DNA of 64,000 nt from an uncultured Gemmatimonadota bacterium (lineage in GTDB: Bacteria > Gemmatimonadota > Gemmatimonadetes > Gemmatimonadales > Gemmatimonadaceae): the NCBI GenBank assembly GCA_902826615.1, contig CADEFN010000001.1, positions 1 to 64,000 of the forward strand. Reading direction: 5' to 3'. The translations under genes and the position numbers were made by a program. This document shows positions 1 to 64,000 of this stretch, piece after piece. The notes under the pieces were generated by a model. It was not told the origin of the DNA. It saw nothing but the letters and a program-made list of their open reading frames with translations, and did no database searches. How positions within the stretch are numbered: position 1 is the first letter of the stretch; every line of letters starts with the position of its first letter.

Positions 1-61
1 GAAAGAATGCTCGCTCCGCTCGCTCTATTGGAGCGCCTGCAGTTGAACAGTAACGCTATGG
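1..61 (+). repeat. Right half of an attC-like site, cut by the window edge
   Basis: The sequence from about 27 to 61 closely follows the right arm of the complete sites at 1965-2099 and 7561-7694: a TATT..GGAG stretch, then GCAGTTGAACAG where those have GCAGCTGAACG or GCAGCTGAGCC. The final core box reads GCTATGG at 55-61 rather than GTTRRRY, so it is mutated in the second base. The left arm lies outside the window. It implies another cassette to the left and that the array continues beyond the window start. Confidence 0.55.
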
Positions 62-97
62 CGACTCCCGAGCCTCCACCCTTCAATCATTCGTCCT

Positions 98-313
98 GTG
101 ACTCGTCCGCTCGCCGCGTGCATTCGTTGTGGTGGTGCCTTGGAGCAGGGGTTTTTCGCGGACCAACTCGGCGGGGGCTCAGTGCAGTCGACATGGATTC
201 GGGGCGAGCCCGAGCCTCGCGCAGCCAAGCAGTCTGAGTCGCGCGGCACCGGAGTTCCGGTCAGTGCGTATCGCTGCACCGCGTGTGGCGCGCTGGAGCT
301 CTTTGCCCGCTGA
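98..313 (+). CDS. Small zinc-ribbon protein, DUF6487-like
   Basis: This 71-residue protein has two CxxC knuckles, Cys8/Cys11 and Cys60/Cys63, near its ends, the arrangement of a treble-clef or zinc-ribbon fold. The phrases CGGALEQGF, TWIRGEPE and YRCTACGALELFA match my memory of the DUF6487 family of small zinc-binding proteins found widely in bacteria. The start is a GTG at 98; no in-frame ATG is available. It sits 36 bases after an attC-like right half, so it looks like the gene of the first visible cassette. The biochemical role is unknown. Confidence 0.7.
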   Translation: MTRPLAACIRCGGALEQGFFADQLGGGSVQSTWIRGEPEPRAAKQSESRGTGVPVSAYRCTACGALELFAR

Positions 314-444
314 CACGTCGCTGTAGCAGACGAGAAGCAACTGTTCAGGCGACGTATGCCACACGGAGATAGTCTTGGCAACGAGGCCTGACTCCACACA
401 TCCGAAATGCATCGGCGTTTCCTGAGGGACTTTCTGGTCCTGCA

Positions 445-633
445 TTGCGCGCCCTCGCACACGCTGGCATTCGCTCGATGATCCAGCTCGCGCACCATGC
501 CGAACACGAGATTGCGACGCTGCACGGCATGGGGCCGAAGGGCATTCGCATCTTGAAGCAAGCGCTCGCCGCGCAGGGGCGGGACTTCAGACGTGATTCC
601 GCTGGCTCAGCGCAAAACGACGCGTGCTGCTGA
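445..633 (+). CDS. Small helix-hairpin-helix protein, start uncertain
   Basis: The product contains LRALAHAGI, LATLHGMGPKGIRILKQAL-type sequence (residues about 1-47), the single helix-hairpin-helix fold of short DNA-binding proteins resembling the RNA polymerase alpha C-terminal domain. The frame is open upstream from 373 and already reads GLSGPALRALAHAG, so homology begins before the TTG at 445; no ATG or GTG exists there. Either an unusual start (CTG at 388) is used or the 5' end is damaged. The stop at 631-633 lies inside the left arm of the attC site at 612-750, a common arrangement for cassette genes. Function beyond probable nucleic-acid binding is not known. Confidence 0.55.
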   Translation: MRALAHAGIRSMIQLAHHAEHEIATLHGMGPKGIRILKQALAAQGRDFRRDSAGSAQNDACC

Positions 634-750
634 TGAACGCGGATGCGGATGCAGTTGTGGGGCGGCCGCCTTGTGGAGCATGGGACGGCCTAGCGGCCGC
701 CCCACAACTGCTTCTTATTGAAGCGTTCACAGCAGAAGCACACGTTAGGT
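612..750 (+). repeat. attC-like integron recombination site
   Basis: The right core box is GTTAGGT at 744-750. The left box is degenerate, GCAAAAC at 612-618, but the sequence after it (GTGCTGCTGATGAACGC) is complementary to the sequence before the right box (GCGTTCACAGCAGAAGCAC). Inside lies a perfect 19-base inverted repeat, 651-669 with 693-711 (GCAGTTGTGGGGCGGCCGC), separated by a 23-base loop. Overall length is 139 bases, close to the longest attC sites known. The nested imperfect outer stem and strong inner stem are the structure used by integron integrases on single-stranded DNA. Confidence 0.75.
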
Positions 751-774
751 GGCGGAGTGGGAGTTCGAGATGCT

Positions 775-1950
775 ATGCGCGTTCTGACCTCGCTGGTTCT
801 TCTCGCGTCGCTCCTCGCGTGCGACGGGGCGACCCCTGCGCCGCAGTGGGCCGGCACAATCGACACGGCAGCCAGCGGCCGGGTGACGGTCGTTAATCCG
901 GCAGAGGGTGTGTGGCGTGCGGGTACCGGTTGGCGCGTCGTCGAAGAGCTGCGGATCGGGGCGCCGGACGGCAGCGGTCCCGACGTGCTTGGCGACATCA
1001 GCGCTCTGGCCGAGGACGTGGGCGGACAGATCTGGGCACTGGAGGCACGGGAGCAGACGTTCAAGGTGTTCGATCGCGCGGGTCGGTTCGTGCGCACGGT
1101 CGGGCGGCAGGGCGGCGGGCCCGGGGAGTTTCGTCAAGTGGCCGGCGTGGCACGCACCCGCGACCAGCACCTCGTGGTGGTCGATTTCATGGGAGCGAGA
1201 ATCTCCGTGATCGACACCGCAGGCGTGCTGGTTCGGAGCTACCCCACGACGGCGGCCTTCGCGGTGATCCCGTGGCCAGGCGGCGTCGATACGGCGGGGC
1301 ACTTCTATGGCGTCGTGGCACGGCCGACCGCCGGCGATGTCACGGTTGCCCTGGTCCGCCACGATACGGCGATGATGCCGCTCGATACCCTGCTCCCGCC
1401 TTCGCGGCCGAAACGACAGCAGGCGATGTTCGGACATCCGGACGGCGGCCTTCGCGCCTCGATTCCTTTTTCGCCAAGCGTGTTATGGCGGCTGACGACG
1501 GTGGGCGACTTCTGGTCCGTCGAGACGGGCACGTACACGCTGTATCGCCACAGCGCTCGTGGCGACACACTCCGGGAGGCTCGCAAACCCTTCCAGGTCG
1601 TGCCAGTGACGAGCATGGAGAAGGACCTCGCCGTGAGGGAGTTGGTCTGGTTCACCAAACAAGGCGGTGTCGTGGATCGCGGGCAGATCCCAGATGTGAA
1701 ACCCGCGGTGGAGGACCTGGAGGTGTCGGAGGATGGCTACCTGTGGGTCGCGCCCACCGTAGCGGACACGGCGCTGGCGTATCGAGTCGTGGACATCTTT
1801 GATCCAGCGGGCCGCTTTCTCGGGTCACTGCGGCTCCCCTTCAAGCTCCTGCGTCATCCGCGGCCCGTACTCCGGCGGGATCACCTGATCGCGGTCACGG
1901 TGGACGACGAGGGCATTCCGTACATCGTACGCGCTCGGATCGAGCGGTAG
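775..1950 (+). CDS. Six-bladed beta-propeller lipoprotein
   Basis: The 391-residue protein begins with a lipoprotein signal, lipobox LLAC with Cys16, so it should be anchored in a membrane. The body carries the repeats of the 6-bladed beta-propeller (NHL-like) family: GQIWALEAREQTFKVFD, GRFVRTVGRQGGGPGEF and GDGYLWVAPT-type strands. Such proteins are abundant in Gemmatimonadota and Bacteroidota; ligands are mostly unknown. The ATG at 775 was chosen over upstream starts because it gives the lipobox at the right distance; it lies 24 bases after an attC right box. The gene ends 14 bases before the next attC site, so it is the sole gene of its cassette. Confidence 0.8.
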   Translation: MRVLTSLVLLASLLACDGATPAPQWAGTIDTAASGRVTVVNPAEGVWRAGTGWRVVEELRIGAPDGSGPDVLGDISALAEDVGGQIWALEAREQTFKVFDRAGRFVRTVGRQGGGPGEFRQVAGVARTRDQHLVVVDFMGARISVIDTAGVLVRSYPTTAAFAVIPWPGGVDTAGHFYGVVARPTAGDVTVALVRHDTAMMPLDTLLPPSRPKRQQAMFGHPDGGLRASIPFSPSVLWRLTTVGDFWSVETGTYTLYRHSARGDTLREARKPFQVVPVTSMEKDLAVRELVWFTKQGGVVDRGQIPDVKPAVEDLEVSEDGYLWVAPTVADTALAYRVVDIFDPAGRFLGSLRLPFKLLRHPRPVLRRDHLIAVTVDDEGIPYIVRARIER

Positions 1951-1964
1951 GCGCGGACTCCGCC

Positions 1965-2099
1965 ACCTAACCACACGTTGCACTTGTCGGACATCTGCGA
2001 AGATCTGGCGCGCCCGCCCGGGCCGCGGTAGACTTCTCTGGGAGGCGGCCCGGGCGGAACGGCTTTATTCAGATGGCCCGCAGCTGAGCCACGTTAGGC
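1965..2099 (+). repeat. attC-like integron recombination site
   Basis: The left box is ACCTAAC (1965-1971) and the right box GTTAGGC (2093-2099). A perfect 13-base inner stem pairs 2014-2026 (CCGCCCGGGCCGC) with 2045-2057. The outer arms CACACGTTGCACTTG and CGCAGCTGAGCCACG pair imperfectly, leaving bulges as expected for attC. The 135-base length and the arm sequence are shared with the site at 7561-7694 and the half site at 4410. The loop begins GGTAGACTT. Confidence 0.85.
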
Positions 2100-2148
2100 G
2101 GCAGTCCAGCCCCCGCACTTCACCCTGTTTCATCCGCACTCACAAGCC

Positions 2149-2658
2149 ATGCCGTATGTCCAACAGGTCTCGCTCTGGTACCTGACCATCTTTGTGCTGC
2201 TCAGCGCGCGAAAGAACTTTCGGCTCGCGCTGCAGTTCACTCGATCAACAGATCACGCGATCTTTCACGCTGCTGGCATGGGCAGCGAATTCCTGGGTTG
2301 CCTGACGGCGAGTCTGGTGTTAGATGTTGCGGCTTCGTACTACGTCGTGAGGCCGCAACCGATCGGCTTTGGGGTCATCCTGGCGTCACTGACGTACGCC
2401 GCGATCTACAACATCGTTGCCTTTGGCCTCGCGAGCGAGAATCTGACGGCAACAAAAGCGGCATACCTCAGATCCCGTGAGTTGCGTGGTTTCCCGGCGA
2501 ATCCTGAAACAGCGAGCAAGGTGTTCAGTCCAGGAGGGATGAAGGCAGCGCTTGGCATTGCGCTGTTCTTTACGATTGCGTCAATTGGCGCGCTTGCTGC
2601 CAATCGGTGGCGCTTCCTTCCCACAACGGGGACGATCGTGAGGCATGGTGCCGCCTAA
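2149..2658 (+). CDS. Hypothetical membrane protein
   Basis: I do not recognise this 169-residue family. Hydrophobic segments are visible near residues 8-19, 45-62 (FLGCLTASLVLDVAA), 72-92 (GFGVILASLTYAAIYNIVAF) and 138-152 (ALGIALFFTIASIGA), suggesting three or four membrane passes. The region between the last two segments is polar. The TAA stop at 2656-2658 lies inside the GCCTAAC left box of the following attC remnant, a hallmark of cassette genes. It is the only gene of its cassette. Confidence 0.6.
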   Translation: MPYVQQVSLWYLTIFVLLSARKNFRLALQFTRSTDHAIFHAAGMGSEFLGCLTASLVLDVAASYYVVRPQPIGFGVILASLTYAAIYNIVAFGLASENLTATKAAYLRSRELRGFPANPETASKVFSPGGMKAALGIALFFTIASIGALAANRWRFLPTTGTIVRHGAA

Positions 2659-2733
2659 CCCTTCGCTCCACCTGACGTTCGCCACCCGGCTGAAGCGTCC
2701 GGCGCCCGGAGTCCTTCCATCGATGAGGGTGCC
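2653..2733 (+). repeat. Truncated attC left arm in tandem with a complete site
   Basis: It begins with the left box GCCTAAC (2653-2659) followed by an arm-like stretch, but no right box is reached before a second GCCTAAC starts at 2734. The ten bases GCCGCCTAAC-like around both boxes are nearly repeated (CCGCCTAAC at 2651 and 2732). The simplest reading is that the downstream half of one attC, and perhaps a cassette, was deleted up to the left end of the next attC. Confidence 0.5.
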
Positions 2734-2808
2734 GCCTAACAAATGGCTGCACGAGACGGGCGCCTTGGGGTGTCCGTCCCGCCCGCGTGTGAGCCATGGT
2801 CGTTATGC
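2734..2808 (+). repeat. Short attC-like integron recombination site
   Basis: The left box is GCCTAAC (2734-2740) and the right box GTTATGC (2802-2808). The arms AAATGGCTGCAC and GTGAGCCATGGTC are complementary with one extra base on one side, the bulge pattern expected of attC. At 75 bases it belongs to the short class, unlike the 129-139 base sites elsewhere in the array, so this cassette probably came from a different source. Confidence 0.7.
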
Positions 2809-2827
2809 GGAGTCCTTCACACTCGTG

Positions 2828-3295
2828 ATGCGCACCGTTCTTCTGCTACTCGTCCTCGCCTTGCCGGTCGGCCGCACCGCGGCCGCCGGCGCGCAGCCCG
2901 CGGCGCTCAGCCCACGCGACACCACGCCCATCGCGGTCGTCCGTGAATACGTGGCTGGGTTTAATGCCAAGGATCTGGACGCCATGATGAGGGTGGTGGC
3001 GAGCGAGTTCGTCTGGATGAGCGTGTCTGGCGATTCCCTCACCGATGTTGGTCGCGGCGTCGACGCCTTTCGGCAGCTGATCGCGGGATACTTTCGCGCC
3101 GTGCCGTCCGCGCGCTCGGAACTGAGCCGAATCGACGCGACGGGGCCATGGGTGACGACGCATGAACGCACCCGCTGGGACGCGGCTCCGGCCGAAGTCG
3201 GTGGACAGACCAGCCTCGTCGTTTATGAGGTCCGCGACGGACTGATCCGGCGCGCGTGGTTCTACCCGTCGCTGCCGTTGCGAGGGCCGGAATGA
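2828..3295 (+). CDS. Secreted NTF2/SnoaL-like protein (DUF4440 type)
   Basis: A signal peptide occupies residues 1-22 (MRTVLLLLVLALPVGRTAAA). The mature part has the NTF2-like cone fold signature: VVREYVAGFNAKDLDAMMRVV at the first helix, EFVWMSVSGDSL, and a C-terminal strand VVYEVRDGLIRRAWFYPSL. This family covers ketosteroid-isomerase-like enzymes and binding proteins; 155 residues is normal. No catalytic residue set can be assigned, so the ligand is unknown. The ATG at 2828 follows the attC right box by 19 bases. The gene is first in its cassette. Confidence 0.7.
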   Translation: MRTVLLLLVLALPVGRTAAAGAQPAALSPRDTTPIAVVREYVAGFNAKDLDAMMRVVASEFVWMSVSGDSLTDVGRGVDAFRQLIAGYFRAVPSARSELSRIDATGPWVTTHERTRWDAAPAEVGGQTSLVVYEVRDGLIRRAWFYPSLPLRGPE

Positions 3296-3443
3296 CTAGC
3301 AGGTTGCGGCGATGCATCGAACTTCCCGGGGCGGGCAAGGCGTTGGTGGCACGCGTGATGTAGTCAGCGGCGCCGCGGTGCCCCGCTGGGTGGATGCGGC
3401 TGACCTTACCGTCGCGCGCACCGGCGGGTATCGTGTCCAACGT

Positions 3444-3875
3444 ATGTCCCGACCCATCCATCCCGACTTCGCGCGCCTGCTGCAACGGAAGGAGGCGCCG
3501 CTCATCGCGCTCTTCACCGACCTCCGCGACTTTGTGCTGGAGCTCGCGCCAATGAGCAACGAGCTGCTGTATCACACCCACGCGTTGACCGCGGTGTTCT
3601 CCGTGACGGACAAGCTGTCCGATGCGTTCTGCATGCTGCCGATCTACACGAACCACGTAAACCTGGGCTTCAACAAGGGGACGCAGCTCATGGACCCGCA
3701 CGGGCTGCTGACCGGGACGGGGACGCTGATCCGGCACGTGCCGATAGAAACGCCGAAAGACTTTCGGAACGCGCGCGTGCACGCGCTGGTGACCGCAGCG
3801 CTGCGTCATGCAGTCAACGATCTTGAGTTGCCCTCGAAAGTGAGCGGGCAGACGATCTCCAAGATCAAGAAGTGA
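3444..3875 (+). CDS. DUF1801-domain protein
   Basis: The 143-residue product matches the DUF1801 (YdhG-like) fold: LLYHTHALTAVFSVT, FCMLPIYTNHVNLGFNKGTQL and LTGTGTLIRHVPIETPKDF, followed by a short basic C-terminal tail (ISKIKK). The family is cytoplasmic and of unknown activity. The ATG at 3444 was chosen because the family normally begins close to it; the frame is open upstream to 3312 but that part shows no homology. No attC site is visible in the 148 bases separating it from the previous gene, so both may now belong to one fused cassette. Confidence 0.7.
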   Translation: MSRPIHPDFARLLQRKEAPLIALFTDLRDFVLELAPMSNELLYHTHALTAVFSVTDKLSDAFCMLPIYTNHVNLGFNKGTQLMDPHGLLTGTGTLIRHVPIETPKDFRNARVHALVTAALRHAVNDLELPSKVSGQTISKIKK

Positions 3876-3981
3876 CGGCGGCATCACGACAAGCTGCGCG
3901 TCGCGCCGATAGAGTAGCGGGTCCACACGGGCGCCACGCCCGTCCGTGCCGCGATCTTGCCCTCCTGCAGCCCTCGACGAC

Positions 3982-4392
3982 ATGCGTTCCACTCGCACCT
4001 TCTGGGCCCTGCTGGCCGCCATCGGACTCGCCCCCGCGTGCGCGCGGATCCATACCGTCGACACCACGAGCGGGCTGCGTTACCGGATCCTCCTCCGGGG
4101 CGAGGGACCGACAGCACAGCCGGGCCAGGAAGTAAGCATTCACGAAACCACCATGCTCCCCGGGGGCACAGTGATCTACAGCAGTCGCGGGGGCTCGCCC
4201 ATCCGGTTCCGGCTCGGCGCCAGGCAGGTGATAACGGGGGTCGACGAGGGCGTCACCGGTATGCGACGGGGTGAGCGCCGACTGCTCATCGTCCCGCCCG
4301 CCCTCAGCCGGCGTACCGCCTACCCGCCGAACACGCCGCCGGACTCCACGCTGCACATCGACCTGGAACTGGTGGCCATTCACCAGGATTGA
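3982..4392 (+). CDS. FKBP-like exported protein, probably inactive
   Basis: The N-terminus is a signal peptide ending near Cys20 (LAPAC), possibly a weak lipobox. Residues about 25-136 follow the FKBP peptidyl-prolyl isomerase fold: GLRYRILLRGEGPTAQPG, then RFRLGARQVITGVDEGVTGMRRGERRLLIVP and the closing strand LHIDLELVAI. Two normally conserved FKBP features are changed: the FDSS-type motif is replaced by IYSS, and the tryptophan of the PGW motif is a valine (TGVDEG). It may bind rather than isomerise. The chromosomal FKBP at 21403-21918 keeps both motifs. A half attC follows 17 bases downstream. Confidence 0.65.
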   Translation: MRSTRTFWALLAAIGLAPACARIHTVDTTSGLRYRILLRGEGPTAQPGQEVSIHETTMLPGGTVIYSSRGGSPIRFRLGARQVITGVDEGVTGMRRGERRLLIVPPALSRRTAYPPNTPPDSTLHIDLELVAIHQD

Positions 4393-4409
4393 GGGCGGTG
4401 GCGAGTGCT

Positions 4410-4482
4410 GCCTAACGTCGTGTTGCAGTTGTCGGGCTGCGGGGGCTGGCCAACCCGACCGGGCCGCGGTAGACTGTAGGCT
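4410..4482 (+). repeat. Left half of an attC site joined directly to a gene start
   Basis: It begins with GCCTAAC (4410-4416) and follows the left arms of the sites at 1965 and 7561 closely, through GTTGCAGTTGTCGG and CCGGGCCGCGGTAGACT. At the point where the loop and right arm should follow, the next gene starts with GTG at 4483. There is no complementary right arm, so the hairpin needed by an integrase cannot form. GGTAGACT (4468-4475) resembles an extended -10 element; its end lies 8 bases before the GTG, which would give a leaderless transcript. Confidence 0.7.
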
Positions 4483-5016
4483 GTGACCACTCTCGAGATT
4501 CCGACGCTCAACACTCCGCGCCTTCGACTGCGGGGGTTCACCGAAGCGGACTTCCCTGCGTATCGCGCGCTCGTCACGGATCCCCAGGTCATGCGCTTCC
4601 TCGGCGACGGTCGCCCGCTCAGCGATATCGACGCCTGGCGCCAGCTTGCGACCATCCTCGGCCATTGGGTCCTGCGGGGCTTCGGCCTCTGGGCCATCGA
4701 AGAGCGCGCCACCGGCTCCTTCATCGGCTGGGTCGGCCTGCTCGAACCAGGGGGTTGGCCCGGCTTCGAAGTGGCCTACACCATCGCTCCGACTGCGTGG
4801 GGGCGCGGATACGCGCGCGAAGCGGCCGGAGCGGCGCTGCAGTTTGCTCGAAAGGACCTCGGCCGCACCGAAGTCATCAGCATCATTCGTCCCGATAACG
4901 TCGCCTCGGTACGCGTAGCGACCGCTCTTGGTGCCACGCGGTCGCACACGATCGAGTTCTTCGGCGCGCCCGCAGACATCTATAGGTACGCGCCCTCGCC
5001 GACGGGCGCGGTATAG
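4483..5016 (+). CDS. GNAT-family N-acetyltransferase (RimJ/RimL type)
   Basis: The 177-residue protein opens with the RimJ/RimL signature TLNTPRLRLRGFTEADF. Acetyl-CoA binding is indicated by VAYTIAPTAWGRGYAREAAGAAL near residues 97-119, where the RGYA turn is the pyrophosphate-binding motif A, and by RPDNVASVRVATALGA. The substrate could be a protein N-terminus, an antibiotic or a small amine; it cannot be told here. The start is GTG at 4483 with no Shine-Dalgarno sequence, lying 8 bases after a possible -10 element inside a half attC site. Confidence 0.8.
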   Translation: MTTLEIPTLNTPRLRLRGFTEADFPAYRALVTDPQVMRFLGDGRPLSDIDAWRQLATILGHWVLRGFGLWAIEERATGSFIGWVGLLEPGGWPGFEVAYTIAPTAWGRGYAREAAGAALQFARKDLGRTEVISIIRPDNVASVRVATALGATRSHTIEFFGAPADIYRYAPSPTGAV

Positions 5017-5049
5017 CGACGCTTGCCGCTAATCAAGACGATGCGGATG

Positions 5050-6267
5050 CTATGCCCTAATGATCAATCCCGTATCCGGTAGCGACTGGGAGGGCTCACT
5101 GGTCCCATTCGCCCGCTGTACCTCACGGGTCGGTGCGAGCCAGATGGCCCCACGCTGGTTGTCGAGGATCACGTTGAACCGACGCAGCCATGCATTGCCG
5201 ATCGCGCCGCCCGCGACCAGTCCCCGATTCACGTCGTCGTAGGTTTCGACGACGGCCATCCCGGCAGGCATCTCGATGCTGCCCACCCGAAACCCTCGCG
5301 CACGGAATATCCTGCGACCACCGAAGCCAAACCACGCGCCGAGGCGTGCGGCCAGGTGGTGCGCGCGATTCTGGCGCGCGGAGAGACGCACCGTACCGGT
5401 CAGTCCGGTGTCGAAGAGATACCAGTCGGCGAGGCGCTGTCCGTCCACCAGCAACTCCGCCTGAATCATCGGGCGCACGCCGCCATCAAGGGCGAGGTCG
5501 TGCCGCGTGAACGACGAGGGAATGGTCGGTGGCACGGCGTGGACGCGTATCTCCATGCGATCATAGTCGATGTCCACGATGCGGTCGCGGAACAACGAGT
5601 TGCCAATGATGACATCCTCGTACCGCTCCATGTTCTTTGTCTGCACGAGCCGTTGGCCGGACCATTCGAGGGCGCCGATGCGGATAGTGTTGCCAACGCT
5701 GGCGGGCACCGTGTTACGTCCGTCGGAGTTGACCAGTACATCACTCGCGTCCCAGGAGATCGGCGCCTTGTTGCGCGACCGCTCGCTGAAGTTGACGGCA
5801 TCGGCACCGAGATCGAACTGCATCAGGAGCGGCGCGGACCCGTTGATCGAGCCCTCTACGTAGATCCGATTGTCCCGCATCGTGAACGGAATCAGCTGCA
5901 CGGCCAGCGAATCGTCGCGCAGCACTCGCGGCCGAGGATAGTTCGGTACCGCACTGACCTGCGTCAGGCATCTCGTGCCGTCCGTGAGCTGCACCATGAA
6001 GTCGCGGCGCTCACCGGGCTTCAGGGTCACGGTCAGCGTGTCCATGTCCGAGATGAACGTGACAGAGCCGCCGACCAGTGGGAACGCCATGTGATACGTG
6101 TCCGGCTGCGACGACGGATCCACCCACCACTCCGTGCGGCTGTGTCCATCCAGCACGCGCATGGCACGCGATCCACCCTGCAGCACCTCCAGCGGTGTTT
6201 GCGCAACGGTCGGCGCTGCGTGACACAAGGCGATCACGGAGATGGCGATGACGTGCGCAATGCGCAT
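5050..6267 (-). CDS. Exported aspartyl-protease-like (retropepsin-fold) protein
   Basis: A signal peptide (residues 1-22, ending TVAQ) precedes two retropepsin-like halves. The second carries the canonical active-site triad in LFDTGLTGTV; the first has FDLGADAVNF, where the Thr/Ser of DTG/DSG is Leu. Residues further on (IGNSLFRDRIVDIDYDRMEIRV and IGNAWLRRFNVILDNQRG) match the two-domain PF13650-type layout. It probably acts outside the cytoplasm; whether it is an active peptidase depends on the altered first motif. It is on the minus strand, downstream of the gene at 6411-7241, and the two form a reversed unit inside the cassette array. Confidence 0.7.
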   Translation of the reverse strand: MRIAHVIAISVIALCHAAPTVAQTPLEVLQGGSRAMRVLDGHSRTEWWVDPSSQPDTYHMAFPLVGGSVTFISDMDTLTVTLKPGERRDFMVQLTDGTRCLTQVSAVPNYPRPRVLRDDSLAVQLIPFTMRDNRIYVEGSINGSAPLLMQFDLGADAVNFSERSRNKAPISWDASDVLVNSDGRNTVPASVGNTIRIGALEWSGQRLVQTKNMERYEDVIIGNSLFRDRIVDIDYDRMEIRVHAVPPTIPSSFTRHDLALDGGVRPMIQAELLVDGQRLADWYLFDTGLTGTVRLSARQNRAHHLAARLGAWFGFGGRRIFRARGFRVGSIEMPAGMAVVETYDDVNRGLVAGGAIGNAWLRRFNVILDNQRGAIWLAPTREVQRANGTSEPSQSLPDTGLIIRA

Positions 6268-6410
6268 GGCAGGGTGCGGATATGGTGGTAGCTACGTCCC
6301 GAAGCCGGTACGCGGGTTCTGCTGGTCGGGTTTCGGGGTGGTGATGGTGCTCGCCGTTTCGGCGAGCGGGTCCGCATCTCCTGCCACCACACGACACACG
6401 CGAGAGATCG

Positions 6411-7241
6411 CTACTTGTCGAGCTCGAGGCCGTTGTTGGTGATCCGCATTTTGCTGATCGGTACGCCGAGTAGCTTCTCGAGCCCCTGGCGCGCCATATC
6501 GCGTCCCTGCTGCGCGACGCCATCGTTTCGCGCATTCACCCCCTGCATGTAGACCGCGAAGTTGACCCCGAACAACGTGGCCAGCAGCTCGGTCGCCTCC
6601 TGCTTCTGCGCATCAGTCATCGCGCGGACATCGGCGCTTGCACCGAGTTTGGTGCGGAATTGTTCATAGATCGCGCGCTCCTGATACGGCGTCACCTGCA
6701 ACGTCTTCTTCTCCGCCATCACGGCGATTCGATCGAAACCATCCTTGGCTCGCAAGGCACGCGGATCGTTCTCGTACGGGACGCTGACGAGATCGTGATA
6801 GATCTGCCAGTTGTTCACGACGTAGTACTCCATGGCGTAGGCCAGGTCATTCGCCGGAAAGCGATCGGTCCGTGCGGTGGTCTTGTACAGATCGATGTAC
6901 GACGTGAACAGCCGACGTGCTTCTTCAGGGGTTCCGGCAAGACCCGCGCTCTTCCCCGACAACAAGGCAGGGATCGTGGTGGTCGCCGATTCGCGAAACT
7001 CTGTAGGTTCGGCCGCGGCCGGCTTGGCATCTGATGGACGCCCATTCTTCGCGCCGCTCGCACCCAGCATGGAGTTCGCTACAACGCCGTTGAAGACGCG
7101 CGTGGAGTAGATCTGGTTGTTGATGTACCACTGACTGGGGTTGGACATCCCCTGCGCGTCTGCGGAGGGCGCGATCAGCAGACTCACGCAGGACATCAGG
7201 GTGCAGGCCGTTATTCGGCGCCGCGATGCGAGACCAACCAT
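6411..7241 (-). CDS. Exported protein, resembles DUF6683 family
   Basis: The protein has 276 residues, with a signal peptide ending about residue 29 (SADAQG). The body contains FTSYIDLYKTT, FPANDLAYAMEYYVVNNWQIYHDL and VTPYQERAIYEQFRTKLG, a pattern I associate with DUF6683 secreted proteins of unknown role. The ATG at 7241 was chosen over an upstream in-frame start because it is preceded by a strong GAGGGAGG ribosome site and begins the signal peptide. It is the first gene of a two-gene minus-strand unit, with 143 bases between it and the protease-like gene. Facing against the array, it must carry its own promoter. Confidence 0.55.
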   Translation of the reverse strand: MVGLASRRRITACTLMSCVSLLIAPSADAQGMSNPSQWYINNQIYSTRVFNGVVANSMLGASGAKNGRPSDAKPAAAEPTEFRESATTTIPALLSGKSAGLAGTPEEARRLFTSYIDLYKTTARTDRFPANDLAYAMEYYVVNNWQIYHDLVSVPYENDPRALRAKDGFDRIAVMAEKKTLQVTPYQERAIYEQFRTKLGASADVRAMTDAQKQEATELLATLFGVNFAVYMQGVNARNDGVAQQGRDMARQGLEKLLGVPISKMRITNNGLELDK

Positions 7242-7560
7242 AGCCTCCCTCGACAGTGAGCGGTGATCGTACGGTGTCATTGACCGTTGTATGCTCGCGC
7301 GCCACACGAACCGACGCCAGTGCCCGCGAAGCGTACCTGACTGGACACGTGCGGTGCCACCAGTCCCTGATCGCGCACTGTCCACATTTTCCCCGCAAGG
7401 CGCGATACGTTCGAACGGCCCCGGTACGGCGTGTCTGGGCGCCGGATGACAGGCTTTCGTCGGCGTCATTGCGGTGGCAATCTCCCGCGCCGGTGGAAGG
7501 GGCCTACCCCGGTGCCCGCGGGTTCGCCGGCATCGCGTTCCGGCTCCAGCACGGGGTGCA
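7242..7560. other. Gene-free leader upstream of the reversed gene pair
   Basis: This 319-base stretch holds no convincing gene on either strand. It contains the ribosome binding site of the minus-strand gene starting at 7241 and presumably its promoter, although no clear -35/-10 pair stands out. Its right end joins the attC site at 7561. Confidence 0.4.
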
Positions 7561-7694
7561 ACCTAACCTGACGTTGCACTTGTCGGGCTGGCGGGGCTGG
7601 CCGACCCGCCCGGGCCGTGGTAGAATGCGAGAGAGGCGGCCCGGGCGGGTCGGCTTGTATTCGGAGAGCCCGCAGCTGAACGCAGACGTTGGCC
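7561..7694 (+). repeat. attC-like integron recombination site
   Basis: The left box is ACCTAAC (7561-7567) and the right box GTTGGCC (7688-7694, a degenerate form). An 18-base perfect stem pairs 7600-7617 (GCCGACCCGCCCGGGCCG) with 7637-7654. The outer arms CCTGACGTTGCACTTG and CAGCTGAACGCAGACG pair with mismatches. The loop 7618-7636 begins TGGTAGAAT, an extended -10-like word. Length is 134 bases. The arms are clearly homologous to those at 1965-2099. Confidence 0.85.
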
Positions 7695-7752
7695 GACTCT
7701 ATTGGCTCCTCTTCACAACGCATCACCACGACTCCGCTGAGGTGAAATCGCG

Positions 7753-8592
7753 ATGCCGTATGACCGTGCGTCAGTCGCCAGGTACTTTGACGAGTTTGGC
7801 GAACGTGAGTGGACGCGGCTGAAGGAAAGCCCGGTAGCTGAGGTCAAGCTTCATGTGCATTCGTACTACCTGCAGCAGTACGTCACGGCGGGCGCACGTG
7901 TGCTCGACGTCGGCGCCGGGGCCGGCCGATTCACGCAGGTTCTTGCCTCGCTCGGCGCCTCAATCAGCGTTGCCGACGTCTCCCCTGTTCAACTGGCCCT
8001 GAACAAGGCGAACGCCACCACGTACAATTTCGCGGAATCCATCAGCGAATGGGCCGAAGCTGATGTGTGCGACCTTTCGCAGTTTGCGGACGGTGCGTTC
8101 GATGCGGTGGTCTGCTATGGCGGACCACTCAGCTATGTGTTTGAGCGTCGTGGTGAAGCGCTGAGCGAATTGTGCCGCGTGACGAGACCAGGCGGCTACC
8201 TGCTCCTGAGCGTCATGTCCCTGTGGGGCTCGATTCATGAGAAGTTGCCGGGCGTGCTGGCGACTGACGCCACCGAGAATGCCCGGATCATCGCGACCGG
8301 AGACCTCCGCTTTGGAACGACGCATGACACGCGACACCAGTGTCACTTGTTCCGGGCAAGCGAGTTCTCCACCCTCCTTTCAGGCATACAGTGGGACATT
8401 CTCGCACTCTCGGCGTCGAATTGCCTGTCGTCCGTCTGGGGCGCGCCGCTCGATAGCATTCGCGCAGATGCATCCAGGTGGGCTGAGTTGCTCGCGATGG
8501 AAGTAGAGGCAACGAAGCAGCCGGGATGTCTTGATGCGGGCACGCATCTCATCGCAGTCCTTCAACGCCCACGCCCGCTCAACGTCGGCTAG
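7753..8592 (+). CDS. SAM-dependent class I methyltransferase
   Basis: The 279-residue cytoplasmic enzyme has the Rossmann motif I VLDVGAGAGRFTQVL (about residues 53-67), an acidic residue after strand 2 (ISVADVSP), and motifs GAFDAVVCYGGPLSYV and VTRPGGYLLLSVMSLWG. It therefore transfers a methyl group from S-adenosylmethionine; the acceptor is unknown. The start ATG at 7753 lies 58 bases after the attC right box. No complete attC follows its stop. Confidence 0.8.
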   Translation: MPYDRASVARYFDEFGEREWTRLKESPVAEVKLHVHSYYLQQYVTAGARVLDVGAGAGRFTQVLASLGASISVADVSPVQLALNKANATTYNFAESISEWAEADVCDLSQFADGAFDAVVCYGGPLSYVFERRGEALSELCRVTRPGGYLLLSVMSLWGSIHEKLPGVLATDATENARIIATGDLRFGTTHDTRHQCHLFRASEFSTLLSGIQWDILALSASNCLSSVWGAPLDSIRADASRWAELLAMEVEATKQPGCLDAGTHLIAVLQRPRPLNVG

Positions 8593-8647
8593 CCGGGTTG
8601 TCTCGTTAGCGATCCAGCTATACTTCGGCGCTCACCCTCAGAGGCAT

Positions 8648-8785
8648 ATGACGATGCTGCGTCCGCCGATCGAGATCCTGGCCCTGTATGTGGCACTGCT
8701 TGCTGCCATCGGCTACGTCGGATGGCGGCTCGCCCGAGCGCTGCGGCGGCGTCTCCATTCCACCGCCGCCCCGATGGCACCCTAG
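8648..8785 (+). CDS. Small single-pass membrane protein
   Basis: A 45-residue open frame, MTMLRPPIEILALYVALL and onward, has one hydrophobic segment (residues 8-25), a positively charged patch RLARALRRRL after it and a short polar tail. AGAGG lies 4 bases before the ATG. A possible promoter, TTGTCT (8598-8603) with TATACT (8619-8624) at a short 15-base spacing, is just upstream. The family is not recognised. It ends 79 bases before the glycosyltransferase gene. Confidence 0.5.
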   Translation: MTMLRPPIEILALYVALLAAIGYVGWRLARALRRRLHSTAAPMAP

Positions 8786-8864
8786 CAGCCTCGTGCATGG
8801 CCACGCGGTCCGCTTTGTATAGGGTGGCGCAGAAGAAACCGAACGTTCGGCCGGGGGTGACTGA

Positions 8865-9614
8865 ATGATTTCGTTTGTTGTTCCGGCGTATAACGAGGAG
8901 CAAATGCTCGGCCGCACCGTTTGCGCGCTGAACGCCGCGGCGCAGACACTGGACGAGCCGTTCGAGGTCGTGGTCGCGGATGACGCGTCGACCGACCGGA
9001 CCGCAGAGATCGCGCGGCATCACGGTGCCCGAGTGGTCTCCGTCAACCACCGCCAGATTGCCGCGACGAGGAATGCCGGTGCGCACGCCGCAACGGGTGA
9101 GATGCTCATCTTCGTTGACGCCGATACGGTGGTCACCGAGGCCGCCGTCCGCGCGGCGGTCGCGGCGATGCGTGGGGGTGCTGCCGGCGGAGGATGCGCC
9201 ACTCGCTTCGACGGCCGAATCCCTGCTTACGCCCGCTTGCTCCTGGCGACGGCGATTCCACTCTACCGTCAGATGGGTCTGGCGGCGGGGTGTTTTCTTT
9301 TCTGCACCCGAGGGGCGTTCCAGGCGACCGGCGGGTTCGATGAAAGGATGTTCGGGGCGGAAGAGGTTGCCATGAGTCGATCGCTCGCTCGGCAAGGGCG
9401 GTTCGTCGTGCTGCGCGAGCACGTGACCACCTCGGGGCGTAAGCTGCGGGCCTATTCGGCCCGCGAACTCCTGGGGCTCTTGGCGCGGCTCGCGCTCTCG
9501 GGTCCGAGCTCGGTGCGCCAGCGAGAAGGGTTGGACATGTGGTACGGCGACCGGCGACCGGACCCCGAAGCACCGAACAAACCGGGCGCTACACCTGGCT
9601 CGGCCCGCACGTAG
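8865..9614 (+). CDS. Family 2 glycosyltransferase
   Basis: The 249-residue product is a GT-A fold catalytic domain: FVVPAYNEEQMLGRTV at the N-terminus (nucleotide binding), VVADDASTDRTAEIA, FVDADT (the DxD metal site, near residue 85) and GGFDERMFGAEEVAMSRSL (acceptor-side acidic pair). No membrane segment is present, so it is cytoplasmic or peripheral and would move a sugar from a nucleotide donor to an unknown acceptor. No polysaccharide genes are nearby, consistent with a stand-alone cassette gene. A right-half attC follows 69 bases after the stop. Confidence 0.8.
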   Translation: MISFVVPAYNEEQMLGRTVCALNAAAQTLDEPFEVVVADDASTDRTAEIARHHGARVVSVNHRQIAATRNAGAHAATGEMLIFVDADTVVTEAAVRAAVAAMRGGAAGGGCATRFDGRIPAYARLLLATAIPLYRQMGLAAGCFLFCTRGAFQATGGFDERMFGAEEVAMSRSLARQGRFVVLREHVTTSGRKLRAYSARELLGLLARLALSGPSSVRQREGLDMWYGDRRPDPEAPNKPGATPGSART

Positions 9615-9683
9615 CCTGCAGAATATGTTGGCAGGAACTTGTCCAGCGCCGCTGTCACGGTAGCGAGCGCACTGCAACCGCAC

Positions 9684-9697
9684 GTTAAGCGTTAGGC
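9684..9697 (+). repeat. Right-end attC remnant with doubled core box
   Basis: Two core boxes stand side by side, GTTAAGC (9684-9690) and GTTAGGC (9691-9697). The preceding CACTGCAACCGCAC resembles the right arms of complete sites. No matching RYYYAAC left box or left arm is found upstream, where the glycosyltransferase gene ends. The doubling could come from recombination at one core site next to another. Confidence 0.5.
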
Positions 9698-9742
9698 ATC
9701 ACATACCACACGTCGCAGTCGCTCACACCTCCGAGACGCATC

Positions 9743-10393
9743 GTGTCCAAACTTCGTGTCGAAAGCTTCACCATCTCGCTCGATGGATTCGGCGCGGGTC
9801 CTCAGCAAGACCTGCAGAACCCGCTCGGCGTGGGCGGCACGGCGCTGCATGCCTGGGCGTTTTCCACGCGCACCTTCCAGAGGAATGTGTTTGCAAATGA
9901 CGGTGGTGCCACGGAGGGTGTGGACGAGACCTTTGCGGCGCGAGGCTTCGAGAACGTCGGCGCCTGGATCCTTGGCCGAAACATGTTTGGCCCTGTTCGC
10001 GGACCCTGGCCCGATGAGAGCTGGCGCGGGTGGTGGGGAGAGAATCCGGTCTATCACGTGCCCGTGTTCGTGCTGACGAACCACGCGCGCGCGCCGCTGG
10101 TGATGCAAGGCGGCACCACCTTCCACTTCGTGACCGAAGGCCCGGCCGCCGCACTGACACTCGCGCGTGAGGCGGCCGGCGGGAGGGATGTTCGACTCGG
10201 TGGCGGCGTGAACGTGATTCAACAGTATCTGCGCCAGCGCTTGATCGACGAGATGCACATCGCCATCGCCCCCGCCCTGCTCGGTGCCGGTGAGCGCCTC
10301 TTCGATGGGGTCAACCTGCCGGCGTTAGGCTATGCCTGCACCAGGCACGAGCGCTCGCTGCTGGCGACTCATGTGGTGCTGACACGCTCATGA
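9743..10393 (+). CDS. Dihydrofolate-reductase-family (RibD C-terminal) protein
   Basis: The 216-residue protein follows the RibD_C/DHFR fold: VESFTISLDGFGAGPQQ at the start, AWILGRNMFGPVRGPW, PVFVLTNHARAPLVMQGG, DVRLGGGVNVIQQYLRQRLIDEMHIAIAPALLG. These proteins bind NADPH; most stand-alone members have unknown substrates, so trimethoprim resistance should not be assumed. The start is GTG at 9743. An internal GTTAGGC at 10324-10330 encodes Leu-Gly and is not an attC site. The stop overlaps ATGA of a possible alternative start of the next gene. Confidence 0.8.
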   Translation: MSKLRVESFTISLDGFGAGPQQDLQNPLGVGGTALHAWAFSTRTFQRNVFANDGGATEGVDETFAARGFENVGAWILGRNMFGPVRGPWPDESWRGWWGENPVYHVPVFVLTNHARAPLVMQGGTTFHFVTEGPAAALTLAREAAGGRDVRLGGGVNVIQQYLRQRLIDEMHIAIAPALLGAGERLFDGVNLPALGYACTRHERSLLATHVVLTRS

Positions 10394-10403
10394 GTGCGGT
10401 GAC

Positions 10404-10458
10404 GCCCAACCTTGCATTGCTGCAGACATTGGCGCGTTTGTCTTCCTACGCTGGCGCC
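10404..10458 (+). repeat. Left-arm attC remnant before the hydrolase gene
   Basis: GCCCAAC (10404-10410), a good RYYYAAC box, begins 11 bases after the reductase stop and is followed by CTTGCATTGCTGCAG, similar to the other left arms (GTCGTGTTGCAG, ATTGCGCTGCTCAG). No right box follows. The remnant is open in the frame of the hydrolase and may be read as an N-terminal extension if translation begins at 10390. Confidence 0.4.
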
Positions 10459-11388
10459 GTGAGTCTCGCGCTGTTGCTTCTCGTCAGCTCGGCTCACAGA
10501 GCTGCCGCGCAGTCGGTCTGGCAGCCGAGTGCTGGCCACGCGCAGATCCCGCTTTGGCCAGGGGAGCCCCCCAGTGCTCGTGCAGGTGTTGGGGCGGAGG
10601 CGGTGCACTACGCTGTGGAAGAAGGGTCGAGCATCAGGAAGCTGATCGGTGGCAAGCCCTACGTGTATATCGAGAACGTGACGCGACCGACGATCACGAT
10701 CTACTCCCCGACTGCAGGCAACAACGGTGCAGCGGTTGTCGTCTACCCGGGCGGCGGCTTCAACGTCCTTGCCATGGACATTGAGGGGACTGAAGTGTGC
10801 GAGTGGCTGGTGGCGCAGGGCGTGTCCTGTGTGCTGCTGAAGTACCGGGTGCCATGCCAACATGTGGGTGCCTATCGCGAGTGCCCGTCGGCGCATCAGG
10901 ACGCCCAGCGAGCCATGCGCATCGTGCGGTCCCGCGCCAGCGAGTGGAAGATCGATCCGCGCAGGATCGGTGTGCTGGGGTTTTCCGCGGGCGCGCATAT
11001 GGCGATCATGAGCAGCACGCGTTTCGATCGCCTGTATGCCGAGGTCGACGCGGCGGACCGCAGCAGCTCGCGACCGGACTTCGCGCTAGTGCTGTACCCG
11101 GGGCGGATGGCGTACCGGCATTCGGGCTTTAGGCAGAATCCGGCCATTCGGGTCACGGCGAAGACGCCGCCAACCTTTCTGGTGCACGCCTACGACGACG
11201 AGCTCAACCCGGTCGAGAACTCTCTGCTGTACGCAGCCGCGCTCCGCAAGGCCGGCGTGCCCGCGGAAGTCCATGTGTATGCGAAGGGGGGCCATGCGTT
11301 CGGTCTCCGTCGTACAGGGCTGGCGGCGTCGGGGTGGCCGCAGCTTGCTGAGGCCTGGCTGAGAAGCATTGGTGTCATCGGCAAGTAA
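10459..11388 (+). CDS. Exported alpha/beta hydrolase (acetyl esterase type)
   Basis: The protein has 309 residues from the GTG at 10459, which begins a compact signal peptide MSLALLLLVSSAHRAAAQ. The esterase core shows VVYPGGGFNVLA (oxyanion region), the nucleophile elbow GFSAGAH near residue 175, YDDELNPVENS for the acid and GGHAFG for the histidine. It probably cleaves acetyl or short acyl esters, perhaps from plant polysaccharides, in the periplasm. An in-frame ATG at 10390 would add 23 residues encoded by the attC remnant and overlap the preceding stop; I prefer 10459 because of the signal peptide. Confidence 0.75.
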   Translation: MSLALLLLVSSAHRAAAQSVWQPSAGHAQIPLWPGEPPSARAGVGAEAVHYAVEEGSSIRKLIGGKPYVYIENVTRPTITIYSPTAGNNGAAVVVYPGGGFNVLAMDIEGTEVCEWLVAQGVSCVLLKYRVPCQHVGAYRECPSAHQDAQRAMRIVRSRASEWKIDPRRIGVLGFSAGAHMAIMSSTRFDRLYAEVDAADRSSSRPDFALVLYPGRMAYRHSGFRQNPAIRVTAKTPPTFLVHAYDDELNPVENSLLYAAALRKAGVPAEVHVYAKGGHAFGLRRTGLAASGWPQLAEAWLRSIGVIGK

Positions 11389-11536
11389 GGGGCGGCGCGG
11401 CAGGCGGCGAAGACGGGGCCCGTGCACCAGCGAACGTCTGACCTAGCGGGGAGTTGCCGACTGGCGTGCCGGGCGGACCGGCGGTATTTCTGTGTATCGC
11501 TCCTTCACGCGCAGTGGCAGGACAGGAGGATGAGCC

Positions 11537-12062
11537 ATGCAGCTACGTGTTCTTCTGGTACTCGCGTCGACGCTCCTGCTCGCGCCGCAGCGGTTACAAT
11601 CCGTGGCACTCCCGCCGGTCGCCCAGGACCGCCAGGCGGACGAGGCCGCCCATTCGTCAACTGGCAGCAACATGGGAGACGTCATGGAACCGGCGCGATG
11701 CGGACGGCCTCGCGTCCATTATGGATCCTAACGTCGTCTTCGTGTCTGTGCTTGGCCCCGACACGCCCGCCTTCGGCCGCGGCGGCCGAGATGCATTTCG
11801 CGCCGCGCATGCGACGATGATGTCCACGATGTTCGCCGACAGCCATTGGACGAACGAATCGGTGACCATCGTGCGCTGGCTGCGACCAGACGTGGCACTG
11901 GTCCACGTGGTCTGGCGGACCACCGGGGACCGGGTACGCCATGTGAAGCACGGCGATCCTCGTCGCGGCCTCTTTACGTGGGTGGTGGAGCGGCAAGCCG
12001 GAAAGTGGATCGTGGTGGCGTCCCAGAATACAGAAGCGATGCCTCCCCTGCCGGGCCAGTAG
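11537..12062 (+). pseudogene. Frameshifted SgcJ/DUF4440-like secreted protein
   Basis: A good start (ATG 11537 after AGGAGGA) opens a signal peptide MQLRVLLVLASTLLLAPQ and reads to QADEAA. The homologous continuation IRQLAATWETSWNRRDADGL is in another frame, and the rest (DPNVVFVSVLGPDTP, VTIVRWLRPDVALVHVVW, GLFTWVVERQAGKWIVVASQNTE) is an intact SgcJ/EcaC NTF2-like fold to 12062. One extra C in the run at 11648-11651 would restore the gene if removed. So this is either a recent single-base insertion or a sequencing error. Confidence 0.7.
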
Positions 12063-12160
12063 ACCACGCGCCGCTGTCACCGAAGGCAGCGGTGCGATGC
12101 CGTGCTGTGACGAGCGAGGGCGACGGCGCTTTCCTCGCCGTGCAGTAGCGCACCGCTCTT

Positions 12161-12332
12161 GCCTAACTTTTCGGAGTCACGCGCACTTTCGCCCGCCGGA
12201 CCGGTGCGTGACGACGCCCCTGATTTCATTGCTTTAGGCAGCTCGACGCGGGGGTCGAAAGATGACCTGTGCGCCACCCCGCAGTACCCATAGCTTTGTG
12301 GTAGGCCCTGCTGCTGAACGCGAGCGTCAGGT
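12161..12332 (+). repeat. Degenerate attC remnant in a 316-base gene-free stretch
   Basis: The interval 12063-12378 has no gene. It contains a left box GCCTAAC (12161-12167), a short GTCACGC/GCGTGAC pairing shortly after, and at 12326-12332 GTCAGGT preceded by CTGCTGAACGCGAGC, which resembles a right end with the second T of the core box changed to C. The arms between do not pair well over their full length, so this may be a decayed site or two halves of different sites. Confidence 0.45.
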
Positions 12333-12378
12333 GGCACAGTAGCCCAGGTTGGCACGACACGGATACCGAGGCCCCGCC

Positions 12379-13068
12379 ATGCGCCATCGAGAGCGACATC
12401 GCACGACTCACATCGGGTGGCTCCGCGCGGCCGTGTTGGGCGCGAACGATGGCCTCATCTCGACGGCGAGCCTCGTCGTTGGCGTCGCCGCCGCGGGGAC
12501 TGACCGGGGTGCGGTTTTGCTTGCGGGCATCGCCGGGCTGGTGGCGGGGGCGATGTCGATGGCCGCGGGCGAGTATGTCTCGGTCAGTTCACAGGCCGAC
12601 ACCGAGGCGGCGGACTTGGCCCGGGAACGCCTCGAGTTGGCGACCGATCCTGACGCGGAGCGCGCCGAGCTCACTGGGATCTATGTGGCCCGCGGCCTGA
12701 GCCCGGAACTCGCGGAGCAGGTCAGCGCACAACTTACAGCGAGGGACGCGCTCGGCGCCCATCTGCGTGACGAGCTGGGCATGACAGAGGTGAGCGCAGC
12801 GCGGCCCATCCAGGCGGCGCTGGCCTCGGCGTCCACATTTGCCGTGGGCGCGGCGCTCCCGGTGGCGATCGCGGCACTGGCGCCGGCCGGGGTAATCCGC
12901 TGGTTGGTGCCCGTCAGTGCCCTGGTCCTGCTGGCGGTGCTGGGGGCCGTGGCGGCGCTGGTTGGTGGAGCACGCTGGTGGCCGGGCGCACTGCGGGTGG
13001 CGTTCTGGGGCGCATTGGCCATGGGCGCCTCGGACGTCGTGGGTCGGTGGTTTGGTACCGTGGTATAG
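12379..13068 (+). CDS. VIT1/CCC1-family iron/manganese transporter
   Basis: The 229-residue membrane protein matches the VIT1 family of divalent metal exporters: WLRAAVLGANDGLISTASL (first helix with its conserved GANDG), GLVAGAMSMAAGEYVSVSSQAD (second helix leading to the cytoplasmic metal-binding domain), an acidic helix with ERAELTGIY and RDELGM, then three C-terminal hydrophobic helices. It likely moves Fe(II) or Mn(II) across the inner membrane. The ATG at 12379 gives the usual family N-terminus. A complete attC site begins 40 bases after the stop. Confidence 0.8.
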   Translation: MRHRERHRTTHIGWLRAAVLGANDGLISTASLVVGVAAAGTDRGAVLLAGIAGLVAGAMSMAAGEYVSVSSQADTEAADLARERLELATDPDAERAELTGIYVARGLSPELAEQVSAQLTARDALGAHLRDELGMTEVSAARPIQAALASASTFAVGAALPVAIAALAPAGVIRWLVPVSALVLLAVLGAVAALVGGARWWPGALRVAFWGALAMGASDVVGRWFGTVV

Positions 13069-13107
13069 CGGCAGCGAGGCATCACCGCGGGCGCTTTTCG
13101 CGGTGTG

Positions 13108-13236
13108 GCCTAACAAGCGCCAGCCGTTAGCGGCCCCCTCTTGTGGACCCCCGCCGCGCGCGACAGGTTGGAGGTTGAGGGACGCGCGGGGCACTGGTAC
13201 CATTCGAGAGTCCGCAACAGTGGATACTCGTTAGGT
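13108..13236 (+). repeat. attC-like integron recombination site
   Basis: The left box is GCCTAAC (13108-13114) and the right box GTTAGGT (13230-13236). The left arm AAGCGCCAGCCGTTAGCGG pairs imperfectly with the right arm CCGCAACAGTGGATACTC, and inner stretches CCGCGCGCG and CGCGCGGGG also pair. Length is 129 bases. The arm sequence differs from the 1965/7561 type, so this cassette has a separate origin. Confidence 0.75.
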
Positions 13237-13274
13237 GGCCCACGAGACCGTCGCATCTGAACCGAGGAGGACCG

Positions 13275-13535
13275 ATGGAACGCGTGGGGCGTGCCTTGAT
13301 GGGACTGGGCCTCGGGGTCGGGGTCGTCGTGGGGGTGGCAATCACCGCCCATCTCGGCTTCGCGAGCGTCCCGTGGCTCGTCAACGTGGCATTCGCGAAG
13401 CTCGGGCTGGTCGCCTCGGCTGGCCTCCTGGCCAGCGGGGCCGTGATGAGCCGATTCGCGCGCGTGCGCGCCGCGCGCCAACTCCCCGCCCCCGGCGCTG
13501 AGCATCCCGCGCTCCCGCCCCCACCCTCGAATTAG
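13275..13535 (+). CDS. Small two-helix membrane protein
   Basis: The 86-residue protein is not recognised. Two hydrophobic helices are visible, residues 8-25 (LMGLGLGVGVVVGVAIT) and 43-59 (LGLVASAGLLASGAVM), followed by a basic segment and a proline-rich tail ending PPPPSN. GGAGGA lies 4 bases before the ATG. It begins 38 bases after the attC right box and is the only gene before the next small membrane gene. Confidence 0.6.
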   Translation: MERVGRALMGLGLGVGVVVGVAITAHLGFASVPWLVNVAFAKLGLVASAGLLASGAVMSRFARVRAARQLPAPGAEHPALPPPPSN

Positions 13536-13707
13536 CGACGCGCTCCGGCCGTGGTGCGCCATCTCGCCTTGCCCGATGTAACGCACCTCCAGAGGATTGC
13601 GTGTCGGGTCCGCGCGCAGCTTCAGGTCTTCGCGTGATGCACGCCGAGAAACCGGGCGCCTGACGGCGCGAATGGACTCCATCCACTGTCGCAACCGGAG
13701 AGGTACC

Positions 13708-14250
13708 GTGCTTCGATCAGTCGTCGCCTACCTCGTCGCTGCCGCACTCCTCCTGCTTGGCACGAGTGCCTTGCGTCAGGCATTGAGTGAACTCCGCGAC
13801 ACAGAACCTGGCTCGCTCCTCTTCGGTGCGCTGCAGCTGGTGATTGGTACATCGGCGGTAGTCGCGGCCATTGGCCTGGTGAAGCGCGCGCGTTGGGCCG
13901 CGTGGTCCATCGCCTTGTGGGGCGTTGCAACAACCACGCTGCTGGCTGTACAACCGCTCTTCGAGCCCATGGACCCAGACGCGCAGCGGTCGATTTGGTG
14001 GGGCGCTGCGGCGGTCGGCGTCGCGGCGGCAGGCGTGAGTTGGTTCGCGAGCCGACTTGGCAGAGGCAATGTCTCATTGCCCGCACCGGCGGAGCGGACA
14101 CCCGATCTGCCACCGGCACCGGTGCTGCTGACTGAAGCGGGGCCGTCAGCGGAGCCTCTCGACGCTCGTGCTGCCGAGGCTCAGGTATCTCGTGATGGCT
14201 CACGTCACGATGAACGATCAAAAGGCTCGGGCGCCGCGAGGGATGGCTAA
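13708..14250 (+). CDS. Hypothetical multi-pass membrane protein
   Basis: The 180-residue family is not recognised. Four hydrophobic helices are visible: about residues 3-22, 35-56 (LLFGALQLVIGTSAVVAAIGL), 62-80 (AWSIALWGVATTTLLAV) and 96-112, then a polar C-terminal tail of about 65 residues. The GTG at 13708 was chosen because GGAGAGG sits 4 bases before it; an ATG at 13672 is the alternative. The TAA-like context GGCTAAC at the stop resembles a cassette gene ending in a left box, but no attC follows. Confidence 0.55.
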   Translation: MLRSVVAYLVAAALLLLGTSALRQALSELRDTEPGSLLFGALQLVIGTSAVVAAIGLVKRARWAAWSIALWGVATTTLLAVQPLFEPMDPDAQRSIWWGAAAVGVAAAGVSWFASRLGRGNVSLPAPAERTPDLPPAPVLLTEAGPSAEPLDARAAEAQVSRDGSRHDERSKGSGAARDG

Positions 14251-14516
14251 CTCTAGAGAGCTCCATCGGACGCCCGTCATGCGCTCGACCTCGGAATGGG
14301 CCTCTGCAAGTCCACCAGGCCGACCGTCGTGCATAGCGGCGTTCGAAACGGCGGTCCCCGCCTGTCGCCGATGAATCGACGGAATCTGCGTGGGTGCACT
14401 GGTGCGCGAGGGGTACCAACGGGCTAGCGGGGAGTGGGCCAGCCGTCCTATTCTCTCTGCTTCGCTGCGTTCCAACGCTTCGCCAACTTTCCGGTCGTCA
14501 ATCCCGGAGGATCTCC

Positions 14517-14972
14517 ATGAAAGCCATGACGCTCCTCATGCTTCCCGCCTTCCTGTTGGTGGACAGTGGCCGACCGGTGCACGGGCAGAGCGCGGTGGAG
14601 GCCAGGGTGCGCGCGTTGGATGATGCGGAGCGGCTCGCCGCCCTGCAGCGCGATACCACGGAGCTTAAGCGCCTCTGGTCGGAGCAGTTCGTGGCAAACG
14701 GACCCAACAACAAAGTCGTCGCGGACAAGCGGGCCTTGATGATGGCACTCGTGCCGCGTTCGTCCTATGTCCGAGAAGTCGAGTTCATTCGGATCGAGGG
14801 GGACTTCGCGCTCCTCATGGGGCTCGAGACGCTCATTGCAGCCACCGATGCGCCTGGGGTGGGCCTCGTCGCGGGCCGCCCGACCCGGCGACGGTTCACC
14901 CATGTGTGGAGGCGAGAAGGGGACACGTGGCGTCTCTATGCGCGCCATGCCAATGTCATTCCTGATCGATAG
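14517..14972 (+). CDS. Exported NTF2-like protein (DUF4440 type)
   Basis: A signal peptide occupies residues 1-24 (ending VHGQ). The mature domain shows ALDDAERLAALQRDTTELKRLWSEQFVANGP, EVEFIRIEGDFALLMGLETL and FTHVWRREGDTWRLYARHANVI, the DUF4440/SnoaL-like fold also seen at 2828-3295 and 11537-12062. The RxxTHVWRRxGDxWRLxARHA ending is typical. The substrate is unknown. The start is supported by GGAGG seven bases upstream. The 266 bases before it are gene-free and hold no clear attC site. Confidence 0.7.
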   Translation: MKAMTLLMLPAFLLVDSGRPVHGQSAVEARVRALDDAERLAALQRDTTELKRLWSEQFVANGPNNKVVADKRALMMALVPRSSYVREVEFIRIEGDFALLMGLETLIAATDAPGVGLVAGRPTRRRFTHVWRREGDTWRLYARHANVIPDR

Positions 14973-15061
14973 CCCGGTCTTGCTGCCGACTCCGCGTAGG
15001 AGCTGGCGGGGTGGTCCGACGCCCATCATTGTACGGCGCGGGTCCGGCGCCGGCCCCAACT

Positions 15062-15077
15062 GCATCTATATAGATGC
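15062..15077. repeat. Perfect 16-base palindrome
   Basis: GCATCTATATAGATGC is a perfect palindrome inside the 183-base gap between the NTF2-like and YdeI-like genes. GC-rich sequences on either side (GGCGCCGGCC and CGGCCGGATGCGGCGC) extend the pairing imperfectly. It could be an operator, a transcription stop or the remains of an attC arm; no core boxes flank it. Confidence 0.35.
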
Positions 15078-15155
15078 GGCCGGATGCGGCGCTGGGGAAG
15101 CCGGACTTGAGGTGGCACCACCGCTCTGACGCTTGCCATCGAACTTCATAACTCA

Positions 15156-15788
15156 ATGCCAGCCAGGAAGGCATCGTCGACGCGCAGCGCACCGGACGGC
15201 TCGGTGCATCCCAAGACGCGCGCGCAATGGGGCACGTGGCTCGCTCGTCACCACGGTCGCGCCGAGGGCGTCTGGTTGATCACGTACAAGCTGGCCACCG
15301 GCAAGCCCCGTGTGGAGTACAACGACGCGGTCGAGGAGGCTCTCCGATTCGGGTGGATCGACAGCAAACCTCGCGCGCTCGATGCGGAGCGATCCATGCT
15401 CTGGTTTGCGCCCCGAAAGCCACGCACGGGCTGGTCGAAGGCGAACCGGGAGCGCATTGCGCGACTCATGGCGGAAGGGCGGATGGCCGCGCCGGGGCTG
15501 GCCAAGGTGGAAGCCGCGCAACGCGATGGCTCCTGGGACTCGCTGGTCGGCGTCGACGCGCTCGAGGTGCCCGCAGACCTGCGACGTGCGCTCGCCGATC
15601 ACGCGAAGGCCGAAGAGAACTTCAATGCCTTTCCGCGCTCCGCGAAGCGCGGTATTCTCGAATGGATCCATAACGCTCGGCAACCCACTACCCGTGCAAA
15701 GCGTATTGACGAGACTGCGCGACTGGCCGCGAGGAACATTCGCGCGAACCAGTGGCCCAAACCAAAGGCAGCAACCGGGCCGAACTAG
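15156..15788 (+). CDS. YdeI/OmdA-family protein
   Basis: The 210-residue protein matches the YdeI (bacteriocin-protection, OmdA) family: HPKTRAQWGTWLARHH, GVWLITYKLATGKPRVEYNDAVEEALRFGWIDSKPR, WFAPRKPRTGWSKANRERI, ending FPRSAKRGILEWIHNARQP and a basic tail. It is cytoplasmic with no known enzymatic activity; some relatives have been linked to envelope stress and peptide tolerance. It is followed at 15810 by GTCAGGTGGC, which may be a mutated attC right box, and then by the next gene. Confidence 0.75.
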   Translation: MPARKASSTRSAPDGSVHPKTRAQWGTWLARHHGRAEGVWLITYKLATGKPRVEYNDAVEEALRFGWIDSKPRALDAERSMLWFAPRKPRTGWSKANRERIARLMAEGRMAAPGLAKVEAAQRDGSWDSLVGVDALEVPADLRRALADHAKAEENFNAFPRSAKRGILEWIHNARQPTTRAKRIDETARLAARNIRANQWPKPKAATGPN

Positions 15789-15843
15789 CCCGGAGTACAC
15801 CGTGGTGTCGTCAGGTGGCCCTCGCTTCTTGAAAGGAGCATCG

Positions 15844-16809
15844 ATGAAACCAATTCGTGGCTGGTCCTGGTGGTCTCTCATGGTGCCGATGGTGTTGTCG
15901 GGTGCGCTGGGCTGCGGGCGCCAAACAGACCGAGGGCAGGCGGGAGCGACACCTCCGGATTCCCTGATGCAGCCGGGTGTGCTGGCAACGCTGCCGACTC
16001 TGCCGCCTGATTCACTCATTGCGTATGGCAGCGACTCGAGTCAGGTGGGCGAGTTGCGCGTGCCGCAGGGAGCCGGGCCACATCCGGTGGCCGTGCTGGT
16101 GCACGGTGGCTGCTTCAAAGCGGCGTATGCCACGCGCCAGGATCTCGCCGCCATGGGCGACGCACTCAAGGCCGTGGGGATTGCCACGTGGAATGTCGAG
16201 TACCGTCGGCTCGGTCAGCCCGGTGGTGGGTGGCCCGGGACGTACCTCGATGTGTCGACGGCGATTGATCACCTGCGGGCGCTCGCTGGTACGTACCCGC
16301 TGGACCTGAGTCGAGTGGTAGTGGTCGGGCACTCCGCAGGAGGGCATCTCGCGCTGTGGGCCACCGGCCGCGCGCGGGTCTCGCCGGGCAGCGCCATCCA
16401 CACGCCCAACCCAGTGGCGGTCCGGGGCGTGGTCGATCTCGCGGGATCAGTCGATCTCACCGACAGCATCCCGCGGTATGAACGCCTCTGTCGGGATACC
16501 GTGATCACGCAACTGTTAGGCGGCACCCCGTCAACGGTGCCCGGGCATTACACGAATGCCTCACCGCGCGCGTTGCTGCCGATGGGCATCCCACAGGTGA
16601 TCGTGCTGGGTGAGTTCGAAGAGTATGTCCCGCGTCCCCAGGCGGAAGCCTACGTGCGGGCAGCAACAGAGGCAGGTGATTCTGTTCGCCTCCTCGTCGT
16701 GCCGGGCGTCGGCCACTTCGAGATTGCCAGTCCACGCACGTCGGCGTGGCCGACCGTCGTGTCCGCGATCCAGGCGCTGCTCGACGGGCGTTTGCCATCC
16801 ACCGATTGA
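15844..16809 (+). CDS. Alpha/beta hydrolase lipoprotein
   Basis: The 321-residue protein starts with a lipoprotein signal, Cys24 following SGALG. The hydrolase core has VAVLVHGGCFKAAY (HGG oxyanion motif), VVVVGHSAGGHLALW (nucleophile serine), and a late VVPGVGHFEI histidine. It resembles carboxylesterase/prolyl-oligopeptidase-like esterases with broad ester substrates. The ATG at 15844 follows AAAGGAG. An internal GTTAGGC (16515-16521) encodes Leu-Gly. It is only 13 bases from the next gene, so the three genes 15844-18564 form a likely operon. Confidence 0.75.
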   Translation: MKPIRGWSWWSLMVPMVLSGALGCGRQTDRGQAGATPPDSLMQPGVLATLPTLPPDSLIAYGSDSSQVGELRVPQGAGPHPVAVLVHGGCFKAAYATRQDLAAMGDALKAVGIATWNVEYRRLGQPGGGWPGTYLDVSTAIDHLRALAGTYPLDLSRVVVVGHSAGGHLALWATGRARVSPGSAIHTPNPVAVRGVVDLAGSVDLTDSIPRYERLCRDTVITQLLGGTPSTVPGHYTNASPRALLPMGIPQVIVLGEFEEYVPRPQAEAYVRAATEAGDSVRLLVVPGVGHFEIASPRTSAWPTVVSAIQALLDGRLPSTD

Positions 16810-16822
16810 ACATGGCCACTGG

Positions 16823-17557
16823 ATGACAGCGAGCACCCGTGTAACGCAGGCGATCCGGCATCCATGGCCGACCTTTGCGACGGCGTTCTTGCTCGCGGTG
16901 ATCGGCTTCTGGCCCAGCTTCTTCGCGAAGTTGCCGGAGACGCCGCTCCCGCATCACATCCACGGATGGTCCGCGACTGCGTGGATGCTCCTGCCTCTCA
17001 TTCAGTATGCGCTGGTGCGGAGCCGGCGGCGCGACTTCCATCGTCGTCTGGGCTACGCGTCGCTCGCGCTGGCCGCGATCGTGGCGGTCAGCGGGGTATA
17101 TGTGGTGTGGATGATGGCGCATCGCAACCTCGCGACCTTCCGGCTGGCCAGCGTGAAGTTCGTGTGGCTCGACCTCACCGGCATCGCGCTGTTCTGCGTG
17201 TACGTGGCCGCCGCAATCACCGCGGCGCGTCGTCGCGACCTTCGTCTGCACGTAACCGCGCTCGCCGCGAGTGCGTTCATTCCGCTCGAGGCCGCGCTGG
17301 AGCGTCTGTTTGTGAACCATGTGCCATGGCTCACGCCCGACTTCGACGCCGCACTCTACGCGGCGTTGTTATCGCTTGAGGGCGCGTGCGTAGCGATCAT
17401 CATCTGGGAAAGGCGCTCGGGTCGGGTGCGCTGGCCCATGCCGGTCCTGCTCGGCTACTATCTGATCATGCACGTCACGATGACTCCGCTGGCCCGGAGC
17501 GAAGCCTTTCAGCACTTCAGCAACTGGTTCGGCATGATTGGAACTGCAGGGCAATGA
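16823..17557 (+). CDS. DUF2306-like membrane protein
   Basis: The 244-residue integral membrane protein has about seven hydrophobic helices. Sequence HHIHGWSATAWMLLPLIQYALV followed by RRRDFHRRLGYASLALA matches the DUF2306-type pattern of conserved histidines in helices 2 and 3, perhaps a haem or metal ligand set; this is family memory, not proof. The ATG at 16823 lies 13 bases after the preceding stop and its TGA overlaps the ATG of the next gene, so translation is probably coupled. Confidence 0.6.
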   Translation: MTASTRVTQAIRHPWPTFATAFLLAVIGFWPSFFAKLPETPLPHHIHGWSATAWMLLPLIQYALVRSRRRDFHRRLGYASLALAAIVAVSGVYVVWMMAHRNLATFRLASVKFVWLDLTGIALFCVYVAAAITAARRRDLRLHVTALAASAFIPLEAALERLFVNHVPWLTPDFDAALYAALLSLEGACVAIIIWERRSGRVRWPMPVLLGYYLIMHVTMTPLARSEAFQHFSNWFGMIGTAGQ

Positions 17558-18564
17558 AGGAGCCTATTCTGAGAAACTTCAACTCGCGCCCGTCGCCGAT
17601 CCTGCGGCTCGCGCGTCAGTTAGCGGTCGCAGTGCTCTGGTATGCCTTTCCTGTTTCGGCGCAGACCGCCCTCTCCCCCGATGCGGTGCGCGCATTCCTG
17701 GCGGACATCGGGCCGCGTTGGGCGACGAACCTGGACGCGAACATCGCCGAGACGCTGCGGCTATACGAGGGGGTGCTTCGAAAGAGCCCGCGCGCGGGAG
17801 TCACTGTCAGACGGGACCTCTCGTATGGTCCAGATCCTCGCCACAAGCTCGACCTGCTTCGGAGCTCGGGCGCAGACGGTGCACCGATCGTGGTCTTTCT
17901 GCATGGCGGCGCCTATGTGAGCGGCGAGCGGAACGTGAACGCCGAAGTCTACGGGAACGTCGCCATGTACTTCGCCCATCAGGGGATGGTGGCCGTCAAC
18001 GCCACGTATCGCCTGGCGCCGGCCGCTCCCTGGCCAGCCGGCGCCGAAGATGTGCGTGCCCTGGTACGCTGGCTTCGCGAGAATCGCGCGATCCATGGTG
18101 GCGATCCCGCGCGCATCTTTTTGATCGGGCATTCTGCGGGGGCGACCCACGTGGCGACCTACGCCTTTCTCCGCGACTTGCAGCCGGCCGAGGGCGCGCA
18201 GGTCGCGGGTATCATCCTGCTCAGCGGACGCTACCGCATCGAGGCGCGCCCTGATGACCCGCGAGCGCGCAACGTCCAGGCCTACTTCGGCACGGACCCC
18301 ACGCAGTATGGTGCGCGCTCGCCGCTGAACTTCGTCGCACAGGCCCCGCCGATCCCGGTCTTTGTGGTCATTGCGGAGTACGACAACCCAGGCCTGGACA
18401 CGCAGGGCGCGCTTTTGCTGGCGGCGCTGTGTCAGCGGGACGGGAGGTGTCCGCGCTTCACACGCCTGCGCCTGCACAACCACATCTCGATGGTCGGGCA
18501 CTTCAACACCGGCGAGGATGCACTGGGGCGCGAGATTCTCGAGTTCATTCAGAGGACGCGATAG
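17554..18564 (+). CDS. Exported alpha/beta hydrolase (carboxylesterase/HSL-like)
   Basis: The protein has 336 residues; a signal peptide ends near residue 37 (FPVSAQ). The core has VVFLHGGAYVSGERNVN (HGG oxyanion motif), IFLIGHSAGATHVA (nucleophile), VFVVIAEYDNPG (acid) and LRLHNHISMVGHF (histidine). It is likely a secreted esterase or lipase of the BD-FAE/hormone-sensitive-lipase group. ATG at 17554 overlaps the stop of the membrane protein by ATGA, marking an operon. A small attC-like element begins 11 bases after the stop. Confidence 0.75.
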   Translation: MKEPILRNFNSRPSPILRLARQLAVAVLWYAFPVSAQTALSPDAVRAFLADIGPRWATNLDANIAETLRLYEGVLRKSPRAGVTVRRDLSYGPDPRHKLDLLRSSGADGAPIVVFLHGGAYVSGERNVNAEVYGNVAMYFAHQGMVAVNATYRLAPAAPWPAGAEDVRALVRWLRENRAIHGGDPARIFLIGHSAGATHVATYAFLRDLQPAEGAQVAGIILLSGRYRIEARPDDPRARNVQAYFGTDPTQYGARSPLNFVAQAPPIPVFVVIAEYDNPGLDTQGALLLAALCQRDGRCPRFTRLRLHNHISMVGHFNTGEDALGREILEFIQRTR

Positions 18565-18574
18565 GACGTGGCCG

Positions 18575-18635
18575 CCCCAACGATACTCATGCGGCGCCTA
18601 GCGGCGCACAGCTTGTGCAGCATGCGTGGTTACGC
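18575..18635 (+). repeat. Possible short attC site
   Basis: CCCCAAC (18575-18581) and GTTACGC (18629-18635) bracket 61 bases. The arms contain CATGC and GCATG in register, and the centre forms GCACA/TGTGC. Size and layout fit a short attC, but both boxes are off-consensus, so this is tentative. Confidence 0.35.
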
Positions 18636-18758
18636 CTCAGGTTCGTCCACGACGTTCGCGAAGGGCCGCAGGCCAAGGCAGAAGTGCTCGACTCCCTGCG
18701 TGGCCCACAGGATCTGGTCTCAACTCTCACGCGACAGCGTTTCGCAGGAATCGATTCG

Positions 18759-19220
18759 ATGATGCGAGCCACGATTGCCGAGTTGCGCGCCTTTCAGAGT
18801 TGGTTGGACTATCAGGACGCGCTGAAGCGAGCGGTTGGCCCGCTCACGGCAGAGCAGTTGCAGCAGCGTCCGCCGGCGGGTCGGCGGACGGCTGGCGAGA
18901 TCGCCGAGCATATCGTGTACGGACGTGCCCTCCATCTGCAACGCATCCTGGGCGCTGCCGCGCACGAGCTGACGCCGTACCTGAGTTGGGCGAGCGCTGG
19001 TGTGCCGGCCCGTTCCGGGGGCGAGATTGTGCGAGGCCTCGAGGCAACGTGGCAGATCATCGTCAGCCAGGTGATGAGCGGGGAAGCCGCCTCGGAGCTC
19101 GATGATCGCCAAACGGCGCGCACGCAGGAGATCTGGGGCCTGCTGGATCACGATCTACCTCACGCTGGGCAGTTGTCTCTGCTCCTGCGCGCCGCCGACC
19201 TCCCGGGCGTGACGATCTGA
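18759..19220 (+). CDS. DinB-superfamily protein
   Basis: The 153-residue product has the DinB four-helix-bundle layout: IAELRAFQSWLDYQDALKRAV, RRTAGEIAEHIVYGRALHLQRIL and IWGLLDHDLPHAGQLSLLLRA, whose two His-containing motifs (AEHIVYGR and DHDLPHAGQ) supply the usual metal-binding histidines. Members are metal-dependent thiol transferases or of unknown role. Two ATGs overlap at 18759 and 18762; AGGAA lies upstream. A complete attC begins 17 bases after the stop, making it a clean cassette end. Confidence 0.75.
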   Translation: MMRATIAELRAFQSWLDYQDALKRAVGPLTAEQLQQRPPAGRRTAGEIAEHIVYGRALHLQRILGAAAHELTPYLSWASAGVPARSGGEIVRGLEATWQIIVSQVMSGEAASELDDRQTARTQEIWGLLDHDLPHAGQLSLLLRAADLPGVTI

Positions 19221-19236
19221 ATGCTGTCGTGAGGCT

Positions 19237-19331
19237 TCTCAACAGAAAATTGCTGACGGCAACGTGGCCGAGGGCTCGTGACCAGGAATACCTGGAGCGG
19301 GGCCACTTTGCAGCAGAATAATTCGTTAGGC
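19237..19331 (+). repeat. attC-like integron recombination site
   Basis: The left box is TCTCAAC (19237-19243) and the right box GTTAGGC (19325-19331). The arms AGAAAATTGCTGACGGC and TTGCAGCAGAATAATTC pair with bulges, and CAACGTGGCC pairs with GGCCACTTTG inside. Length is 95 bases, a third size class in this array. Confidence 0.75.
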
Positions 19332-19383
19332 TACCGGACTGAGAGCATCTGGCCCAGTCGTTTCTCACGTGGAGATTGAGCGG

Positions 19384-19560
19384 ATGCCTGACATTTCCCT
19401 CTTTGACGCGATCGGCGGTGACGATGCCCTCCTGCGGCTGGCGCACGCCTGGCACGAGCGTGTGCTCGCAGACGAGGTCGTCGCGCATGCCTTTCGCGGC
19501 CCGGTGCTGGAGTCCATCCCACGTCCATTTGGCCATTCGGAAGTTCGCCCGGGACGTCGT
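19384..19560 (+). pseudogene. Truncated-haemoglobin (group II) N-terminal remnant
   Basis: From ATG 19384 the first 38 residues (PDISLFDAIGGDDALLRLA, then HAWHERVLADEVVAHAF) read as the start of a group II truncated haemoglobin. Homology then stops; the sequence after about 19497 has no globin F-helix histidine, and the frame becomes arginine-rich before ending at 19650. No other frame continues the globin. The fragment lies just behind an attC right box, as an intact cassette gene would, so a deletion or recombination has removed about two thirds of the gene and joined it to the MerB-like gene. Confidence 0.6.
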
Positions 19561-19640
19561 CCTTGCTGTTCGGGTACGAGTCCAAAGCAGTCTCGGTTGC
19601 CCAAACGATACGCGGGCACAACGTCCATGATGAGCGATCC

Positions 19641-20324
19641 ATGCACCTGACAAACGGCCTACTGCATTCCACGATTGCTCGCCACTTTCTGGCGAAGGGC
19701 ACCGCGCCGACCATTGCGCAGCTGAGTGTGGAATTGGGGACTGAGGCCCCGACCATCGCGGCCGCATTGCGAGCGCTCGCCGATTATCACGGTGTCGTCC
19801 TTCATCCGATGAGCGGCGAGATCTGGGCGATGCACCCCTTCTCGGCGGCGCCGACCGCCTTCTGGGTGGAAAGCGCGGGGCGCGGCTGGTGGGGAAACTG
19901 TGCCTGGTGTTCCCTCGGCATCGTGGCGTTGCTGCAGGCCGATGCGACCATCACGACCACGCTCGGCGGCGAGTCAACCCAGATCGTGATCGAGGTGCGC
20001 GACGGCGTGGTGACCCCGGCCGACCTCTGCGTCCACTTTCCCATTCCCATGGCGCGCGCCTGGGATAACGTGACGTACACGTGCAGCACGATGCTGGTCT
20101 TTCCGTCCGCAGCTGCCGTGGACGCGTGGAGCCGTCGGCACGCGATCCCGCGGGGCGACGTCCAATCGCTCAAGACGGTGTGGGCCTTCGCGCAGGCGTG
20201 GTATGGACGGCATCTGGATCCGCAGTGGACGAAGTGGACGACGGCGGAAGCACGGGCCATGTTCAATCAGTTCGGGCTCACGGGCCCGATCTGGGCATTG
20301 CCGTCCTCACCGGAGCGCTTCTAG
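19641..20324 (+). CDS. Alkylmercury-lyase-like (MerB-fold) protein
   Basis: The 227-residue protein has an N-terminal winged-helix part (residues 1-60) and a MerB-like C-terminal domain. GWWGNCAWCSLGIVALL aligns with the MerB sequence around its Cys96 and Asp99: Cys90 is kept but the aspartate position is Gly93. TYTCSTMLVF keeps a cysteine (Cys148) at the second MerB cysteine. Loss of the aspartate argues against normal protonolysis of carbon-mercury bonds, so it may be a non-mercury relative. No mer genes are nearby. ATG 19641 gives the standard winged-helix start. Confidence 0.65.
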   Translation: MHLTNGLLHSTIARHFLAKGTAPTIAQLSVELGTEAPTIAAALRALADYHGVVLHPMSGEIWAMHPFSAAPTAFWVESAGRGWWGNCAWCSLGIVALLQADATITTTLGGESTQIVIEVRDGVVTPADLCVHFPIPMARAWDNVTYTCSTMLVFPSAAAVDAWSRRHAIPRGDVQSLKTVWAFAQAWYGRHLDPQWTKWTTAEARAMFNQFGLTGPIWALPSSPERF

Positions 20325-20349
20325 TCGGGACGCCAAGGCCGATCGTATG

Positions 20350-20370
20350 GCCTAACATTGCGCTGCTCAG
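20350..20370 (+). repeat. Left-arm attC remnant
   Basis: GCCTAAC (20350-20356) followed by ATTGCGCTGCTCAG resembles the start of the half sites at 4410 and 10404. The next gene begins 28 bases later without any right arm or core box. It is the last attC trace before the ordinary chromosome. Confidence 0.45.
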
Positions 20371-20397
20371 ATCAGCCCCTTCACGATGGAGAGTCCG

Positions 20398-20862
20398 ATG
20401 ACCAAAGTGACACCGTTCCTGATGTTCAACGATCAGCTCGAGGCGGCGATGGCATTCTACACCGCCACCTTCCCGGACTCCGAAATCAGGCGCGTCGCCC
20501 GCACCGGCACGGATGGTCCGGTCACGTCGGCCGAGTTTGTGGTTGGTGGTCAGGTCTTCATGGGGTACAATGGCGGCGCGCACTTCACCTTCTCCGAGGG
20601 CGTCTCGCTCTACGTGGACTGTCAGGATCAGGCCGAAGTCGACGAGTATTGGGACAAACTGGTCAGAGCTGGCGCGACTCCCACCGCCTGCGGCTGGATC
20701 AAGGATCCGTTCGGCCTGTCCTGGCAGATTGTTCCGCGACGTTTCATTGAGCTGATTCGCGACCCTGATGCCAAGAAGGTGAAAGCCGTAATGGAAGCGA
20801 TGATGACCATGGTGAAGCTCGATGTGGCGGCGCTCGAGCGGGCTGCTGGCCTGACCAACTGA
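20398..20862 (+). CDS. PhnB-like VOC-superfamily protein
   Basis: The 154-residue product matches PhnB/3-demethylubiquinone-methyltransferase-like VOC proteins: VTPFLMFNDQLEAAMAFYTATFP at the N-terminus, VTSAEFVVGGQVFMGYNGG, YWDKLVRAGA and CGWIKDPFGLSWQIVP near residue 105. It is a cytoplasmic paired-beta-alpha-beta fold; substrate unknown. ATG 20398 is preferred over 20386 because GGAG precedes it at 10 bases. It is 20 bases from the following membrane gene and may be co-transcribed with it. Confidence 0.75.
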   Translation: MTKVTPFLMFNDQLEAAMAFYTATFPDSEIRRVARTGTDGPVTSAEFVVGGQVFMGYNGGAHFTFSEGVSLYVDCQDQAEVDEYWDKLVRAGATPTACGWIKDPFGLSWQIVPRRFIELIRDPDAKKVKAVMEAMMTMVKLDVAALERAAGLTN

Positions 20863-20882
20863 GCGCAGTACTCTCCACACCG

Positions 20883-21275
20883 ATGCAGCATCTGGCGTTT
20901 CTCGGGGTCTTCCTCGCGGCGGTGTACCTGCTGGTCCTCGGCGTCGGAGCACTTGTGCGCCCTGAGGCCATTGCGCGGTTCTTCGGCCGGTTTGCGCAGA
21001 CCCTCCCTTCCCACGCCTTCGAACTTGCTTTGCGCGTCGTTGCTGGCGTCGCTCTCGTGATACGCGCGCCACATATGCACTTCGAGCGTGCGCTCGGCGC
21101 TTTTGGCTGGGCCTTGATCGGGACATCCCTCGCGCTGGCTCTCATCCCCTGGCGCATGCATCAGCGATTCGCGGGATGGGCCGTTCCACAGATGTTGCGT
21201 CAGCTACCCCTCGTTGGCGTGTCATCCGTGCTGGGGGGCCTGGTCCTTCTTGGCGCACTCCTCATGCCGCGGTAG
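20883..21275 (+). CDS. Hypothetical four-helix membrane protein
   Basis: The 130-residue family is not recognised with certainty. Hydrophobic helices cover about residues 5-25 (FLGVFLAAVYLLVLGVGAL), 46-60, 70-86 (GAFGWALIGTSLALALI) and 106-127. It is the last + strand gene of the array; beyond 21275 no attC trace is seen and the gene style changes to ordinary chromosome. Confidence 0.6.
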   Translation: MQHLAFLGVFLAAVYLLVLGVGALVRPEAIARFFGRFAQTLPSHAFELALRVVAGVALVIRAPHMHFERALGAFGWALIGTSLALALIPWRMHQRFAGWAVPQMLRQLPLVGVSSVLGGLVLLGALLMPR

Positions 21276-21402
21276 CCCTTTCGCGAGAACCTCAAGATCG
21301 GCAGCGGCGGCGAAACCGGTCCGGTCAACCCCTCGCGCAGCACACAACCGAGCGCATCGGGGCGAATATTCCGGGCGAGCGCATGTTCGACCAGATCGGC
21401 AC

Positions 21403-21918
21403 TCAGCGCTCGTTCCACGCCTTGCACCGCGCCTGGTTGGGCGGCGTGCCCTGCGGAATGGGAGGCGCCTCCTTCACGTCCATCAGCTCAACATCAAACA
21501 CCAGTAGCGCCTTGGCGGGAATGACCGGTGGTCTCCCCTTCTCACCGTACGCGATCTGGTAGGGAATAAAGAGCCGACGCGTGCCCCCAACCTTCATGCC
21601 TTCGAAGCCGGAGTCCCAGCCAGAGATTACCTGCCGCGCTCCCTGCCGAAATGCCAGCGGCATTCGCGGTTTGCCATCGGGCGTGGTGTCGCGCGAGGAG
21701 TCGAACTTCTTGCCATCCACCAGCCACCCCGTGTAGTGCACGTAGATGCACTTCTCGGCTTCGGCAGCGGCTCCTGCGCCGGGCTGCACATCGATGTATC
21801 GCAGGGTGTACAGCTCCTTTGCGTCCCCAGGGGCGGGCGGGATGGACGAGGAGAGGCTTGGCAGCGCGGAGCGGCAGCCGATGAGGGCGAGCAGTGCGAA
21901 GAGGGGGGCGAGGCGCAT
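21403..21918 (-). CDS. FKBP-type peptidyl-prolyl isomerase lipoprotein
   Basis: The 171-residue protein has a lipoprotein signal, Cys15 in the box ALIGC, then a complete FKBP domain: VHYTGWLVDGKKFDSS (catalytic FD kept), FRQGARQVISGWDSGFEGMKVGG (Trp kept), RRLFIPYQIAYGEKG and LLVFDVELMDV. It should catalyse proline isomerisation during folding of envelope proteins. ATG 21918 was chosen for the lipobox. It ends the array side of the chromosome and faces the last cassette genes. Confidence 0.85.
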   Translation of the reverse strand: MRLAPLFALLALIGCRSALPSLSSSIPPAPGDAKELYTLRYIDVQPGAGAAAEAEKCIYVHYTGWLVDGKKFDSSRDTTPDGKPRMPLAFRQGARQVISGWDSGFEGMKVGGTRRLFIPYQIAYGEKGRPPVIPAKALLVFDVELMDVKEAPPIPQGTPPNQARCKAWNER

Positions 21919-21977
21919 GGGATCGGATGGCTGGGAAGGGGCAGAAGATAGATGGCAGGCGGCGCTGACGAATGGGG

Positions 21978-22640
21978 CTAAATGGCAGTAGCCCACGACA
22001 CAAGAGCATCCGCGAGTTTGGTTAGCGCTTCGGCGGTTGTCTGGCCACTCTTCTTCCTGACGTTGAACGAGTGATCGCCGTCAGGGGTGAGCACCAGGGT
22101 CGCGGTGGGCAGACGTGCGACTACCGACTCGAGCAAAGGAAGTTGTGCGAATTCGTCGCGGGTACCCTGAAGAAAGAGCATCGGCACCTTCACACGATCC
22201 AGATGTTCAGCACGTGTGATGCCGGGTTTGTCAGGGGGATGCAACGGAAAGCCGAGAAAGGCGAGGCCGTGAACTCCTGCGAGCGGTGCCCGCGACTGTG
22301 CCTCCGACGTCATGCGGCCGCCGAACGACTTTCCTCCGGCGATGATCGGGACACCCGGCAGCACTTCTCCTGCTTTTGCCACTGCGGCGTTGACGGTCGC
22401 GACCGCGAGATCGGGTGAATCCACGCGGTTCTTTCCCGCTTCCATATAGGGAAAGTTGTAGCGCAGCACCGCCGCGCCACGCGCCACCATCAGCTCGGCG
22501 AAGCCCTGCAGGAAGGCGTGTCGCATGCCGGCTCCTGCGCCATGGGCAAGCACATAGACAAATGTCGGCGTGCTGGGCTGATCGAGCAGGGCCGAAACCT
22601 GACCGCCGGGCGTGGCGAGACTCAGCTCGATGGAGCTCAT
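21978..22640 (-). CDS. Alpha/beta hydrolase (dienelactone-hydrolase/KANL3-like)
   Basis: The 220-residue cytoplasmic protein has VYVLAHGAGAGMRHAFLQGFAE (HGAG oxyanion motif), IIAGGKSFGGRMTS (serine nucleophile elbow GKSFGG), FLQGTRDEFAQ (acid) and LTPDGDHSFN (histidine). This is the KANL3/Tex30-like hydrolase group, usually near 210 residues, with unknown substrates. ATG 22640 lies 7 bases after the stop of argJ, so the two are in one operon. Confidence 0.75.
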   Translation of the reverse strand: MSSIELSLATPGGQVSALLDQPSTPTFVYVLAHGAGAGMRHAFLQGFAELMVARGAAVLRYNFPYMEAGKNRVDSPDLAVATVNAAVAKAGEVLPGVPIIAGGKSFGGRMTSEAQSRAPLAGVHGLAFLGFPLHPPDKPGITRAEHLDRVKVPMLFLQGTRDEFAQLPLLESVVARLPTATLVLTPDGDHSFNVRKKSGQTTAEALTKLADALVSWATAI

Positions 22641-22647
22641 CGCCGCA

Positions 22648-23820
22648 TCACGAGGAGTAGTAGGCGGCGTTTTCGTCGACATACCCCTTGGTGAGGTCAC
22701 AGCCAAAGGCTGTCGCCGACGATGCACCAACACCTAACGACACTTCCAGCTCCACCGTATCGGTCGTAAGCGCCTGGCGGACCACGGCATCCTCGAAGGC
22801 GAGACGGCGCCCCCCCTGCACCACTTGATGCCCATTGACCCAGGCATCGGTGCGATCGGGGGCAATGGTGCAGTCGAAACACTTGCCGATGGCCATCAGG
22901 ATGCGCCCCACATTCGGGTCGGCTCCATGCACCATGGTCTTGATGAGGGGCGAGTTGTTGATCGCCTTGGCAATGTATCGTGCGTCGTGATCGTCCTTTG
23001 CCCCGCGCACCTTCACCCGCAGCATGCGTGTCGCACCTTCGCCATCGCGAGCAATCACCTCCGCCATCGCGAGACAGCCGGCGGTGAGTGCCTCACCAAA
23101 AGCGGTTGCATCCACAGGACCGGCCAGGCCGTTGGCGAGTACGGCACAGGTGTCCGAGGTGCTGGTGTCGGTGTCGATCGACAACATGTTGAAGGTGTCG
23201 CGCACCGCCGCGCGGAGCATTCGATCCAGCTCCTCACGCTCCACCCGAGCATCTGTGAAGATGTAGGCCAGCATGGTGGCCATGTTGGGTTCGATCATCC
23301 CGGCGCCCTTGGCGATCCAGGTGATGGTGGCATCCGAACCGGGCACGGTCATCGACAACACCTTGGGGTGTGTGTCGGTGGTCATGATCCCCTCAGCGCC
23401 GGGCATGGGATCGGTCCCGAGATCTCCCCGCATGCCCACGAGGCCCCGCTCGATTTTCTCGATGGGAAGTGGCACCCCGATCACCCCGGTGGAACTGACG
23501 AGGACCCGATCGGCGGTGGTCCCGATTTCTGCGGCCGCCGCGGCGGCCATGCGACGCGCGTTGCGCACGCCTTCGTCACCTGTTGCCACATTGGAGCATT
23601 TACTGTTGGCCACAATCGCGCGCAACGTGCCGCCGCGAATGGTCTCGCGCCCCAGGATGATGGGCGCGCCGGGGAAATGATTGCGTGTAAAGACGGCCGC
23701 AGCGGTTGCGTCGACCTCGGATACAAAGAGGGCGAGATCGCTGGCCGTTGGCTTGAGCCCGCAGTTGCGGCTGGCGCACGTGAAGCCGCGGGGGAGCCGG
23801 GGAGTCGTATGGAAGGTCAA
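22648..23820 (-). CDS. argJ: Bifunctional glutamate N-acetyltransferase/amino-acid acetyltransferase
   Basis: ArgJ makes N-acetylglutamate, by transferring acetyl from N-acetylornithine in the cyclic arginine pathway, and in bifunctional forms also from acetyl-CoA. The 390-residue precursor holds the self-cleavage motif in KGAGMIEPNMATMLA near residue 180, where the bond before the Thr of ATML is broken to give the nucleophile of the beta chain. VLVSSTGVIGVPLP and EGIMTTDTHPK are also typical. No other arginine genes are in the window. The hydrolase at 21978-22640 follows by 7 bases. Confidence 0.9.
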   Translation of the reverse strand: MTFHTTPRLPRGFTCASRNCGLKPTASDLALFVSEVDATAAAVFTRNHFPGAPIILGRETIRGGTLRAIVANSKCSNVATGDEGVRNARRMAAAAAAEIGTTADRVLVSSTGVIGVPLPIEKIERGLVGMRGDLGTDPMPGAEGIMTTDTHPKVLSMTVPGSDATITWIAKGAGMIEPNMATMLAYIFTDARVEREELDRMLRAAVRDTFNMLSIDTDTSTSDTCAVLANGLAGPVDATAFGEALTAGCLAMAEVIARDGEGATRMLRVKVRGAKDDHDARYIAKAINNSPLIKTMVHGADPNVGRILMAIGKCFDCTIAPDRTDAWVNGHQVVQGGRRLAFEDAVVRQALTTDTVELEVSLGVGASSATAFGCDLTKGYVDENAAYYSS

Positions 23821-23956
23821 GGGTGGGCAAGTATGGGAACGGAGTACCCGTCGAATCGAACACGATACGGCGCCGCTGTCAAAGCCCGTCAGGTGCTGCG
23901 GCTATCGCATGCGCCTCACGCAGACGAGATTCCGGTATTCCAGCCACTCTCTGCAC

Positions 23957-24358
23957 ATGACCACCTGGGACAAGGGCGCCCGTTTTGCGTTAGGTATGAC
24001 GGCCATCAGCTTTCTGATCATTGGCGCCGGATTCCTCATCACCCCGGTGTCGTGGGCCCAGTCGGTGGACATCGCGCTGACGACGCCGATGGCACGTACC
24101 GATCTCCGCGCGACGTATGGCGGTTTCGACCTCATGTTCGGCGTCTTTCTGCTCCTCTGCTCGCTCAAGCGGGCCTGGTATGTCCCGGGGCTGGTGGCTG
24201 CCGCACTTTGTCTGACCGGATTTGCCGGTGGGCGTATCCTCGGCTTTTTGCTGGAGGGCACGCTGAGCCAGTTCATGGTGATTCTCCTCGCCGTCGAGGT
24301 GGTCGCCACATCGATCTGTCTCGTGCTCTACGCCAAGCGACCAGCCGGAACCACCTGA
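23957..24358 (+). CDS. DUF4345-like membrane protein
   Basis: The 133-residue protein has four hydrophobic helices and the DUF4345-type motif ARTDLRATYGGFDLMFGVFLL at helix 2, where the Arg-Tyr-Gly-Gly sequence is conserved. Function is unknown. ATG 23957 was taken because the first helix starts soon after. A CGTTAGGT word (23988-23995) encodes Ala-Leu-Gly. The stop is 3 bases from the convergent gene end at 24362. Confidence 0.6.
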   Translation: MTTWDKGARFALGMTAISFLIIGAGFLITPVSWAQSVDIALTTPMARTDLRATYGGFDLMFGVFLLLCSLKRAWYVPGLVAAALCLTGFAGGRILGFLLEGTLSQFMVILLAVEVVATSICLVLYAKRPAGTT

Positions 24359-24361
24359 GCG

Positions 24362-25885
24362 TCAGGGCTCCACAGCTCCGGCCACGACCCCGACGTCGAA
24401 CGGGGCCGTCATGATGGCATTCCCCCGTTTGACCTGCACCCACACGCGGTAGCGACCGGGCTGCGGGAAGGCATAGGGAAAGACGAAACGTCCCGAGAAG
24501 GCCGGAGCGTGCTGCATGCCAGCCATTGGGTCGGCTGCCATACGGCGCGCCAGCATGCCGGGCAGGGTGTCGGTGGCCTGACGCGTGCCTAACGCCTGCT
24601 GCGCGGCCATCGAGATGGTGCCGTTGGGATGCAGGTGGATGTACACCTGGCCATCGTCGCGATAGACCACGGCATGGCCAGGCATGCCGAGGTAGGGCGC
24701 GAGCTGCGCCTCGGCCCCATCTTTCTCGCGCACGACAAAGGTCATGCGGGCATCGTCACCGGCCACCAGGGTATCACCCTTCCCTTCCCATGTGATGGTC
24801 GCGCCATCGGGGAGGGTGACCACGGCACCGGAGGCGCTGCCTTCAAAGATCGAGTCGTCGGCGTCGGTGAGGGTGTCGCGCAGCGCCGGGGAGGGGAGCT
24901 CCACTTCGGCCACCAGGGTCTGCGGCATTCCCGTCTCGTGCACGACGTCGGCAAAGGCTCGATAGGTACCGGCGGGGAGCGAACCCAGGCCCGCCACAAA
25001 GGTGCTGGAGTCCTGCGATGCGGGGTGCAGATGGGCAAAGTGCGCGGGCGCGTCCTTCTTCACCAGAAAGAGATGCATGAGCTTGCCGTGGTCAGGTACC
25101 AGGGGCGCGATGGAAAAGCGCTCCCAGTAGTTGCGCGCACGACGAAGCCGCCAGGTGGAATCGGTGATCGAGAAGTTGAGACGCCGGCTTCCACCGGTGG
25201 TGTCGACGGTCGCGGCGGCAGCAAATGGTGTGTAGAGTTCGGCGACATAACTGCGCTCGACCGCGTTCCACCAGTTGCGCGCCCCGTACAGCCCGAGCCC
25301 GATGAGCGCCGCGCCGACAGCGGAGTAGATGAAACCGACGCGTCGTCGTTCTGGTGTGGGGGCAGCACCCGGCGCGGCCAGGCTCTCGGCGCCCGCGGCA
25401 CGCAGGATGGTGAGCGCTCCGATGAACAACAGGGCGCCTAACGCGGCGAGGAGCCGGCCCAGCCAGGGGTAGAGCCCAATCTGCTTCACCGGAACTGCAG
25501 CCACCGGCACGATCACCGTGCCGGAGCCCCGTGCGCCCGTCACTTCCACGTTGACACTGAAGGAGCCGGGCTGCATGAACCACAACTCGGCGTGCCAGGT
25601 GCCGGGCCGGCCGGCAACCGGTGTGGCATCGTCGGCAGGCGGTGCACCTTCCTTGCCGGCGTCGAAAATCACCGGCTGTGCCGTGACCCGCTGCACGTCG
25701 TCACCAGTCACGGTGATGTCGATTTGCGCCAGTCCGGGGACCACACCGGGAAGACGCACAACCACACGAACCGGGTAGGGTCCCGCCTCACCCTGGAACC
25801 AGGTGTCGGGGCTCCCGACGTGACCGCTGGTGACTACAGCGATGGCGAGTACAACCACCGCCCTCGCCCATCGCGTGATACGCAT
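24362..25885 (-). CDS. Exported/membrane protein with beta-rich domains, function unknown
   Basis: The 507-residue product has a signal peptide (residues 1-21), an Ig-like or CopC-like beta domain to about residue 125 (VRVVVRLPGVVPGLAQIDITVTG), two membrane helices near 135-155 and 180-200, then a long periplasmic beta-rich part containing GKLMHLFLVKKDAPAHFAHLHP, GMPGHAVVYRDDGQVYIHLHPNG and FPYAFPQPGRYRVWVQVKRG. The histidine-rich HLHP motifs suggest metal, perhaps copper, binding. Its ATG overlaps the stop of the upstream gene (TGATG), so the pair is one operon. No confident family name. Confidence 0.6.
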   Translation of the reverse strand: MRITRWARAVVVLAIAVVTSGHVGSPDTWFQGEAGPYPVRVVVRLPGVVPGLAQIDITVTGDDVQRVTAQPVIFDAGKEGAPPADDATPVAGRPGTWHAELWFMQPGSFSVNVEVTGARGSGTVIVPVAAVPVKQIGLYPWLGRLLAALGALLFIGALTILRAAGAESLAAPGAAPTPERRRVGFIYSAVGAALIGLGLYGARNWWNAVERSYVAELYTPFAAAATVDTTGGSRRLNFSITDSTWRLRRARNYWERFSIAPLVPDHGKLMHLFLVKKDAPAHFAHLHPASQDSSTFVAGLGSLPAGTYRAFADVVHETGMPQTLVAEVELPSPALRDTLTDADDSIFEGSASGAVVTLPDGATITWEGKGDTLVAGDDARMTFVVREKDGAEAQLAPYLGMPGHAVVYRDDGQVYIHLHPNGTISMAAQQALGTRQATDTLPGMLARRMAADPMAGMQHAPAFSGRFVFPYAFPQPGRYRVWVQVKRGNAIMTAPFDVGVVAGAVEP

Positions 25886-27108
25886 CAGCGCTGGACGCGT
25901 GTCATCCAGCGCCCCCATGCGAGGCCGGCGCGGCTCGCCACCGTGCCTAACGCCGCAGCAATGGCCAGGGCGACGGCCATGGCACCGACATCCAGCTGAC
26001 CCGTCATCACATTCTTCGACCAGGTGTAGCCCGGGACGTCGAAGAACACCTTGGTCCACGGCCCCACCCGCGCACTGTAGTCCCAGTAGCCGATGCCAAA
26101 GAAGTAGTTCGGTTGGTCGAGGGAGAGCAGGACCGACGACATGGGCCACTGTACCAGCAGCAGGACGGCGACAAAGACCACTCCCAGCACCGGGGCGAGA
26201 AGCCAGTCACTGACGTGCCTCGTTTTTGCGATGATGAGGTCAAACGCGAGTGCCGGGAAGATGAGCAACATCGGAAAGCCGGGCGGCACGAGATGCGTGA
26301 GCTGATTGTAGATGGGCGCCAGCATGGGCGTGGCCGGCACAAGGGCCAATACCCAGTTCATCACGATCATCACCAGCATGTAGGTGCCTGCCGCGATCGT
26401 GGCCGGAAAACGAGCGCGTCCCGCGCGCGCCACGGCGAGGAGCAGGATGGGATGGAGCGCCGCGGTGATCTGGTAGAAAATCGGCGCGTGCTGGTGATTC
26501 GGGAGGCTCGTGTACTCGAAGGTGACGGTGGTGAACATCAGCACGATCAGCCCCATGGAGGTGCTGAAGAACACCGCGCGCCGCAGACTGCCCTCCGTGC
26601 CTTCCCGATTCTGGTCCGCGAGCATCAGCAACATGGCACCGAGCTGCACGGTCGCCATGCCTAACAACAGGAACACATGCGGCGGCGACAGGATTTCCAC
26701 GTCAAGGCCGTAGGCGCTGTGCCACCAGTCATCAAAGGGCGCCGAGGTGATCATGGCGATGGTGCCCCAGATGCACACCCAGCCGCCTAACGGGCCGTGG
26801 AAGATTTTCCAGAAGGGGACGGCCTTCGCGCGATCGGCGTCGGTGCCAAGGAACGAGGTGTAGATCACTCGCCAGCCACAGAAGAGCCCGGCCAGTGAGG
26901 CGGCCACCTGCTCCAGCACATGCGGGGGACTCCAGAAGGTGTCGCGCCCGATGGATCGGTGCCACGAGATGTCCCAGTGAAGACCAATGACGATCGCCGC
27001 CGAGGCAAAGAGGATGACCGGGACCGTGGCGTCGAGGGCGAGGGTGCGTGCAAGCCCGCCGGTGGCCGGGTTCGCGGTCGCGGGACGGTCCAGTACTGAG
27101 GTCGCCAT
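25885..27108 (-). CDS. Polytopic membrane protein, function unknown
   Basis: The 407-residue protein has at least nine hydrophobic helices. Paired conserved-looking histidines and aromatic residues occur near helix ends (GLHWDISWHRSIGRDTFWSPPHVLEQ and DDWWHSAYGLDVEILSPPHVFLL), a repeated SPPHVxxQ/L motif that hints at internal duplication. I do not recognise the family by name. ATG 27108 is used; an alternative is two codons upstream. It is translationally coupled with the HLHP-rich protein downstream, so both probably form one complex, perhaps handling a metal or haem. Confidence 0.6.
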   Translation of the reverse strand: MATSVLDRPATANPATGGLARTLALDATVPVILFASAAIVIGLHWDISWHRSIGRDTFWSPPHVLEQVAASLAGLFCGWRVIYTSFLGTDADRAKAVPFWKIFHGPLGGWVCIWGTIAMITSAPFDDWWHSAYGLDVEILSPPHVFLLLGMATVQLGAMLLMLADQNREGTEGSLRRAVFFSTSMGLIVLMFTTVTFEYTSLPNHQHAPIFYQITAALHPILLLAVARAGRARFPATIAAGTYMLVMIVMNWVLALVPATPMLAPIYNQLTHLVPPGFPMLLIFPALAFDLIIAKTRHVSDWLLAPVLGVVFVAVLLLVQWPMSSVLLSLDQPNYFFGIGYWDYSARVGPWTKVFFDVPGYTWSKNVMTGQLDVGAMAVALAIAAALGTVASRAGLAWGRWMTRVQR

Positions 27109-27241
27109 GGCATTCAGCCTGTGTGGAGTGCGTTTGGATCGCTGAGGGAGAGTAATCTGGCCCCGGTGTCGCGGGCCAGAGGTCTGGACGGGGGGCCCAA
27201 CGACGCGTCGATTTTCCCTCCCTACCTCCCAACCCATCCCC

Positions 27242-28060
27242 ATGTTTCGCACACTCCTCCTCGGACTCTGTCTGACCGCCCCGCTCCTCGCCGCTCAGGA
27301 CAAGGTGACATGGGTGCGATACCGCGCCGGTGGCCAGGTGCGCTACGGGACGCTGGATGGGGAGAATATCCGCGAGGTCACGGGCGACCTGTTCGGGACG
27401 CGGCGCCCCACCGGTCGTGTGGTGAAGCGCGCCGCCGTCCAGATTCTCGCGCCGGTGGAGCCGTCGAAGGTGATCGCCGTTGGACTCAACTACAAAAGCC
27501 ATCTCGGCGAGCGGCCGGCTGCCACGTATCCCGGGCTCTTTGCCAAGTACCCGACGTCGATTGTGGCCAATGGCGAGAACATCGTGGTGCCACCCGACGC
27601 GAAGAACCTGCACTTCGAGGGTGAGATGGTGCTGGTGATCGGGAAGCGGGCGTCGAAGGTGCCGAAGGAGTCGGCCCGGGACTATGTCTTTGGCGTGACC
27701 ATCGGGAACGACGTCAGCGAACGCGACTGGCAGCGCAGTGACCTGCAGTGGTTCCGGGCCAAGGCCAGCGACACCTTCGGACCGTTAGGACCGTGGATCG
27801 TGACGGGGCTCAACTACGACGATCTGCTCCTGCAGACGCGGCTGAACGGCGAGGTGGTGCAGTCGCAGCGCACCAAGGACCTGATCTTCGGCGTGGACGA
27901 GATTGTGAGTTATGTGAGCCAATACGTGACACTGATGCCCGGCGACGTGATCTACACGGGCACACCTCAGACCACCAAAGCCATGAAGCCGGGCGATGTG
28001 GTCGAGGTGGAGCTGGAGGGCGTGGGAGTGTTGCGCAACCCGCTGGTGGCGGGCAAGTAG
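27242..28060 (+). CDS. Fumarylacetoacetate-hydrolase-family protein with signal peptide
   Basis: The 272-residue protein carries the FAH catalytic domain: KVIAVGLNYKSHLGERP, LHFEGEMVLVIGK (metal-binding glutamates), VFGVTIGNDVSERDWQ, FGPLGPWIVTGLN and PGDVIYTGTP. Such enzymes hydrolyse or decarboxylate diketo-acids using Mg or Mn. Unusually it begins with a signal peptide, MFRTLLLGLCLTAPLLAAQ, so it would act outside the cytoplasm, while most relatives are cytosolic. The start is the first ATG. It is divergent from the operon at 24362-27108. Confidence 0.8.
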   Translation: MFRTLLLGLCLTAPLLAAQDKVTWVRYRAGGQVRYGTLDGENIREVTGDLFGTRRPTGRVVKRAAVQILAPVEPSKVIAVGLNYKSHLGERPAATYPGLFAKYPTSIVANGENIVVPPDAKNLHFEGEMVLVIGKRASKVPKESARDYVFGVTIGNDVSERDWQRSDLQWFRAKASDTFGPLGPWIVTGLNYDDLLLQTRLNGEVVQSQRTKDLIFGVDEIVSYVSQYVTLMPGDVIYTGTPQTTKAMKPGDVVEVELEGVGVLRNPLVAGK

Positions 28061-28105
28061 GCTGCCGGGTGCTCGTGCTCTCACGGTCGCGCTGAAGACG
28101 CTAGG

Positions 28106-28123
28106 CCCCGGCGTTCGCCGGGG
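28106..28123. terminator. GC-rich hairpin between convergent genes
   Basis: CCCCGGC (28106-28112) pairs with GCCGGGG (28117-28123) around a GTTC loop. It stands between the ends of the FAH-family gene (+) and the DEAD-box helicase gene (-), so it may terminate either. There is no T-run. Confidence 0.45.
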
Positions 28124-28135
28124 AACGTGGACTGC

Positions 28136-29767
28136 CTAACGCTTGGAGTCCTTGCGGATCAGGAGCTTCTTGCCCTTGATCCCGGTGCGCTGCAGCGCAT
28201 CAATCACTTCCTGGGCCGAACCGGCCGGCACATCGATGAGCGAGTGCCGGTCCTGGATCACGATGGAGCCCAGGCTCTTGGCGTCGAGTGAGGAGTGCGT
28301 GACGATGGCGCCGACGATATCACCCGGGCGAATCTTGAGCTTGCGGCCCCCACCGATGAAGAGCCGTTCGCGCGGGCCTGGTGCGTTGGCGCGCACCTTG
28401 GACGGCTTGGGCGCCTTGGGATCAGGGATCTCCTCGACGTCGTCACTCTGAGGAGCGGCCAGCAAGCGCACCGCGGCGGCCGCCACATCCATGATGTCGA
28501 ACTCACCGGCCAGCGTTTCCACGACGGTACGCATGCCCTCGAACTGTCCTTCCACAATCGCGTCGCGGAGTCGTGCCTGCAGCGCTTCAAGACGCAACGC
28601 ACGCAGGTCGGCCACGGTTGGCACCGGCTTGACGATGATCTTCTGACGGGTTTCCGACTCGATGAGCCGCAGCTGACGGTGTTCGCGCGGCTCGGCGAAG
28701 GTGATGGCCACGCCTTCGCGCCCCGCCCGGCCGGTGCGCCCGATGCGATGCACATAACTTTCCGCAGCAGCAGGCACGTCGTAGTTGATCACGTGGCTGA
28801 CGTGTTTCACGTCGAGACCGCGGGCCGCCACGTCGGTAGCCACCAGGACCTCCACCGTCTTGGCGCGGAACGCCGCCATCACCCGATCCCGCTGCGCCTG
28901 GTTGTGCCCGCCATGCAACGACGACGCACGCACACCACGCGCCGTGAGGGACTCGGTGAGTTCGTCCACTTCGGTTCGTGTGCGACAGAAGATCATCGCG
29001 CTCGCGGGCTGCTCGATGTCGAGCACGCGGCTGAGCGCTGCACCCTTGTGGGCGCGGGCCACCATGTACGCTTCCTGGCGCACCCGCGGTGCCTCGGTAT
29101 GCGACAGACGTTCGTGGGCGATGTTCACCCGCACCGGGTCGCGCAGATACTTCGCGGCGATCGCCGACACGCGAGGCGCCATGGTGGCGGAAAAGAGGAC
29201 GGTCTGGCGCTCCACCGGTGTCGCCGCGAGGATGGCGTCGAGATCCTCGGCGAAGCCCATGTCCATCATTTCGTCCGCTTCATCGAGCACCACCGTGCCT
29301 AACGTGTCGAGCTTGAGGCTTTTGCGCTGGATATGGTCGAGGGCACGACCCGGTGTGGCGACCACGACATCCACTCCACGCTTGAGGGCGCGCAGCTGCC
29401 CATCCATGGCCGCACCGCCGTACACCGGCAGTGCCGTAATGCCGAGTGCGCGGCCGTATCGATGCACCGCCTCGGCCACCTGCATGGCCAGCTCACGCGT
29501 GGGCACGAGGATGAGTGCCCCCGGCGCTCCGCGCTTGCGCTCGGCCTTCGCCAGTGTCTGCAGGAGCGGGAGCGCAAACGCCGCGGTTTTACCGGTGCCC
29601 GTGGCCGCCTGACCAATCAGGTCGCGTCCCTCGAGGAGGAGCGGGATGGCCTGGGCCTGAATTTCGGTCGGTTCCTCGTAGCCGAGTGCCGTGAGGGCAT
29701 CGACGAGCCGGGGATCGAGGCCGAGGGTGGCAAAACCCGGGGTGGATGCGGGCGGAGTTTTCTTCAT
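28136..29767 (-). CDS. DEAD-box ATP-dependent RNA helicase
   Basis: The 543-residue enzyme has all core helicase motifs: Q motif PTEIQAQAIP, Walker A AATGTGKT, PTRELAMQV, VLDEADEMMDMGF (DEAD), SATMAP, FCRTRTEVDEL, VATDVAARGLDV and HRIGRTGRAGREG. The C-terminal 75 residues (RLFIGGGRKLKIRPGDIVGAI) are a DbpA-type RNA-binding domain, pointing to structured RNA such as rRNA. ATG 29767 starts just before TPGFATLGL. The TAG stop lies in a GCGTTAGGC word, and another CCTAAC precedes the start. Confidence 0.9.
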   Translation of the reverse strand: MKKTPPASTPGFATLGLDPRLVDALTALGYEEPTEIQAQAIPLLLEGRDLIGQAATGTGKTAAFALPLLQTLAKAERKRGAPGALILVPTRELAMQVAEAVHRYGRALGITALPVYGGAAMDGQLRALKRGVDVVVATPGRALDHIQRKSLKLDTLGTVVLDEADEMMDMGFAEDLDAILAATPVERQTVLFSATMAPRVSAIAAKYLRDPVRVNIAHERLSHTEAPRVRQEAYMVARAHKGAALSRVLDIEQPASAMIFCRTRTEVDELTESLTARGVRASSLHGGHNQAQRDRVMAAFRAKTVEVLVATDVAARGLDVKHVSHVINYDVPAAAESYVHRIGRTGRAGREGVAITFAEPREHRQLRLIESETRQKIIVKPVPTVADLRALRLEALQARLRDAIVEGQFEGMRTVVETLAGEFDIMDVAAAAVRLLAAPQSDDVEEIPDPKAPKPSKVRANAPGPRERLFIGGGRKLKIRPGDIVGAIVTHSSLDAKSLGSIVIQDRHSLIDVPAGSAQEVIDALQRTGIKGKKLLIRKDSKR

Positions 29768-29784
29768 CCCGCAACCTAACGGGC

Positions 29785-31701
29785 TCAGGGCAGGGTGAGC
29801 ACCAGCAGCTCGCTTGGGGGACGATTTCGGGTCGCACCAGTCCACAAGGCCAGGTGCTGCTTGCCGTTATGCATGTACGTCATGGGCTGCGCGGTCACTG
29901 CGCCCGGTAGGGGCATCGACCAGAGCGTCTCACCCGTGGCCTTGTCCTGCGCACGAAGGATCGGAGCCCCACCTGATCCCTCGCCGGTAAAGAGGAGGGT
30001 CTTTGTGGCCAGGATGACCGGTCGAGTGAAGCCACCGGTGCGAGGGAGCTCGATGCCCTTGAGCATCGGATGATTCTTGACGCGATCGGGTGTGTCCGCC
30101 GCCGGCTTCATCCATCGATGATCACCGGTGTTGAGATCGATGGCAGTGATGCGGTTCCAGGGTGGCTTCATGAGGGGGAGCCCTTCGACGTCTGGCACCG
30201 GCCCACCGACCATGATGAAGTCCATGTCCGATTTGGCGGGGACGTTGGCCAGGGCCAGCACCACCGGATTGCTGAACGAACCTACGTACAAAGTGCCGGT
30301 CTCGGGGTCGAAGGCCCCGTGCTCCCAGTTGGCGCCACCGACACCACTCGGAGTGGAGAGTGTGCCCTTGGTGCCGTCAGGAGCACTGGCGAGTGAAGGC
30401 GGAGTGAAGAGGGGGCCGAGCCGATAAGGCCTGGCGGCCTCGATGGCTTTCGCGCGCAGCTCAGGCGTGAAATCCAGCAGGTCTTCTGCCAGGAACCCCT
30501 GTCGATCAAAGGGCGCCGGGCGGGTGGGGAAAGGTTGTGTAGGCGAGGCCTGTTCGCCCGGCACGTCGGACTTTGGTACCGCGCGTTCCTCGATGGGCCA
30601 GACCGGCTTGCCGGTGACACGATCGAGCACGTAGACAAATCCCTGCTTGGTGATCTGCGCGACGATTTCTCGCGGCCGACCATTGATGCGCACGTCGGCC
30701 AGAATCGGTGCGGTGGGAATGTCGGTGTCCCAGATATCGTGATGCACAATCTGGTAGTGCCACTTGCGTTGCCCCGTGCGCATGTCGAGGGCCACCAGCG
30801 ACGACGAGAAAAGATTATCGCCGGGTCGATGGCCACCGAAGTAATCCCCGGTGGCCGCCTCGACCGGCAGGAACAACCAGCCGCGTTTGGCGTCGAGGGA
30901 GAGGGGCGCCCAGGCGCCCGCATTACCGGTGTAGGTCCAGGCGTCGGTTTTCCAGGTGTCGTTCCCTGTTTCGCCCTTCACCGGAATGGTGTTGAAGCGC
31001 CACTTGAGTTTGCCCGTGCGGGCGTCGACGGCGACAATGCGGCCGGGAACGTTGCGTCTGGATTTGGGCTGAAGACCAACTTCGAGGGCTGGCCCGACCG
31101 CCACGGTGTTGCCCCACACTACCGGTGGAGAGCTTGAGCCGATAGCCGCCGAGTCGGGATTGACGGGAACGCCTAACAAGAGCTTGAGGTCGACGAGACC
31201 GCTGTCGCCAAACGTCGCGACCGGTTTCCCCGTGTTGGCATCGAGAGCGGCGAGACGGAAGCCGGGTGTCACGACAAAAATGCGCGCCTCATTTCCCTGC
31301 TCCCAGTACGACACACCGCGCCCCGAATTGCGTCGTGGCGAGACACCACGACGTGCACCATCGTCCCAGTTCCAGCGCCACTTCTGCGCTCCAGTGCCGG
31401 CGTCGACGGCGATCACGGAGCGATTCACACCGCTCGTGAAGTAGAGCGTGCCCTTCACCATCAACGGTGTCGAGATGTTCCGCACGTCGACTGGCCGCTC
31501 GGCAGTGTCGGGGGCCCACCGCCACGACACCTTGAGCTGACTTACGTTGGACTTGTCGATCTGGGCCAGCGGCGAATAGTGCGTGCCCGCGTAGTCGCGG
31601 TGATGCACGCGCCATTCGCCATCGGCCTGTGTGCCGGCTGATTGGGCCGCGAGCACGCCTGACGAGAGAAGGAAAAAACAGGAGATGAAGCCGACTCGCA
31701 T
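29785..31701 (-). CDS. PQQ-dependent dehydrogenase (glucose/quinate type)
   Basis: The 638-residue protein has a signal peptide ending near residue 19 (GVLAAQS), then an eight-bladed quinoprotein propeller: HHRDYAGTHYSPLAQIDKSNV, LYFTSGVNRSVIAVDAGTG, YFGGHRPGDNLFSSSLVALDMRTGQRKW and GLPLMKPPWNRITAIDLNTGDHRW. It should oxidise a sugar or alcohol in the periplasm using pyrroloquinoline quinone. It lacks the N-terminal membrane anchor of Gcd, so it is probably soluble. No PQQ synthesis genes are in the window. It ends 17 bases before the helicase start and could share its message. Confidence 0.85.
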   Translation of the reverse strand: MRVGFISCFFLLSSGVLAAQSAGTQADGEWRVHHRDYAGTHYSPLAQIDKSNVSQLKVSWRWAPDTAERPVDVRNISTPLMVKGTLYFTSGVNRSVIAVDAGTGAQKWRWNWDDGARRGVSPRRNSGRGVSYWEQGNEARIFVVTPGFRLAALDANTGKPVATFGDSGLVDLKLLLGVPVNPDSAAIGSSSPPVVWGNTVAVGPALEVGLQPKSRRNVPGRIVAVDARTGKLKWRFNTIPVKGETGNDTWKTDAWTYTGNAGAWAPLSLDAKRGWLFLPVEAATGDYFGGHRPGDNLFSSSLVALDMRTGQRKWHYQIVHHDIWDTDIPTAPILADVRINGRPREIVAQITKQGFVYVLDRVTGKPVWPIEERAVPKSDVPGEQASPTQPFPTRPAPFDRQGFLAEDLLDFTPELRAKAIEAARPYRLGPLFTPPSLASAPDGTKGTLSTPSGVGGANWEHGAFDPETGTLYVGSFSNPVVLALANVPAKSDMDFIMVGGPVPDVEGLPLMKPPWNRITAIDLNTGDHRWMKPAADTPDRVKNHPMLKGIELPRTGGFTRPVILATKTLLFTGEGSGGAPILRAQDKATGETLWSMPLPGAVTAQPMTYMHNGKQHLALWTGATRNRPPSELLVLTLP

Positions 31702-31796
31702 GAGGTGGAGTGACTGGGGAAAATGGTTCTTCCGGCGCGGCGGCCGAAGTTGGCGAGCGCCTCACGCTGATGCCAGTCCACCATGCTCTCGACGGC

Positions 31797-32210
31797 TCAG
31801 ATCTCCTCTTTGAGCGGGCTCGGGTCGGGTTGCATGGCCCCTGCGACGTTCCCTTCCGTGTCACGAAACCAGAGCAGATGGCCGACCGTGGGAATCGTCG
31901 TGATCGGCATGAGAATGGTTCCGCCGGCTTCGACGATGGCGCGTTCGGCCGCCGCAATATCGGGCACGGCAATCGTGCACTCGAAGGCATTCAGTCGCTG
32001 CCCATCGATGAGCTCCCGGCGCCCCTGGAGCGACCCATGAATCGCTGGTGTGTCTGCGGAACCGGTTTCGATCATGAAGAAGCCGGGCGGTCCCCAGGCA
32101 TTGAACCTCCAGGCGAACACATGTTCGTAGAAGCGCCGTGCGCGGTCGATATCGTCGGCGTTGATGGCGAAGTGGCGCACGGGGGACGACGGGGTGCGGC
32201 TGGGACTCAT
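31797..32210 (-). CDS. VOC (glyoxalase-fold) protein
   Basis: The 137-residue product is a single-chain VOC protein of the 27-kDa-antigen/CFP30 type: VRHFAINADDIDRARRFYEHVFAWRF, GFFMIETG, IAVPDIAAAERAIVEAGG and IPTVGHLLWFRDTEGNVAGAMQPD. The substrate is unknown. It is transcribed away from the AraC-type regulator that starts 75 bases beyond its ATG, a layout that suggests the regulator controls it. Confidence 0.8.
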   Translation of the reverse strand: MSPSRTPSSPVRHFAINADDIDRARRFYEHVFAWRFNAWGPPGFFMIETGSADTPAIHGSLQGRRELIDGQRLNAFECTIAVPDIAAAERAIVEAGGTILMPITTIPTVGHLLWFRDTEGNVAGAMQPDPSPLKEEI

Positions 32211-32285
32211 GCGGGTCTCGAGGCTCGGAGGTGGCCGAACGTACCGGTTTGCTCCGGGCCGTGGCTACCGTCAGATTGCCAAACA

Positions 32286-33143
32286 ATGTCGAATTCTCGC
32301 CAACGCCCGGCGGGACCACATGTGCGCGCCGTGGCCGTCGGGTTCAGCAGCGGTTACCGCTGGCGTTCCCAGCGCAGCGAGTGGGGGCAGCTGGTGCGCG
32401 CCTCACCGGGGATGATTCGCGTCCGGATTGGCGACGCGCACTGGGTCGTGCCACCACATCAGGGCGTCTGGATCCCGCACGACACACCCCACGAGGTGGA
32501 GATGTCCGGCAAGGGTGTGCTGCAGCGTGTGTATGTCGAGCGCTCGACTGCGCGATCGCTGGCAAGCACGCCAGGGGTTGTGTCCATCTCGCCGCTGTTG
32601 CGGGAGTTGCTGCGCCGTGTGCTTCGGCAGGGCACTCTCGACCGGGCGATCCGTCGCGAGCGGCATTTGATCGATATCATGCTCGACGAGTTCTCGGCCG
32701 AACGGGCCGCTCCGCTGGAACTCCCGATGCCGTCCGATCCGCGGGCACGACGTGCAGCGGAACGCATGCGCGAGGCCCCTCCCGCTCCGGGGACCCGCAG
32801 CACGCTGAGCCGTGAGGCGCACGCAAGCACACGCACCCTCGAACGGCTTTTTCGCGCCGAGACGGGGCTCTCGTTAGGCGCGTGGCAGCAGCGCGCGCGG
32901 CTCATGCGAGCGATGTCCATGCTGGCAGACGGCGCCTCTGTCACGGCCGCGGGGGTTGCCTCAGGCTACAGCAGCACGAGTGCTTTTGTCGCGGCCTTTC
33001 GTCACGCCACCGGCATTACTCCCGGCCGGTACTTCCGCCGCCGGGAGTCGCCGGACTCACGCTCCGGTCCCGAAGCCCCCGCAGCATCGTCGGTCCTCCG
33101 GGGATCAGCGCCCACGACAGCGCGTAGACCGCAACAAAAGTGA
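32286..33143 (+). CDS. AraC-family transcriptional regulator with cupin sensor
   Basis: The 285-residue protein starts with a small cupin domain (VVPPHQGVWIPHDTPHEVEMSG, near residues 55-77) for ligand sensing. The C-terminal AraC pair of helix-turn-helix units contains HASTRTLERLFRAETGLSLGAWQQRARLMRAMSML and AGVASGYSSTSAFVAAFRHATGITPGRYFRR. ATG 32286 begins the domain; the longer upstream frame is not homologous. The last 43 residues (arginine/serine-rich) extend past the usual end, and 128 bases of this tail overlap the end of the opposing flippase gene. Confidence 0.8.
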   Translation: MSNSRQRPAGPHVRAVAVGFSSGYRWRSQRSEWGQLVRASPGMIRVRIGDAHWVVPPHQGVWIPHDTPHEVEMSGKGVLQRVYVERSTARSLASTPGVVSISPLLRELLRRVLRQGTLDRAIRRERHLIDIMLDEFSAERAAPLELPMPSDPRARRAAERMREAPPAPGTRSTLSREAHASTRTLERLFRAETGLSLGAWQQRARLMRAMSMLADGASVTAAGVASGYSSTSAFVAAFRHATGITPGRYFRRRESPDSRSGPEAPAASSVLRGSAPTTARRPQQK

Positions 33144-34512
33144 ATCCTCGCACCACGAGGCCAACAAAGGTCATGGCGTCAGGGAGCCGGGGACCAAGCA
33201 GGAACAACACCACGACGCCAGCGGCGGCCGCGGCGAAGGGCATGAGCCAGACAGGGAAGATGTCACGGGGACGCACCCCGGTGGGTTTCAGGATGTAGAA
33301 CACCGACGGTATCGCCGTCAGCACGTTGGCCGCCAGCATGCCAAGTGCTGCGCCATAAGGACCACGCCACGCCCCGGTGACCACACACGCGAGGTAGAGG
33401 GCGGTCACCCGTTTGGTCCATGCGAGCTGCCGTGCCGTGCCACCCGTGGCCAGTGAAATCCACAACACCAGGCGTCCGATGCTCCCGATGGCCATGGCCA
33501 GTGCGACGACTCGAAGCGCGGGTGCTGCCGCGAGCCACTTGTCACCAAAAAGGAAATGCAGCACTCCCTGCGGCTCGGCGAACAGGAATCCCAGGACCGG
33601 AAAGGCGGCGGCGAGGACCGGGAGGAAGGCCGATCGTGCCGTCGCCGTCAGGCGGCTGGCGTCAGACCGCAGCGGGCTGAGGGTGGCAATCGCCACTTCC
33701 GTGAGCGCGAGATAGGGCTCGAGAAAGGCAAAGGTGCCCCAGCGCTTCGCAAACTCATACAGACCCGCCGCATCGCGGCCGCCGATGGCGGCGACGGTCA
33801 CCCGATCAGACTGCTCCCCAATCCAGGCCAGCAGACGCGAGCCGGCCAGTCCACTCCAGTATGCGCGGAGTTCACCCACCGCGCGGGCCGTGGCCGCACC
33901 GAGCGTTGACCGCGGCGCCGGACGCCAGGGGCAGATGATCCAGATGATCGCCACACGTCCGAGTTCGGCCACCGCCAGCTGAATCATGAAGGTCCAGTAG
34001 CGAGCACCCGCATTCGCCGCCCAGATGGCAACCGCCACCGATACCGCCATCGCCGCCAATTGCGCGGCCAGCACTGCCCCAAACCGGAAATGCCGCTTGA
34101 GCCACGCCTCCTGGACCGCCGACAAGGTGGCCGCGTAGAGAATGGCCGCCCACACCGCCGCCATCGGCGCCGCCACCCAATCCCGGTACAACACCGAGAG
34201 CAGCAGCCCCGAGAGCGCCATGCCGCCGCACACCAGCAGGTTCCAGCGCAGCGCGGCCCAGAAGAGGGCGCTCGCCTCTTCATCCTTGAGGTCGGGATGC
34301 TGGATGATCGCGCTTTGCAGTCCACCGTTGGCGATGTTCTGCACAATCAGCGCAACGGGAAACACAAAGGTCTGGACGCCGAAGTCCTCGACGTCGAGGA
34401 TGCGCGAAAGCACGGCGACCAGACCCAGCTGCAACGTGAGCTGCACCACCCGACCGGCCACCATGAAGGCGCCCGATCGCAGGGACCGGGCGCCCGTGGT
34501 GTGACTCGTCAT
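33016..34512 (-). CDS. Polysaccharide flippase (Wzx/MOP superfamily)
   Basis: The 498-residue integral membrane protein has twelve or more hydrophobic helices and the Wzx-type opening GAFMVAGRVVQLTLQLGLVAVLSRILDVEDFGVQTFVFPVAL. It would move lipid-linked glycans across the inner membrane. No glycosyltransferase cluster is next to it. ATG 34512 follows the epimerase stop by 4 bases, so it is co-transcribed with the epimerase-like gene. Its 3' end overlaps the opposing AraC gene by 128 bases. Confidence 0.8.
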   Translation of the reverse strand: MTSHTTGARSLRSGAFMVAGRVVQLTLQLGLVAVLSRILDVEDFGVQTFVFPVALIVQNIANGGLQSAIIQHPDLKDEEASALFWAALRWNLLVCGGMALSGLLLSVLYRDWVAAPMAAVWAAILYAATLSAVQEAWLKRHFRFGAVLAAQLAAMAVSVAVAIWAANAGARYWTFMIQLAVAELGRVAIIWIICPWRPAPRSTLGAATARAVGELRAYWSGLAGSRLLAWIGEQSDRVTVAAIGGRDAAGLYEFAKRWGTFAFLEPYLALTEVAIATLSPLRSDASRLTATARSAFLPVLAAAFPVLGFLFAEPQGVLHFLFGDKWLAAAPALRVVALAMAIGSIGRLVLWISLATGGTARQLAWTKRVTALYLACVVTGAWRGPYGAALGMLAANVLTAIPSVFYILKPTGVRPRDIFPVWLMPFAAAAAGVVVLFLLGPRLPDAMTFVGLVVRGFTFVAVYALSWALIPGGPTMLRGLRDRSVSPATPGGGSTGRE

Positions 34513-34516
34513 CCGC

Positions 34517-35677
34517 TCACGCCGGTTTGCGCGCCTTCCACAATCGCAGAACTTCCGCCTCTCGCTCGGCGGACAGCCCGGCACGCAAGGTCGCCTGACG
34601 CTCCGGCGTTTGCTTGTGGTAGTAGTCCAGGGTGTCTTTGGTGGTGACGGCCAGCGGTCGATAGGTGAGGCCTAACGCGATTTCGCGTGACACGTCGAAG
34701 CGGGCAAAACCCTCGCGTCCGTTCCGGGCCGGCATCCAGACCGGAAGCTCCTGGTATCCGCGCACCTGATTGGCGTAGAGAAAGTCGGTCTCAACCCACG
34801 TGTAGGTACAATCGGACGTCGTCACTGCCTTCATGCCATACAACATTTCGGCAATCGAGTAGCCGTTCTTCGGCCCGAGACCATTGTACACGCCGACGGT
34901 TTCCATTTCGCAGAGCCGGACCATCCACTCGCAGAGATCGCGCACATCGATGATCTGCACGCGATCGGTGCCATCACCGGGGCAGAGCACTTCGCCGCCG
35001 CGCTCCAGGCGCACCGGCCAGTAGGTGAAACGGTCGGTGAGATCGCCAGGGCCAACGATGAGTGGCGGCCGCACAATGAGCGTGCGTCCCGGGAAGTACT
35101 TGTGGACCACCTTCTCCGACTCGGCCTTGGCCAGTCCGTAGGGGAGTGGCTTGCCCTCTTCCACCTTCGTGTTCTCGCGCGTGAACACGGGCGCATCGAT
35201 GGTCATCGGGATGCGGCTCGTGTCGAAGTACACCGAGCGCGTCGACGTGAAGACGTAGCGCTTGACGCGTTTTGTGAGGAGCGCGGCGGAGAGTTCCACC
35301 CAGCGCGGGTCGGACTGCGCCGAGTTGTCGATCACCACGTCCCAGTCGCGGTTTTCCAGCGATTTGAGGTCGTTGCTCCGGTCACCGACCAGCTTTTCGA
35401 CGTTGGGGAAGAGCTGTGGGTTGGTGCGTCCCCGGTTGAACATGGCAACCTGGTGCCCACGATCCACGGCGTACTGCACGTGGTAGGGTCCGATGAAGCC
35501 CGTGCCACCGAGCACGAGGATCTTGAGCGGCGCACCGATCCGCTCGTCGGGGGAGGTGATCGTGCGCGGCCGGGGCGCAGCCGCGGGGTACCCGCCCTGC
35601 GCCACACCGGGAACGAGGAGCGACGCCGCGCCTAACGCCGCCGATTGCTGGAGAAACTCACGTCGTGTGCTTGCCAT
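34517..35677 (-). CDS. Tat-exported NAD-dependent epimerase/reductase-like protein
   Basis: The 386-residue protein begins with a twin-arginine signal, STRREFLQQSAALGAASLL. The Rossmann domain follows: LKILVLGGTGFIGPYHVQYAVDRGHQVAMFNRG, DVVIDNSAQ, FTSTRSVY and YGLAKAESEKV (the Y-x-x-x-K pair). It is an atypical extended SDR; exported NAD-dependent relatives are common in this phylum and their substrates unknown. ATG 35677 follows GAGGGAAA and starts the Tat signal. A close paralogue lies at 37249-38415. Confidence 0.8.
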   Translation of the reverse strand: MASTRREFLQQSAALGAASLLVPGVAQGGYPAAAPRPRTITSPDERIGAPLKILVLGGTGFIGPYHVQYAVDRGHQVAMFNRGRTNPQLFPNVEKLVGDRSNDLKSLENRDWDVVIDNSAQSDPRWVELSAALLTKRVKRYVFTSTRSVYFDTSRIPMTIDAPVFTRENTKVEEGKPLPYGLAKAESEKVVHKYFPGRTLIVRPPLIVGPGDLTDRFTYWPVRLERGGEVLCPGDGTDRVQIIDVRDLCEWMVRLCEMETVGVYNGLGPKNGYSIAEMLYGMKAVTTSDCTYTWVETDFLYANQVRGYQELPVWMPARNGREGFARFDVSREIALGLTYRPLAVTTKDTLDYYHKQTPERQATLRAGLSAEREAEVLRLWKARKPA

Positions 35678-35720
35678 TGGGATTTCCCTCGTTGCCCTGG
35701 TTGCCTTCGTTGCCATCGAC

Positions 35721-37124
35721 TTACGAGACCGGCTTCCTCGTGCTCGACACACCCTTCACCAGCCGGTACATGAACTCCAGCCCTTCGTAAAAGCCGCGCG
35801 CGGGAATGCGCTCGTTCATCCCGTGCGAAAAGGTCTCGGCGTAGAACATTCCCGAAATGCCGTAGACCGGCACACCCGCCGAACGAAGATACACGCCGTC
35901 CGTGGCTCCCGTGCTCATGGTCGGAATCACAGGGATTCCCGGCCACAGCTCTTTCGTCACCCGCTCCACTTCTCCCATCAGCTCGGGGGTCAGGGGCGAG
36001 GGGGGTGAGTTACGGGCTTCGCCCTGCATGATGACTTTCACCTTGTCGGTGCTGATGGCCTTCTCCAGCTGGTCGCGTACGTACTGTGGTGTTTCGTCGG
36101 GCAGAATGCGGCAGTTGACGTAGCCACGTGCGCGCTGCGGCAGCGCATTGCGCGCGTGCCCACCCTCGAGCATGGTCGCCACGCAGGTCGTGCGGAGTTG
36201 CGAGTTGTAGCGCGGGTCGGACGACACACGCGCCGCCGCTGCCGCATCTGCCGGGTTGGCTACCACGGCTTTCATCGCACTCCCCAGGTCGGCCGGTACC
36301 GTCGCCGCCAGACGTGTGAAATAGGTGCGTGTGATTTCGTTGAGATGTATGGGAAAGTCATACTCACCCACCTTGACCAGCGCCTTCGACAACTCCGTGA
36401 TGGCGTTGTCCTTGACCGGCAGGGAGCTGTGGCCGCCTGGGTTGGTGGCCTCGAGCATGTACATCTGGAACTTCTTCTCGCTCGCCTGCACGTCGTGCGA
36501 GACGTACTTGCCGTCCGTGGCGATGCGCCCTCCGCCCCCTTCGTTGAAGGCGTATTCCGCGTCGATCAGTTTGCGGTGCTTCTCCAGCAGAAAGCCCACA
36601 CCGTTGGCACTCCCGCCCTCCTCATCGGTGGTGAGCGCCACGATGATGTCGCGATCGGGCACATACCCCTCGGCCTTCATGCGCATGATCGTGGTGAGAT
36701 GCGCCGCGCCTTCGTCCTTGTCATCGGCCACCCCGCGCCCGTAGAAGACGCCCTCCTTCTCGGTAAAGGTGTACGGAGGGAGCGTCCAGTCTTCGGGCTT
36801 GGCTTCGACCACATCGATGTGGGAGAGCAAGAGCACCGGCTTGCGGGTTCCCGGGCGACCGCGCAGCCGCGCCACCAGGTTCCCCTTTTTCGGTGCATTC
36901 TCGATCACCACCACATCCGAGTCGGGGAACCCCGCGCTCTTGAGCCGTGCGGCCATGGCACGGGCGGCCGCCAACGTGCTCCCATTGCTCTCCTGCGTGT
37001 TGATCTCGACCAATTCCTTGAGGAGCGACCGGGCGAGGGAATCCCACTTGGTACGCGGCGCCTGCGCGAGGCCGAGTGAGGGTACCAGGGCGAGGGCGAG
37101 AACGAGGGGGAGGCGTCGGAGCAT
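35721..37124 (-). CDS. Exported M20-family metallopeptidase
   Basis: The 467-residue protein has a signal peptide (residues 1-20), then the M20 dinuclear zinc peptidase: LLLSHIDVVEA (metal His and following Asp), YGRGVADDKDEGAA (bridging Asp), ALTTDEEGGS (catalytic Glu and metal Glu), the dimerisation domain with NPGGHSSLP, and SGMFYAETFSHGMNERIP (last histidine). It would cleave small peptides or amides in the periplasm. It sits between two divergent Tat-type epimerase genes. Confidence 0.85.
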   Translation of the reverse strand: MLRRLPLVLALALVPSLGLAQAPRTKWDSLARSLLKELVEINTQESNGSTLAAARAMAARLKSAGFPDSDVVVIENAPKKGNLVARLRGRPGTRKPVLLLSHIDVVEAKPEDWTLPPYTFTEKEGVFYGRGVADDKDEGAAHLTTIMRMKAEGYVPDRDIIVALTTDEEGGSANGVGFLLEKHRKLIDAEYAFNEGGGGRIATDGKYVSHDVQASEKKFQMYMLEATNPGGHSSLPVKDNAITELSKALVKVGEYDFPIHLNEITRTYFTRLAATVPADLGSAMKAVVANPADAAAAARVSSDPRYNSQLRTTCVATMLEGGHARNALPQRARGYVNCRILPDETPQYVRDQLEKAISTDKVKVIMQGEARNSPPSPLTPELMGEVERVTKELWPGIPVIPTMSTGATDGVYLRSAGVPVYGISGMFYAETFSHGMNERIPARGFYEGLEFMYRLVKGVSSTRKPVS

Positions 37125-37248
37125 TGTGGCAGATGGGAGATGGCAGACGGCAGTGTACGGTCGGTGCCACGGCTGTCAACCTCGGGACGCCGGGTAGTGA
37201 CTGACTGCGCAGCACCGTAGCTTCTCGCGTCCTTCTCCCTTGCCACTA

Positions 37249-38415
37249 ATGTCCAACCGCCGCGATTTCATCCAGCGCTCCGCTGCCATTCTGGGCGCCA
37301 CCGCATTGGGGCCCCGCGCCGTAAGCGCCGGCTCGATGGCCGAGGCACTGCAGCGTGCCGAACTCCACCCACGCGCCGAGCCGCTCAACATTCTGATCCT
37401 CGGCGGCACCGGCTTCATCGGACCCTATCAGGTGCGGTATGCCGTGGCACGCGGGCACAAGGTGACGGTCTTCAATCGGGGACGTCGGCAAGCCGGACTC
37501 CCGGAATCGGTGCAGCAGCTGCAGGGCGACCGCGAAACCGGCGACCTAAACTCGCTGAAAGGAAAGAAGTACGACGTGGTGATCGACAACCCGACGACAC
37601 TTCCCTTCTGGGTGCGTGACGCGGGCCAGGTGCTGAAGGGCAACGCCGACCACTACGTCTTCATCTCGACCATTTCCACCTACGCTCACTATCGCAAGGC
37701 GGGGATGGACGAGACGTACGAGCTGGCGGCGTACACCAATCCCGAGGATCCGATGACAATCAAGCGGATGACCTCGGGTGCGCTGTACGGACCGCTCAAG
37801 GTGCTGTCCGAGAAGGAGTGCGAGAAGTGGTTCCCCGGAAAGACGACCATTGTTCGCCCCGGCCTCATCGTTGGACCTAACGATCCGACGGACCGCTTCA
37901 GCTACTGGCCGGTGCGGATCGACCGGGGTGGTGAGGTGCTGGCCCCGGGCACCGGCAACGATCCCGATCAGATCATCGATGCCCGCGACCTTTCGGAGTT
38001 TGTCATCCGGCTCTGCGAGGATCATGTGATCGGGACTTTCAACGCCACGGGTCCCCGGACGCGCCTGTCGGTAGCCGAGATGCTGTACGGCATTCGCGCC
38101 GCCACCAGCGGCAGCAACGATGTGAAGTTCACCTGGGTGGAAACGAAGTTCCTCGCCGATAACAACGTGCGTGGCTGGAGCGACATGCCCACCTGGATCC
38201 CGCCGAGCGGCGACAACGACGGCTGGGGTGCGGTGAGCATTCAGCGTGCGCTCGACAAGGGGCTCACCTTCCGCCCGCTAGCGGTCACGGCACGTGACAC
38301 GATCGACTGGTTCAAGACCTTGCCGGCCGAGCGGCAGGCCAAGATGCTCGCGGGTCTGACACCGGAGCGGGAGAAGGAGTTGCTGGCCAAGTGGCACGCC
38401 CGCGCCCGCGGGTGA
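37249..38415 (+). CDS. Tat-exported NAD-dependent epimerase/reductase-like protein
   Basis: The 388-residue protein opens with a Tat signal, SNRRDFIQRSAAILGATAL, then LNILILGGTGFIGPYQVRYAVARGHKVTVFNRGR, an NAD-binding Rossmann fold. The serine/threonine strand is FISTISTYAHY, and the YGPLKVLSEKECEKWFPG sequence gives the Y-x-x-x-K pair. It is a paralogue of the gene at 34517, sharing VRPxLIVGPxDxTDRFxYWPVR and ARDLSEFVIRLCE-type segments. The ATG at 37249 starts the Tat signal. It is 4 bases from the translocase-like gene that follows. Confidence 0.8.
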   Translation: MSNRRDFIQRSAAILGATALGPRAVSAGSMAEALQRAELHPRAEPLNILILGGTGFIGPYQVRYAVARGHKVTVFNRGRRQAGLPESVQQLQGDRETGDLNSLKGKKYDVVIDNPTTLPFWVRDAGQVLKGNADHYVFISTISTYAHYRKAGMDETYELAAYTNPEDPMTIKRMTSGALYGPLKVLSEKECEKWFPGKTTIVRPGLIVGPNDPTDRFSYWPVRIDRGGEVLAPGTGNDPDQIIDARDLSEFVIRLCEDHVIGTFNATGPRTRLSVAEMLYGIRAATSGSNDVKFTWVETKFLADNNVRGWSDMPTWIPPSGDNDGWGAVSIQRALDKGLTFRPLAVTARDTIDWFKTLPAERQAKMLAGLTPEREKELLAKWHARARG

Positions 38416-38419
38416 CCCG

Positions 38420-39718
38420 GTGAACACACAAGCCCCCAGCTCACTTCACTCGATCCTGCGACGCATCGTTGATGTGCGTCGCGAAGAAATGGCGGCCCTG
38501 GGCTGGTCGTGCCTCTACTTCTTCTGCCTGCTGTCGAGTTATTACATCATCCGTCCCTTCCGCGACGAGATGGCGGTGGCGGGAGGCACGCGCAATATCC
38601 CCTGGCTGTTCACGGCCACCATGGTGGCGATGTTTGCGGCGCATCCTCCGTTTGCCGCGCTCGTCACCCGGTTCTCCCGCCGGCAGTTCATCCCGTGGGC
38701 CAACCGCTTTTTCATTGCCAATCTGCTGCTCTTCTTTGGGCTGCTCCACTTCCTCCCCGAGGGACAGCAGGTGTGGGCCGGACGGGTCTTTTTTGTGTGG
38801 ACGGCGGTGTTCAACCTGTTCGTGGTGTCGAACTTCTGGTCGTTCATGACCGATGTGTTCACGGCCGAGCAGGGCAAACGGATGTTCGGCTTTATCGGGT
38901 TTGGGGGCACCTTTGGAGGTATCGTCGGATCGCTGGTCACCTCCGTGCTCGCGGAGCCGCTGCGACCGGTCAACCTGCTGATCATTTCCGCGCTGCTGCT
39001 CGAGCTCAGCACCTTTGCGGTACGGCGTCTCAACGGCCTCTCCTCGCGCGGCGAAACCGGGGCGCGGCATTCCGGCAGCTCCGAAGCGGTGATCGGCGGC
39101 ACGTTGTGGGCCGGTCTGGTCCATGCCGCGCGCTCGCCATATCTGCTGGGCATCTGCCTCTACATGATGCTCTTCACCATCGGCTCCACCACGTTGTACC
39201 TGCAGCAGGCGGCCATCGCCGATCGCGAGTTCAGCGACTCGGGCACCCGGACCGCCTTTTTCGCACAGGTCGATCTGGCGGTGAACGTCCTCACGCTGCT
39301 GACGCAGGTGTTCCTGACGGGGCGGATTGTCAAAGCCCTTGGCGTCGCGATCACGCTCACCTTGCTGCCGGCGCTGTCCATCATCGGGTTCGGCAGTCTG
39401 GCGGCCATGCCCACCATCACGGTGTTCGTGATCTTCCAGGTGCTGCGACGAGCGGGCGAATTTGCGGTGGCCCGTCCTACGCGCGAAATGCTTTACACGG
39501 TCGTGCCCCGCGAGGACAAGTACAAGGCCAAGCACTTCATCGATACGGTGGTCTACCGCATGGGCGACCAGATTGGGGCGTGGGCCACCAGCGCCATGCA
39601 GGCGTTCGGGTTCACCACCTCGGCGGAAGCCCTGGTGGCAATTCCGCTCTCGGCGCTTTGGCTGCTGGTGGGCCGGTGGCTGGGGCGGCAGCAGGAGAAG
39701 AAGGCCGCTGCGGCATGA
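38420..39718 (+). CDS. NTP/NDP-translocase-like MFS transporter
   Basis: The 432-residue membrane protein has about twelve hydrophobic helices. The opening FFCLLSSYYIIRPFRDEMAVAGG and the MFGFIGFGGTFGGIVGSLVTS segment match NTP/NDP exchange transporters and related MFS carriers found outside intracellular bacteria, so real nucleotide exchange is uncertain. The start is GTG at 38420, four bases after the epimerase stop, which marks an operon. A terminator hairpin follows its stop. Confidence 0.7.
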   Translation: MNTQAPSSLHSILRRIVDVRREEMAALGWSCLYFFCLLSSYYIIRPFRDEMAVAGGTRNIPWLFTATMVAMFAAHPPFAALVTRFSRRQFIPWANRFFIANLLLFFGLLHFLPEGQQVWAGRVFFVWTAVFNLFVVSNFWSFMTDVFTAEQGKRMFGFIGFGGTFGGIVGSLVTSVLAEPLRPVNLLIISALLLELSTFAVRRLNGLSSRGETGARHSGSSEAVIGGTLWAGLVHAARSPYLLGICLYMMLFTIGSTTLYLQQAAIADREFSDSGTRTAFFAQVDLAVNVLTLLTQVFLTGRIVKALGVAITLTLLPALSIIGFGSLAAMPTITVFVIFQVLRRAGEFAVARPTREMLYTVVPREDKYKAKHFIDTVVYRMGDQIGAWATSAMQAFGFTTSAEALVAIPLSALWLLVGRWLGRQQEKKAAAA

Positions 39719-39725
39719 GAACGAG

Positions 39726-39752
39726 GCCGGGGCGTGTCCGCCCCGGCTTTCT
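39726..39752 (+). terminator. Rho-independent-like terminator
   Basis: GCCGGGGCG (39726-39734) pairs perfectly with CGCCCCGGC (39739-39747) around TGTC, followed by TTTCT. It ends the epimerase-transporter operon and also lies at the end of the convergent SET gene. Confidence 0.7.
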
Positions 39753-40230
39753 ATCGCGCTGCTTTTTTCGGTTTGAGAATCGACCCGCGGCAGGTGGCGG
39801 CACCACAGGAACAGGGATACCGCCGCTTGGCGGCGGGGGTGTGGCGCTCCGGCAGCACGAAGGCGTAGTCGTACGCCAGTTCTTCACCCGCCGTCACCTG
39901 GCGAATGGTCTCGATCCAGAGCCGTTTCTCATCGACCACCACATCACAGTTGGGGTCGCAGGAGTGGTTCAGGAATCGCGCCTCGTTGCCGTTGACCGCG
40001 GCGTCTACCACCACGTCGTCGTCGATGGCGAAGAGAAAGGTGTGGTGGCGCTCGTCCCCATCCGGATAGCGGGCGTCCGCCTGCGCCGGGGTCAGTCGCT
40101 CCCCGGCGTACTCGATGAGACGCACTCCCTCGGGAATGTCACACGTCGCAAAGGCACCCAGTCCCTGAATGGGCGACGAACGGACCTCAAACCACTCGGT
40201 GCGAATCACACCATCCGGGGCGCCACTCAC
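39751..40230 (-). CDS. SET-domain protein lysine methyltransferase-like protein
   Basis: The 159-residue protein has a complete small SET domain: VRSSPIQGLGAFATCDIPEGVRLIEYAGE at the N-terminus, FLNHSCDPNCDVVV (SAM-binding NHSC), GEELAYDYAF (catalytic Tyr) and a post-SET cysteine cluster YPCSCGAATCRGSIL that would bind zinc. It should methylate a protein lysine; the bacterial target is unknown. It overlaps the histidine phosphatase gene upstream by 4 bases. Confidence 0.85.
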   Translation of the reverse strand: MSGAPDGVIRTEWFEVRSSPIQGLGAFATCDIPEGVRLIEYAGERLTPAQADARYPDGDERHHTFLFAIDDDVVVDAAVNGNEARFLNHSCDPNCDVVVDEKRLWIETIRQVTAGEELAYDYAFVLPERHTPAAKRRYPCSCGAATCRGSILKPKKAAR

Positions 40231-40727
40231 TTCCCGTAACGCACCCGCAGCATCGTCGGGCCCTTTGTTCCCCGCGTGACGATAAAGAAGTTCGCATACG
40301 AGGTATCGGCAATCACCGGAGCGGGCGAAATGCCTAACGCCTGGATCACCGCCGGGACGGTATTGGAGTGCCCCACGTACACCACCGTCTTCCCGGCGAA
40401 CGCGTTGATCCGTTGCACCACCTCGGCAGCATGCTGCGCTTCGGGCCCTGTGGCGGTCAGGACAATGGGTGTGACCCCTGTGGCCGCTGCCAGGGGGGCG
40501 GCGGTCTGTCCCGTGCGCTTGAACTGCGTATGGATGATGGCATCCACCGGCGTCCGGAGGAGCGCCACCGCCAGTGACTCGGCGCGGGCACGACCCTCAG
40601 GCAGGAGGTCGGGATCCGCTCCTGCTGGCCGCTCCGCATGCCTGACGAGAATCACCGTGGTTGCTGCTCGTGCACACCCTGTCAGCATCACCGCAGCCAC
40701 TGCGAGCGTCGCCCATCGCTTTATCAT
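40227..40727 (-). CDS. Histidine-phosphatase-fold lipoprotein
   Basis: The 166-residue protein begins with a lipoprotein signal, MLTGC with Cys18. The phosphohistidine motif is ILVRHAERP, and the second histidine is in VVYVGHSNTVPAVIQAL. It is a small branch-2 phosphatase-like domain that would act in the periplasm on an unknown phosphoester. It is translationally coupled to the SET-domain gene. Confidence 0.8.
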   Translation of the reverse strand: MIKRWATLAVAAVMLTGCARAATTVILVRHAERPAGADPDLLPEGRARAESLAVALLRTPVDAIIHTQFKRTGQTAAPLAAATGVTPIVLTATGPEAQHAAEVVQRINAFAGKTVVYVGHSNTVPAVIQALGISPAPVIADTSYANFFIVTRGTKGPTMLRVRYGK

Positions 40728-40837
40728 CTGCCGGCTCTCTGTGTGGAGACGCAGACAAGCTTAATCCGGGGCACACCGTGGATGTGAGGCGAGGCGAGTC
40801 CCCCTTTCGCGCGAGCGAAAGCTGCGGTGGCGAGACC

Positions 40838-41725
40838 CTACTCGGCGATGTAGCGCCAAGGTCGCCCGACGCCATCGCGACGCCAGATGGTGAAGAAGGG
40901 GACGCGCGCCGCCGGAGGCCCTGGAATGTTGATGTACCCGATGCTCACCCCCAGGTCGCCGCTCCCAGCAACGATGACCTGGTCGGAGCCCCACGTGAGT
41001 GCGCTGGGACCGGGCGGGGCCCCCTCGCTCACCACCTCCGCGATGGCGTCGGCACCAATCACAAACCCCGAACGACCGGGCCCTCCCATGTTCATGGCAT
41101 CGGGGGTGCCATACTCCCGGAACGCCTCACGCAATCCCACCACCCCGGCCCGCGCCGAAAACGCACTTTCGGCCTCACGCACGCCACGGCCCGCCTCGCC
41201 GGCATCGGGGAAGGCGGCGCCCCAGAGCGTGGGAATGGAGGGGGCCATGCGTTCGAGGGATGCCGGAGCGCCTGGAGAAGCAGTTCGTCTGTAGACCCGC
41301 ACCTGCCACCCATCCGCTCCCTTCGTCCAATAGGCCAGGTACTTCATGCGGGTGGTAGCCGTGTCGCTGCGGACACTGAGGTAGCCAAAGGTGAACCCAT
41401 TGGTACCGTCGGCAGAGACGCCACCACGGACCGGCTCCCAGTAGGGCGTACCAACGGGTCCGCGTCGCATCAGCACCCGCGCCGAATCGCGCCCACGCAA
41501 ATGTGTGCGCCCTGTGTTGACGATGACATCCTGATCAAAGGCGGCCGCGATCTCCTCGGACGACCGACTCCGCTGCGCCGCGGCAGCAAAGCGGCGATCG
41601 GTGGCAAGGAGTTCTTCGACGGCGGCGGCGGCTGTGTCTCCACTCTGCTGCGGCGTACTGGCACACGACGAGAGGGTGCACGACAACGCACCGGCCAATG
41701 CCTTGAGGAGCCGAGAAGACGCCAT
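40838..41725 (-). CDS. Tandem DUF4440 (NTF2-like) lipoprotein
   Basis: The 295-residue protein has a signal peptide ending TLSSC (Cys21, lipobox-like). Two NTF2-like repeats follow: ELLATDRRFAAAAQRSRSSEEIAAAFDQDVIVNTGRTHLRGRDS at residues about 38-80 and ESAFSARAGVVGLREAFREYGTPDAMNMGG at 180-220, each ending in a YLAYWTKGADGWQVRVYRR or FFTIWRRDGVGRPWRYIAE type strand. The ligand is unknown. It is divergent from the SCO fusion gene. Confidence 0.75.
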   Translation of the reverse strand: MASSRLLKALAGALSCTLSSCASTPQQSGDTAAAAVEELLATDRRFAAAAQRSRSSEEIAAAFDQDVIVNTGRTHLRGRDSARVLMRRGPVGTPYWEPVRGGVSADGTNGFTFGYLSVRSDTATTRMKYLAYWTKGADGWQVRVYRRTASPGAPASLERMAPSIPTLWGAAFPDAGEAGRGVREAESAFSARAGVVGLREAFREYGTPDAMNMGGPGRSGFVIGADAIAEVVSEGAPPGPSALTWGSDQVIVAGSGDLGVSIGYINIPGPPAARVPFFTIWRRDGVGRPWRYIAE

Positions 41726-41906
41726 AACACCGTCACCACTGTGGAAGTGAGGGCAAGGTACAGAACGCGATCTCGGGGTGCGACATGCCAGTGATGGAGG
41801 GGGGATCGGCCCCCGTGTGCCGAATCCCTGCGTGACCGGTGGAAATCAGCGACTGAAGCGCTCCCGACGGCGGTTACCTTTCTGCGTATCTCCTGTGCTC
41901 CATTCC

Positions 41907-42983
41907 GTGCCCCGTCTCGTTCGTTTCGCCCTCCTGGTCGTCCTTGCCGCCTGTCGTGGCGAGCCCGCGCGTGATGCCGGGCTGTTCCGGGGCGTGTACG
42001 TCAGTCCGCCAGTGGAGAAACCCGACTTCACCTTCACGGACTTCAACGGGCAGCCGTTCAGCTTCCGTTTGGCGACCGAAGGAAAGGTGGCCCTGCTGTT
42101 CTTCGGCTATACCCACTGCCCTGATGTCTGTCCGTTGCACGCGGCCAACGTGTCGGCCGTGCTGCGACAGATGCCGTTCGACGAGGCGAGCAAGATCCAG
42201 TTTGTCTTTGTGACAACCGACCCCGAGCGCGACACACCGGAACGGCTCAAGCAGTGGCTGGGGGCCTTCGATCCACGGTTCATCGGGCTACGGGGATCGC
42301 CCGAGGAGCTGGCACGTGTACAGGCAGCCTTGCAGATCGCACCGGCCCGCAAGGAACTCCCGACGGGTGCCGACTCGGCGTCCTATCTGGTGGGGCATGC
42401 GGCGCAGGTGATTGCGTTCGGGCTCGACGGGAAAGCGCGCACTGAATACCCGATGGGCGTACGTCAGGACGATTGGGCGGCCGACCTTCCCCGGCTCGCG
42501 CGAGGCGAGGTGCCGACTGCACCACGCTCTCGGGACGGGCAACCCGCTGGCGAAGTGAACCTCGCGCCCGCGGCCACCGAGGTGACGGCGGCCGCCATCG
42601 AGATTCTCGCAGCGGTCATGGCTGCGCCTCCGACAGTCAGCGAGGGCGCGGTGTACCTGGTGGTCCGCAACAACTCTGCCCGCGCCGACACCCTCCTGTC
42701 GGTGTGGAGCCCCGAGGCCGAGGGGGCCATGATTCACTCGACGACCACGGGCGGCCGCATGCAGCAGATGGAAATGAAGTCGTCACTCCCGATTGGCGCG
42801 GGTGAAACACTCACCCTCGCCCCCGGTGCGACACATCTGATGCTGACGGGCTTGCGGCGACTTCCGGCGGCCGGCGAATCGTTTCCCTTGCGCCTGCGCT
42901 TTGCCCGTGCCGGAGAATTCATCGTGGCACCGATGGTCGTGCCGTACGCCGACGTGCAGGCGCAACTCGGCGCTGCCCGCTGA
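41907..42983 (+). CDS. SCO1-PCu(A)C fusion: copper chaperone for cytochrome oxidase
   Basis: The 358-residue protein starts with GTG 41907 and a signal/lipobox (LAAC, Cys15). Residues 30-190 are a SCO thioredoxin fold with copper ligands CPDVCP and, later, SYLVGHAAQVIAF. Residues about 220-358 are a PCu(A)C cupredoxin-like chaperone with MIHSTTTGGRMQQM and THLMLTGL, giving the His, Met, His-x-Met ligand set. The two normally separate partners in loading the CuA centre are joined in one chain. The CtaG-like gene follows at 25 bases. Confidence 0.85.
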   Translation: MPRLVRFALLVVLAACRGEPARDAGLFRGVYVSPPVEKPDFTFTDFNGQPFSFRLATEGKVALLFFGYTHCPDVCPLHAANVSAVLRQMPFDEASKIQFVFVTTDPERDTPERLKQWLGAFDPRFIGLRGSPEELARVQAALQIAPARKELPTGADSASYLVGHAAQVIAFGLDGKARTEYPMGVRQDDWAADLPRLARGEVPTAPRSRDGQPAGEVNLAPAATEVTAAAIEILAAVMAAPPTVSEGAVYLVVRNNSARADTLLSVWSPEAEGAMIHSTTTGGRMQQMEMKSSLPIGAGETLTLAPGATHLMLTGLRRLPAAGESFPLRLRFARAGEFIVAPMVVPYADVQAQLGAAR

Positions 42984-43007
42984 TGCGCCAACCAACCAAA
43001 TCCTGAA

Positions 43008-43805
43008 ATGCAGTTCTGGTGTTCTGCCACCGATACCGCCTGGTCCTGGGCGTGGAAACCCTTTCCCGGCGTCTGGATCTTCGTGATTCTGGTAGGATTG
43101 GCGGTCTCGCGTCTGGAACGCTCGGGGGCACGCGCTGCGGGGGTCACGCCGCGGCCCATGCACCCGCTGGCACTGCTCGGCGTGCTCACGCTCTGGCTCG
43201 CACTCGACTGGCCCATTGGTGCGTTAGGCGCCGGATACCTGGCCAGTATTCACATGCTGCAGTTCCTGCTCATCGCACTGGTGGCAGCCCCTGCCATCCT
43301 GGCGGGTCTCTCGCCACAGGCGCTGGGCGTGCTGACGCGGGGAAAGCCGGGCGTCGTGCTCGAACGGCTGACGAGGCCGGTGCTGGCACTGCTGATTTTC
43401 AATGGCGTCGTGTTGCTCACCCATCTGCCGCCCCTCGTGGACGGGCTCATGCGCACACAGCTCGGGTCGATGCTGATCGACTTGCTCTGGCTCGGCAGTG
43501 GCTTGCTCTTCTGGTTCCCCGTCATCGCGGCGTTGCCCGCACGACCCACCTTTGTGCCGCCACTGCGGATGCTGTATCTCGTGGTGGGGCTCATGTTCTC
43601 CCCCATCATGTTCGGTCTCGCGGGATTCATGGTGTATGCCCAGCGCCCGCTGTACGCGATCTATGAGCTGGCACCTCCATTTGCCGGCTGGACCGCGAAG
43701 ATGGACCACGAGGTTGCGGGAGTCATGATGTCCGTCATGGGTGCCACGGTCGCGTTCATCGGACTCTCGGTGATCTTCTTCCGTTGGAGCAAGACCGACG
43801 GGTAG
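43008..43805 (+). CDS. CtaG-like cytochrome c oxidase assembly membrane protein
   Basis: The 265-residue membrane protein has seven hydrophobic helices and the caa3-type CtaG pattern: LASIHMLQFLLIALVAAPAILAGLSP, TRPVLALLIFNGVVLLTHLPPLVDG, MLYLVVGLMFSPIMFGLAGFMVY. It is unrelated in fold to Cox11 despite the shared name. It probably assists copper insertion into cytochrome c oxidase, together with the SCO-PCu(A)C fusion just upstream. Confidence 0.8.
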   Translation: MQFWCSATDTAWSWAWKPFPGVWIFVILVGLAVSRLERSGARAAGVTPRPMHPLALLGVLTLWLALDWPIGALGAGYLASIHMLQFLLIALVAAPAILAGLSPQALGVLTRGKPGVVLERLTRPVLALLIFNGVVLLTHLPPLVDGLMRTQLGSMLIDLLWLGSGLLFWFPVIAALPARPTFVPPLRMLYLVVGLMFSPIMFGLAGFMVYAQRPLYAIYELAPPFAGWTAKMDHEVAGVMMSVMGATVAFIGLSVIFFRWSKTDG

Positions 43806-43819
43806 GTTTGCCGCACCTC

Positions 43820-46195
43820 ATGACCCGTCATTCCCTGCTCGCCGCCGCGGCACTCGGCGCCACAATCCTTTGCACGCCCACGCGCGGAGTGGCGCAGCAG
43901 CTTGTGTATCATGGGCGCAACCGCCAGGTGACCGCCGAACTGCCGCGCATGGACGAAGCGCCTGCCATCGATGGCGCCGTGACCGACTCCATCTGGTCGC
44001 GGGCAGCACTGCTCACCGGCTTTTCGGCGTATCTCCCGATCGACAACCGTCCAGCCGCCGACTCGACCGAAGTGTACGCGTACTACAACGCCTCGCATCT
44101 CTTCTTTGGCGTGCGGGCGTTCGAAACCCATGGGCCGGTGCATGCCACGCTGGCCGCGCGCGACCGGATCGACATGGACGACTACATCCAGATCGTCCTC
44201 GACACCTTCAATGACCGGCGACGCGCCTTCGTTTTCGGGGTGAACCCGTTAGGCGCACAGGCCGACGGCGTGCGCACCGAGGGCTTCAACCCGCCGCAGC
44301 CACGCGGCCAGACGTTTGGCGGGAACCCACCGGCCTTCATCGATCTCAGCCCCGACTTCGTCTTTGCGTCGGCAGGGCGACTCACCGACGCCGGCTACGA
44401 AGTCGAGGTGGCCATTCCCCTCAAGAGCATTCGTTTCCAGGGTTCAAACGAACAGACGTGGGCCCTGCAGGTGCTGCGATTCGTGCAGCACTCCGGTTAC
44501 CAGCAAACGTGGACACCAGCGCGGCGCGGCGCGGCCTCCTTCCTCGTGCAGTCGGGCACGGTCACCGGCATTCATGATCTGCGCCGAGACGCGGTGGCGG
44601 AATTCAACCCCGAGCTCACCGAATCGCTGAACGGAGCGCCCGACAACGATGAGTGGAAGTACCGCTCCACACCCAACCTGGGCGCCAATATCCGCTGGCG
44701 TATTCTGCCGAATCTCACGCTCAACGCCACGGCGCGGCCCGACTTTTCGCAGGTGGAGGCCGACGCCGCTCAGGTCCCGGGCGATACGAGGTTTGCCCTC
44801 TTCTTTCCCGAACGCCGGCCCTTTTTCATCGACGGCATCGAGCAGTTTGACGCGCCGAACAACCTGATTTATACGCGCCGTATCCTGCAGCCCGACGTGG
44901 CCACCAAACTCACGGGTCGCTTCGGTCGCACCAGCGTGGCCTATATGGGCGCGCTCGACGATCCGCTGGCCTCCGCCAGCGGAGAGGACCGGCCCCTGTT
45001 CAACATCTTCCGGTTGCGTCGCGACATCCTGCAGGCGAGCACCATGGGACTCACGCTGACCGATCGCACCGAACGCGACGGATTCAGCCGTGTGGCCATG
45101 GGTGACACCCGGATCATCTTCAAGCGGGCCTACACGTTTAACACATCACTCGGCGGGAGCGCGACGCGCCCGGTCACCGGGGGCGCCACGAAGACCGCGC
45201 CGCTCTGGGAGATTGGCACCAATCGAACCGGGCTGCGGTATGGATTCCGCTATGTGTTCAGCGGTATCGGGCCCGACTTCCAGGCCGCATCGGGCTTCGT
45301 GCCCCGCACCGACTTTGTGTCGGGCGCGGCATACAACCGGGTTTCGTGGTTTGGCAAACCGGGTGACCTCATCGAGAGTTTCCTCATCCGGCAAGGATTC
45401 GACTGGCTCTGGCTCTACGACCGCTTCTGGGATGGCAAGGCGGTGCAGGAAACCAAGGTCCAGTTCGAGAATGTCTTCAACATCCGTGGTGGATGGGTCC
45501 TGAGCGTCACCCCGGTGCGTGAGACCTTTCTCTTCGACAGTCGCACCTACGCTCGCTATCGACGGCTGGTGCCGAGCCCGAACGGCCCCGGAATCGACAC
45601 CCTGCCCTTTCGTGAGTCGCCGCGGACACCAACCGCGATCGTCCTGCTGCGGCTCAACACCCCACAGTACGAGCGCTGGACGGGGCGTTTCACCGGCTTT
45701 CTCGGCCGCGACATCGAGTTTTTCGAGACGAGTACCGCGCGCCGTATCGATCTGACCGGAGAGGTGGATCTCCGGCCCACCGACCAGATGCGCGTGAACG
45801 CCTCGTATCTGTATTCGCATTTCACCCGGTCGCGCGACGGGACAACCCTGTCCCGGGCCACGGTGCCGCGCGTGCGACTGGAGTACCAGATATCCCGCGC
45901 CCTCTTTCTGCGGTTTGTCGGACAGTACGACAGCCGCCTGCGCGATGCCTTGCGGGACCCGCGAGACGAGCAGCCCCTCGCCATCCTGAGCGGTTCCACC
46001 TATGTGCGGGCAGCGCGCACCACCACTCGCGACTTCCGCATGGACTGGCTCATCAACTTTGTGCCCAGTCCCGGCACCGTTGTGTTTGCCGGCTATGGCA
46101 GCTCACTCACCGAACCCGAGGCCTTCCGCTTCCGCGATCTGGAGCGGGTGCGCGACGGATTCTTTGTGAAGTTGTCGTATCTCTTCCGGCGCTAG
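43820..46195 (+). CDS. DUF5916 outer-membrane protein with CBM9-like domain
   Basis: The 791-residue protein has a signal peptide ending RGVAQQ (about residue 26). Residues 45-225 are a CBM9-like sandwich (IDGAVTDSIWSRAALLTGF, STEVYAYYNASHLFFGVRAFE, MDDYIQIVLDTFNDRRRAFVFGVNP) of the sort at the head of DUF5916. The rest is the DUF5916 region, with many alternating strands and an aromatic C-terminal strand ending SYLFRR, typical of a barrel. A role in surface binding or uptake of glycans is possible. It begins 14 bases after the CtaG gene. Confidence 0.8.
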   Translation: MTRHSLLAAAALGATILCTPTRGVAQQLVYHGRNRQVTAELPRMDEAPAIDGAVTDSIWSRAALLTGFSAYLPIDNRPAADSTEVYAYYNASHLFFGVRAFETHGPVHATLAARDRIDMDDYIQIVLDTFNDRRRAFVFGVNPLGAQADGVRTEGFNPPQPRGQTFGGNPPAFIDLSPDFVFASAGRLTDAGYEVEVAIPLKSIRFQGSNEQTWALQVLRFVQHSGYQQTWTPARRGAASFLVQSGTVTGIHDLRRDAVAEFNPELTESLNGAPDNDEWKYRSTPNLGANIRWRILPNLTLNATARPDFSQVEADAAQVPGDTRFALFFPERRPFFIDGIEQFDAPNNLIYTRRILQPDVATKLTGRFGRTSVAYMGALDDPLASASGEDRPLFNIFRLRRDILQASTMGLTLTDRTERDGFSRVAMGDTRIIFKRAYTFNTSLGGSATRPVTGGATKTAPLWEIGTNRTGLRYGFRYVFSGIGPDFQAASGFVPRTDFVSGAAYNRVSWFGKPGDLIESFLIRQGFDWLWLYDRFWDGKAVQETKVQFENVFNIRGGWVLSVTPVRETFLFDSRTYARYRRLVPSPNGPGIDTLPFRESPRTPTAIVLLRLNTPQYERWTGRFTGFLGRDIEFFETSTARRIDLTGEVDLRPTDQMRVNASYLYSHFTRSRDGTTLSRATVPRVRLEYQISRALFLRFVGQYDSRLRDALRDPRDEQPLAILSGSTYVRAARTTTRDFRMDWLINFVPSPGTVVFAGYGSSLTEPEAFRFRDLERVRDGFFVKLSYLFRR

Positions 46196-46196
46196 G

Positions 46197-47072
46197 CTAT
46201 TTCCGCCTCAGCCCTGCCACCATCTGTGCACCGAACTGACGGGCACGGCGCTCCCCACCTAACGACGCCTCGAACCCGCTGACCGCCGACCGCGCCAGCG
46301 TCTCGGCATCGGTGCCGTCAGACAGCCCGGCGCGCACACGCGACTGCACCGTCGCCAGCATCACGCGGTACTGCGCGAGATCGGCCTTGCGCGACACCGC
46401 CCCGTGCCCCGGTACGATGCGGGTGTTCTCGTCGATCTTGGTGAGCACCTCATCGATGGCACGGAGCATCCCATCCAGGGAGCCCCCCGACCACCAATCG
46501 ACAAATGGCGGTGCCCCCACCTCGAACACATCGCCGATGTGCAGAATGTTGTGGCGAGGCAGCCAGACAAAGGCGTCGCCATCGGTGTGCGCGGGATCCG
46601 GGTGTGTCACGACGACGGTGTCGCCACCGGAGATAATCTGGTACGTGCGGTCGAATTCGACGTCAGGCATGGCCGCCTGGGGCAGCGGGGTCCGGTGCCA
46701 CTGGAGCTCCGCGATGGTCGTGTCTTTCGACGCCTGACGTCTCACCCCGGTATGGGCCAGCACCCGTGCTCCGCGCTCTCTGAACCAGGCGTTTCCGCTG
46801 GTGTGATCTTCGTGAAAGTGGGTGTTGACCACCCACCGCACAGGCCGCGCACTCACTCGACGCAGCGCCGAATCGAGCGAGGCGACACGTTTGGTCGTTT
46901 GTGCATCAACGAGGACGAGCCCATCGCTGGTCTCGAGCGCCAGCACATTGCCGTTGGTAAATCCGGAAAACACCCAGACGCCCGGTTTAAGGATCTCGGT
47001 GTCGATCCGCATGGGAGGTTCCTGCGCCCCGGCGGGCAACGCAGAGCACAGCAGCCAGATGAGTTTTCGCAT
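46197..47072 (-). CDS. Metallo-beta-lactamase-fold hydrolase, exported
   Basis: The 291-residue protein begins with a short signal peptide (residues 1-17, MRKLIWLLCSALPAGAQ). Zinc-binding motifs are visible: VVNTHFHEDHTSGNAWF (HxHxDH), VTHPDPAHTDGDAFVWLP (metal His and bridging Asp) and IVPGHGAVS (last His). It could be a periplasmic MBL-fold hydrolase; a role as true beta-lactamase is not shown. The start at 47072 gives the signal peptide. Confidence 0.8.
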   Translation of the reverse strand: MRKLIWLLCSALPAGAQEPPMRIDTEILKPGVWVFSGFTNGNVLALETSDGLVLVDAQTTKRVASLDSALRRVSARPVRWVVNTHFHEDHTSGNAWFRERGARVLAHTGVRRQASKDTTIAELQWHRTPLPQAAMPDVEFDRTYQIISGGDTVVVTHPDPAHTDGDAFVWLPRHNILHIGDVFEVGAPPFVDWWSGGSLDGMLRAIDEVLTKIDENTRIVPGHGAVSRKADLAQYRVMLATVQSRVRAGLSDGTDAETLARSAVSGFEASLGGERRARQFGAQMVAGLRRK

Positions 47073-47173
47073 GCCGGAAAGTGTGTGGGCCAGGTCCCCC
47101 CACGAAGGGAACGGGGACCAACGGCACAATTCGGCGTGTGCCAGCCCGCGGGACGGTGACAAGGCGAGCCCGC

Positions 47174-47926
47174 TCAGCGAGCCGCGTTCACCACCAACTC
47201 GGCATAGTCGATACCGCGCGGGGTGCGGGAGCCGTGCCACGAGAGCAGTTCCCCGTCAACCAGCGCAAACCGCTCGCGCGACCACCCCAGGGCTGCTACC
47301 AGTTCCTCAATGTGCTTTTCGGCAAAGGGAAAGGGCTCACTCGACAGGCAGACGAGCCGCGGATCGGCGCTGGCGAGCGCGTCGAGCGTGACTTCTGGGT
47401 ATCGTTCCGAGTGTGCACCAAACACGTTGCGGCCACCAGCCATGCCTAACAACTCGGCGATGAAGGTGTCGTCGTTCACCGTCATCCAGGGGTCGCGCCA
47501 GATCAGATAGGCGAAGGTCACCGGGGGCCGTGCGCGGGCCGCGTCGCGTACCCGCGCCGCCCGCTGCTCGATATCAGCGGCAATCCCGGCGCCGGCTTTG
47601 GCGGACCCTAACGCGTCCGCGATCGACCGGACCATCGCCGCGGTGTCCGACGCCGTCCGCGGCATGGAGCTGTGCACACGAACGCCAGCCGCCATCAGCG
47701 CCTCGGCGTCTTCGCGCCGGTTTTCCTCCTCGTTCATCAGCACGAGGTCGGGGGCGAGTTCGAGGATACGGTCGAGTTTGGGGTTCTTCGTCCCGCCAAC
47801 TCGCTCGATAGCATCGACGGCTTCCGCCGGGTGGATGCAGAACCTGGTGCGACCCACAAGGTCGTGGCCGCGGCCCAGATCGAAAACCAGCTCAGTCAGC
47901 GAGGGGCAGAGGGAAATGAGACGCAT
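47174..47926 (-). CDS. BtuF-like periplasmic-binding-fold protein without signal peptide
   Basis: The 250-residue product has the TroA/BtuF helical-backbone binding-protein fold: RLISLCPSLTELVFDLGRGHDLVGRTRFCIHP, DRILELAPDLVLMNEEENRREDAEAL, TFAYLIWRDPWMTVNDDTFIAELL and AVGGRNVFGAHSERYPEV-like motifs. Such proteins bind cobalamin, haem or metal chelates. The chain begins MRLISLCPSL with no signal peptide, so it may be cytoplasmic, unlike BtuF. No transporter partner is nearby. Confidence 0.75.
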   Translation of the reverse strand: MRLISLCPSLTELVFDLGRGHDLVGRTRFCIHPAEAVDAIERVGGTKNPKLDRILELAPDLVLMNEEENRREDAEALMAAGVRVHSSMPRTASDTAAMVRSIADALGSAKAGAGIAADIEQRAARVRDAARARPPVTFAYLIWRDPWMTVNDDTFIAELLGMAGGRNVFGAHSERYPEVTLDALASADPRLVCLSSEPFPFAEKHIEELVAALGWSRERFALVDGELLSWHGSRTPRGIDYAELVVNAAR

Positions 47927-48133
47927 GGTCGAGCAGGAGACGCGCGCGGTGGGTGGGCTGGGTCGAACGCTTGCGAGGCCGGACTCCTTTTGCAAGGCGC
48001 CCGAAGGCGATGCCGCGGCCCCCGCTGGGCCTTCCGGCGCGACTTTCTTGAGCGGCGTCTAACCTCGTGGCGGACAACACCATCGGGCTCCCTGTCGGAG
48101 TGCAACGTTACCGCGTCTGAGTCGTCTGAAATC

Positions 48134-51100
48134 GTGACGCCGAACACCCCCGAAACCCGGCCTGGCATTCCGTCCGGTCAGCGCGCCCGGGCGTTCTACG
48201 AACAGGCCATGCAAGACCTGGATCAGGACGCTCCCGCCGCCGCGGTGGGGGCGCTGCTGCTCCAGATCGCGCGCACACACGCAGACAACGGCCATACCAC
48301 TGCGGCCAGCGACTGCCTGGAAGCCATTTTTGCCCTTCCGGCCAGTGCCGACACCCGCTTTGTGCTCAGCGAAGCGTGGGAAGTGCGCGGGCGCCTCGCC
48401 TGCCTCACGGGTGATCTCGATGCCGCGGCGGACGCCTTCCGGCAGCAGCAAGCCCTCGCCCGCGAGGCCGGAGGGGAATGGCTCGTCGCGTTAGGCGACG
48501 AACACCTCGCCACCCTCGACGTGGTGCGCAGTGCCTGGGACGACGCTATCGCCCGACTCGGTGCCGCGGCCAAGGGGTTCTCCGCTGCCAGCGACGAAGC
48601 CGGGGCCCTGCGGGTGCTGTTACAGCTGGCCACCCTCTGCGTGGACCTCAAGCGCTGGAACCTGGCCGAGCAGACGCTGGCCGACGCCGTTCCACGCGCC
48701 CACGCCGTCCACGACACACCGACCCTCGCCCGGCTCGAGCTGACCCGGGCCACCATGGCCATCGACCGCGCCAACATCGAGCGGGCACGGCTGGCCACGG
48801 AACGCGCCCTCGACCTTGCCCGTCGTGCGGGTGAACCTGGGCTGCTCGCGGATGCCGTGGCGATGTCGAGTATTGTCGCGCGCGAAGCCGGTGACCTGGC
48901 CCGGGCCCTCCAGCTCCTCGAAGACGCCGAACGCCAGGCGACATCGTTAGGCGATGAGATGCTTCTCGGCGAGCTGGCCTGCGGGCGAGTGGAGGTCCTC
49001 GCCCGTGAGGACCAGCATCGCCTCACGCTGACGGCGCTCAATCGGGCCTATCGCGCGCTCGCGCGTCTGCTCGGACAAACGGGATCGGTGGAACGCGCCC
49101 GTCGTCTGCGGCGGCTCGAGGCCACCTTCCTCGATGTCACGCGCCGCTGGGCCCAGCGCTTTGAAGGGGTCGACCCCGACACCAGCGGCCATGTCGAACG
49201 GGTCGCGGACCTGACCTGCGAAATCGCGCGACGCATGGGCGCCGATCCCTCCTCCCTCATCGGGTATCGCGTTGGCGCCTATCTGCACGATCTTGGCAAA
49301 CTCGCGATACCAGCTGCGATCCTCAACAAACGCGGACGTCTGACGGCCGACGAGTGGGCGGCAGTCAAGCGGCACCCCGTGGCGGGCGCTGAACTCCTGG
49401 CCGAGGCTGATTTTCCGTGGGAAGTGCGTCCGATTGTGGAATCGCACCACGAGTGCTGGGATGGGTCCGGCTATCCGCACGGGCGCGCGGGTGAGGAAAT
49501 CCCGATGGCCGCACGCATTTTCTGCGTGGCCGATGTGTACGACGCCCTCATCACCCGCCGGCCCTTCAAACACGCGCTGACCCGTGAAGACGCCGTGGAA
49601 GTGATGCGGCGCGATGTGGGCCGGCAGTTTGACCCGGCGGTGTTCCATGTCTTCGAGGACGTGATCCGCGAAGGGGTGCCGATTCCGGGGATCACGTCGG
49701 CGGCCACCGTACCAAACCCGGTACAGCAGGACGAACCCCTCGTCGACGATGCCCTCACCTCCGTCGCCACCTTCGCCTCGTGGACACGCCGTGCCTCCCG
49801 TCTTCTCGCCGAACGGCGGGCCGACGGTGGCGAGGCCTGCCTGCTCCTCCTCGACGTCGATGACTTTGACCGGGTGAACCGCACCTATGGCCGGCTGCAG
49901 GGCGACGATGTGCTCTGGGCGGTGGCCAAGGTGTTGCAACGTGGTGTGCGATCGCAGGACCTGGTGGGCCGGCGAGCCGGTGATGAGTTTGTGGTCTACC
50001 TTCCGGGAACATCGCTGGCTGCCGCAACGGAGATTGCGGAACGGCTGCGGGAAAGTGTGGCCGGACTGCGCTGCGCACGCCGGCACTCGGAGGACGAGAG
50101 CATTGCCGTGTCAGCGTGCCTGGCCATTGCCACGGCGCCCGACGACGGCGAAACACTCGAAGCGCTCCTCGCCACCGCTGATCGCTCGATCTTCAGGGCC
50201 AAGGGCGCGGGTCGCGATCAGGTGGCGGTGGCCGACCGTGGTGAACCGGCACGAGCCCATGCCGCCCTGGATTTCAGTGCCTTTGTCGGGCGCGAAGACG
50301 AACTGCGGCTGCTCACCGCCCAGCTCGACTTTGCTTCACGCGGTGAACCGCGGCTGGTCGGCATCACGGGGGAAGCCGGCGTTGGCAAGTCGGCACTCGT
50401 CAGGCAGCTGGAGCCCGAGGTACGGCTGCGTGCCGGGTGGATGGTCACCGGTGAGGCCACCGCCGACGGCATGGATGGTCCCCTCGCCCCCTGGGCCGGC
50501 GTGATTGCCCAGCTGGTCACGCTGGGTGGCACCGGTGAGCGGGTGTGGCCGGCGTTGTCGCAGTGGCTCCCCGGCAGCTTTGGCGACGTGGAGACGGAGG
50601 GCGCACCCCCAACCACTCGTCTGCAGGAAGAGATTGTCGCATTCGTCCGCCGTGCCGCGCGGGCACGCCCCGTGGTGGTGGTGATGGAGAACATGCATCA
50701 CGCCGCGGCGGCCAGCTGGGCCACCCTCGACGCCCTCCTGGCCGCGGTCGACGACGAACGCTTGCTGATGGTCTTCACCTCACGCCCCGAGGTACCGGCT
50801 GGCGCGGGCGAATGGCGACGACGGTTGCAGCAACATGCGCGTACCACCATGGTGCCGCTGCGCCGGTTTGCGCTTGAAGATGTGCGCCGCTGGATTCGCA
50901 CCGTCTTTCGCGACGCGGCACCCGGTGACGACGTCGCACGCTGGCTGCACGAGTTTGCTGAAGGCATTCCGCGTTTTGTGCTGCATTTGCTGCGCGCTGC
51001 CTGTGACGATGGCACGATCTGGTATGCCGGTACCCGCTGGGAATGGCAGGCACCCGACGCACGGGGTGCCTCCGCCGGCTTGAGCTGGGTGATGGAGCGC

Positions 51101-52762
51101 CGGCTCGAACGGCTCGGCGCGCCCACACGGCAGGTGCTGGCGACGGCGGCATTGCTCGAACCCGCACTTTCGCTCGAGCTCCTGATCTCCGTGACCGGAC
51201 TGAGTGAACAGGATGCCCGCGTGGCCATGGAAGAGGCCATTGGGGCCTCTGTGCTGATCCGCGTGGGAGAAACCGGCGACGACTTCGCCTTCCGTCATCC
51301 ACTGCTGATAGAAGCCAGCGTGCGTGGCACACCCGAACGCGAACGGCAGCGTGTGCATGACGTGGCGGCACGTGTGCTCGAACTGCGTGCGCCGGCAGCC
51401 GTGGAGACCATCGCCGCCCACTATCACGCGGCGGGCAACGATGGCGCCGCACTCGCCCTCGCCCTGCAGTCCGCCGAGCGAATGCTGAGTGGCTGCGCCC
51501 ATGACCTGGCCCTGGCGCATCTGCAAGTTGCACAACGCTACGCCGGCTCATCGTCCGAGCTGGCGACCATTCGCGTGCGTCACGCGGAAATGGCCGTCGA
51601 GGGGGGACGGATCGATCAGGCCGCCGCCATGAGCGACCTGGCCCTCGAGTGGCTCGACCGGCAACCCGTGAGTAGTGTCTCCATTCGTGCGCGACGCACA
51701 CGCGAGTGGGTGCAATGGCAGCGTGGCAAGAGTGCGGGACGCAGCAGCGAAGCCATGCGATCCCTGCTCGACGACGCCACCAGTGCCGTCAGCGAGGAAG
51801 TGGCCCCGACGGCGTTGGTGGCCGCCGAGATGGCGCTCGAGCGGGCCCAATGGTCCGAAGCCGATGCGCTCGCCCGACGGGCAGTCGACAGCGCCGGCGA
51901 CACCGTCGGGGCCCAGGCCGCACTGACCTCGGCCGTCGCTCGCTGCTGGCAGGGACAGGGTGATGCACAACTCGTACGTGACGCCGCAGCGCGGCTGGCG
52001 CAGTCCGACGACCCACGGCGGCGGGCGCACGCACTCCTGGCCACGGGCGATGTCGTGATGCGCACCAGCGGCAGCGCCGAAGCCGAAGACCTCCTCATGA
52101 GTGCCATCGAGGCCGCGCGGTCCGGCCATCACCTGCGGCTGGCCGCGAAAGTCTCCAGATCGTTAGGTCTGTGGCGGGCCCGTCAGGGTGAATGGACCGA
52201 GGCGCAGCAATGGCTGGGTGACGCGGAACGGCTCTTCAGCACCCTCGAGTCAGAGCCCGACCGTATCGCCACGCTGCTCGACGGGGCGCAGTTGCTCCGC
52301 GCCATGGGTGACCGCGCCCGCGCGCAGGCGCAGTTCGAGTCCGTGGCACGGCGCGCACGCGACATCGAGGTGCGCGGCATGGAGCTGGCCGCCATTGCCG
52401 GAGCCGCGCTCAGCAATGGCGGACCGGAATCGGACAGTTCACGGGCACGCTGGCACCGGGTCAGCGAATTGATCACCGATGCGCCGTCCAGCTGGTGGTT
52501 CCCGGGACGCGAACTGGTGGATGCCTTTGCCATTCAGATGCTGCTCGCATCGGGGCACGTCGCCGCCGCGCAGGAACTCCTGACCAGCGCCACCGAGCGG
52601 CAGGCGCGGCTGGATCAATACGGAGGTGTGTGGCTGATCGCCGAATGCACCACCGCACTGCGACGCGCGGGCATCTCGGCCGCTGATGACCTGCATCGCG
52701 TGGCACGCCACCAGGCTCGGCAATTAGGCTTTGGAGCATTGACGGCGTTGCTCGAAGCCTGA
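48134..52762 (+). CDS. TPR - HD-GYP - GGDEF - STAND-type ATPase multidomain regulator
   Basis: This 1,542-residue protein combines four activities. Residues about 25-330 are helical TPR-like repeats. An HD-GYP phosphodiesterase domain follows (HDLGK from 385, HHECWDGSGYP with GYP at 446-448). Residues about 545-705 form a GGDEF cyclase domain whose active-site motif is AGDEF at 615-619, a mild variant. From 715 (FVGREDELRLL) an AAA/STAND ATPase starts, with Walker A GEAGVGKS at 746-753, then a second TPR-like helical region to the end. It is probably cytoplasmic and linked to cyclic-di-GMP. GTG 48134 was chosen because the frame has no ATG before 48208. Confidence 0.8.
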   Translation: MTPNTPETRPGIPSGQRARAFYEQAMQDLDQDAPAAAVGALLLQIARTHADNGHTTAASDCLEAIFALPASADTRFVLSEAWEVRGRLACLTGDLDAAADAFRQQQALAREAGGEWLVALGDEHLATLDVVRSAWDDAIARLGAAAKGFSAASDEAGALRVLLQLATLCVDLKRWNLAEQTLADAVPRAHAVHDTPTLARLELTRATMAIDRANIERARLATERALDLARRAGEPGLLADAVAMSSIVAREAGDLARALQLLEDAERQATSLGDEMLLGELACGRVEVLAREDQHRLTLTALNRAYRALARLLGQTGSVERARRLRRLEATFLDVTRRWAQRFEGVDPDTSGHVERVADLTCEIARRMGADPSSLIGYRVGAYLHDLGKLAIPAAILNKRGRLTADEWAAVKRHPVAGAELLAEADFPWEVRPIVESHHECWDGSGYPHGRAGEEIPMAARIFCVADVYDALITRRPFKHALTREDAVEVMRRDVGRQFDPAVFHVFEDVIREGVPIPGITSAATVPNPVQQDEPLVDDALTSVATFASWTRRASRLLAERRADGGEACLLLLDVDDFDRVNRTYGRLQGDDVLWAVAKVLQRGVRSQDLVGRRAGDEFVVYLPGTSLAAATEIAERLRESVAGLRCARRHSEDESIAVSACLAIATAPDDGETLEALLATADRSIFRAKGAGRDQVAVADRGEPARAHAALDFSAFVGREDELRLLTAQLDFASRGEPRLVGITGEAGVGKSALVRQLEPEVRLRAGWMVTGEATADGMDGPLAPWAGVIAQLVTLGGTGERVWPALSQWLPGSFGDVETEGAPPTTRLQEEIVAFVRRAARARPVVVVMENMHHAAAASWATLDALLAAVDDERLLMVFTSRPEVPAGAGEWRRRLQQHARTTMVPLRRFALEDVRRWIRTVFRDAAPGDDVARWLHEFAEGIPRFVLHLLRAACDDGTIWYAGTRWEWQAPDARGASAGLSWVMERRLERLGAPTRQVLATAALLEPALSLELLISVTGLSEQDARVAMEEAIGASVLIRVGETGDDFAFRHPLLIEASVRGTPERERQRVHDVAARVLELRAPAAVETIAAHYHAAGNDGAALALALQSAERMLSGCAHDLALAHLQVAQRYAGSSSELATIRVRHAEMAVEGGRIDQAAAMSDLALEWLDRQPVSSVSIRARRTREWVQWQRGKSAGRSSEAMRSLLDDATSAVSEEVAPTALVAAEMALERAQWSEADALARRAVDSAGDTVGAQAALTSAVARCWQGQGDAQLVRDAAARLAQSDDPRRRAHALLATGDVVMRTSGSAEAEDLLMSAIEAARSGHHLRLAAKVSRSLGLWRARQGEWTEAQQWLGDAERLFSTLESEPDRIATLLDGAQLLRAMGDRARAQAQFESVARRARDIEVRGMELAAIAGAALSNGGPESDSSRARWHRVSELITDAPSSWWFPGRELVDAFAIQMLLASGHVAAAQELLTSATERQARLDQYGGVWLIAECTTALRRAGISAADDLHRVARHQARQLGFGALTALLEA

Positions 52763-52840
52763 CGCGTGTAGGGGGTTCCCCCATACCCGCCATCACGATT
52801 CGCACCACCTTGGAGACACCTCAAAGTTCCGGAGCGTGTC

Positions 52841-53701
52841 ATGCGTTACGCCAGGGTCGTCCTGCTCCTCGTCCTGTCGATCGCCGCCGTCAGCGAGGTG
52901 GCGTCACAGACACCACGTCCACGCGCGCCGCGCTCTGGTGGAATCAGCGGAACCGAACTCGTGGTGATTGCCACCGACTTCGCCTTCGATGCCCCGGAGC
53001 AGGTTGATGCGGGCCTGGTGAACGTTCGGCTCTTCAACCGCGGCAAGGAGATGCACCACGTCGTGGTCATCAAGGTCGACCGGCTCGAACGCATCAGCCA
53101 GATCGCCGAGATCCTCAAGGCCAACAAGTGGAATGAAGAGTGGATGCAAGCGTTGGGTGGGCCGGAGGCGGTGAACCCCGGTGGTGTCTCGACCGCCAGC
53201 ATGGTGCTGGAGCCCGGCCGGTATGTGCTCGCGTGCGTGGTCGCCTCGCCATCGACACACAAGGCGCACTTCATGGAGGGCATGATCCGTGAGCTGTCGG
53301 TGGTAAAGCCGGTGGCCGCACCGGCCCGCGCCGCACTCCCGGCGACCGAGGTGTCACTCAAGCTTTTCGAGTGGAACTACCAGCTCGACGGCCCCCTCTT
53401 CGCGGGACGGCGCACCCTGCGCGTGGAGAACATCGGGAAGTTCGAGCACCACGCCTGGATCGTCCGGCTCCTCCCCGGAAAGACCATCGAGCAGGCAACC
53501 AGGTGGGCCGAAGACCCTTCGGGAGCAGCGCCCTTTGAGCCAGTGGGGGGGACCACCGGTCTCCAGCCGGGACGTTCGGTCAACATCACGGTCGACCTGA
53601 CCCCCGGTGACTACGCGTTGCTGTGCACCCTCTTCAACCCCTTGTCCAGGAAGACCCACTCAGCCCACGGAATGATCAAGCCTTTCCGCGTGGTGAACTG
53701 A
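52841..53701 (+). CDS. Double-cupredoxin exported protein
   Basis: The 286-residue protein has a signal peptide ending near residue 22 (VASQT), then two cupredoxin domains. The first has GKEMHHVVVIKVD and GRYVLACVVAS, KAHFMEGMIREL; the second has GKFEHHAWIVRL and GDYALLCTLFN, KTHSAHGMIKPF. Each supplies the His, Cys, His and Met ligands expected of a type 1 copper site. It may carry electrons or copper in the periplasm. It lies between the big regulator and the VPS10-like gene. Confidence 0.8.
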   Translation: MRYARVVLLLVLSIAAVSEVASQTPRPRAPRSGGISGTELVVIATDFAFDAPEQVDAGLVNVRLFNRGKEMHHVVVIKVDRLERISQIAEILKANKWNEEWMQALGGPEAVNPGGVSTASMVLEPGRYVLACVVASPSTHKAHFMEGMIRELSVVKPVAAPARAALPATEVSLKLFEWNYQLDGPLFAGRRTLRVENIGKFEHHAWIVRLLPGKTIEQATRWAEDPSGAAPFEPVGGTTGLQPGRSVNITVDLTPGDYALLCTLFNPLSRKTHSAHGMIKPFRVVN

Positions 53702-53757
53702 GCGTCGGGCGGGGGCGGCCGACTGGGAGGCGGTCGCCTACCGCTTGGGAGTTCACT

Positions 53758-53766
53758 TGGTAGAAT
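53758..53766 (+). promoter_or_regulatory. Possible extended -10 promoter element
   Basis: TGGTAGAAT stands 48 bases before the ATG of the VPS10-like gene; TGG + TAGAAT resembles an extended -10. The same nine bases occur in the loop of the attC site at 7618-7626. No clear -35 is visible. Confidence 0.35.
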
Positions 53767-53814
53767 CCGTGCGGGCGCAACCTTCGGCGCCCGCCCATTC
53801 TCCCGTCCTGTTCC

Positions 53815-56800
53815 ATGACTTTCCGACGTCTCACTGCGCTCGCGGCTCTACTGGTCGCGAGCCGCTCCGCGTCCGCCCAGGGATACGAATTCGATTCCCT
53901 CACCATCGGTGCCCTCAAGTGGCGCCAGGTCGGACCCGCCAATACCAGTGGCCGCGTGGCCGACGTTGAGGGAATTCCCTCGCCCTCCAAGACCTTCTTT
54001 GTGGCCGCGGCGGCCGGAGGGATCTGGAAGACCACCAACAACGGCGTGACGTTCCGCCCGGTCTTTGACAACCAGCGGGTCATTTCGATGGGCGACCTGG
54101 CCATTGCCCCAAGTGACACCATGCAGGTCTGGGCCGGCACGGGCGAGCCGAATTCGCGCAACTCCATCTCGCCCGGCGGCGGCGTCTACAAGTCCACAGA
54201 CGGTGGGCTGACGTGGAAAGTGATGGGGCTGGAGAAAACCCAGGCGATCGGCCGCATTGTGGTGCATCCCACCGACCCCAATGTCGTGTACGTTGCCGCG
54301 TTAGGCGCGATCTGGAACGCCAACAAGGAACGCGGACTCTACAAGACCACCGACGGTGGCACATCGTGGGAGCTGGTGAAGTTTGTCTCCGACAAGGCCG
54401 GCATGGTTGATGTGGCCCTCGACCCATCCAACCCCGATGTGGTGTGGGCGGCCAGCTGGGAACGGGTGCGCGGGCCCTACTCCCTGCAGTCCGGCGGGCC
54501 GGGCTCGGCCCTCTGGAAGTCCACCGATGCCGGACGCACCTGGGTCGAGGTCAAGGGAAACGGCTTCCCGGAATCGATGAAAGGCCGGATCAGCATCGCC
54601 ATCGCCGCCTCGAACCCGAAGGTGATGTACACGATGGTCGAAGCCGACACGATGCCTAACGTGTTGCCGAAGGGGGCGCCGAAGAAGGCCGCCCAGACAC
54701 GCCCCTCGGGTCTCTACCGATCCGAAGATGGTGGCGTCACCTGGACCCGCACCAACAACGAGAACACCCGCCCCTTCTACTACTCGCAGGTCCGCGTGCA
54801 CCCGAAGAACCCGAACCGGGTGTACTGGTCATCGACGCCGGTGAAGGTCTCCAACGATGGTGGCAAGGCGGCGATGAACGCCACGGTTGGCATCCACGTC
54901 GACCACCACGGAATGTGGATCGATCCGGTGGACCCAGATCGCATGGTGGTCGGGAACGACGGCGGAGTCGGGATCAGCTTCGACCAGGGTGGCAGCTACA
55001 TCTTTCCGAACACCTTTGCCATCGGGCAGCCGTACAACGTGTCGTTCGACATGGCCGTGCCCTACAACGTCTGTGCCGGCTTGCAGGACAACGGCTCGTG
55101 GTGTGGCCCGAGCCGCCGCAAGAGTGGAGCGATCACCAACGCGATGTGGAAGGTGGTCGGGGGCGGCGACGGCTTCGTCACGCAGCAGGACCCCACGGAC
55201 CCCAACACGATCTATTCCGAATCGCAGGGCGGGAACATCGGCCGCGTCAACCTCGCCACCGGCGAACGCGTCGCACTCGCCAAGCCGGTGTGGCGCACGA
55301 CGTGGATGATGTGGGAAGATTCGATCATCGTGGCCCGCGGCGACACCATGGTCCCCGAAACCTCGGCGATGAAAAAACGCATCGCCGATTTCAAAGTGAG
55401 GCAGAAGGCCGACTCCGCCGGGCTCGACCTCCGCTGGAACTGGAATACCCCATTCATCATCTCGGCGCACAGCAACGCCACGTTGTACATGGGCGCCAAC
55501 CGTGTGATGAAGTCCACCAGGCGCGGCGACGAGATGTATCCCATCTCCCCCGAGCTCTCGTACGCCGACACGATGAAGATCCGCGTGTCCACGCGCACGA
55601 CCGGCGGCATCACCCCCGACAACACCGGCGCCGAGACCTACGGAACGATTGTGTCGATCGCCGAATCACCCCTGCGACCTGGGCTGCTCTACGCGGGCAC
55701 CGATGACGGCCGGGTCTGGAGCACTCGGAACGATGGTGGGGTGTGGGAAGAACATTCGAAGAACTTCCCCGGTCTGCCGCCTAACGTGTACGTGAGCGAG
55801 ATCGAGGCGTCGCCGCACGACTCGTCCACCTGGTTCGTCACCTTCGACAACCACCGCGTGGGTGACTTCAAGCCGTACGTCTTCATCACACGGGATGGAG
55901 GCAAGTCGTTCAGCTCCATCGCCGCCAACCTGCCCTCGGACGGACCCGACTTTGTGCACGTCATCAAGCAGGATCCCGTCAATCGAGATCTCCTCTTTGT
56001 AGGCACCGATGTTGGCGTGTACGTCTCGGCCAACCTGGGGCGCTCATGGCAGAAGTTCATGACCGGCCTTCCGACGGTGCCAGTGAATGACCTCAAGATC
56101 CATCCGCGTGACCGGGAGCTGATTGCGGCGACCCATGGACGAGCGCTCTGGATCGTCGACATCGCACCGCTGCAGCAGCTCAACGCCACCGTCGCGGCCA
56201 ATGATGTCCATCTCTTCGAACCTCGCGTGGCCCACCAGTGGGGCGAACCACCCATCGAGGGCCAGGGCCCCGGCGGCGCGTCGTATGGACACCTCTGGTT
56301 CGGGCTTCCGGTGCCGACGTACGGCGCGGAGATCAGCTATCGCTTGAGTGCACGCGGAAACTCGCCCACCCGCATTGTCATCCAGGATGTCACCGGTGAC
56401 ACCCTCCGCACGCTCACGGGCTCATCAAGTCTTGGCATGCACAAGGTGGTTTGGGATTTCCGCGGCAAGGCACCTCCTGCCAAGCCGTTGAGCCCGTCGC
56501 AGAAGCGTGACTCGGCGGTCGCGGCCAATCGCCGGGCTTTTGTCTTCGATTCACTGCAGAAGAGCGGCATGGACTCCATGGCGGTGCGCAACTTCCGCCG
56601 CATGATTGAAGGCGGTGACATGCAGCAGATGATGCAGGCTTTTGGGGGCGCGTTTGGCGGAGGAGCCGGGCCAACACCGGCGAGTGCAGCCGAGCGATTT
56701 AATGCGCGACCGGGTGAGCAGGTGGCGATGGGTCGGCCCGGTGGTGGTGGTGCGGCCGCCGGGATGGCGGCACAAGCTGGCATCACAGACCCCAATGTCG

Positions 56801-57003
56801 CATTCCAGATCATCCAGGCCCTGGCGCCACCGGGACAAAACGCCTTCCAGATATTTCAGGGGCGTCCTCAGGCACCCACGGTTGGGCCGGGAGAGTATCT
56901 GGTGTCGGTTATCCAGAATGGAAAGACGGTCAGGCAGCGTCTCAAGGTCGAACGTACGAGCGGTACTGGTGCGGCGAGCAGCCCGTTTGAGGAGAAGCAT
57001 TAG
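53815..57003 (+). CDS. Exported sortilin/VPS10-like repeat protein
   Basis: The 1,062-residue protein has a signal peptide (residues 1-22, ending SASAQ). It is built from BNR/Asp-box propeller repeats: GGIWKTTNNGVTFRPVF, GGVYKSTDGGLTWKVMG, RGLYKTTDGGTSWELVKF, ALWKSTDAGRTWVEVKG, GLYRSEDGGVTWTRTN and later GRVWSTRNDGGVWEEHSK. Two such propellers probably form residues 30-780, followed by a beta domain (TRIVIQDVTGDTLRTLTG) and a Gly/Gln-rich segment. Relatives are called VPS10-like or glycosyl-hydrolase-like, without proven enzyme activity. Confidence 0.8.
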   Translation: MTFRRLTALAALLVASRSASAQGYEFDSLTIGALKWRQVGPANTSGRVADVEGIPSPSKTFFVAAAAGGIWKTTNNGVTFRPVFDNQRVISMGDLAIAPSDTMQVWAGTGEPNSRNSISPGGGVYKSTDGGLTWKVMGLEKTQAIGRIVVHPTDPNVVYVAALGAIWNANKERGLYKTTDGGTSWELVKFVSDKAGMVDVALDPSNPDVVWAASWERVRGPYSLQSGGPGSALWKSTDAGRTWVEVKGNGFPESMKGRISIAIAASNPKVMYTMVEADTMPNVLPKGAPKKAAQTRPSGLYRSEDGGVTWTRTNNENTRPFYYSQVRVHPKNPNRVYWSSTPVKVSNDGGKAAMNATVGIHVDHHGMWIDPVDPDRMVVGNDGGVGISFDQGGSYIFPNTFAIGQPYNVSFDMAVPYNVCAGLQDNGSWCGPSRRKSGAITNAMWKVVGGGDGFVTQQDPTDPNTIYSESQGGNIGRVNLATGERVALAKPVWRTTWMMWEDSIIVARGDTMVPETSAMKKRIADFKVRQKADSAGLDLRWNWNTPFIISAHSNATLYMGANRVMKSTRRGDEMYPISPELSYADTMKIRVSTRTTGGITPDNTGAETYGTIVSIAESPLRPGLLYAGTDDGRVWSTRNDGGVWEEHSKNFPGLPPNVYVSEIEASPHDSSTWFVTFDNHRVGDFKPYVFITRDGGKSFSSIAANLPSDGPDFVHVIKQDPVNRDLLFVGTDVGVYVSANLGRSWQKFMTGLPTVPVNDLKIHPRDRELIAATHGRALWIVDIAPLQQLNATVAANDVHLFEPRVAHQWGEPPIEGQGPGGASYGHLWFGLPVPTYGAEISYRLSARGNSPTRIVIQDVTGDTLRTLTGSSSLGMHKVVWDFRGKAPPAKPLSPSQKRDSAVAANRRAFVFDSLQKSGMDSMAVRNFRRMIEGGDMQQMMQAFGGAFGGGAGPTPASAAERFNARPGEQVAMGRPGGGGAAAGMAAQAGITDPNVAFQIIQALAPPGQNAFQIFQGRPQAPTVGPGEYLVSVIQNGKTVRQRLKVERTSGTGAASSPFEEKH

Positions 57004-57155
57004 ACGGCAGAGGGCAGAGGGGAGATGACAGGCGGTATGCGGGATGCCGCTCCGGGAATTCATCCGGGGCCTGGCGGCGGCACCGAGTGTCAACGTTTCC
57101 GGGACGCGGTAACCGACCCTCCCTCTGTCCCGGCGCGGGCGTGAGATTACGCGAC

Positions 57156-58646
57156 ATGCGACTCATGCCCGCCTCCCTGCTTCTTATCCTGGCCGCTTGT
57201 GCCGGCCCCGAAACAACGCCCACCGCCGAGTCACCCTTCAACACCAAGGTCGACTCCCTCGTCGCTGACGCCATGCGCGACGGCAAGGTCCCGGGCCTGG
57301 CCATCACCATCGTTCGCAATGACTCGGTCATCCATAGCCGAGGCTACGGATTCGCCAACCTGGAAAAGCAGGTGCCGATGACGGACTCCACCCCCGTCGT
57401 CATCGGGAGTACCAGCAAGACCTTCACCGCCTTTGCCCTCATGCAGCTGCAGGACGAGGGGAAGATCGCGCTCGATTCCTCGGTGACACGGTATGTGCGC
57501 ATTTTCGGGGCGCCTGCGCGCGGCGGCGATTCCGCCACAGCGCGCGAAGTGACGGTGTCGGCACCCGTCGACCGGCGCTTTGGCCAGCAGACGATCCGGC
57601 ACCTGCTCACCAACGTTGGAGGGATTCCGTCCGGGTTCTCCGGTGACCCCTTCGACAACCCCGACACACTGCCTGACGCCCTCGAGCGGATCGTGCGCGA
57701 TGACATGCTCCCGCGGCGGCTCGATTTCGAACCGGGCAAGGGATACCAGTACTCCAACCGCGGTTTCTCGCTGGCCTCGCTGGTGGTGCAGGATGCCAGC
57801 GGCCTGTCGTTCGAGCAGTACCTCGACGACCGCATGTTCGGACCGTTAGGCATGCGACACTCCACCGGATACTTCTGGCGCGTCGGCAACCGGTCGCTGG
57901 GGTATCGCGAAGGGCTGGATGGCAAGCCGGTGGCCATGCCTCCGGCGCTCGGTCGGGAGTGGACGGGCTCCGGCATGATTTCGTCCACCTCGGGAGATGC
58001 AGGTCGGCTCCTCATGGCCATGCTCAATGGCGGCAAATCGGCGAGCGGTACCGCCGTGATCTCACCGGCCAGCGTCGCCGAGATTCTTCGCCCACAACAA
58101 CCCGCCGAGTCCGAGCTGGGGGGGCCGACCACCTACGGTCTTGGGTGGGAGGTGCACGACATGGGTGGCATCCAGGTCGTGATGAAGGGAGGGAGTGTCA
58201 TCTCGATGGGCTCGCTGTTCCTCCTCATCCCCAGTCAGAAGACCGGAATCGCGATCGTCTTCAACCTGGTGGACTACGGGAAGGTCCAGCTGATGCAGAA
58301 CCTGGTGAAGGCGCTCGCCGGAGCGCCGACCGCTCCCTATCAAAACGCCCCCGCCCCACCACCAGTGGCTCCGGGCACGCATAGGCTCGCGCTTGCCTAC
58401 GCCGCGACCCTCGCCGGAGATTACATGACCCGCGCCGGTCTCCTTCGGCTCACCGCGGCCGGGGATACACTCAGGGGACGTTACGAAGGGCACAACTTTA
58501 CGCTGGAGGCGATCTCTGACACCTCCTTCGTCATGCGCAGCTCGCTCCGCGATCAGGAAGGCACACCGTGGACAATCAAGAAGTGCGGCGGCACCTGGTG
58601 CCTTTGGGCCGGCAAGGACTCCAACGGGGTGCGACTTCGGGGCTGA
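57156..58646 (+). CDS. Serine hydrolase lipoprotein (beta-lactamase class C fold)
   Basis: The 496-residue protein has a lipoprotein signal, LILAAC with Cys15. The penicillin-binding fold shows VVIGSTSKTFTAFALMQL (SxxK with the serine nucleophile near residue 86), YQYSNRGFSLASLVVQ (YxN) and QVVMKGGSVISMGS (third motif KGG). It is a class C beta-lactamase-like hydrolase, often a DD-peptidase or esterase rather than an antibiotic-resistance enzyme. A C-terminal lipocalin-like domain of about 100 residues follows. ATG 57156 fits the lipobox. Confidence 0.8.
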   Translation: MRLMPASLLLILAACAGPETTPTAESPFNTKVDSLVADAMRDGKVPGLAITIVRNDSVIHSRGYGFANLEKQVPMTDSTPVVIGSTSKTFTAFALMQLQDEGKIALDSSVTRYVRIFGAPARGGDSATAREVTVSAPVDRRFGQQTIRHLLTNVGGIPSGFSGDPFDNPDTLPDALERIVRDDMLPRRLDFEPGKGYQYSNRGFSLASLVVQDASGLSFEQYLDDRMFGPLGMRHSTGYFWRVGNRSLGYREGLDGKPVAMPPALGREWTGSGMISSTSGDAGRLLMAMLNGGKSASGTAVISPASVAEILRPQQPAESELGGPTTYGLGWEVHDMGGIQVVMKGGSVISMGSLFLLIPSQKTGIAIVFNLVDYGKVQLMQNLVKALAGAPTAPYQNAPAPPPVAPGTHRLALAYAATLAGDYMTRAGLLRLTAAGDTLRGRYEGHNFTLEAISDTSFVMRSSLRDQEGTPWTIKKCGGTWCLWAGKDSNGVRLRG

Positions 58647-58752
58647 CCAAGGGTAGGATACGCTCCGCCGGGGCTCCGCTGCCATTCCGGCACCCGCGCC
58701 CGGCGGCGTATCTTCCGCTCCGGCAAGACGTTCCGTCACACCAGGTCCAGCA

Positions 58753-60345
58753 ATGAGCGTTCGATTCCGCATCCCTCTCTCGGCGTGTCTTGGCCTGCTC
58801 GCGTTCAGCGCGGGCGTCGATGCGCAGACCCCACCACCCAGGCGGGCCCCACCACCTCGACGGACGGCGGCTCCGCCCCCAAAGGTCGACACAACAAAAA
58901 AGACGGCCGACAGTACCAAAGCCGCGACCCCTGCCGCAGAAGCTCCTCCGCCGCGTGTGCCGGCGGCGGTGCTCTTTGGCAGTGTCTTTGATTCGGTGCA
59001 CATGGCGCCGCTGGCGGGCGCCACCGTTGCGGTGGAAGGGACGACTCGCCGCGCCATCACCACCGACAAGGGAGTGTTCCGAGTCGACAGTATCCCGCCG
59101 GGCACGTATCGCGTGCGGGTGATGCACGACCTGCTCGATTCGTTAGGCATGCAGATGCTCACCAATGAGCTGCAGCTCGCGGATCAGGCGGTGGAGAGTG
59201 TGCAGCTGTCCATTCCCTCGGGTGGTGCCCTGGTCGAAGCGTCGTGCCCTGCCGCGCGTCGCGCACTCGGTCCCGGCGCCGTCATTGGCCGCCTGCTCGA
59301 CGCCGACACCGACGAGCCCGTCAAGGGGGCGCGGGTGTCGGTGGCGTGGGAAGAGATGTCGATCAACGCCAACCTGCGGCGAGTGCCGCGCCTGCGGGAT
59401 GGGCTCACCGGGGATGACGGCGTGTATCGCATCTGCGGGCTGCCACTGCAGTTCGAGGGAACACTGCAAGCGCAGATGAAGGGCGTTACAACCTCCGAAG
59501 TGCGGCTCAAGATGGAAGGAACGCCGCTCATTGTGCAGGGGCTCAAGATCGGCAATGCCAACACCGTGGCCGTGGCCAAGGGCGACAGCGCTGCCGCGCG
59601 AGCCAAGGAAACGAATGTCGGCAAGTCGTTTTCGGCGGCGACCATCCAGGCGGGAAGTGCCGTGCTCACCGGCCGTGTGCTGAATGCGGCAGGCACTCCC
59701 ATTGTAGGTGCGCGTGTCGACGTGTCAGGAACCCGCGGCATGACACTCACCGGTGCCGGTGGCGAATTCCGGATCGATTCTCTCCCGTCCGGCACACAAA
59801 CGGTGGTAGTGCGGCAGATCGGGTTTGCCCCGGTCGAGCAGCCGGTGGAACTCACCACCCGGATGGCGGCACGCTCCGAGATCACCATGTCGCGGGCCGC
59901 ACAGGTGCTCGCCGAAGTGAAGGTGGAAGCCACCGCGGATGCCGGACTCGACAAGGTCGGGTTCACCCAGCGCAAGAAGGCCGGCTTCGGCTACTTCGTG
60001 AATGGCGACGACATCTCCAAACGCGCGCCCAACCTCCTGACCGACGTCTTCCGTACCATTCCGGGGATTCGTGTCGTCCCGTCAGGCAATGATTACGTGG
60101 TGCAAAGCAGCCGAAACGCCATGGGGGGCTGCGTGAAGTACTTCGTCGATGGTGCGGTGTGGGAAGCCGTATTCCCGGGTGACGTCGACCGCATCGTACC
60201 GCCCTGGGAAGTGGGTGCCATTGAGGTCTACAACGGCACCTCGGTTCCATCGCAGTTCCAGCAGGCGGGGTCCTCCTCGTGTGCCGCCATTGTCATCTGG
60301 ACCAAGACCCGGCTCAACGCGCCAACCGGCCGGCCTCGTCGTTAG
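58753..60345 (+). CDS. Exported protein with carboxypeptidase-regulatory repeats and a TonB plug, no barrel
   Basis: The 530-residue product has a signal peptide ending VDAQT, a proline-rich linker (residues 25-75), then three carboxypeptidase-regulatory-like domains: FGSVFDSVHMAPLAGATVAVEGTT, VIGRLLDADTDEPVKGARVSV and LTGRVLNAAGTPIVGARVDVSG. The last 120 residues (DDISKRAPNLLTDVFRTIPGIRVVPSGNDYVVQSS) form a TonB plug-like domain, but the outer-membrane barrel that normally follows is absent. A terminator lies 22 bases beyond the stop. Confidence 0.75.
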   Translation: MSVRFRIPLSACLGLLAFSAGVDAQTPPPRRAPPPRRTAAPPPKVDTTKKTADSTKAATPAAEAPPPRVPAAVLFGSVFDSVHMAPLAGATVAVEGTTRRAITTDKGVFRVDSIPPGTYRVRVMHDLLDSLGMQMLTNELQLADQAVESVQLSIPSGGALVEASCPAARRALGPGAVIGRLLDADTDEPVKGARVSVAWEEMSINANLRRVPRLRDGLTGDDGVYRICGLPLQFEGTLQAQMKGVTTSEVRLKMEGTPLIVQGLKIGNANTVAVAKGDSAAARAKETNVGKSFSAATIQAGSAVLTGRVLNAAGTPIVGARVDVSGTRGMTLTGAGGEFRIDSLPSGTQTVVVRQIGFAPVEQPVELTTRMAARSEITMSRAAQVLAEVKVEATADAGLDKVGFTQRKKAGFGYFVNGDDISKRAPNLLTDVFRTIPGIRVVPSGNDYVVQSSRNAMGGCVKYFVDGAVWEAVFPGDVDRIVPPWEVGAIEVYNGTSVPSQFQQAGSSSCAAIVIWTKTRLNAPTGRPRR

Positions 60346-60366
60346 GTCGGTCGCCACAACGCACAA

Positions 60367-60399
60367 CGCCCCGGGCATTTGCCCGGGGCGTTGTTGTTT
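60367..60399 (+). terminator. Rho-independent terminator
   Basis: CGCCCCGGGC (60367-60376) pairs with GCCCGGGGCG (60381-60390) around ATTT and is followed by TTGTTGTTT. It ends the plug-domain gene and faces the end of the convergent gene at 60416. Confidence 0.75.
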
Positions 60400-60415
60400 G
60401 GTGAACCGCAGCGAC

Positions 60416-61090
60416 TCAGGCCCAGACGTTGTAACCCGAGAAGTGGCGGATGATGCGGTACAACCAGCCGTTGGCGGGATCACGCCGCGTCACCAGTACC
60501 GCGTCCGTTGCCGCTTCGTTGACGCAGCTACTCGAAGTGACACAGTAGTCCACCCGGCTCCAGCTCGAGAGCGACGCCGAGGGGTCCATCAGGTAGATCG
60601 CCGGCAGCTGCCCGTTGTAGTTGGGGTAGAAGCGGATGGCGTTGGCAAAGTCGATCTGCGGACGACCCTGCGAGTCTTTCCAGGTGGTGGCTGTGATCGT
60701 GATGTTGCCGGTGAGCTTGGTGCAGGAGCTCTGCCAGGTCGACGGTCCATATGAGCTGACCGCCGGATTGCAGATGGTGTACATCGGGAAGTTCACCATG
60801 TGCGACCCGAACGTGACGGTCGTGTTGGTGGTGGCCGAGAAAGTGACCTGGTAGGTCACAGCCCCAGCCGGATACGTCATCGCCGAAGTCGCGTGTCGTG
60901 GATCCACTGGCACGGGAGCGTTGCTCTCTTCTGCAACGATGGCCTGCTGCGCGACCAGGGTGGGGAGGGCCGGCGCCGCGATCTCGGGCGAAGCTGCCGG
61001 CGCCATCGGCGCCTGGTCGGCGCAAGCCGCGATCGTGATGATGACGGCGAACTTCGCCAGCTTCGGGAGACGCTTCAGGGTGTATCGCAT
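60416..61090 (-). CDS. Hypothetical exported protein
   Basis: The 224-residue protein begins with a basic N-terminus and hydrophobic segment ending ITIAACADQ, which may be a lipobox (Cys23). The rest has no recognised family: a Pro/Ala-rich linker, beta-strand-rich sequence VTYQVTFSATTNTTVTFGSHMVNFPMYTIC, several paired cysteines (TIC, SSC, YCVTSSSC) and a C-terminal YRIIRHFSGYNVWA. It is likely a secreted beta-rich protein. An upstream leader of 305 bases precedes it. Confidence 0.55.
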   Translation of the reverse strand: MRYTLKRLPKLAKFAVIITIAACADQAPMAPAASPEIAAPALPTLVAQQAIVAEESNAPVPVDPRHATSAMTYPAGAVTYQVTFSATTNTTVTFGSHMVNFPMYTICNPAVSSYGPSTWQSSCTKLTGNITITATTWKDSQGRPQIDFANAIRFYPNYNGQLPAIYLMDPSASLSSWSRVDYCVTSSSCVNEAATDAVLVTRRDPANGWLYRIIRHFSGYNVWA

Positions 61091-61395
61091 CGGTGAGTAT
61101 CCGTTGGGGGTCTGTGCTGCACTCCCCTCTAAGGCAGGGCGTGGGCCACGTCACAAACCACGTGCAACCCAGGTCCCCAACGGCATGAATAGCCGAGCCC
61201 GCTCGCGAGCACTTTGCCGCATCAGGCCACTTCGACCGACTGCGCTTCTCATTTTCGGTGAACACGGAGCAACCTGCCTACCAACCCTCCGGCACCCCAC
61301 TGTCGGCATCGTGCAAGGTCTCTTGCGCAATGCACAGCCTCTTTCGCCTCATGGACGCAGGGCCCCGAAAAGGGGGCCCTGCGCACCTCAACCGC
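61091..61395 (-). other. Gene-free interval with leader and terminator hairpin
   Basis: These 305 bases carry no gene. On the minus strand they contain the end of the 61396 gene message, including a perfect 11-base stem at 61356-61366 with 61373-61383 (loop GAAAAG), likely a terminator without a T-run, and then the leader of the gene starting at 61090. No promoter stood out by eye. Confidence 0.45.
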
Positions 61396-61986
61396 TTAGA
61401 AACGAATGGTCAGAAGGATGGGGAGCGTGGTGAAGCTGTTGACGTCGATCACCCGCCCCTCGATGCCGAACTTCTCATTGAAGCGCACCCCGCCCCCAAA
61501 CGCGATCCCGAGGTCTGTGTCGCTGGCATCGCCATCGACTCCGAAACCTGGTGTGTTCACCTCGACGTTGACACGGTTGTAGTACATGCCAACCCCACCC
61601 ATGATGTAGGGCTTTGCCTTACCCGTCGTCGTGAAGGCGTATTCCGCAGCGACCGGAATGCCGAGCAGGATCGAGCTGAGGTCGACGTTGCCGTCGCCAC
61701 CGCCGTAGCGGGCCAGGGATGGATCGAAACGCAGGTCGATCGGCAGACCTTTGAGATCCCAGCCAAACGAGGCACCGACCATGATGCCAACATCCAGGCT
61801 ATTGTCGCCGGTAGCGATGCCCGCATGAAGGGTGAACGTTGGGTTGGTGCGGGGCTTCGTTTGCTGCGGCAGGCGATTGGGTACTGCTCCAGACCGGAGC
61901 GAGTTGGGCGCGGCACGCTGTGCTTCGGCGCCAGGAGCGGCGACGAGTGTGGCCGCCAATGCCATCGCGGTCAGACCTTTCGTCAT
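61396..61986 (-). CDS. Outer-membrane beta-barrel-like protein
   Basis: The 196-residue protein has a signal peptide ending GAEAQ (about residue 22), a short linker and then alternating strands: FTLHAGIATGDNSLDVGIMVGASFGWD, DLSSILLGIPVAAEYAF, KPYIMGGVGMYYNRVNV, DLGIAFGGGVRFNEKFGIEGRVIDV, ending in the aromatic ILLTIRF that is typical for barrel insertion. It resembles small OmpA/OmpW-like eight-strand barrels with no enzymatic role. Confidence 0.7.
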   Translation of the reverse strand: MTKGLTAMALAATLVAAPGAEAQRAAPNSLRSGAVPNRLPQQTKPRTNPTFTLHAGIATGDNSLDVGIMVGASFGWDLKGLPIDLRFDPSLARYGGGDGNVDLSSILLGIPVAAEYAFTTTGKAKPYIMGGVGMYYNRVNVEVNTPGFGVDGDASDTDLGIAFGGGVRFNEKFGIEGRVIDVNSFTTLPILLTIRF

Positions 61987-62021
61987 GGAGTTCCTTTGGG
62001 GTGTTGGGAGGTGAGGCTGGA

Positions 62022-63437
62022 TCACTGAATCACGACGCGCTTGACCCATGCGCCGGACGGGAAAGTCGCCGTGGCTGCATCCACCCCATTGATCACGGCG
62101 AGTTGTTCGATGGGGATGACCGATGGGTACTGCTGATTGAACTGCGACAACGTCATGCCCGACGTGAGCCGAACGAGACGGAGCCGCGCAGGTTTCACGC
62201 TCAGCGCCGCCGGATCGGTGAGCCGCTGGAATGAACTCAGCGACGCGCGGAAGATTCGGTCGTATTGATTGAATCGCTGCTGGTCCGTGTACGCGAGGAG
62301 GCGATAGGTCGTTCCTTCGAGCTGCACAAAGGTCACCCAGCCCTGAATGACGGCCTGTTGTGTCTGAGCCTGGAACTGCGCGCTGGCGGCCGGGAGCCCG
62401 TTGATGGCCGCGCCGGACGAAGCCGACATCTGCAACCCCTGCTGCGCGCCAAACTTGGCCATCGCCTGCTGCGGGGTCGTAGCACCCTCCAGCGTCATGA
62501 CCATGATGGCGTCCTGCTGCGCACTCACGGCCGCGACCTGCTCGGCCTGGTTCTGTGTGCGCCAGCCTGCAGGAAAGTCGAGTCGCAGTTTGAGCGTGGG
62601 ATGATAGAAGACGGTCTGCGTGAAGTACCCCTGACGCGGGTCGTCACCGAAGACCATCCCGTCGATGCGCTGGAGGAATCGGTCGCGATTGACGGTGAGG
62701 GGTCCTGTGGGACGTGTCCACGCGGCAATCCGCTCCTGCGTCTTGGCAACACGATTCCCGGGGTTCGGGTGCGTGGACATCCACTCCGGCGTGCGTTCAC
62801 CGCCCCCGCTGGTGCGATCGAGCGTGCGAAACATCTCCGTCATTTCGGCGGGGTCGAACGATGCCTTCGTCATATAGCGAAAGCCCAGGTCGTCGGACTG
62901 CGTTTCGTCGTCTCGCCCGAACTTCATGAACATGAGGCCGAGTGCCTGCCCCCCGAGATCGCCAAAACGCTGCAGCTCCGGGCGCAGGATCATGGCGCCG
63001 ACAAAAAGCCCCTGGGTGAGTTGTGCCTTGGACATCTGGTTCACGGAGTGGCGCGCCGTCACGTGACCGATCTCGTGACCCAGCACCGACACCAGCTGCG
63101 CTTCGGAGTTCATGTAGCCGAGAATGCCGCGCGTCACGAAAATCGGCCCTCCGGGAAGCGCGAAGGCATTCACCGCGGGATCGTCGATGACGGTGAACGA
63201 CCATGGGAGCGAGGGGCGCTCGGAGGCGCGCGCCATCGGCATACCTAACGATTGCACGTACGACTGCAGCCCCGAGTCGGGATACACCCCCATCTGGCGG
63301 GCGGCGTCCTTGGCGGCCTCGAGACCCATGGCGACTTCCTGTGACTCGGAGACGAGGGCCAGTTCCCGGCGGCCGGTCACGGGATTGGTGGCGCAAGCGC
63401 CAAGAGCAAACACGCACACTCCAAAGCGGACCATCAT
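62022..63437 (-). CDS. M48-family metalloprotease lipoprotein with LysM-like tail
   Basis: The 471-residue protein has a lipoprotein signal, ALGAC with Cys15, from the MMVRF start at 63437; an ATG at 63464 is the alternative. The zinc motif is VLGHEIGHVTARH (HExxH), with the third ligand in DDETQSDDLGF. The catalytic domain covers about residues 25-240, then a beta-rich domain with internal repeats, and residues 425-471 resemble a LysM peptidoglycan-binding unit (LTSGMTLSQFNQQYPSVIPIEQLAVINGVD). It is probably a BepA/LoiP-like envelope protease. Confidence 0.85.
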   Translation of the reverse strand: MMVRFGVCVFALGACATNPVTGRRELALVSESQEVAMGLEAAKDAARQMGVYPDSGLQSYVQSLGMPMARASERPSLPWSFTVIDDPAVNAFALPGGPIFVTRGILGYMNSEAQLVSVLGHEIGHVTARHSVNQMSKAQLTQGLFVGAMILRPELQRFGDLGGQALGLMFMKFGRDDETQSDDLGFRYMTKASFDPAEMTEMFRTLDRTSGGGERTPEWMSTHPNPGNRVAKTQERIAAWTRPTGPLTVNRDRFLQRIDGMVFGDDPRQGYFTQTVFYHPTLKLRLDFPAGWRTQNQAEQVAAVSAQQDAIMVMTLEGATTPQQAMAKFGAQQGLQMSASSGAAINGLPAASAQFQAQTQQAVIQGWVTFVQLEGTTYRLLAYTDQQRFNQYDRIFRASLSSFQRLTDPAALSVKPARLRLVRLTSGMTLSQFNQQYPSVIPIEQLAVINGVDAATATFPSGAWVKRVVIQ

Positions 63438-63569
63438 CGGGCTGACACGCGGGGCGTGGGGCATCGGGCGGGGATGAGAGGTTCCATATGATACCAAGGC
63501 AGAGGGCTTCCCCCCAGCGCCCAGTCGCCCTACGTTGGCGCGCCGTGCTCCCGCCCGCCCCATTCCCCC

Positions 63570-64000
63570 ATGCGCCTCGTCTATTCAGCGGTACTGCTGG
63601 TCGCCGTCGCCGCGAAAGCCACTGTAGCTCAGCCTGCTTCTGATGCACGGCCGCCCATGACTGAATCGCAACCGGCGCCGTGGATCAACCTCCTCGACGA
63701 GTCCGCGAGCGGGTGGCGCGGATTCCGGCAGAAAACACTCCCCGCGGGCTGGCGCCTGGTGGATGGAGCGCTCACCCGGGTGGGCCTTGGTGGCGACATC
63801 ATCTATGGAAAGCAGGCCTTCGGCGATTTCGAGCTGGAGTTGGAGTGGATGCTCAAGCCCGTGGGCAACAGCGGCATCTTCTACAGGGCCACCGAAGAGG
63901 TGAAACGCATCTTCGAGGGTGCCCCCGAGATGCAGGTGCTGGACAACGAGCGGCATCCCGACAACAAGACCGAGCTCACGGTCGCCGGGGCGAACTACGC
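63570..64000 (+). CDS. DUF1080 (3-keto-disaccharide hydrolase family) protein, partial
   Basis: The 143 residues visible start with a signal peptide (ending AKATVAQ) and match the DUF1080/3-keto-disaccharide hydrolase fold, a concanavalin-like sandwich: NLLDESASGWRGFRQ, WRLVDGALTR, GDIIYGKQAFGDFELELEWML, GNSGIFYRATEE and EMQVLDNERHPDN. Such proteins bind or cleave sugar derivatives and are common in this phylum and in Planctomycetota. The gene continues past the right edge, so its C-terminus is unseen. Confidence 0.8.
   Translation, partial: MRLVYSAVLLVAVAAKATVAQPASDARPPMTESQPAPWINLLDESASGWRGFRQKTLPAGWRLVDGALTRVGLGGDIIYGKQAFGDFELELEWMLKPVGNSGIFYRATEEVKRIFEGAPEMQVLDNERHPDNKTELTVAGANY

Follow-up and report, generated by a model that had tools for sequence, protein, structure and literature searches.

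Two families of copper chaperones, SCO and PCuAC, have been associated with the CuA centre of cytochrome c oxidase, with SCO reported to bind subunit II and PCuAC to deliver copper, and with differences between species (PMC9145763, PMC6696091, PMC7558416). According to these and related accounts, the identity of the protein that feeds CuA, the sequence of the steps and the number of molecules involved vary by model organism (PMC6696091, PMC7558416, PMC3603459). In Streptomyces lividans, the sco operon is described as encoding SCO together with the PCuAC-like product of gene 3965 as two separate proteins, and the same report casts doubt on a part for the PCuAC-like protein in the loading of CuA (PMC3603459). 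The copper ligands of PCuAC follow a published spacing, H(M)X10MX21HXM (PMC9145763), and a C-terminal extension rich in His and Met, which is often but not always present and is not a required feature, is described as holding a second copper in some members. The Caa3-type CtaG, a membrane protein, has been tentatively tied in Bacillus to the CuB site of cytochrome caa3 (PMC9145763). Here, we analysed a 64,000-nucleotide stretch of contig CADEFN010000001.1 (hereafter referred to as the window) from an uncultured member of the Gemmatimonadaceae (assembly GCA_902826615.1), in which a SCO and a PCuAC domain are joined in one chain directly upstream of a Caa3-type CtaG gene.

The fused gene and its product

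Positions 41,907 to 42,983 of the window (forward strand) form a single open frame of 358 codons plus a stop, with an inferred GTG start and no inner stop. Profile searches against Pfam placed two families in this 358-residue protein far above their cut-offs, namely SCO1/SenC (PF02630; residues 39-175, positions 42,021 to 42,431; E = 1.5e-32, 112.8 bits against a cut-off of 22.8) and PCuAC (PF04314; residues 236-337, positions 42,612 to 42,917; E = 1.4e-26, 93 bits against 29.4). The preliminary description of this DNA had proposed one protein carrying both chaperones with both sets of copper ligands intact, and both statements were borne out: the SCO domain holds C71 and C75 (CPDVC) and the distal H164, and the PCuAC domain holds H277, M288, H310 and M312 in exactly the published spacing. 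The chain had also been called exported, and a signal is indeed present. Residues 1-16 (VPRLVRFALLVVLAAC; positions 41,907 to 41,954, forward strand) read as a lipoprotein signal ending in the lipobox VLAAC with Cys16 at 41,952 to 41,954, so the product, on this motif reading, is more precisely described as probably a lipoprotein with one lipid anchor at Cys16. Of 26 fusions, 22 show the lipobox pattern ahead of the SCO domain, all 26 retain the SCO ligands, and 25 retain all four PCuAC ligands. The exception (L229, G265:C46) has three of the four PCuAC ligands replaced (by E, Q and S) and keeps its SCO ligands; in one further fusion (L014), the first PCuAC column is His in the final alignment and another residue in an earlier one. 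We also considered that fusion had cost PCuAC its His/Met-rich extension, which is absent from the window's protein and present in 1/26 fused tails. This idea was ruled out by the unfused copies in three-gene operons, which lack the extension as well (0/28; all of these are crude counts).

Structure prediction with AlphaFold2 on eight fused sequences returned two folded domains (mean pLDDT 76, pTM 0.58). Confidence fell below a pLDDT of 50 at model residues 1-7, 135-150 and 191-213, the last of which corresponds to protein residues 206-228 and lies in the linker (approximately residues 201-228, positions 42,507 to 42,590, forward strand; no Cys). A flexible linker, about 25 residues long, is thus predicted between the two domains, and the placement of the heads relative to each other is not set by the model. 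Foldseek matched the first domain, a thioredoxin fold, to Sco structures (best 4bpy, TMt 0.86) and the second, a cupredoxin-like fold, to PCuAC structures (3zja, TMt 0.93), and the best matches for both heads come from Streptomyces lividans. Among the 50 Foldseek matches listed, only DipZ aligns along most of the chain, and its whole-chain fit is so poor (rmsd 16.2 to 17.5, TM about 0.3) that these matches hold no solved two-domain counterpart.

The downstream gene (43,008 to 43,805, forward strand) encodes a membrane protein of 265 residues with seven hydrophobic segments (Kyte-Doolittle) and the only PF09678 (Caa3_CtaG) match in the genome (E = 4.1e-29, 102.1 bits against a Pfam cut-off of 27.7). 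The preliminary description had placed a CtaG-like protein here at 25 bases; the gene does adjoin the fusion, at a gap of 24 bases, and in Pfam it matches PF09678 and not PF04442, which makes it Caa3-type rather than Cox11/CtaG. By its profile match, it is a member of the Caa3_CtaG family, and at 63.6 bits against the cut-off of 279.35 for the NCBIfam equivalog TIGR02737 we do not assert equivalence to the Bacillus protein. Given the tie of this family to CuB in Bacillus, the block may act on CuB in addition to CuA. A DUF5916 protein with a weak CBM9-like start (43,784 to 46,195, forward strand) comes immediately after CtaG and may share its operon. Upstream of the fusion is a divergently oriented gene with a DUF4440 domain, and the vicinity also holds a bacterial SET-domain protein (39,751 to 40,230, reverse strand) and an ATP/ADP-transporter-like (TLC/MFS) protein (38,420 to 39,718, forward strand). 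A scan for promoters and terminators revealed nothing clearly above shuffled sequences.

Distribution among relatives

We searched for the same domain pair in other genomes, as the preliminary description had recommended, and recovered it repeatedly. All five genomes of the window's genus (g1) carry the fusion, the other four at 62-70% identity, and the same fusion occurs in genera g34, g14 and g12 at 48-57% identity. In a scan of 179 genomes of the family, 127 matched the fusion query and 96 matched PCuAC; the fusion was present in 20 (g1, 5/5; g34, 3; g14, 2; g12, 1; g25, 1; g9, 1; g7, 7). Of these 20, 17 have no PCuAC besides the fused one, and G043, G157 and G158 have more. A phylum sample of 395 genomes yielded 274 with a match, and 80 further stretches were read, nine of them from the window's family. 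At least six genomes outside the family are fused, distributed across three families (G367 in f4; G389, G302, G342 and G265 in f5; G193 in f2). The survey covered Gemmatimonadota, plasmids, phages and 11 contig loci found with patterns that reach close relatives only.

We further grouped 210 distinct SCO loci according to the order of their domains (duplicates and L001, L002, L138-L145 and L147-L151 were dropped). The set is not random, since matches to the fusion and matches to PCuAC guided its choice, and some stretches stop near the match. SCO followed by CtaG (67) and SCO followed by PCuAC (63) were the most frequent orders, followed by SCO, PCuAC and CtaG as three genes (28, one of which, L146, is an Actinomycetes contig), the fusion followed by CtaG (21), PCuAC followed by SCO (14), SCO alone (8), the fusion with CtaG unseen in the stretch (5) and SCO followed by a CtaG-PCuAC fusion (4). 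For one of the five fused loci without a visible CtaG (L007), CtaG lies further out (L140). PCuAC is, on gene content, dispensable in some relatives, as in five g5 genomes with SCO and no PCuAC match. A second type of locus in the family (L033-L045, L049) has PCuAC upstream of SCO, mostly with a further weak PCuAC-like domain upstream.

Among plasmids, 427 records matched the query, and in six of them a single place spanned at least 80% of it. A plasmid-borne fusion was rejected for three of these six (L149, L150, L151), in which SCO and PCuAC occupy separate frames. On a Rhodopseudomonas plasmid, the order is SCO, PCuAC and a Cox11-cytochrome c protein. Three unannotated phage records gave partial matches.

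The four CtaG-PCuAC loci, all from genus g82 (L174, L182, L207 and L209/L145), present a mirror image of the fusion, with PCuAC joined to the C-terminus of CtaG in one open frame. The example at L145:1427-2827 (L209 is the same contig), from a Longimicrobiales bin, encodes a 466-residue protein matching both the Caa3_CtaG and PCuAC families. At all four loci, the domains are separated by an internal hydrophobic stretch with a lipobox-like motif at its end, and the products might undergo cleavage by signal peptidase II or arise from an internal start codon; the single-chain state is therefore less sure here than for the SCO fusion. This parallel join ties PCuAC to the CuB side. It also qualifies the earlier suggestion that the SCO-PCuAC fusion records a direct cooperation of the two proteins: the pair is fused in several lineages and stands as adjacent genes in the same order in others, which supports that suggestion, but PCuAC has also been joined to CtaG.

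Origin of the fusion

The probable precursor, judging from gene order in relatives, is a set of adjacent sco, pcuAC and ctaG genes in which PCuAC was likely a lipoprotein itself. In the three-gene loci, a lipobox pattern lies ahead of PCuAC in 25 of 28, and the other three have a hydrophobic stretch with a Cys that misses the pattern; for loci with SCO followed by PCuAC, the count is 57/63. None of the 26 fused linkers, which span 19 to 67 residues between profile ends, contains a Cys. Stop loss alone would leave the inner lipobox in place, and therefore the join was trimmed. Hydropathy alone fails to separate the fused from the unfused classes: the window's linker together with the first PCuAC strand, which has no Cys, peaks at 2.22, within the range of 1.91-3.11 for the signals of the three-gene loci. 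The chain has a single TM-like segment, residues 226-244, most of which is a strand of the PCuAC domain in the AlphaFold2 model. A sco-pcuAC-ctaG operon probably lost the sco stop along with the signal and lipobox of PCuAC, turning two separately anchored lipoproteins into one chain.

We next asked how often the fused state changed on trees of these loci. A quick SCO tree of 102 of the 210 rows gave seven changes, and a careful SCO tree of 100 rows, which omits the long rows L229 and L230, gave six, with a single fused clade not rejected (AU test, P = 0.086). The combined SCO and CtaG tree (60 of 78 loci with CtaG, thinned per genus and without L146; 425 columns; 17 fused against 43) needed five changes and rejected one fused clade (AU test, P = 1.6e-6). 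In this tree, the sister of the fused clade from g7 is L111, a locus with three separate genes (support 99/97). Over 118 rootings, gains alone required at least five events and losses alone at least nine. One ancestral fusion followed by repeated fission was rejected on these grounds, namely the at least nine losses against at least five gains and the rejection of one clade by SCO and CtaG together, with SCO alone at P = 0.086. The PCuAC tree had too few columns to resolve. These results suggest that the fusion evolved several times among relatives; fewer fusion events might be needed if a fused locus had been transferred horizontally. The fusion itself is real, conserved and recurrent.

Copper clients in the same genome

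We then examined the genome of the window (5.9 Mb, 98 contigs, completeness 99.12) for copper sites that the block could supply. Profile searches found one SCO, one PCuAC and one Caa3_CtaG match, all in the block formed by the fusion and CtaG, and no match to Cox11 (PF04442), for which a control search matched in 1 of 14 named genomes. On a different contig from the fusion, the coxBAC genes encode a caa3-type oxidase, whose subunit II combines COX2_TM, COX2 and cytochrome c domains and retains intact CuA residues (CNEYCGSSHANM), with COX1 and COX3 next to it. COX2 was matched a second time by a small cupredoxin-like protein (L137:2-343, forward strand) that is truncated by the contig end and shows CuA-like spacing (CSHMCGAGHGFM); this piece precedes a 432-residue frame with CxxCH motifs. 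The genome also encodes a cbb3 oxidase, whose CcoN and CcoO are fused into a 761-residue chain (L136:4662-6947, reverse strand) and which includes CcoP, and NosZ with nos genes. Given the sole SCO and sole PCuAC matches, the fusion is the only donor found for these possible clients, a statement that covers the SCO and PCuAC families and not other kinds of copper chaperone. Sole-SCO status is limited to the window's genome; within its genus, the query matches a second time in G152, G153 and G154. The main client of the fusion is likely the caa3-type oxidase with the intact CuA motif. The two domains had been presented beforehand as partners in CuA loading, which fits the CuA-bearing caa3 oxidase found here, with the refinement that CuB may be served too.

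Discussion

Together, these findings point with good probability to a real, inherited, two-headed copper chaperone that derives from an operon, is likely lipid-anchored and fills the CuA centre of caa3 subunit II. In this proposal, a SCO head with its CxxxC motif and distal His and a PCuAC head with its H-M-H-M ligands would be tethered by a flexible linker on one lipid anchor; the fused chain would most likely prepare and fill CuA in subunit II of the caa3-type cytochrome c oxidase, and the linked Caa3_CtaG would probably assist CuB. We infer the lipid anchoring, the copper binding, the copper transfer and the order of the steps. The simplest reading would be that one anchored chain metallates CuA with one copper per head, beside CtaG for CuB.

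An artefact of sequencing or assembly that joined two genes (a sequencing error is what the preliminary description had named as the finding that would undo its claim) would be conceivable from the adjacent separate sco and pcuAC genes common in relatives, but it is excluded for practical purposes, because the other four genomes of the genus (4/4) and the three sister genera g34, g14 and g12 carry the same fusion and because the inner lipobox is missing. The fusion might instead mainly serve sites other than caa3, such as CuB of the cbb3 oxidase or CuA of nitrous oxide reductase. Both enzymes are encoded in the genome, NosZ with its nos genes, and SCO- and PCuAC-like proteins are reported to act on the cbb3 CuB in Rhodobacter (PMC7558416). 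However, the neighbouring gene is a caa3-type CtaG, and a caa3-type subunit II with CuA residues is encoded in the genome; with one SCO and one PCuAC match, several clients are likelier than a role that leaves out caa3, and we regard this alternative as improbable.

A different division of labour within the same CuA role deserves more weight, although we still consider it doubtful. As in the Thermus model, the SCO head would act only as a thiol reductase and PCuAC would deliver both coppers, so that the fusion merely keeps the reductase and the donor together; this reading overlaps with our preferred explanation. In the Thermus report, Sco failed to deliver copper and reduced the cysteines, and PCuAC added two coppers (PMC6696091). 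Against a purely reductive SCO head, all 26 fusions retain the distal His of the copper site, and for the Streptomyces Sco that is the best Foldseek match (4bpy), a thiol-disulphide role was judged unlikely (PMC3603459). Returning to a copper-carrying role for both heads, a more speculative and rather unlikely idea is that the fused chain provides a measured dose, with one copper per head supplying both CuA coppers in a single docking at 1:1 stoichiometry, and with PCuAC as the movable donor of a SCO-PCuAC-CtaG unit; two-protein systems, by contrast, would need repeated visits of PCuAC. Since PCuAC is joined to SCO or to CtaG depending on the lineage, one PCuAC could feed both CuA and CuB.

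A natural two-headed chain that apparently arose several times suggests that both chaperones work at a single site and that those cells can manage with SCO and PCuAC at a 1:1 ratio. Moreover, as either head of this single protein can be disabled separately, the division of labour between them becomes directly testable.

We found no SCO-PCuAC fusion in the open-licence literature searched, including the accessible text of PMC9145763, PMC6696091, PMC7558416, PMC8424229, PMC12537917 and PMC3603459. With the SCO family (Sco1/SenC/PrrC/YpmQ), the window's protein shares the Pfam family, CxxxC and the distal His, the thioredoxin fold and, judging from the lipobox pattern, a likely lipid anchor; however, SCO chaperones are described as separate proteins (PMC9145763, PMC6696091, PMC7558416), whereas this SCO carries a second chaperone at its C-terminus. 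With PCuAC, PccA and PcuC, it shares the Pfam family, the exact ligand spacing and the cupredoxin-like fold, but its PCuAC domain has neither a signal peptide or anchor of its own nor the His/Met-rich C-terminal extension. Precedents for fused copper domains are reported in DUF1775-PCuAC proteins of Proteobacteria and in YcnJ (CopC-CopD), although the partners described there are DUF1775 or CopD rather than SCO, and the role given is copper homeostasis or uptake rather than oxidase assembly (PMC8424229). CtiP of Corynebacterium, a fusion that holds a Caa3_CtaG domain, is likewise an oxidase assembly factor fused to another part; unlike for the window's fusion, a SCO or PCuAC domain is not stated for it in the available text (PMC9145763). 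The parts, their pairing and their neighbourhood are therefore already known, and InterPro may list the architecture; within the reach of the literature searches, the novelty appears to lie in the fusion and its repeated occurrence, in the missing inner anchor and in the alternative join to CtaG.

Follow-up and report, generated by a model that had tools for sequence, protein, structure and literature searches.

A Gemmatimonadota protein family joining HD-GYP, GGDEF and a MalT/STAND-type ATPase between two TPR solenoids

Related architectures

Most c-di-GMP enzymes take their input from PAS, GAF, REC or membrane sensors. Several of the known systems closest to the giant protein analyzed here combine a STAND ATPase with a TPR region. 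MalT and MalT-like STAND regulators share with it a P-loop ATPase and, behind this, a TPR solenoid of the inducer type (AAA_16/NB-ARC plus C-terminal TPR). However, the output of the giant protein consists of N-terminal c-di-GMP enzymes instead of a DNA-binding domain, and it has an extra N-terminal TPR region. The class III cyclase-STAND-TPR proteins, which include the soluble adenylyl cyclase ADCY10, also carry a nucleotide cyclase ahead of STAND and TPR; a representative was found in Chloroflexota (L199), where a class III cyclase was detectable in front of one of three scanned STAND-TPR proteins. The giant protein differs in having a GGDEF diguanylate cyclase and a phosphodiesterase on the same chain.

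In Acidobacteriota, GGDEF-STAND-TPR (L203) and kinase-GGDEF-STAND-TPR (L206) proteins display the same placement of GGDEF directly before AAA_16 and TPR, but lack both HD-GYP and the N-terminal TPR, and one of them bears a Ser/Thr kinase instead. This protein (L206:247-4569, minus strand, 1441 aa) comprises the kinase, a GGDEF-like domain (ASDEF), a STAND ATPase and a MalT-like TPR, and long frames similar to it were identified in four more genomes. The TPR-HD-GYP and TPR-HD-GYP-GGDEF proteins of Gemmatimonadota, Zixibacteria and Deinococcota share the N-terminal half, but not the STAND-TPR half.

A giant kinase, TPR and GGDEF protein was reported from Clostridium thermocellum in 2005 (PMC1262709). 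It shares with the present protein GGDEF, TPR and another signalling domain on a giant chain, but has no HD-GYP and a different order, and STAND was not reported. In a survey of five alphaproteobacterial orders, no protein combined GGDEF or EAL with HD-GYP (PMC9756655). A description of the TPR-HD-GYP-GGDEF-STAND-TPR architecture was not found in the literature searched, of which coverage was partial. The family is apparently undescribed and lineage-specific, and public databases surely contain proteins of this kind under automatic annotation.

Layout, distribution and origin of the giant protein

The window, a stretch of 64,000 nucleotides from an uncultured Gemmatimonadota bacterium, encodes the giant protein from a GTG start. 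This 1,542-residue frame translates without a stop, and the motif positions given in the initial annotation (HDLGK 385, GYP 446-448, AGDEF 615-619 and Walker A 746-753) were exact. The order from the N- to the C-terminus is TPR solenoid, HD-GYP, GGDEF, MalT/STAND-type ATPase and TPR solenoid (Table 1). The open frame extends upstream to 47672. Since the homology of relatives starts at residues 15-18, a start near GTG 48134 is about right, and a longer N-terminus from 47672 was rejected because homology to the genus-mate begins only at residue 16. The unused extension is overlapped by a gene for a Periplasmic-binding-protein-2 type protein (47174-47995, minus strand).

Table 1. Coordinates of the giant gene and its parts in the window
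Feature	Position	Strand	Basis
Whole gene, TPR - HD-GYP - GGDEF - STAND - TPR, 1542 aa	48134..52762	+	translation, Pfam
N-terminal TPR solenoid (predicted), res 16-320	48179..49093	+	AlphaFold2 model
HD-GYP domain, res 325-515	49106..49678	+	HD_5, alignment, fold match
GGDEF domain, res 535-705	49736..50248	+	PF00990, alignment to PleD
STAND/AAA_16 NTPase core, res 717-880, FVGREDEL lead-in	50282..50773	+	PF13191
Walker A GEAGVGKS, res 746-753	50369..50392	+	motif
Walker B VVVMEN, res 848-853	50675..50692	+	motif; E852-N853 vs DD/ED in relatives
Remaining STAND module, res 881-1067; EGIP (GxP-type) motif 943-946	50774..51334	+	family conservation
C-terminal TPR solenoid (predicted), res 1068-1542	51335..52759	+	helical repeats, MalT domain III match

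Three Pfam matches were above the curated cut-off: HD_5 (347-503, E 3.8e-34), GGDEF (PF00990, 539-696, E 5.5e-29) and AAA_16 (PF13191, 717-880, E 4.3e-24). The C-terminal TPR match was weak in the window protein itself; among the 18 family members scanned, TPR_12 matched all 18, TPR_MalT 16 and NB-ARC eight. The identities first assigned to HD-GYP, GGDEF and STAND are upheld by these matches together with catalytic residues that are complete family-wide.

The helical repeats noted at both flanks in the initial annotation were borne out by solenoid models at both ends. The AlphaFold2 model predicts, mostly at a pLDDT of about 90 or higher, an N-terminal solenoid in which a helix recurs every 20 residues, making about seven helix pairs of 40-residue period, followed by a long helix into HD-GYP. 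The predicted fold resembles the TPR of LGN/Pins (Z about 25) and the Rap/NprR peptide sensors (Z about 20). The predicted C-terminal solenoid (residues 1217-1542) resembles MalT domain III (1hz4; Z 20.6, rmsd 3.4, 285 aligned), and Rap proteins gave a similar score with a larger rmsd. The predicted HD-GYP fold matched HD-GYP structures with Z 25-26. The model of the STAND core, where an NBD-helical-winged-helix fold would be expected, had low pLDDT and was built from 2 sequences only, and that of residues 881-1067 was of low to middling confidence. A phmmer sequence search found no PDB relative of the STAND-TPR half.

Two further full-length paralogues are encoded in the same genome (C1:155153-159736 and C5:135211-139770), with 34-35% identity over the whole length. 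A total of 48 distinct full-length or near-full-length genes with the full order were detected in about 11 genera. Most of these fused homologues are 31-39% identical to the window protein, and a genus-mate carries an orthologue in conserved synteny with 62% identity; the matches listed include JAGWYS010000092.1 from Gemmatimonadetes bacterium REEB496. As 48 genes share the complete order, a chance fusion or frameshift artefact was rejected. In three other genomes (L219, L220, L221), two full-length giant genes form a tandem pair. The genome of the window also has a lone HD-GYP (C1:867778-868380; L012, L031) that is 51% identical to the HD-GYP domain of the window protein; it is a 201-codon frame with a TAG within the matched stretch, and may be a small gene or a remnant.

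Among 60 relatives and 395 genomes of the phylum, the full order was confined to the window's own family of Gemmatimonadota, which is probably Gemmatimonadaceae. No full-length match was found in samples from six further phyla, named after their source records and amounting to 1,314 genomes: Chloroflexota (301), Acidobacteriota (247), Myxococcota (237), Deinococcota (101), Actinomycetota (296) and Zixibacteria (132). These samples were partial, and in each genome the phylum-wide scans scored only the two to five top candidates. The architecture is thus likely restricted to Gemmatimonadota. Neither the paralogues nor the lineage-specific family, nor the altered Walker B described below, had appeared in the initial annotation.

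The giant architecture is assembled from older parts, TPR-HD-GYP and GGDEF-STAND-TPR. TPR-HD-GYP alone is widespread in Gemmatimonadota and also occurs in Zixibacteria, while TPR-HD-GYP-GGDEF is present in Deinococcota, and both GGDEF-STAND-TPR and kinase-GGDEF-STAND-TPR in Acidobacteriota. In a tree of the STAND region calculated with a quick method, the Gemmatimonadota proteins formed one group, and those without HD-GYP made up a single branch nested in the fused proteins (SH-aLRT 90). Most simply, these branchings suggest one fusion with later loss of the HD-GYP half. When the tree was built from the N-terminal half, the fused proteins had a STAND-less clade and several proteins with HD-GYP only nested among them.

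HD-GYP before GGDEF had been considered the reverse of the common order, and it is not unique, as it is also found in Deinococcota. The idea of two opposing enzymes beside a STAND switch on one chain is upheld. Coupling to STAND had been called unusual; GGDEF-STAND-TPR also exists in Acidobacteriota. A domain-architecture search had been proposed as a check: the order recurs in the 48 genes as an apparently lineage-specific trait that is described nowhere in the sources searched. The architecture is real, well conserved and unusual, and it is not categorically new because all of its modules, and most combinations of adjacent ones, are also found in other proteins.

Catalytic residues and ATPase motifs

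The HD-GYP residues H353, H385, D386, K389, H414, H438, H439 and D467 are invariant in all 48 fused proteins, and alignment to PmGH (4mcw) and V-cGAP3 (5z7c) revealed a complete set of metal ligands plus the catalytic Lys. D349 of the window protein aligns with the PmGH Glu located four residues before the first His, the third-metal ligand E185; this position is mostly Tyr in relatives. The GGDEF residues D574, D576, N582, D591, D617 and E618 are likewise invariant (48/48), and AGDEF 615-619, D574, N582 and D591 of the window protein align to PleD. The roles of these residues are supported by homology to PleD, PmGH and V-cGAP3. The first motif residue is A in 42 of the 48 members, so AGDEF is the family norm, and this variant has proven activity in VCA0965 (PMC3974145). 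The close relatives of the window protein have GSDEF or SGDEF, forms whose activity is less certain. An RxxD product-inhibition site (I-site RSQD 606-609) is present in the window protein, with the R kept in 39/48 and the D in 30/48 members. Conservation is highest in HD-GYP, which shares 83% identity with the nearest homologues, versus 59-61% for GGDEF.

R720 and the P-loop lysine K752 are also invariant in the fused proteins (48/48). Judged by their residues, cyclase and phosphodiesterase both look alive family-wide, and because the HD-GYP ligands, the GGDEF residues and the Walker A lysine are kept in every fused protein, a dual function is more likely than one dead partner domain. The window copy deviates at other STAND motifs. 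Its Walker B pair is E852-N853 versus DD or ED in the family (D853 in 47/48, N853 in the window copy only), and it has HHA for QWA and EGIP for EGNP, while both full-length paralogues (L010, L011) keep the consensus. Because of the altered Walker B, ATP hydrolysis by the window copy is doubtful; it may be impaired with binding kept, and with slow or no hydrolysis the on-state may last longer than in the paralogues.

Eighteen GGDEF-STAND-TPR proteins without HD-GYP were compared for GGDEF and the Walker A lysine. Both are intact in five and lost in 12; one protein has a dead GGDEF but keeps the lysine, and a live GGDEF never occurs without it. Those placed on the tree sit within the fused clade, where GGDEF would have been lost about once and the lysine between one and three times. 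These co-losses amount to two independent pairs only, which leaves a statistical test without power. Since retention and loss go together in this clade, the P-loop is apparently needed only with a live cyclase, a hint that the ATPase serves the cyclase. The 12 proteins that lost both (L069, L210, L211, L047, L212-L217, L049, L073) have GxGT or GxSS for GxGK and a Walker B that is mostly still acidic; they are possibly nucleotide-free scaffolds or sensors. In three other proteins (L066-L068), HD-GYP is kept where GGDEF decays. A rule that GGDEF decays without STAND fits these three, but was rejected, as it fails on L065 (nearly intact) and on Deinococcota L207-L208 (intact).

Possible control of the two enzymes

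From this layout we infer activity, sensing, ATP gating and direction of control as follows. With a probability of roughly one half, the giant protein would be a STAND-gated cyclase and a TPR-gated phosphodiesterase on one chain, giving two-way cytosolic control of c-di-GMP. The C-terminal MalT-like solenoid would sense a protein, a peptide or a small ligand, upon which the STAND module would bind ATP and self-associate; GGDEF domains would then meet and c-di-GMP synthesis be switched on, limited by product inhibition at RxxD. The N-terminal solenoid would set the phosphodiesterase through the long helix, in response to a partner of its own. GGDEF domains are active as dimers, and ATP and ligand cause STAND modules to self-associate; STAND assembly would therefore be a natural way of joining GGDEF domains. 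The likeness of the C-terminal solenoid to the MalT inducer domain also favours this reading, and the TPR-HD-GYP half may be able to work by itself because it is also found alone. The fuller version, in which a STAND with a MalT-type sensor gates the cyclase and HD-GYP is independently TPR-gated, with two cytosolic partners read to move c-di-GMP up or down, is put forward tentatively. A PilZ protein encoded in the genome is a possible c-di-GMP receptor. Weighing against a STAND-gated cyclase are the weak co-loss statistics, the GSDEF/SGDEF relatives, the altered Walker B and the GGDEF of Deinococcota, which stays intact without STAND.

The neighbourhood comparison found no conserved neighbour that could name the signal, which counts on the same side. 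The adjacent genes (metallo-beta-lactamase-fold, DUF5916 and sortilin-like) were rejected as partners, being conserved only in close relatives without recurrence elsewhere. Elsewhere in the window, 41778-43805 contains copper-handling genes for cytochrome oxidase assembly, a SCO1/SenC plus PCuAC fusion followed by CtaG.

Several GGDEF-EAL phosphodiesterases are tuned by their GGDEF domains, and the main rival reading is of this kind: GGDEF would bind GTP and, with STAND, merely tune the HD-GYP phosphodiesterase, no c-di-GMP being made. The stronger conservation of HD-GYP, the GSDEF or SGDEF of the nearest relatives and the retention of HD-GYP in L066-L068 all agree with it. A purely allosteric GGDEF would, however, need neither Mg2+ ligands nor E618, yet these are kept in 48/48, and AGDEF is known to be active (PMC3974145); we regard this rival as rather unlikely. 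Another reading takes the window copy for a paralogue that is drifting: its STAND would no longer cycle ATP, with mainly HD-GYP and perhaps a constitutive GGDEF still mattering. This is improbable. Its unique STAND residues, set against the consensus of both paralogues, would fit such drift, but the genus retains the gene as an orthologue in conserved synteny, and Walker A and all enzyme residues are intact. STAND proteins can, moreover, act on ATP binding alone.

Handling of another cyclic dinucleotide, such as 3',3'-cGAMP, by HD-GYP or the whole protein seems very improbable, even though V-cGAP3, a cGAMP phosphodiesterase, is the nearest in sequence of the HD-GYP proteins with a solved structure. 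A Ser marks the cGAMP-making Hypr GGDEF enzymes (S347 of GacA; PMC6456294), but its equivalent here, mapped through the PleD alignment, appears to be Asp (D591). Defence NTPases are among the STAND proteins that bear repeat sensors, and an NLR-like defence protein with c-di-GMP turnover as effector would fit that pattern. Stable family-wide inheritance with paralogues speaks against defence, PADLOC gave no match to a defence system, and no defence genes were present among the ten neighbours scanned; this last reading is scarcely credible.

If the STAND-gated-cyclase reading is true, the giant protein would be the c-di-GMP counterpart of the STAND-controlled nucleotide cyclases. GGDEF dimerisation could then be controlled by STAND modules that self-assemble with ATP, which would tie c-di-GMP, the best-known bacterial lifestyle messenger, to an NLR/MalT switch. 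Since every member has a complete cyclase and phosphodiesterase, and split as well as decayed versions occur in nature, the old question of how such opposing domains share one chain is directly testable in this family.
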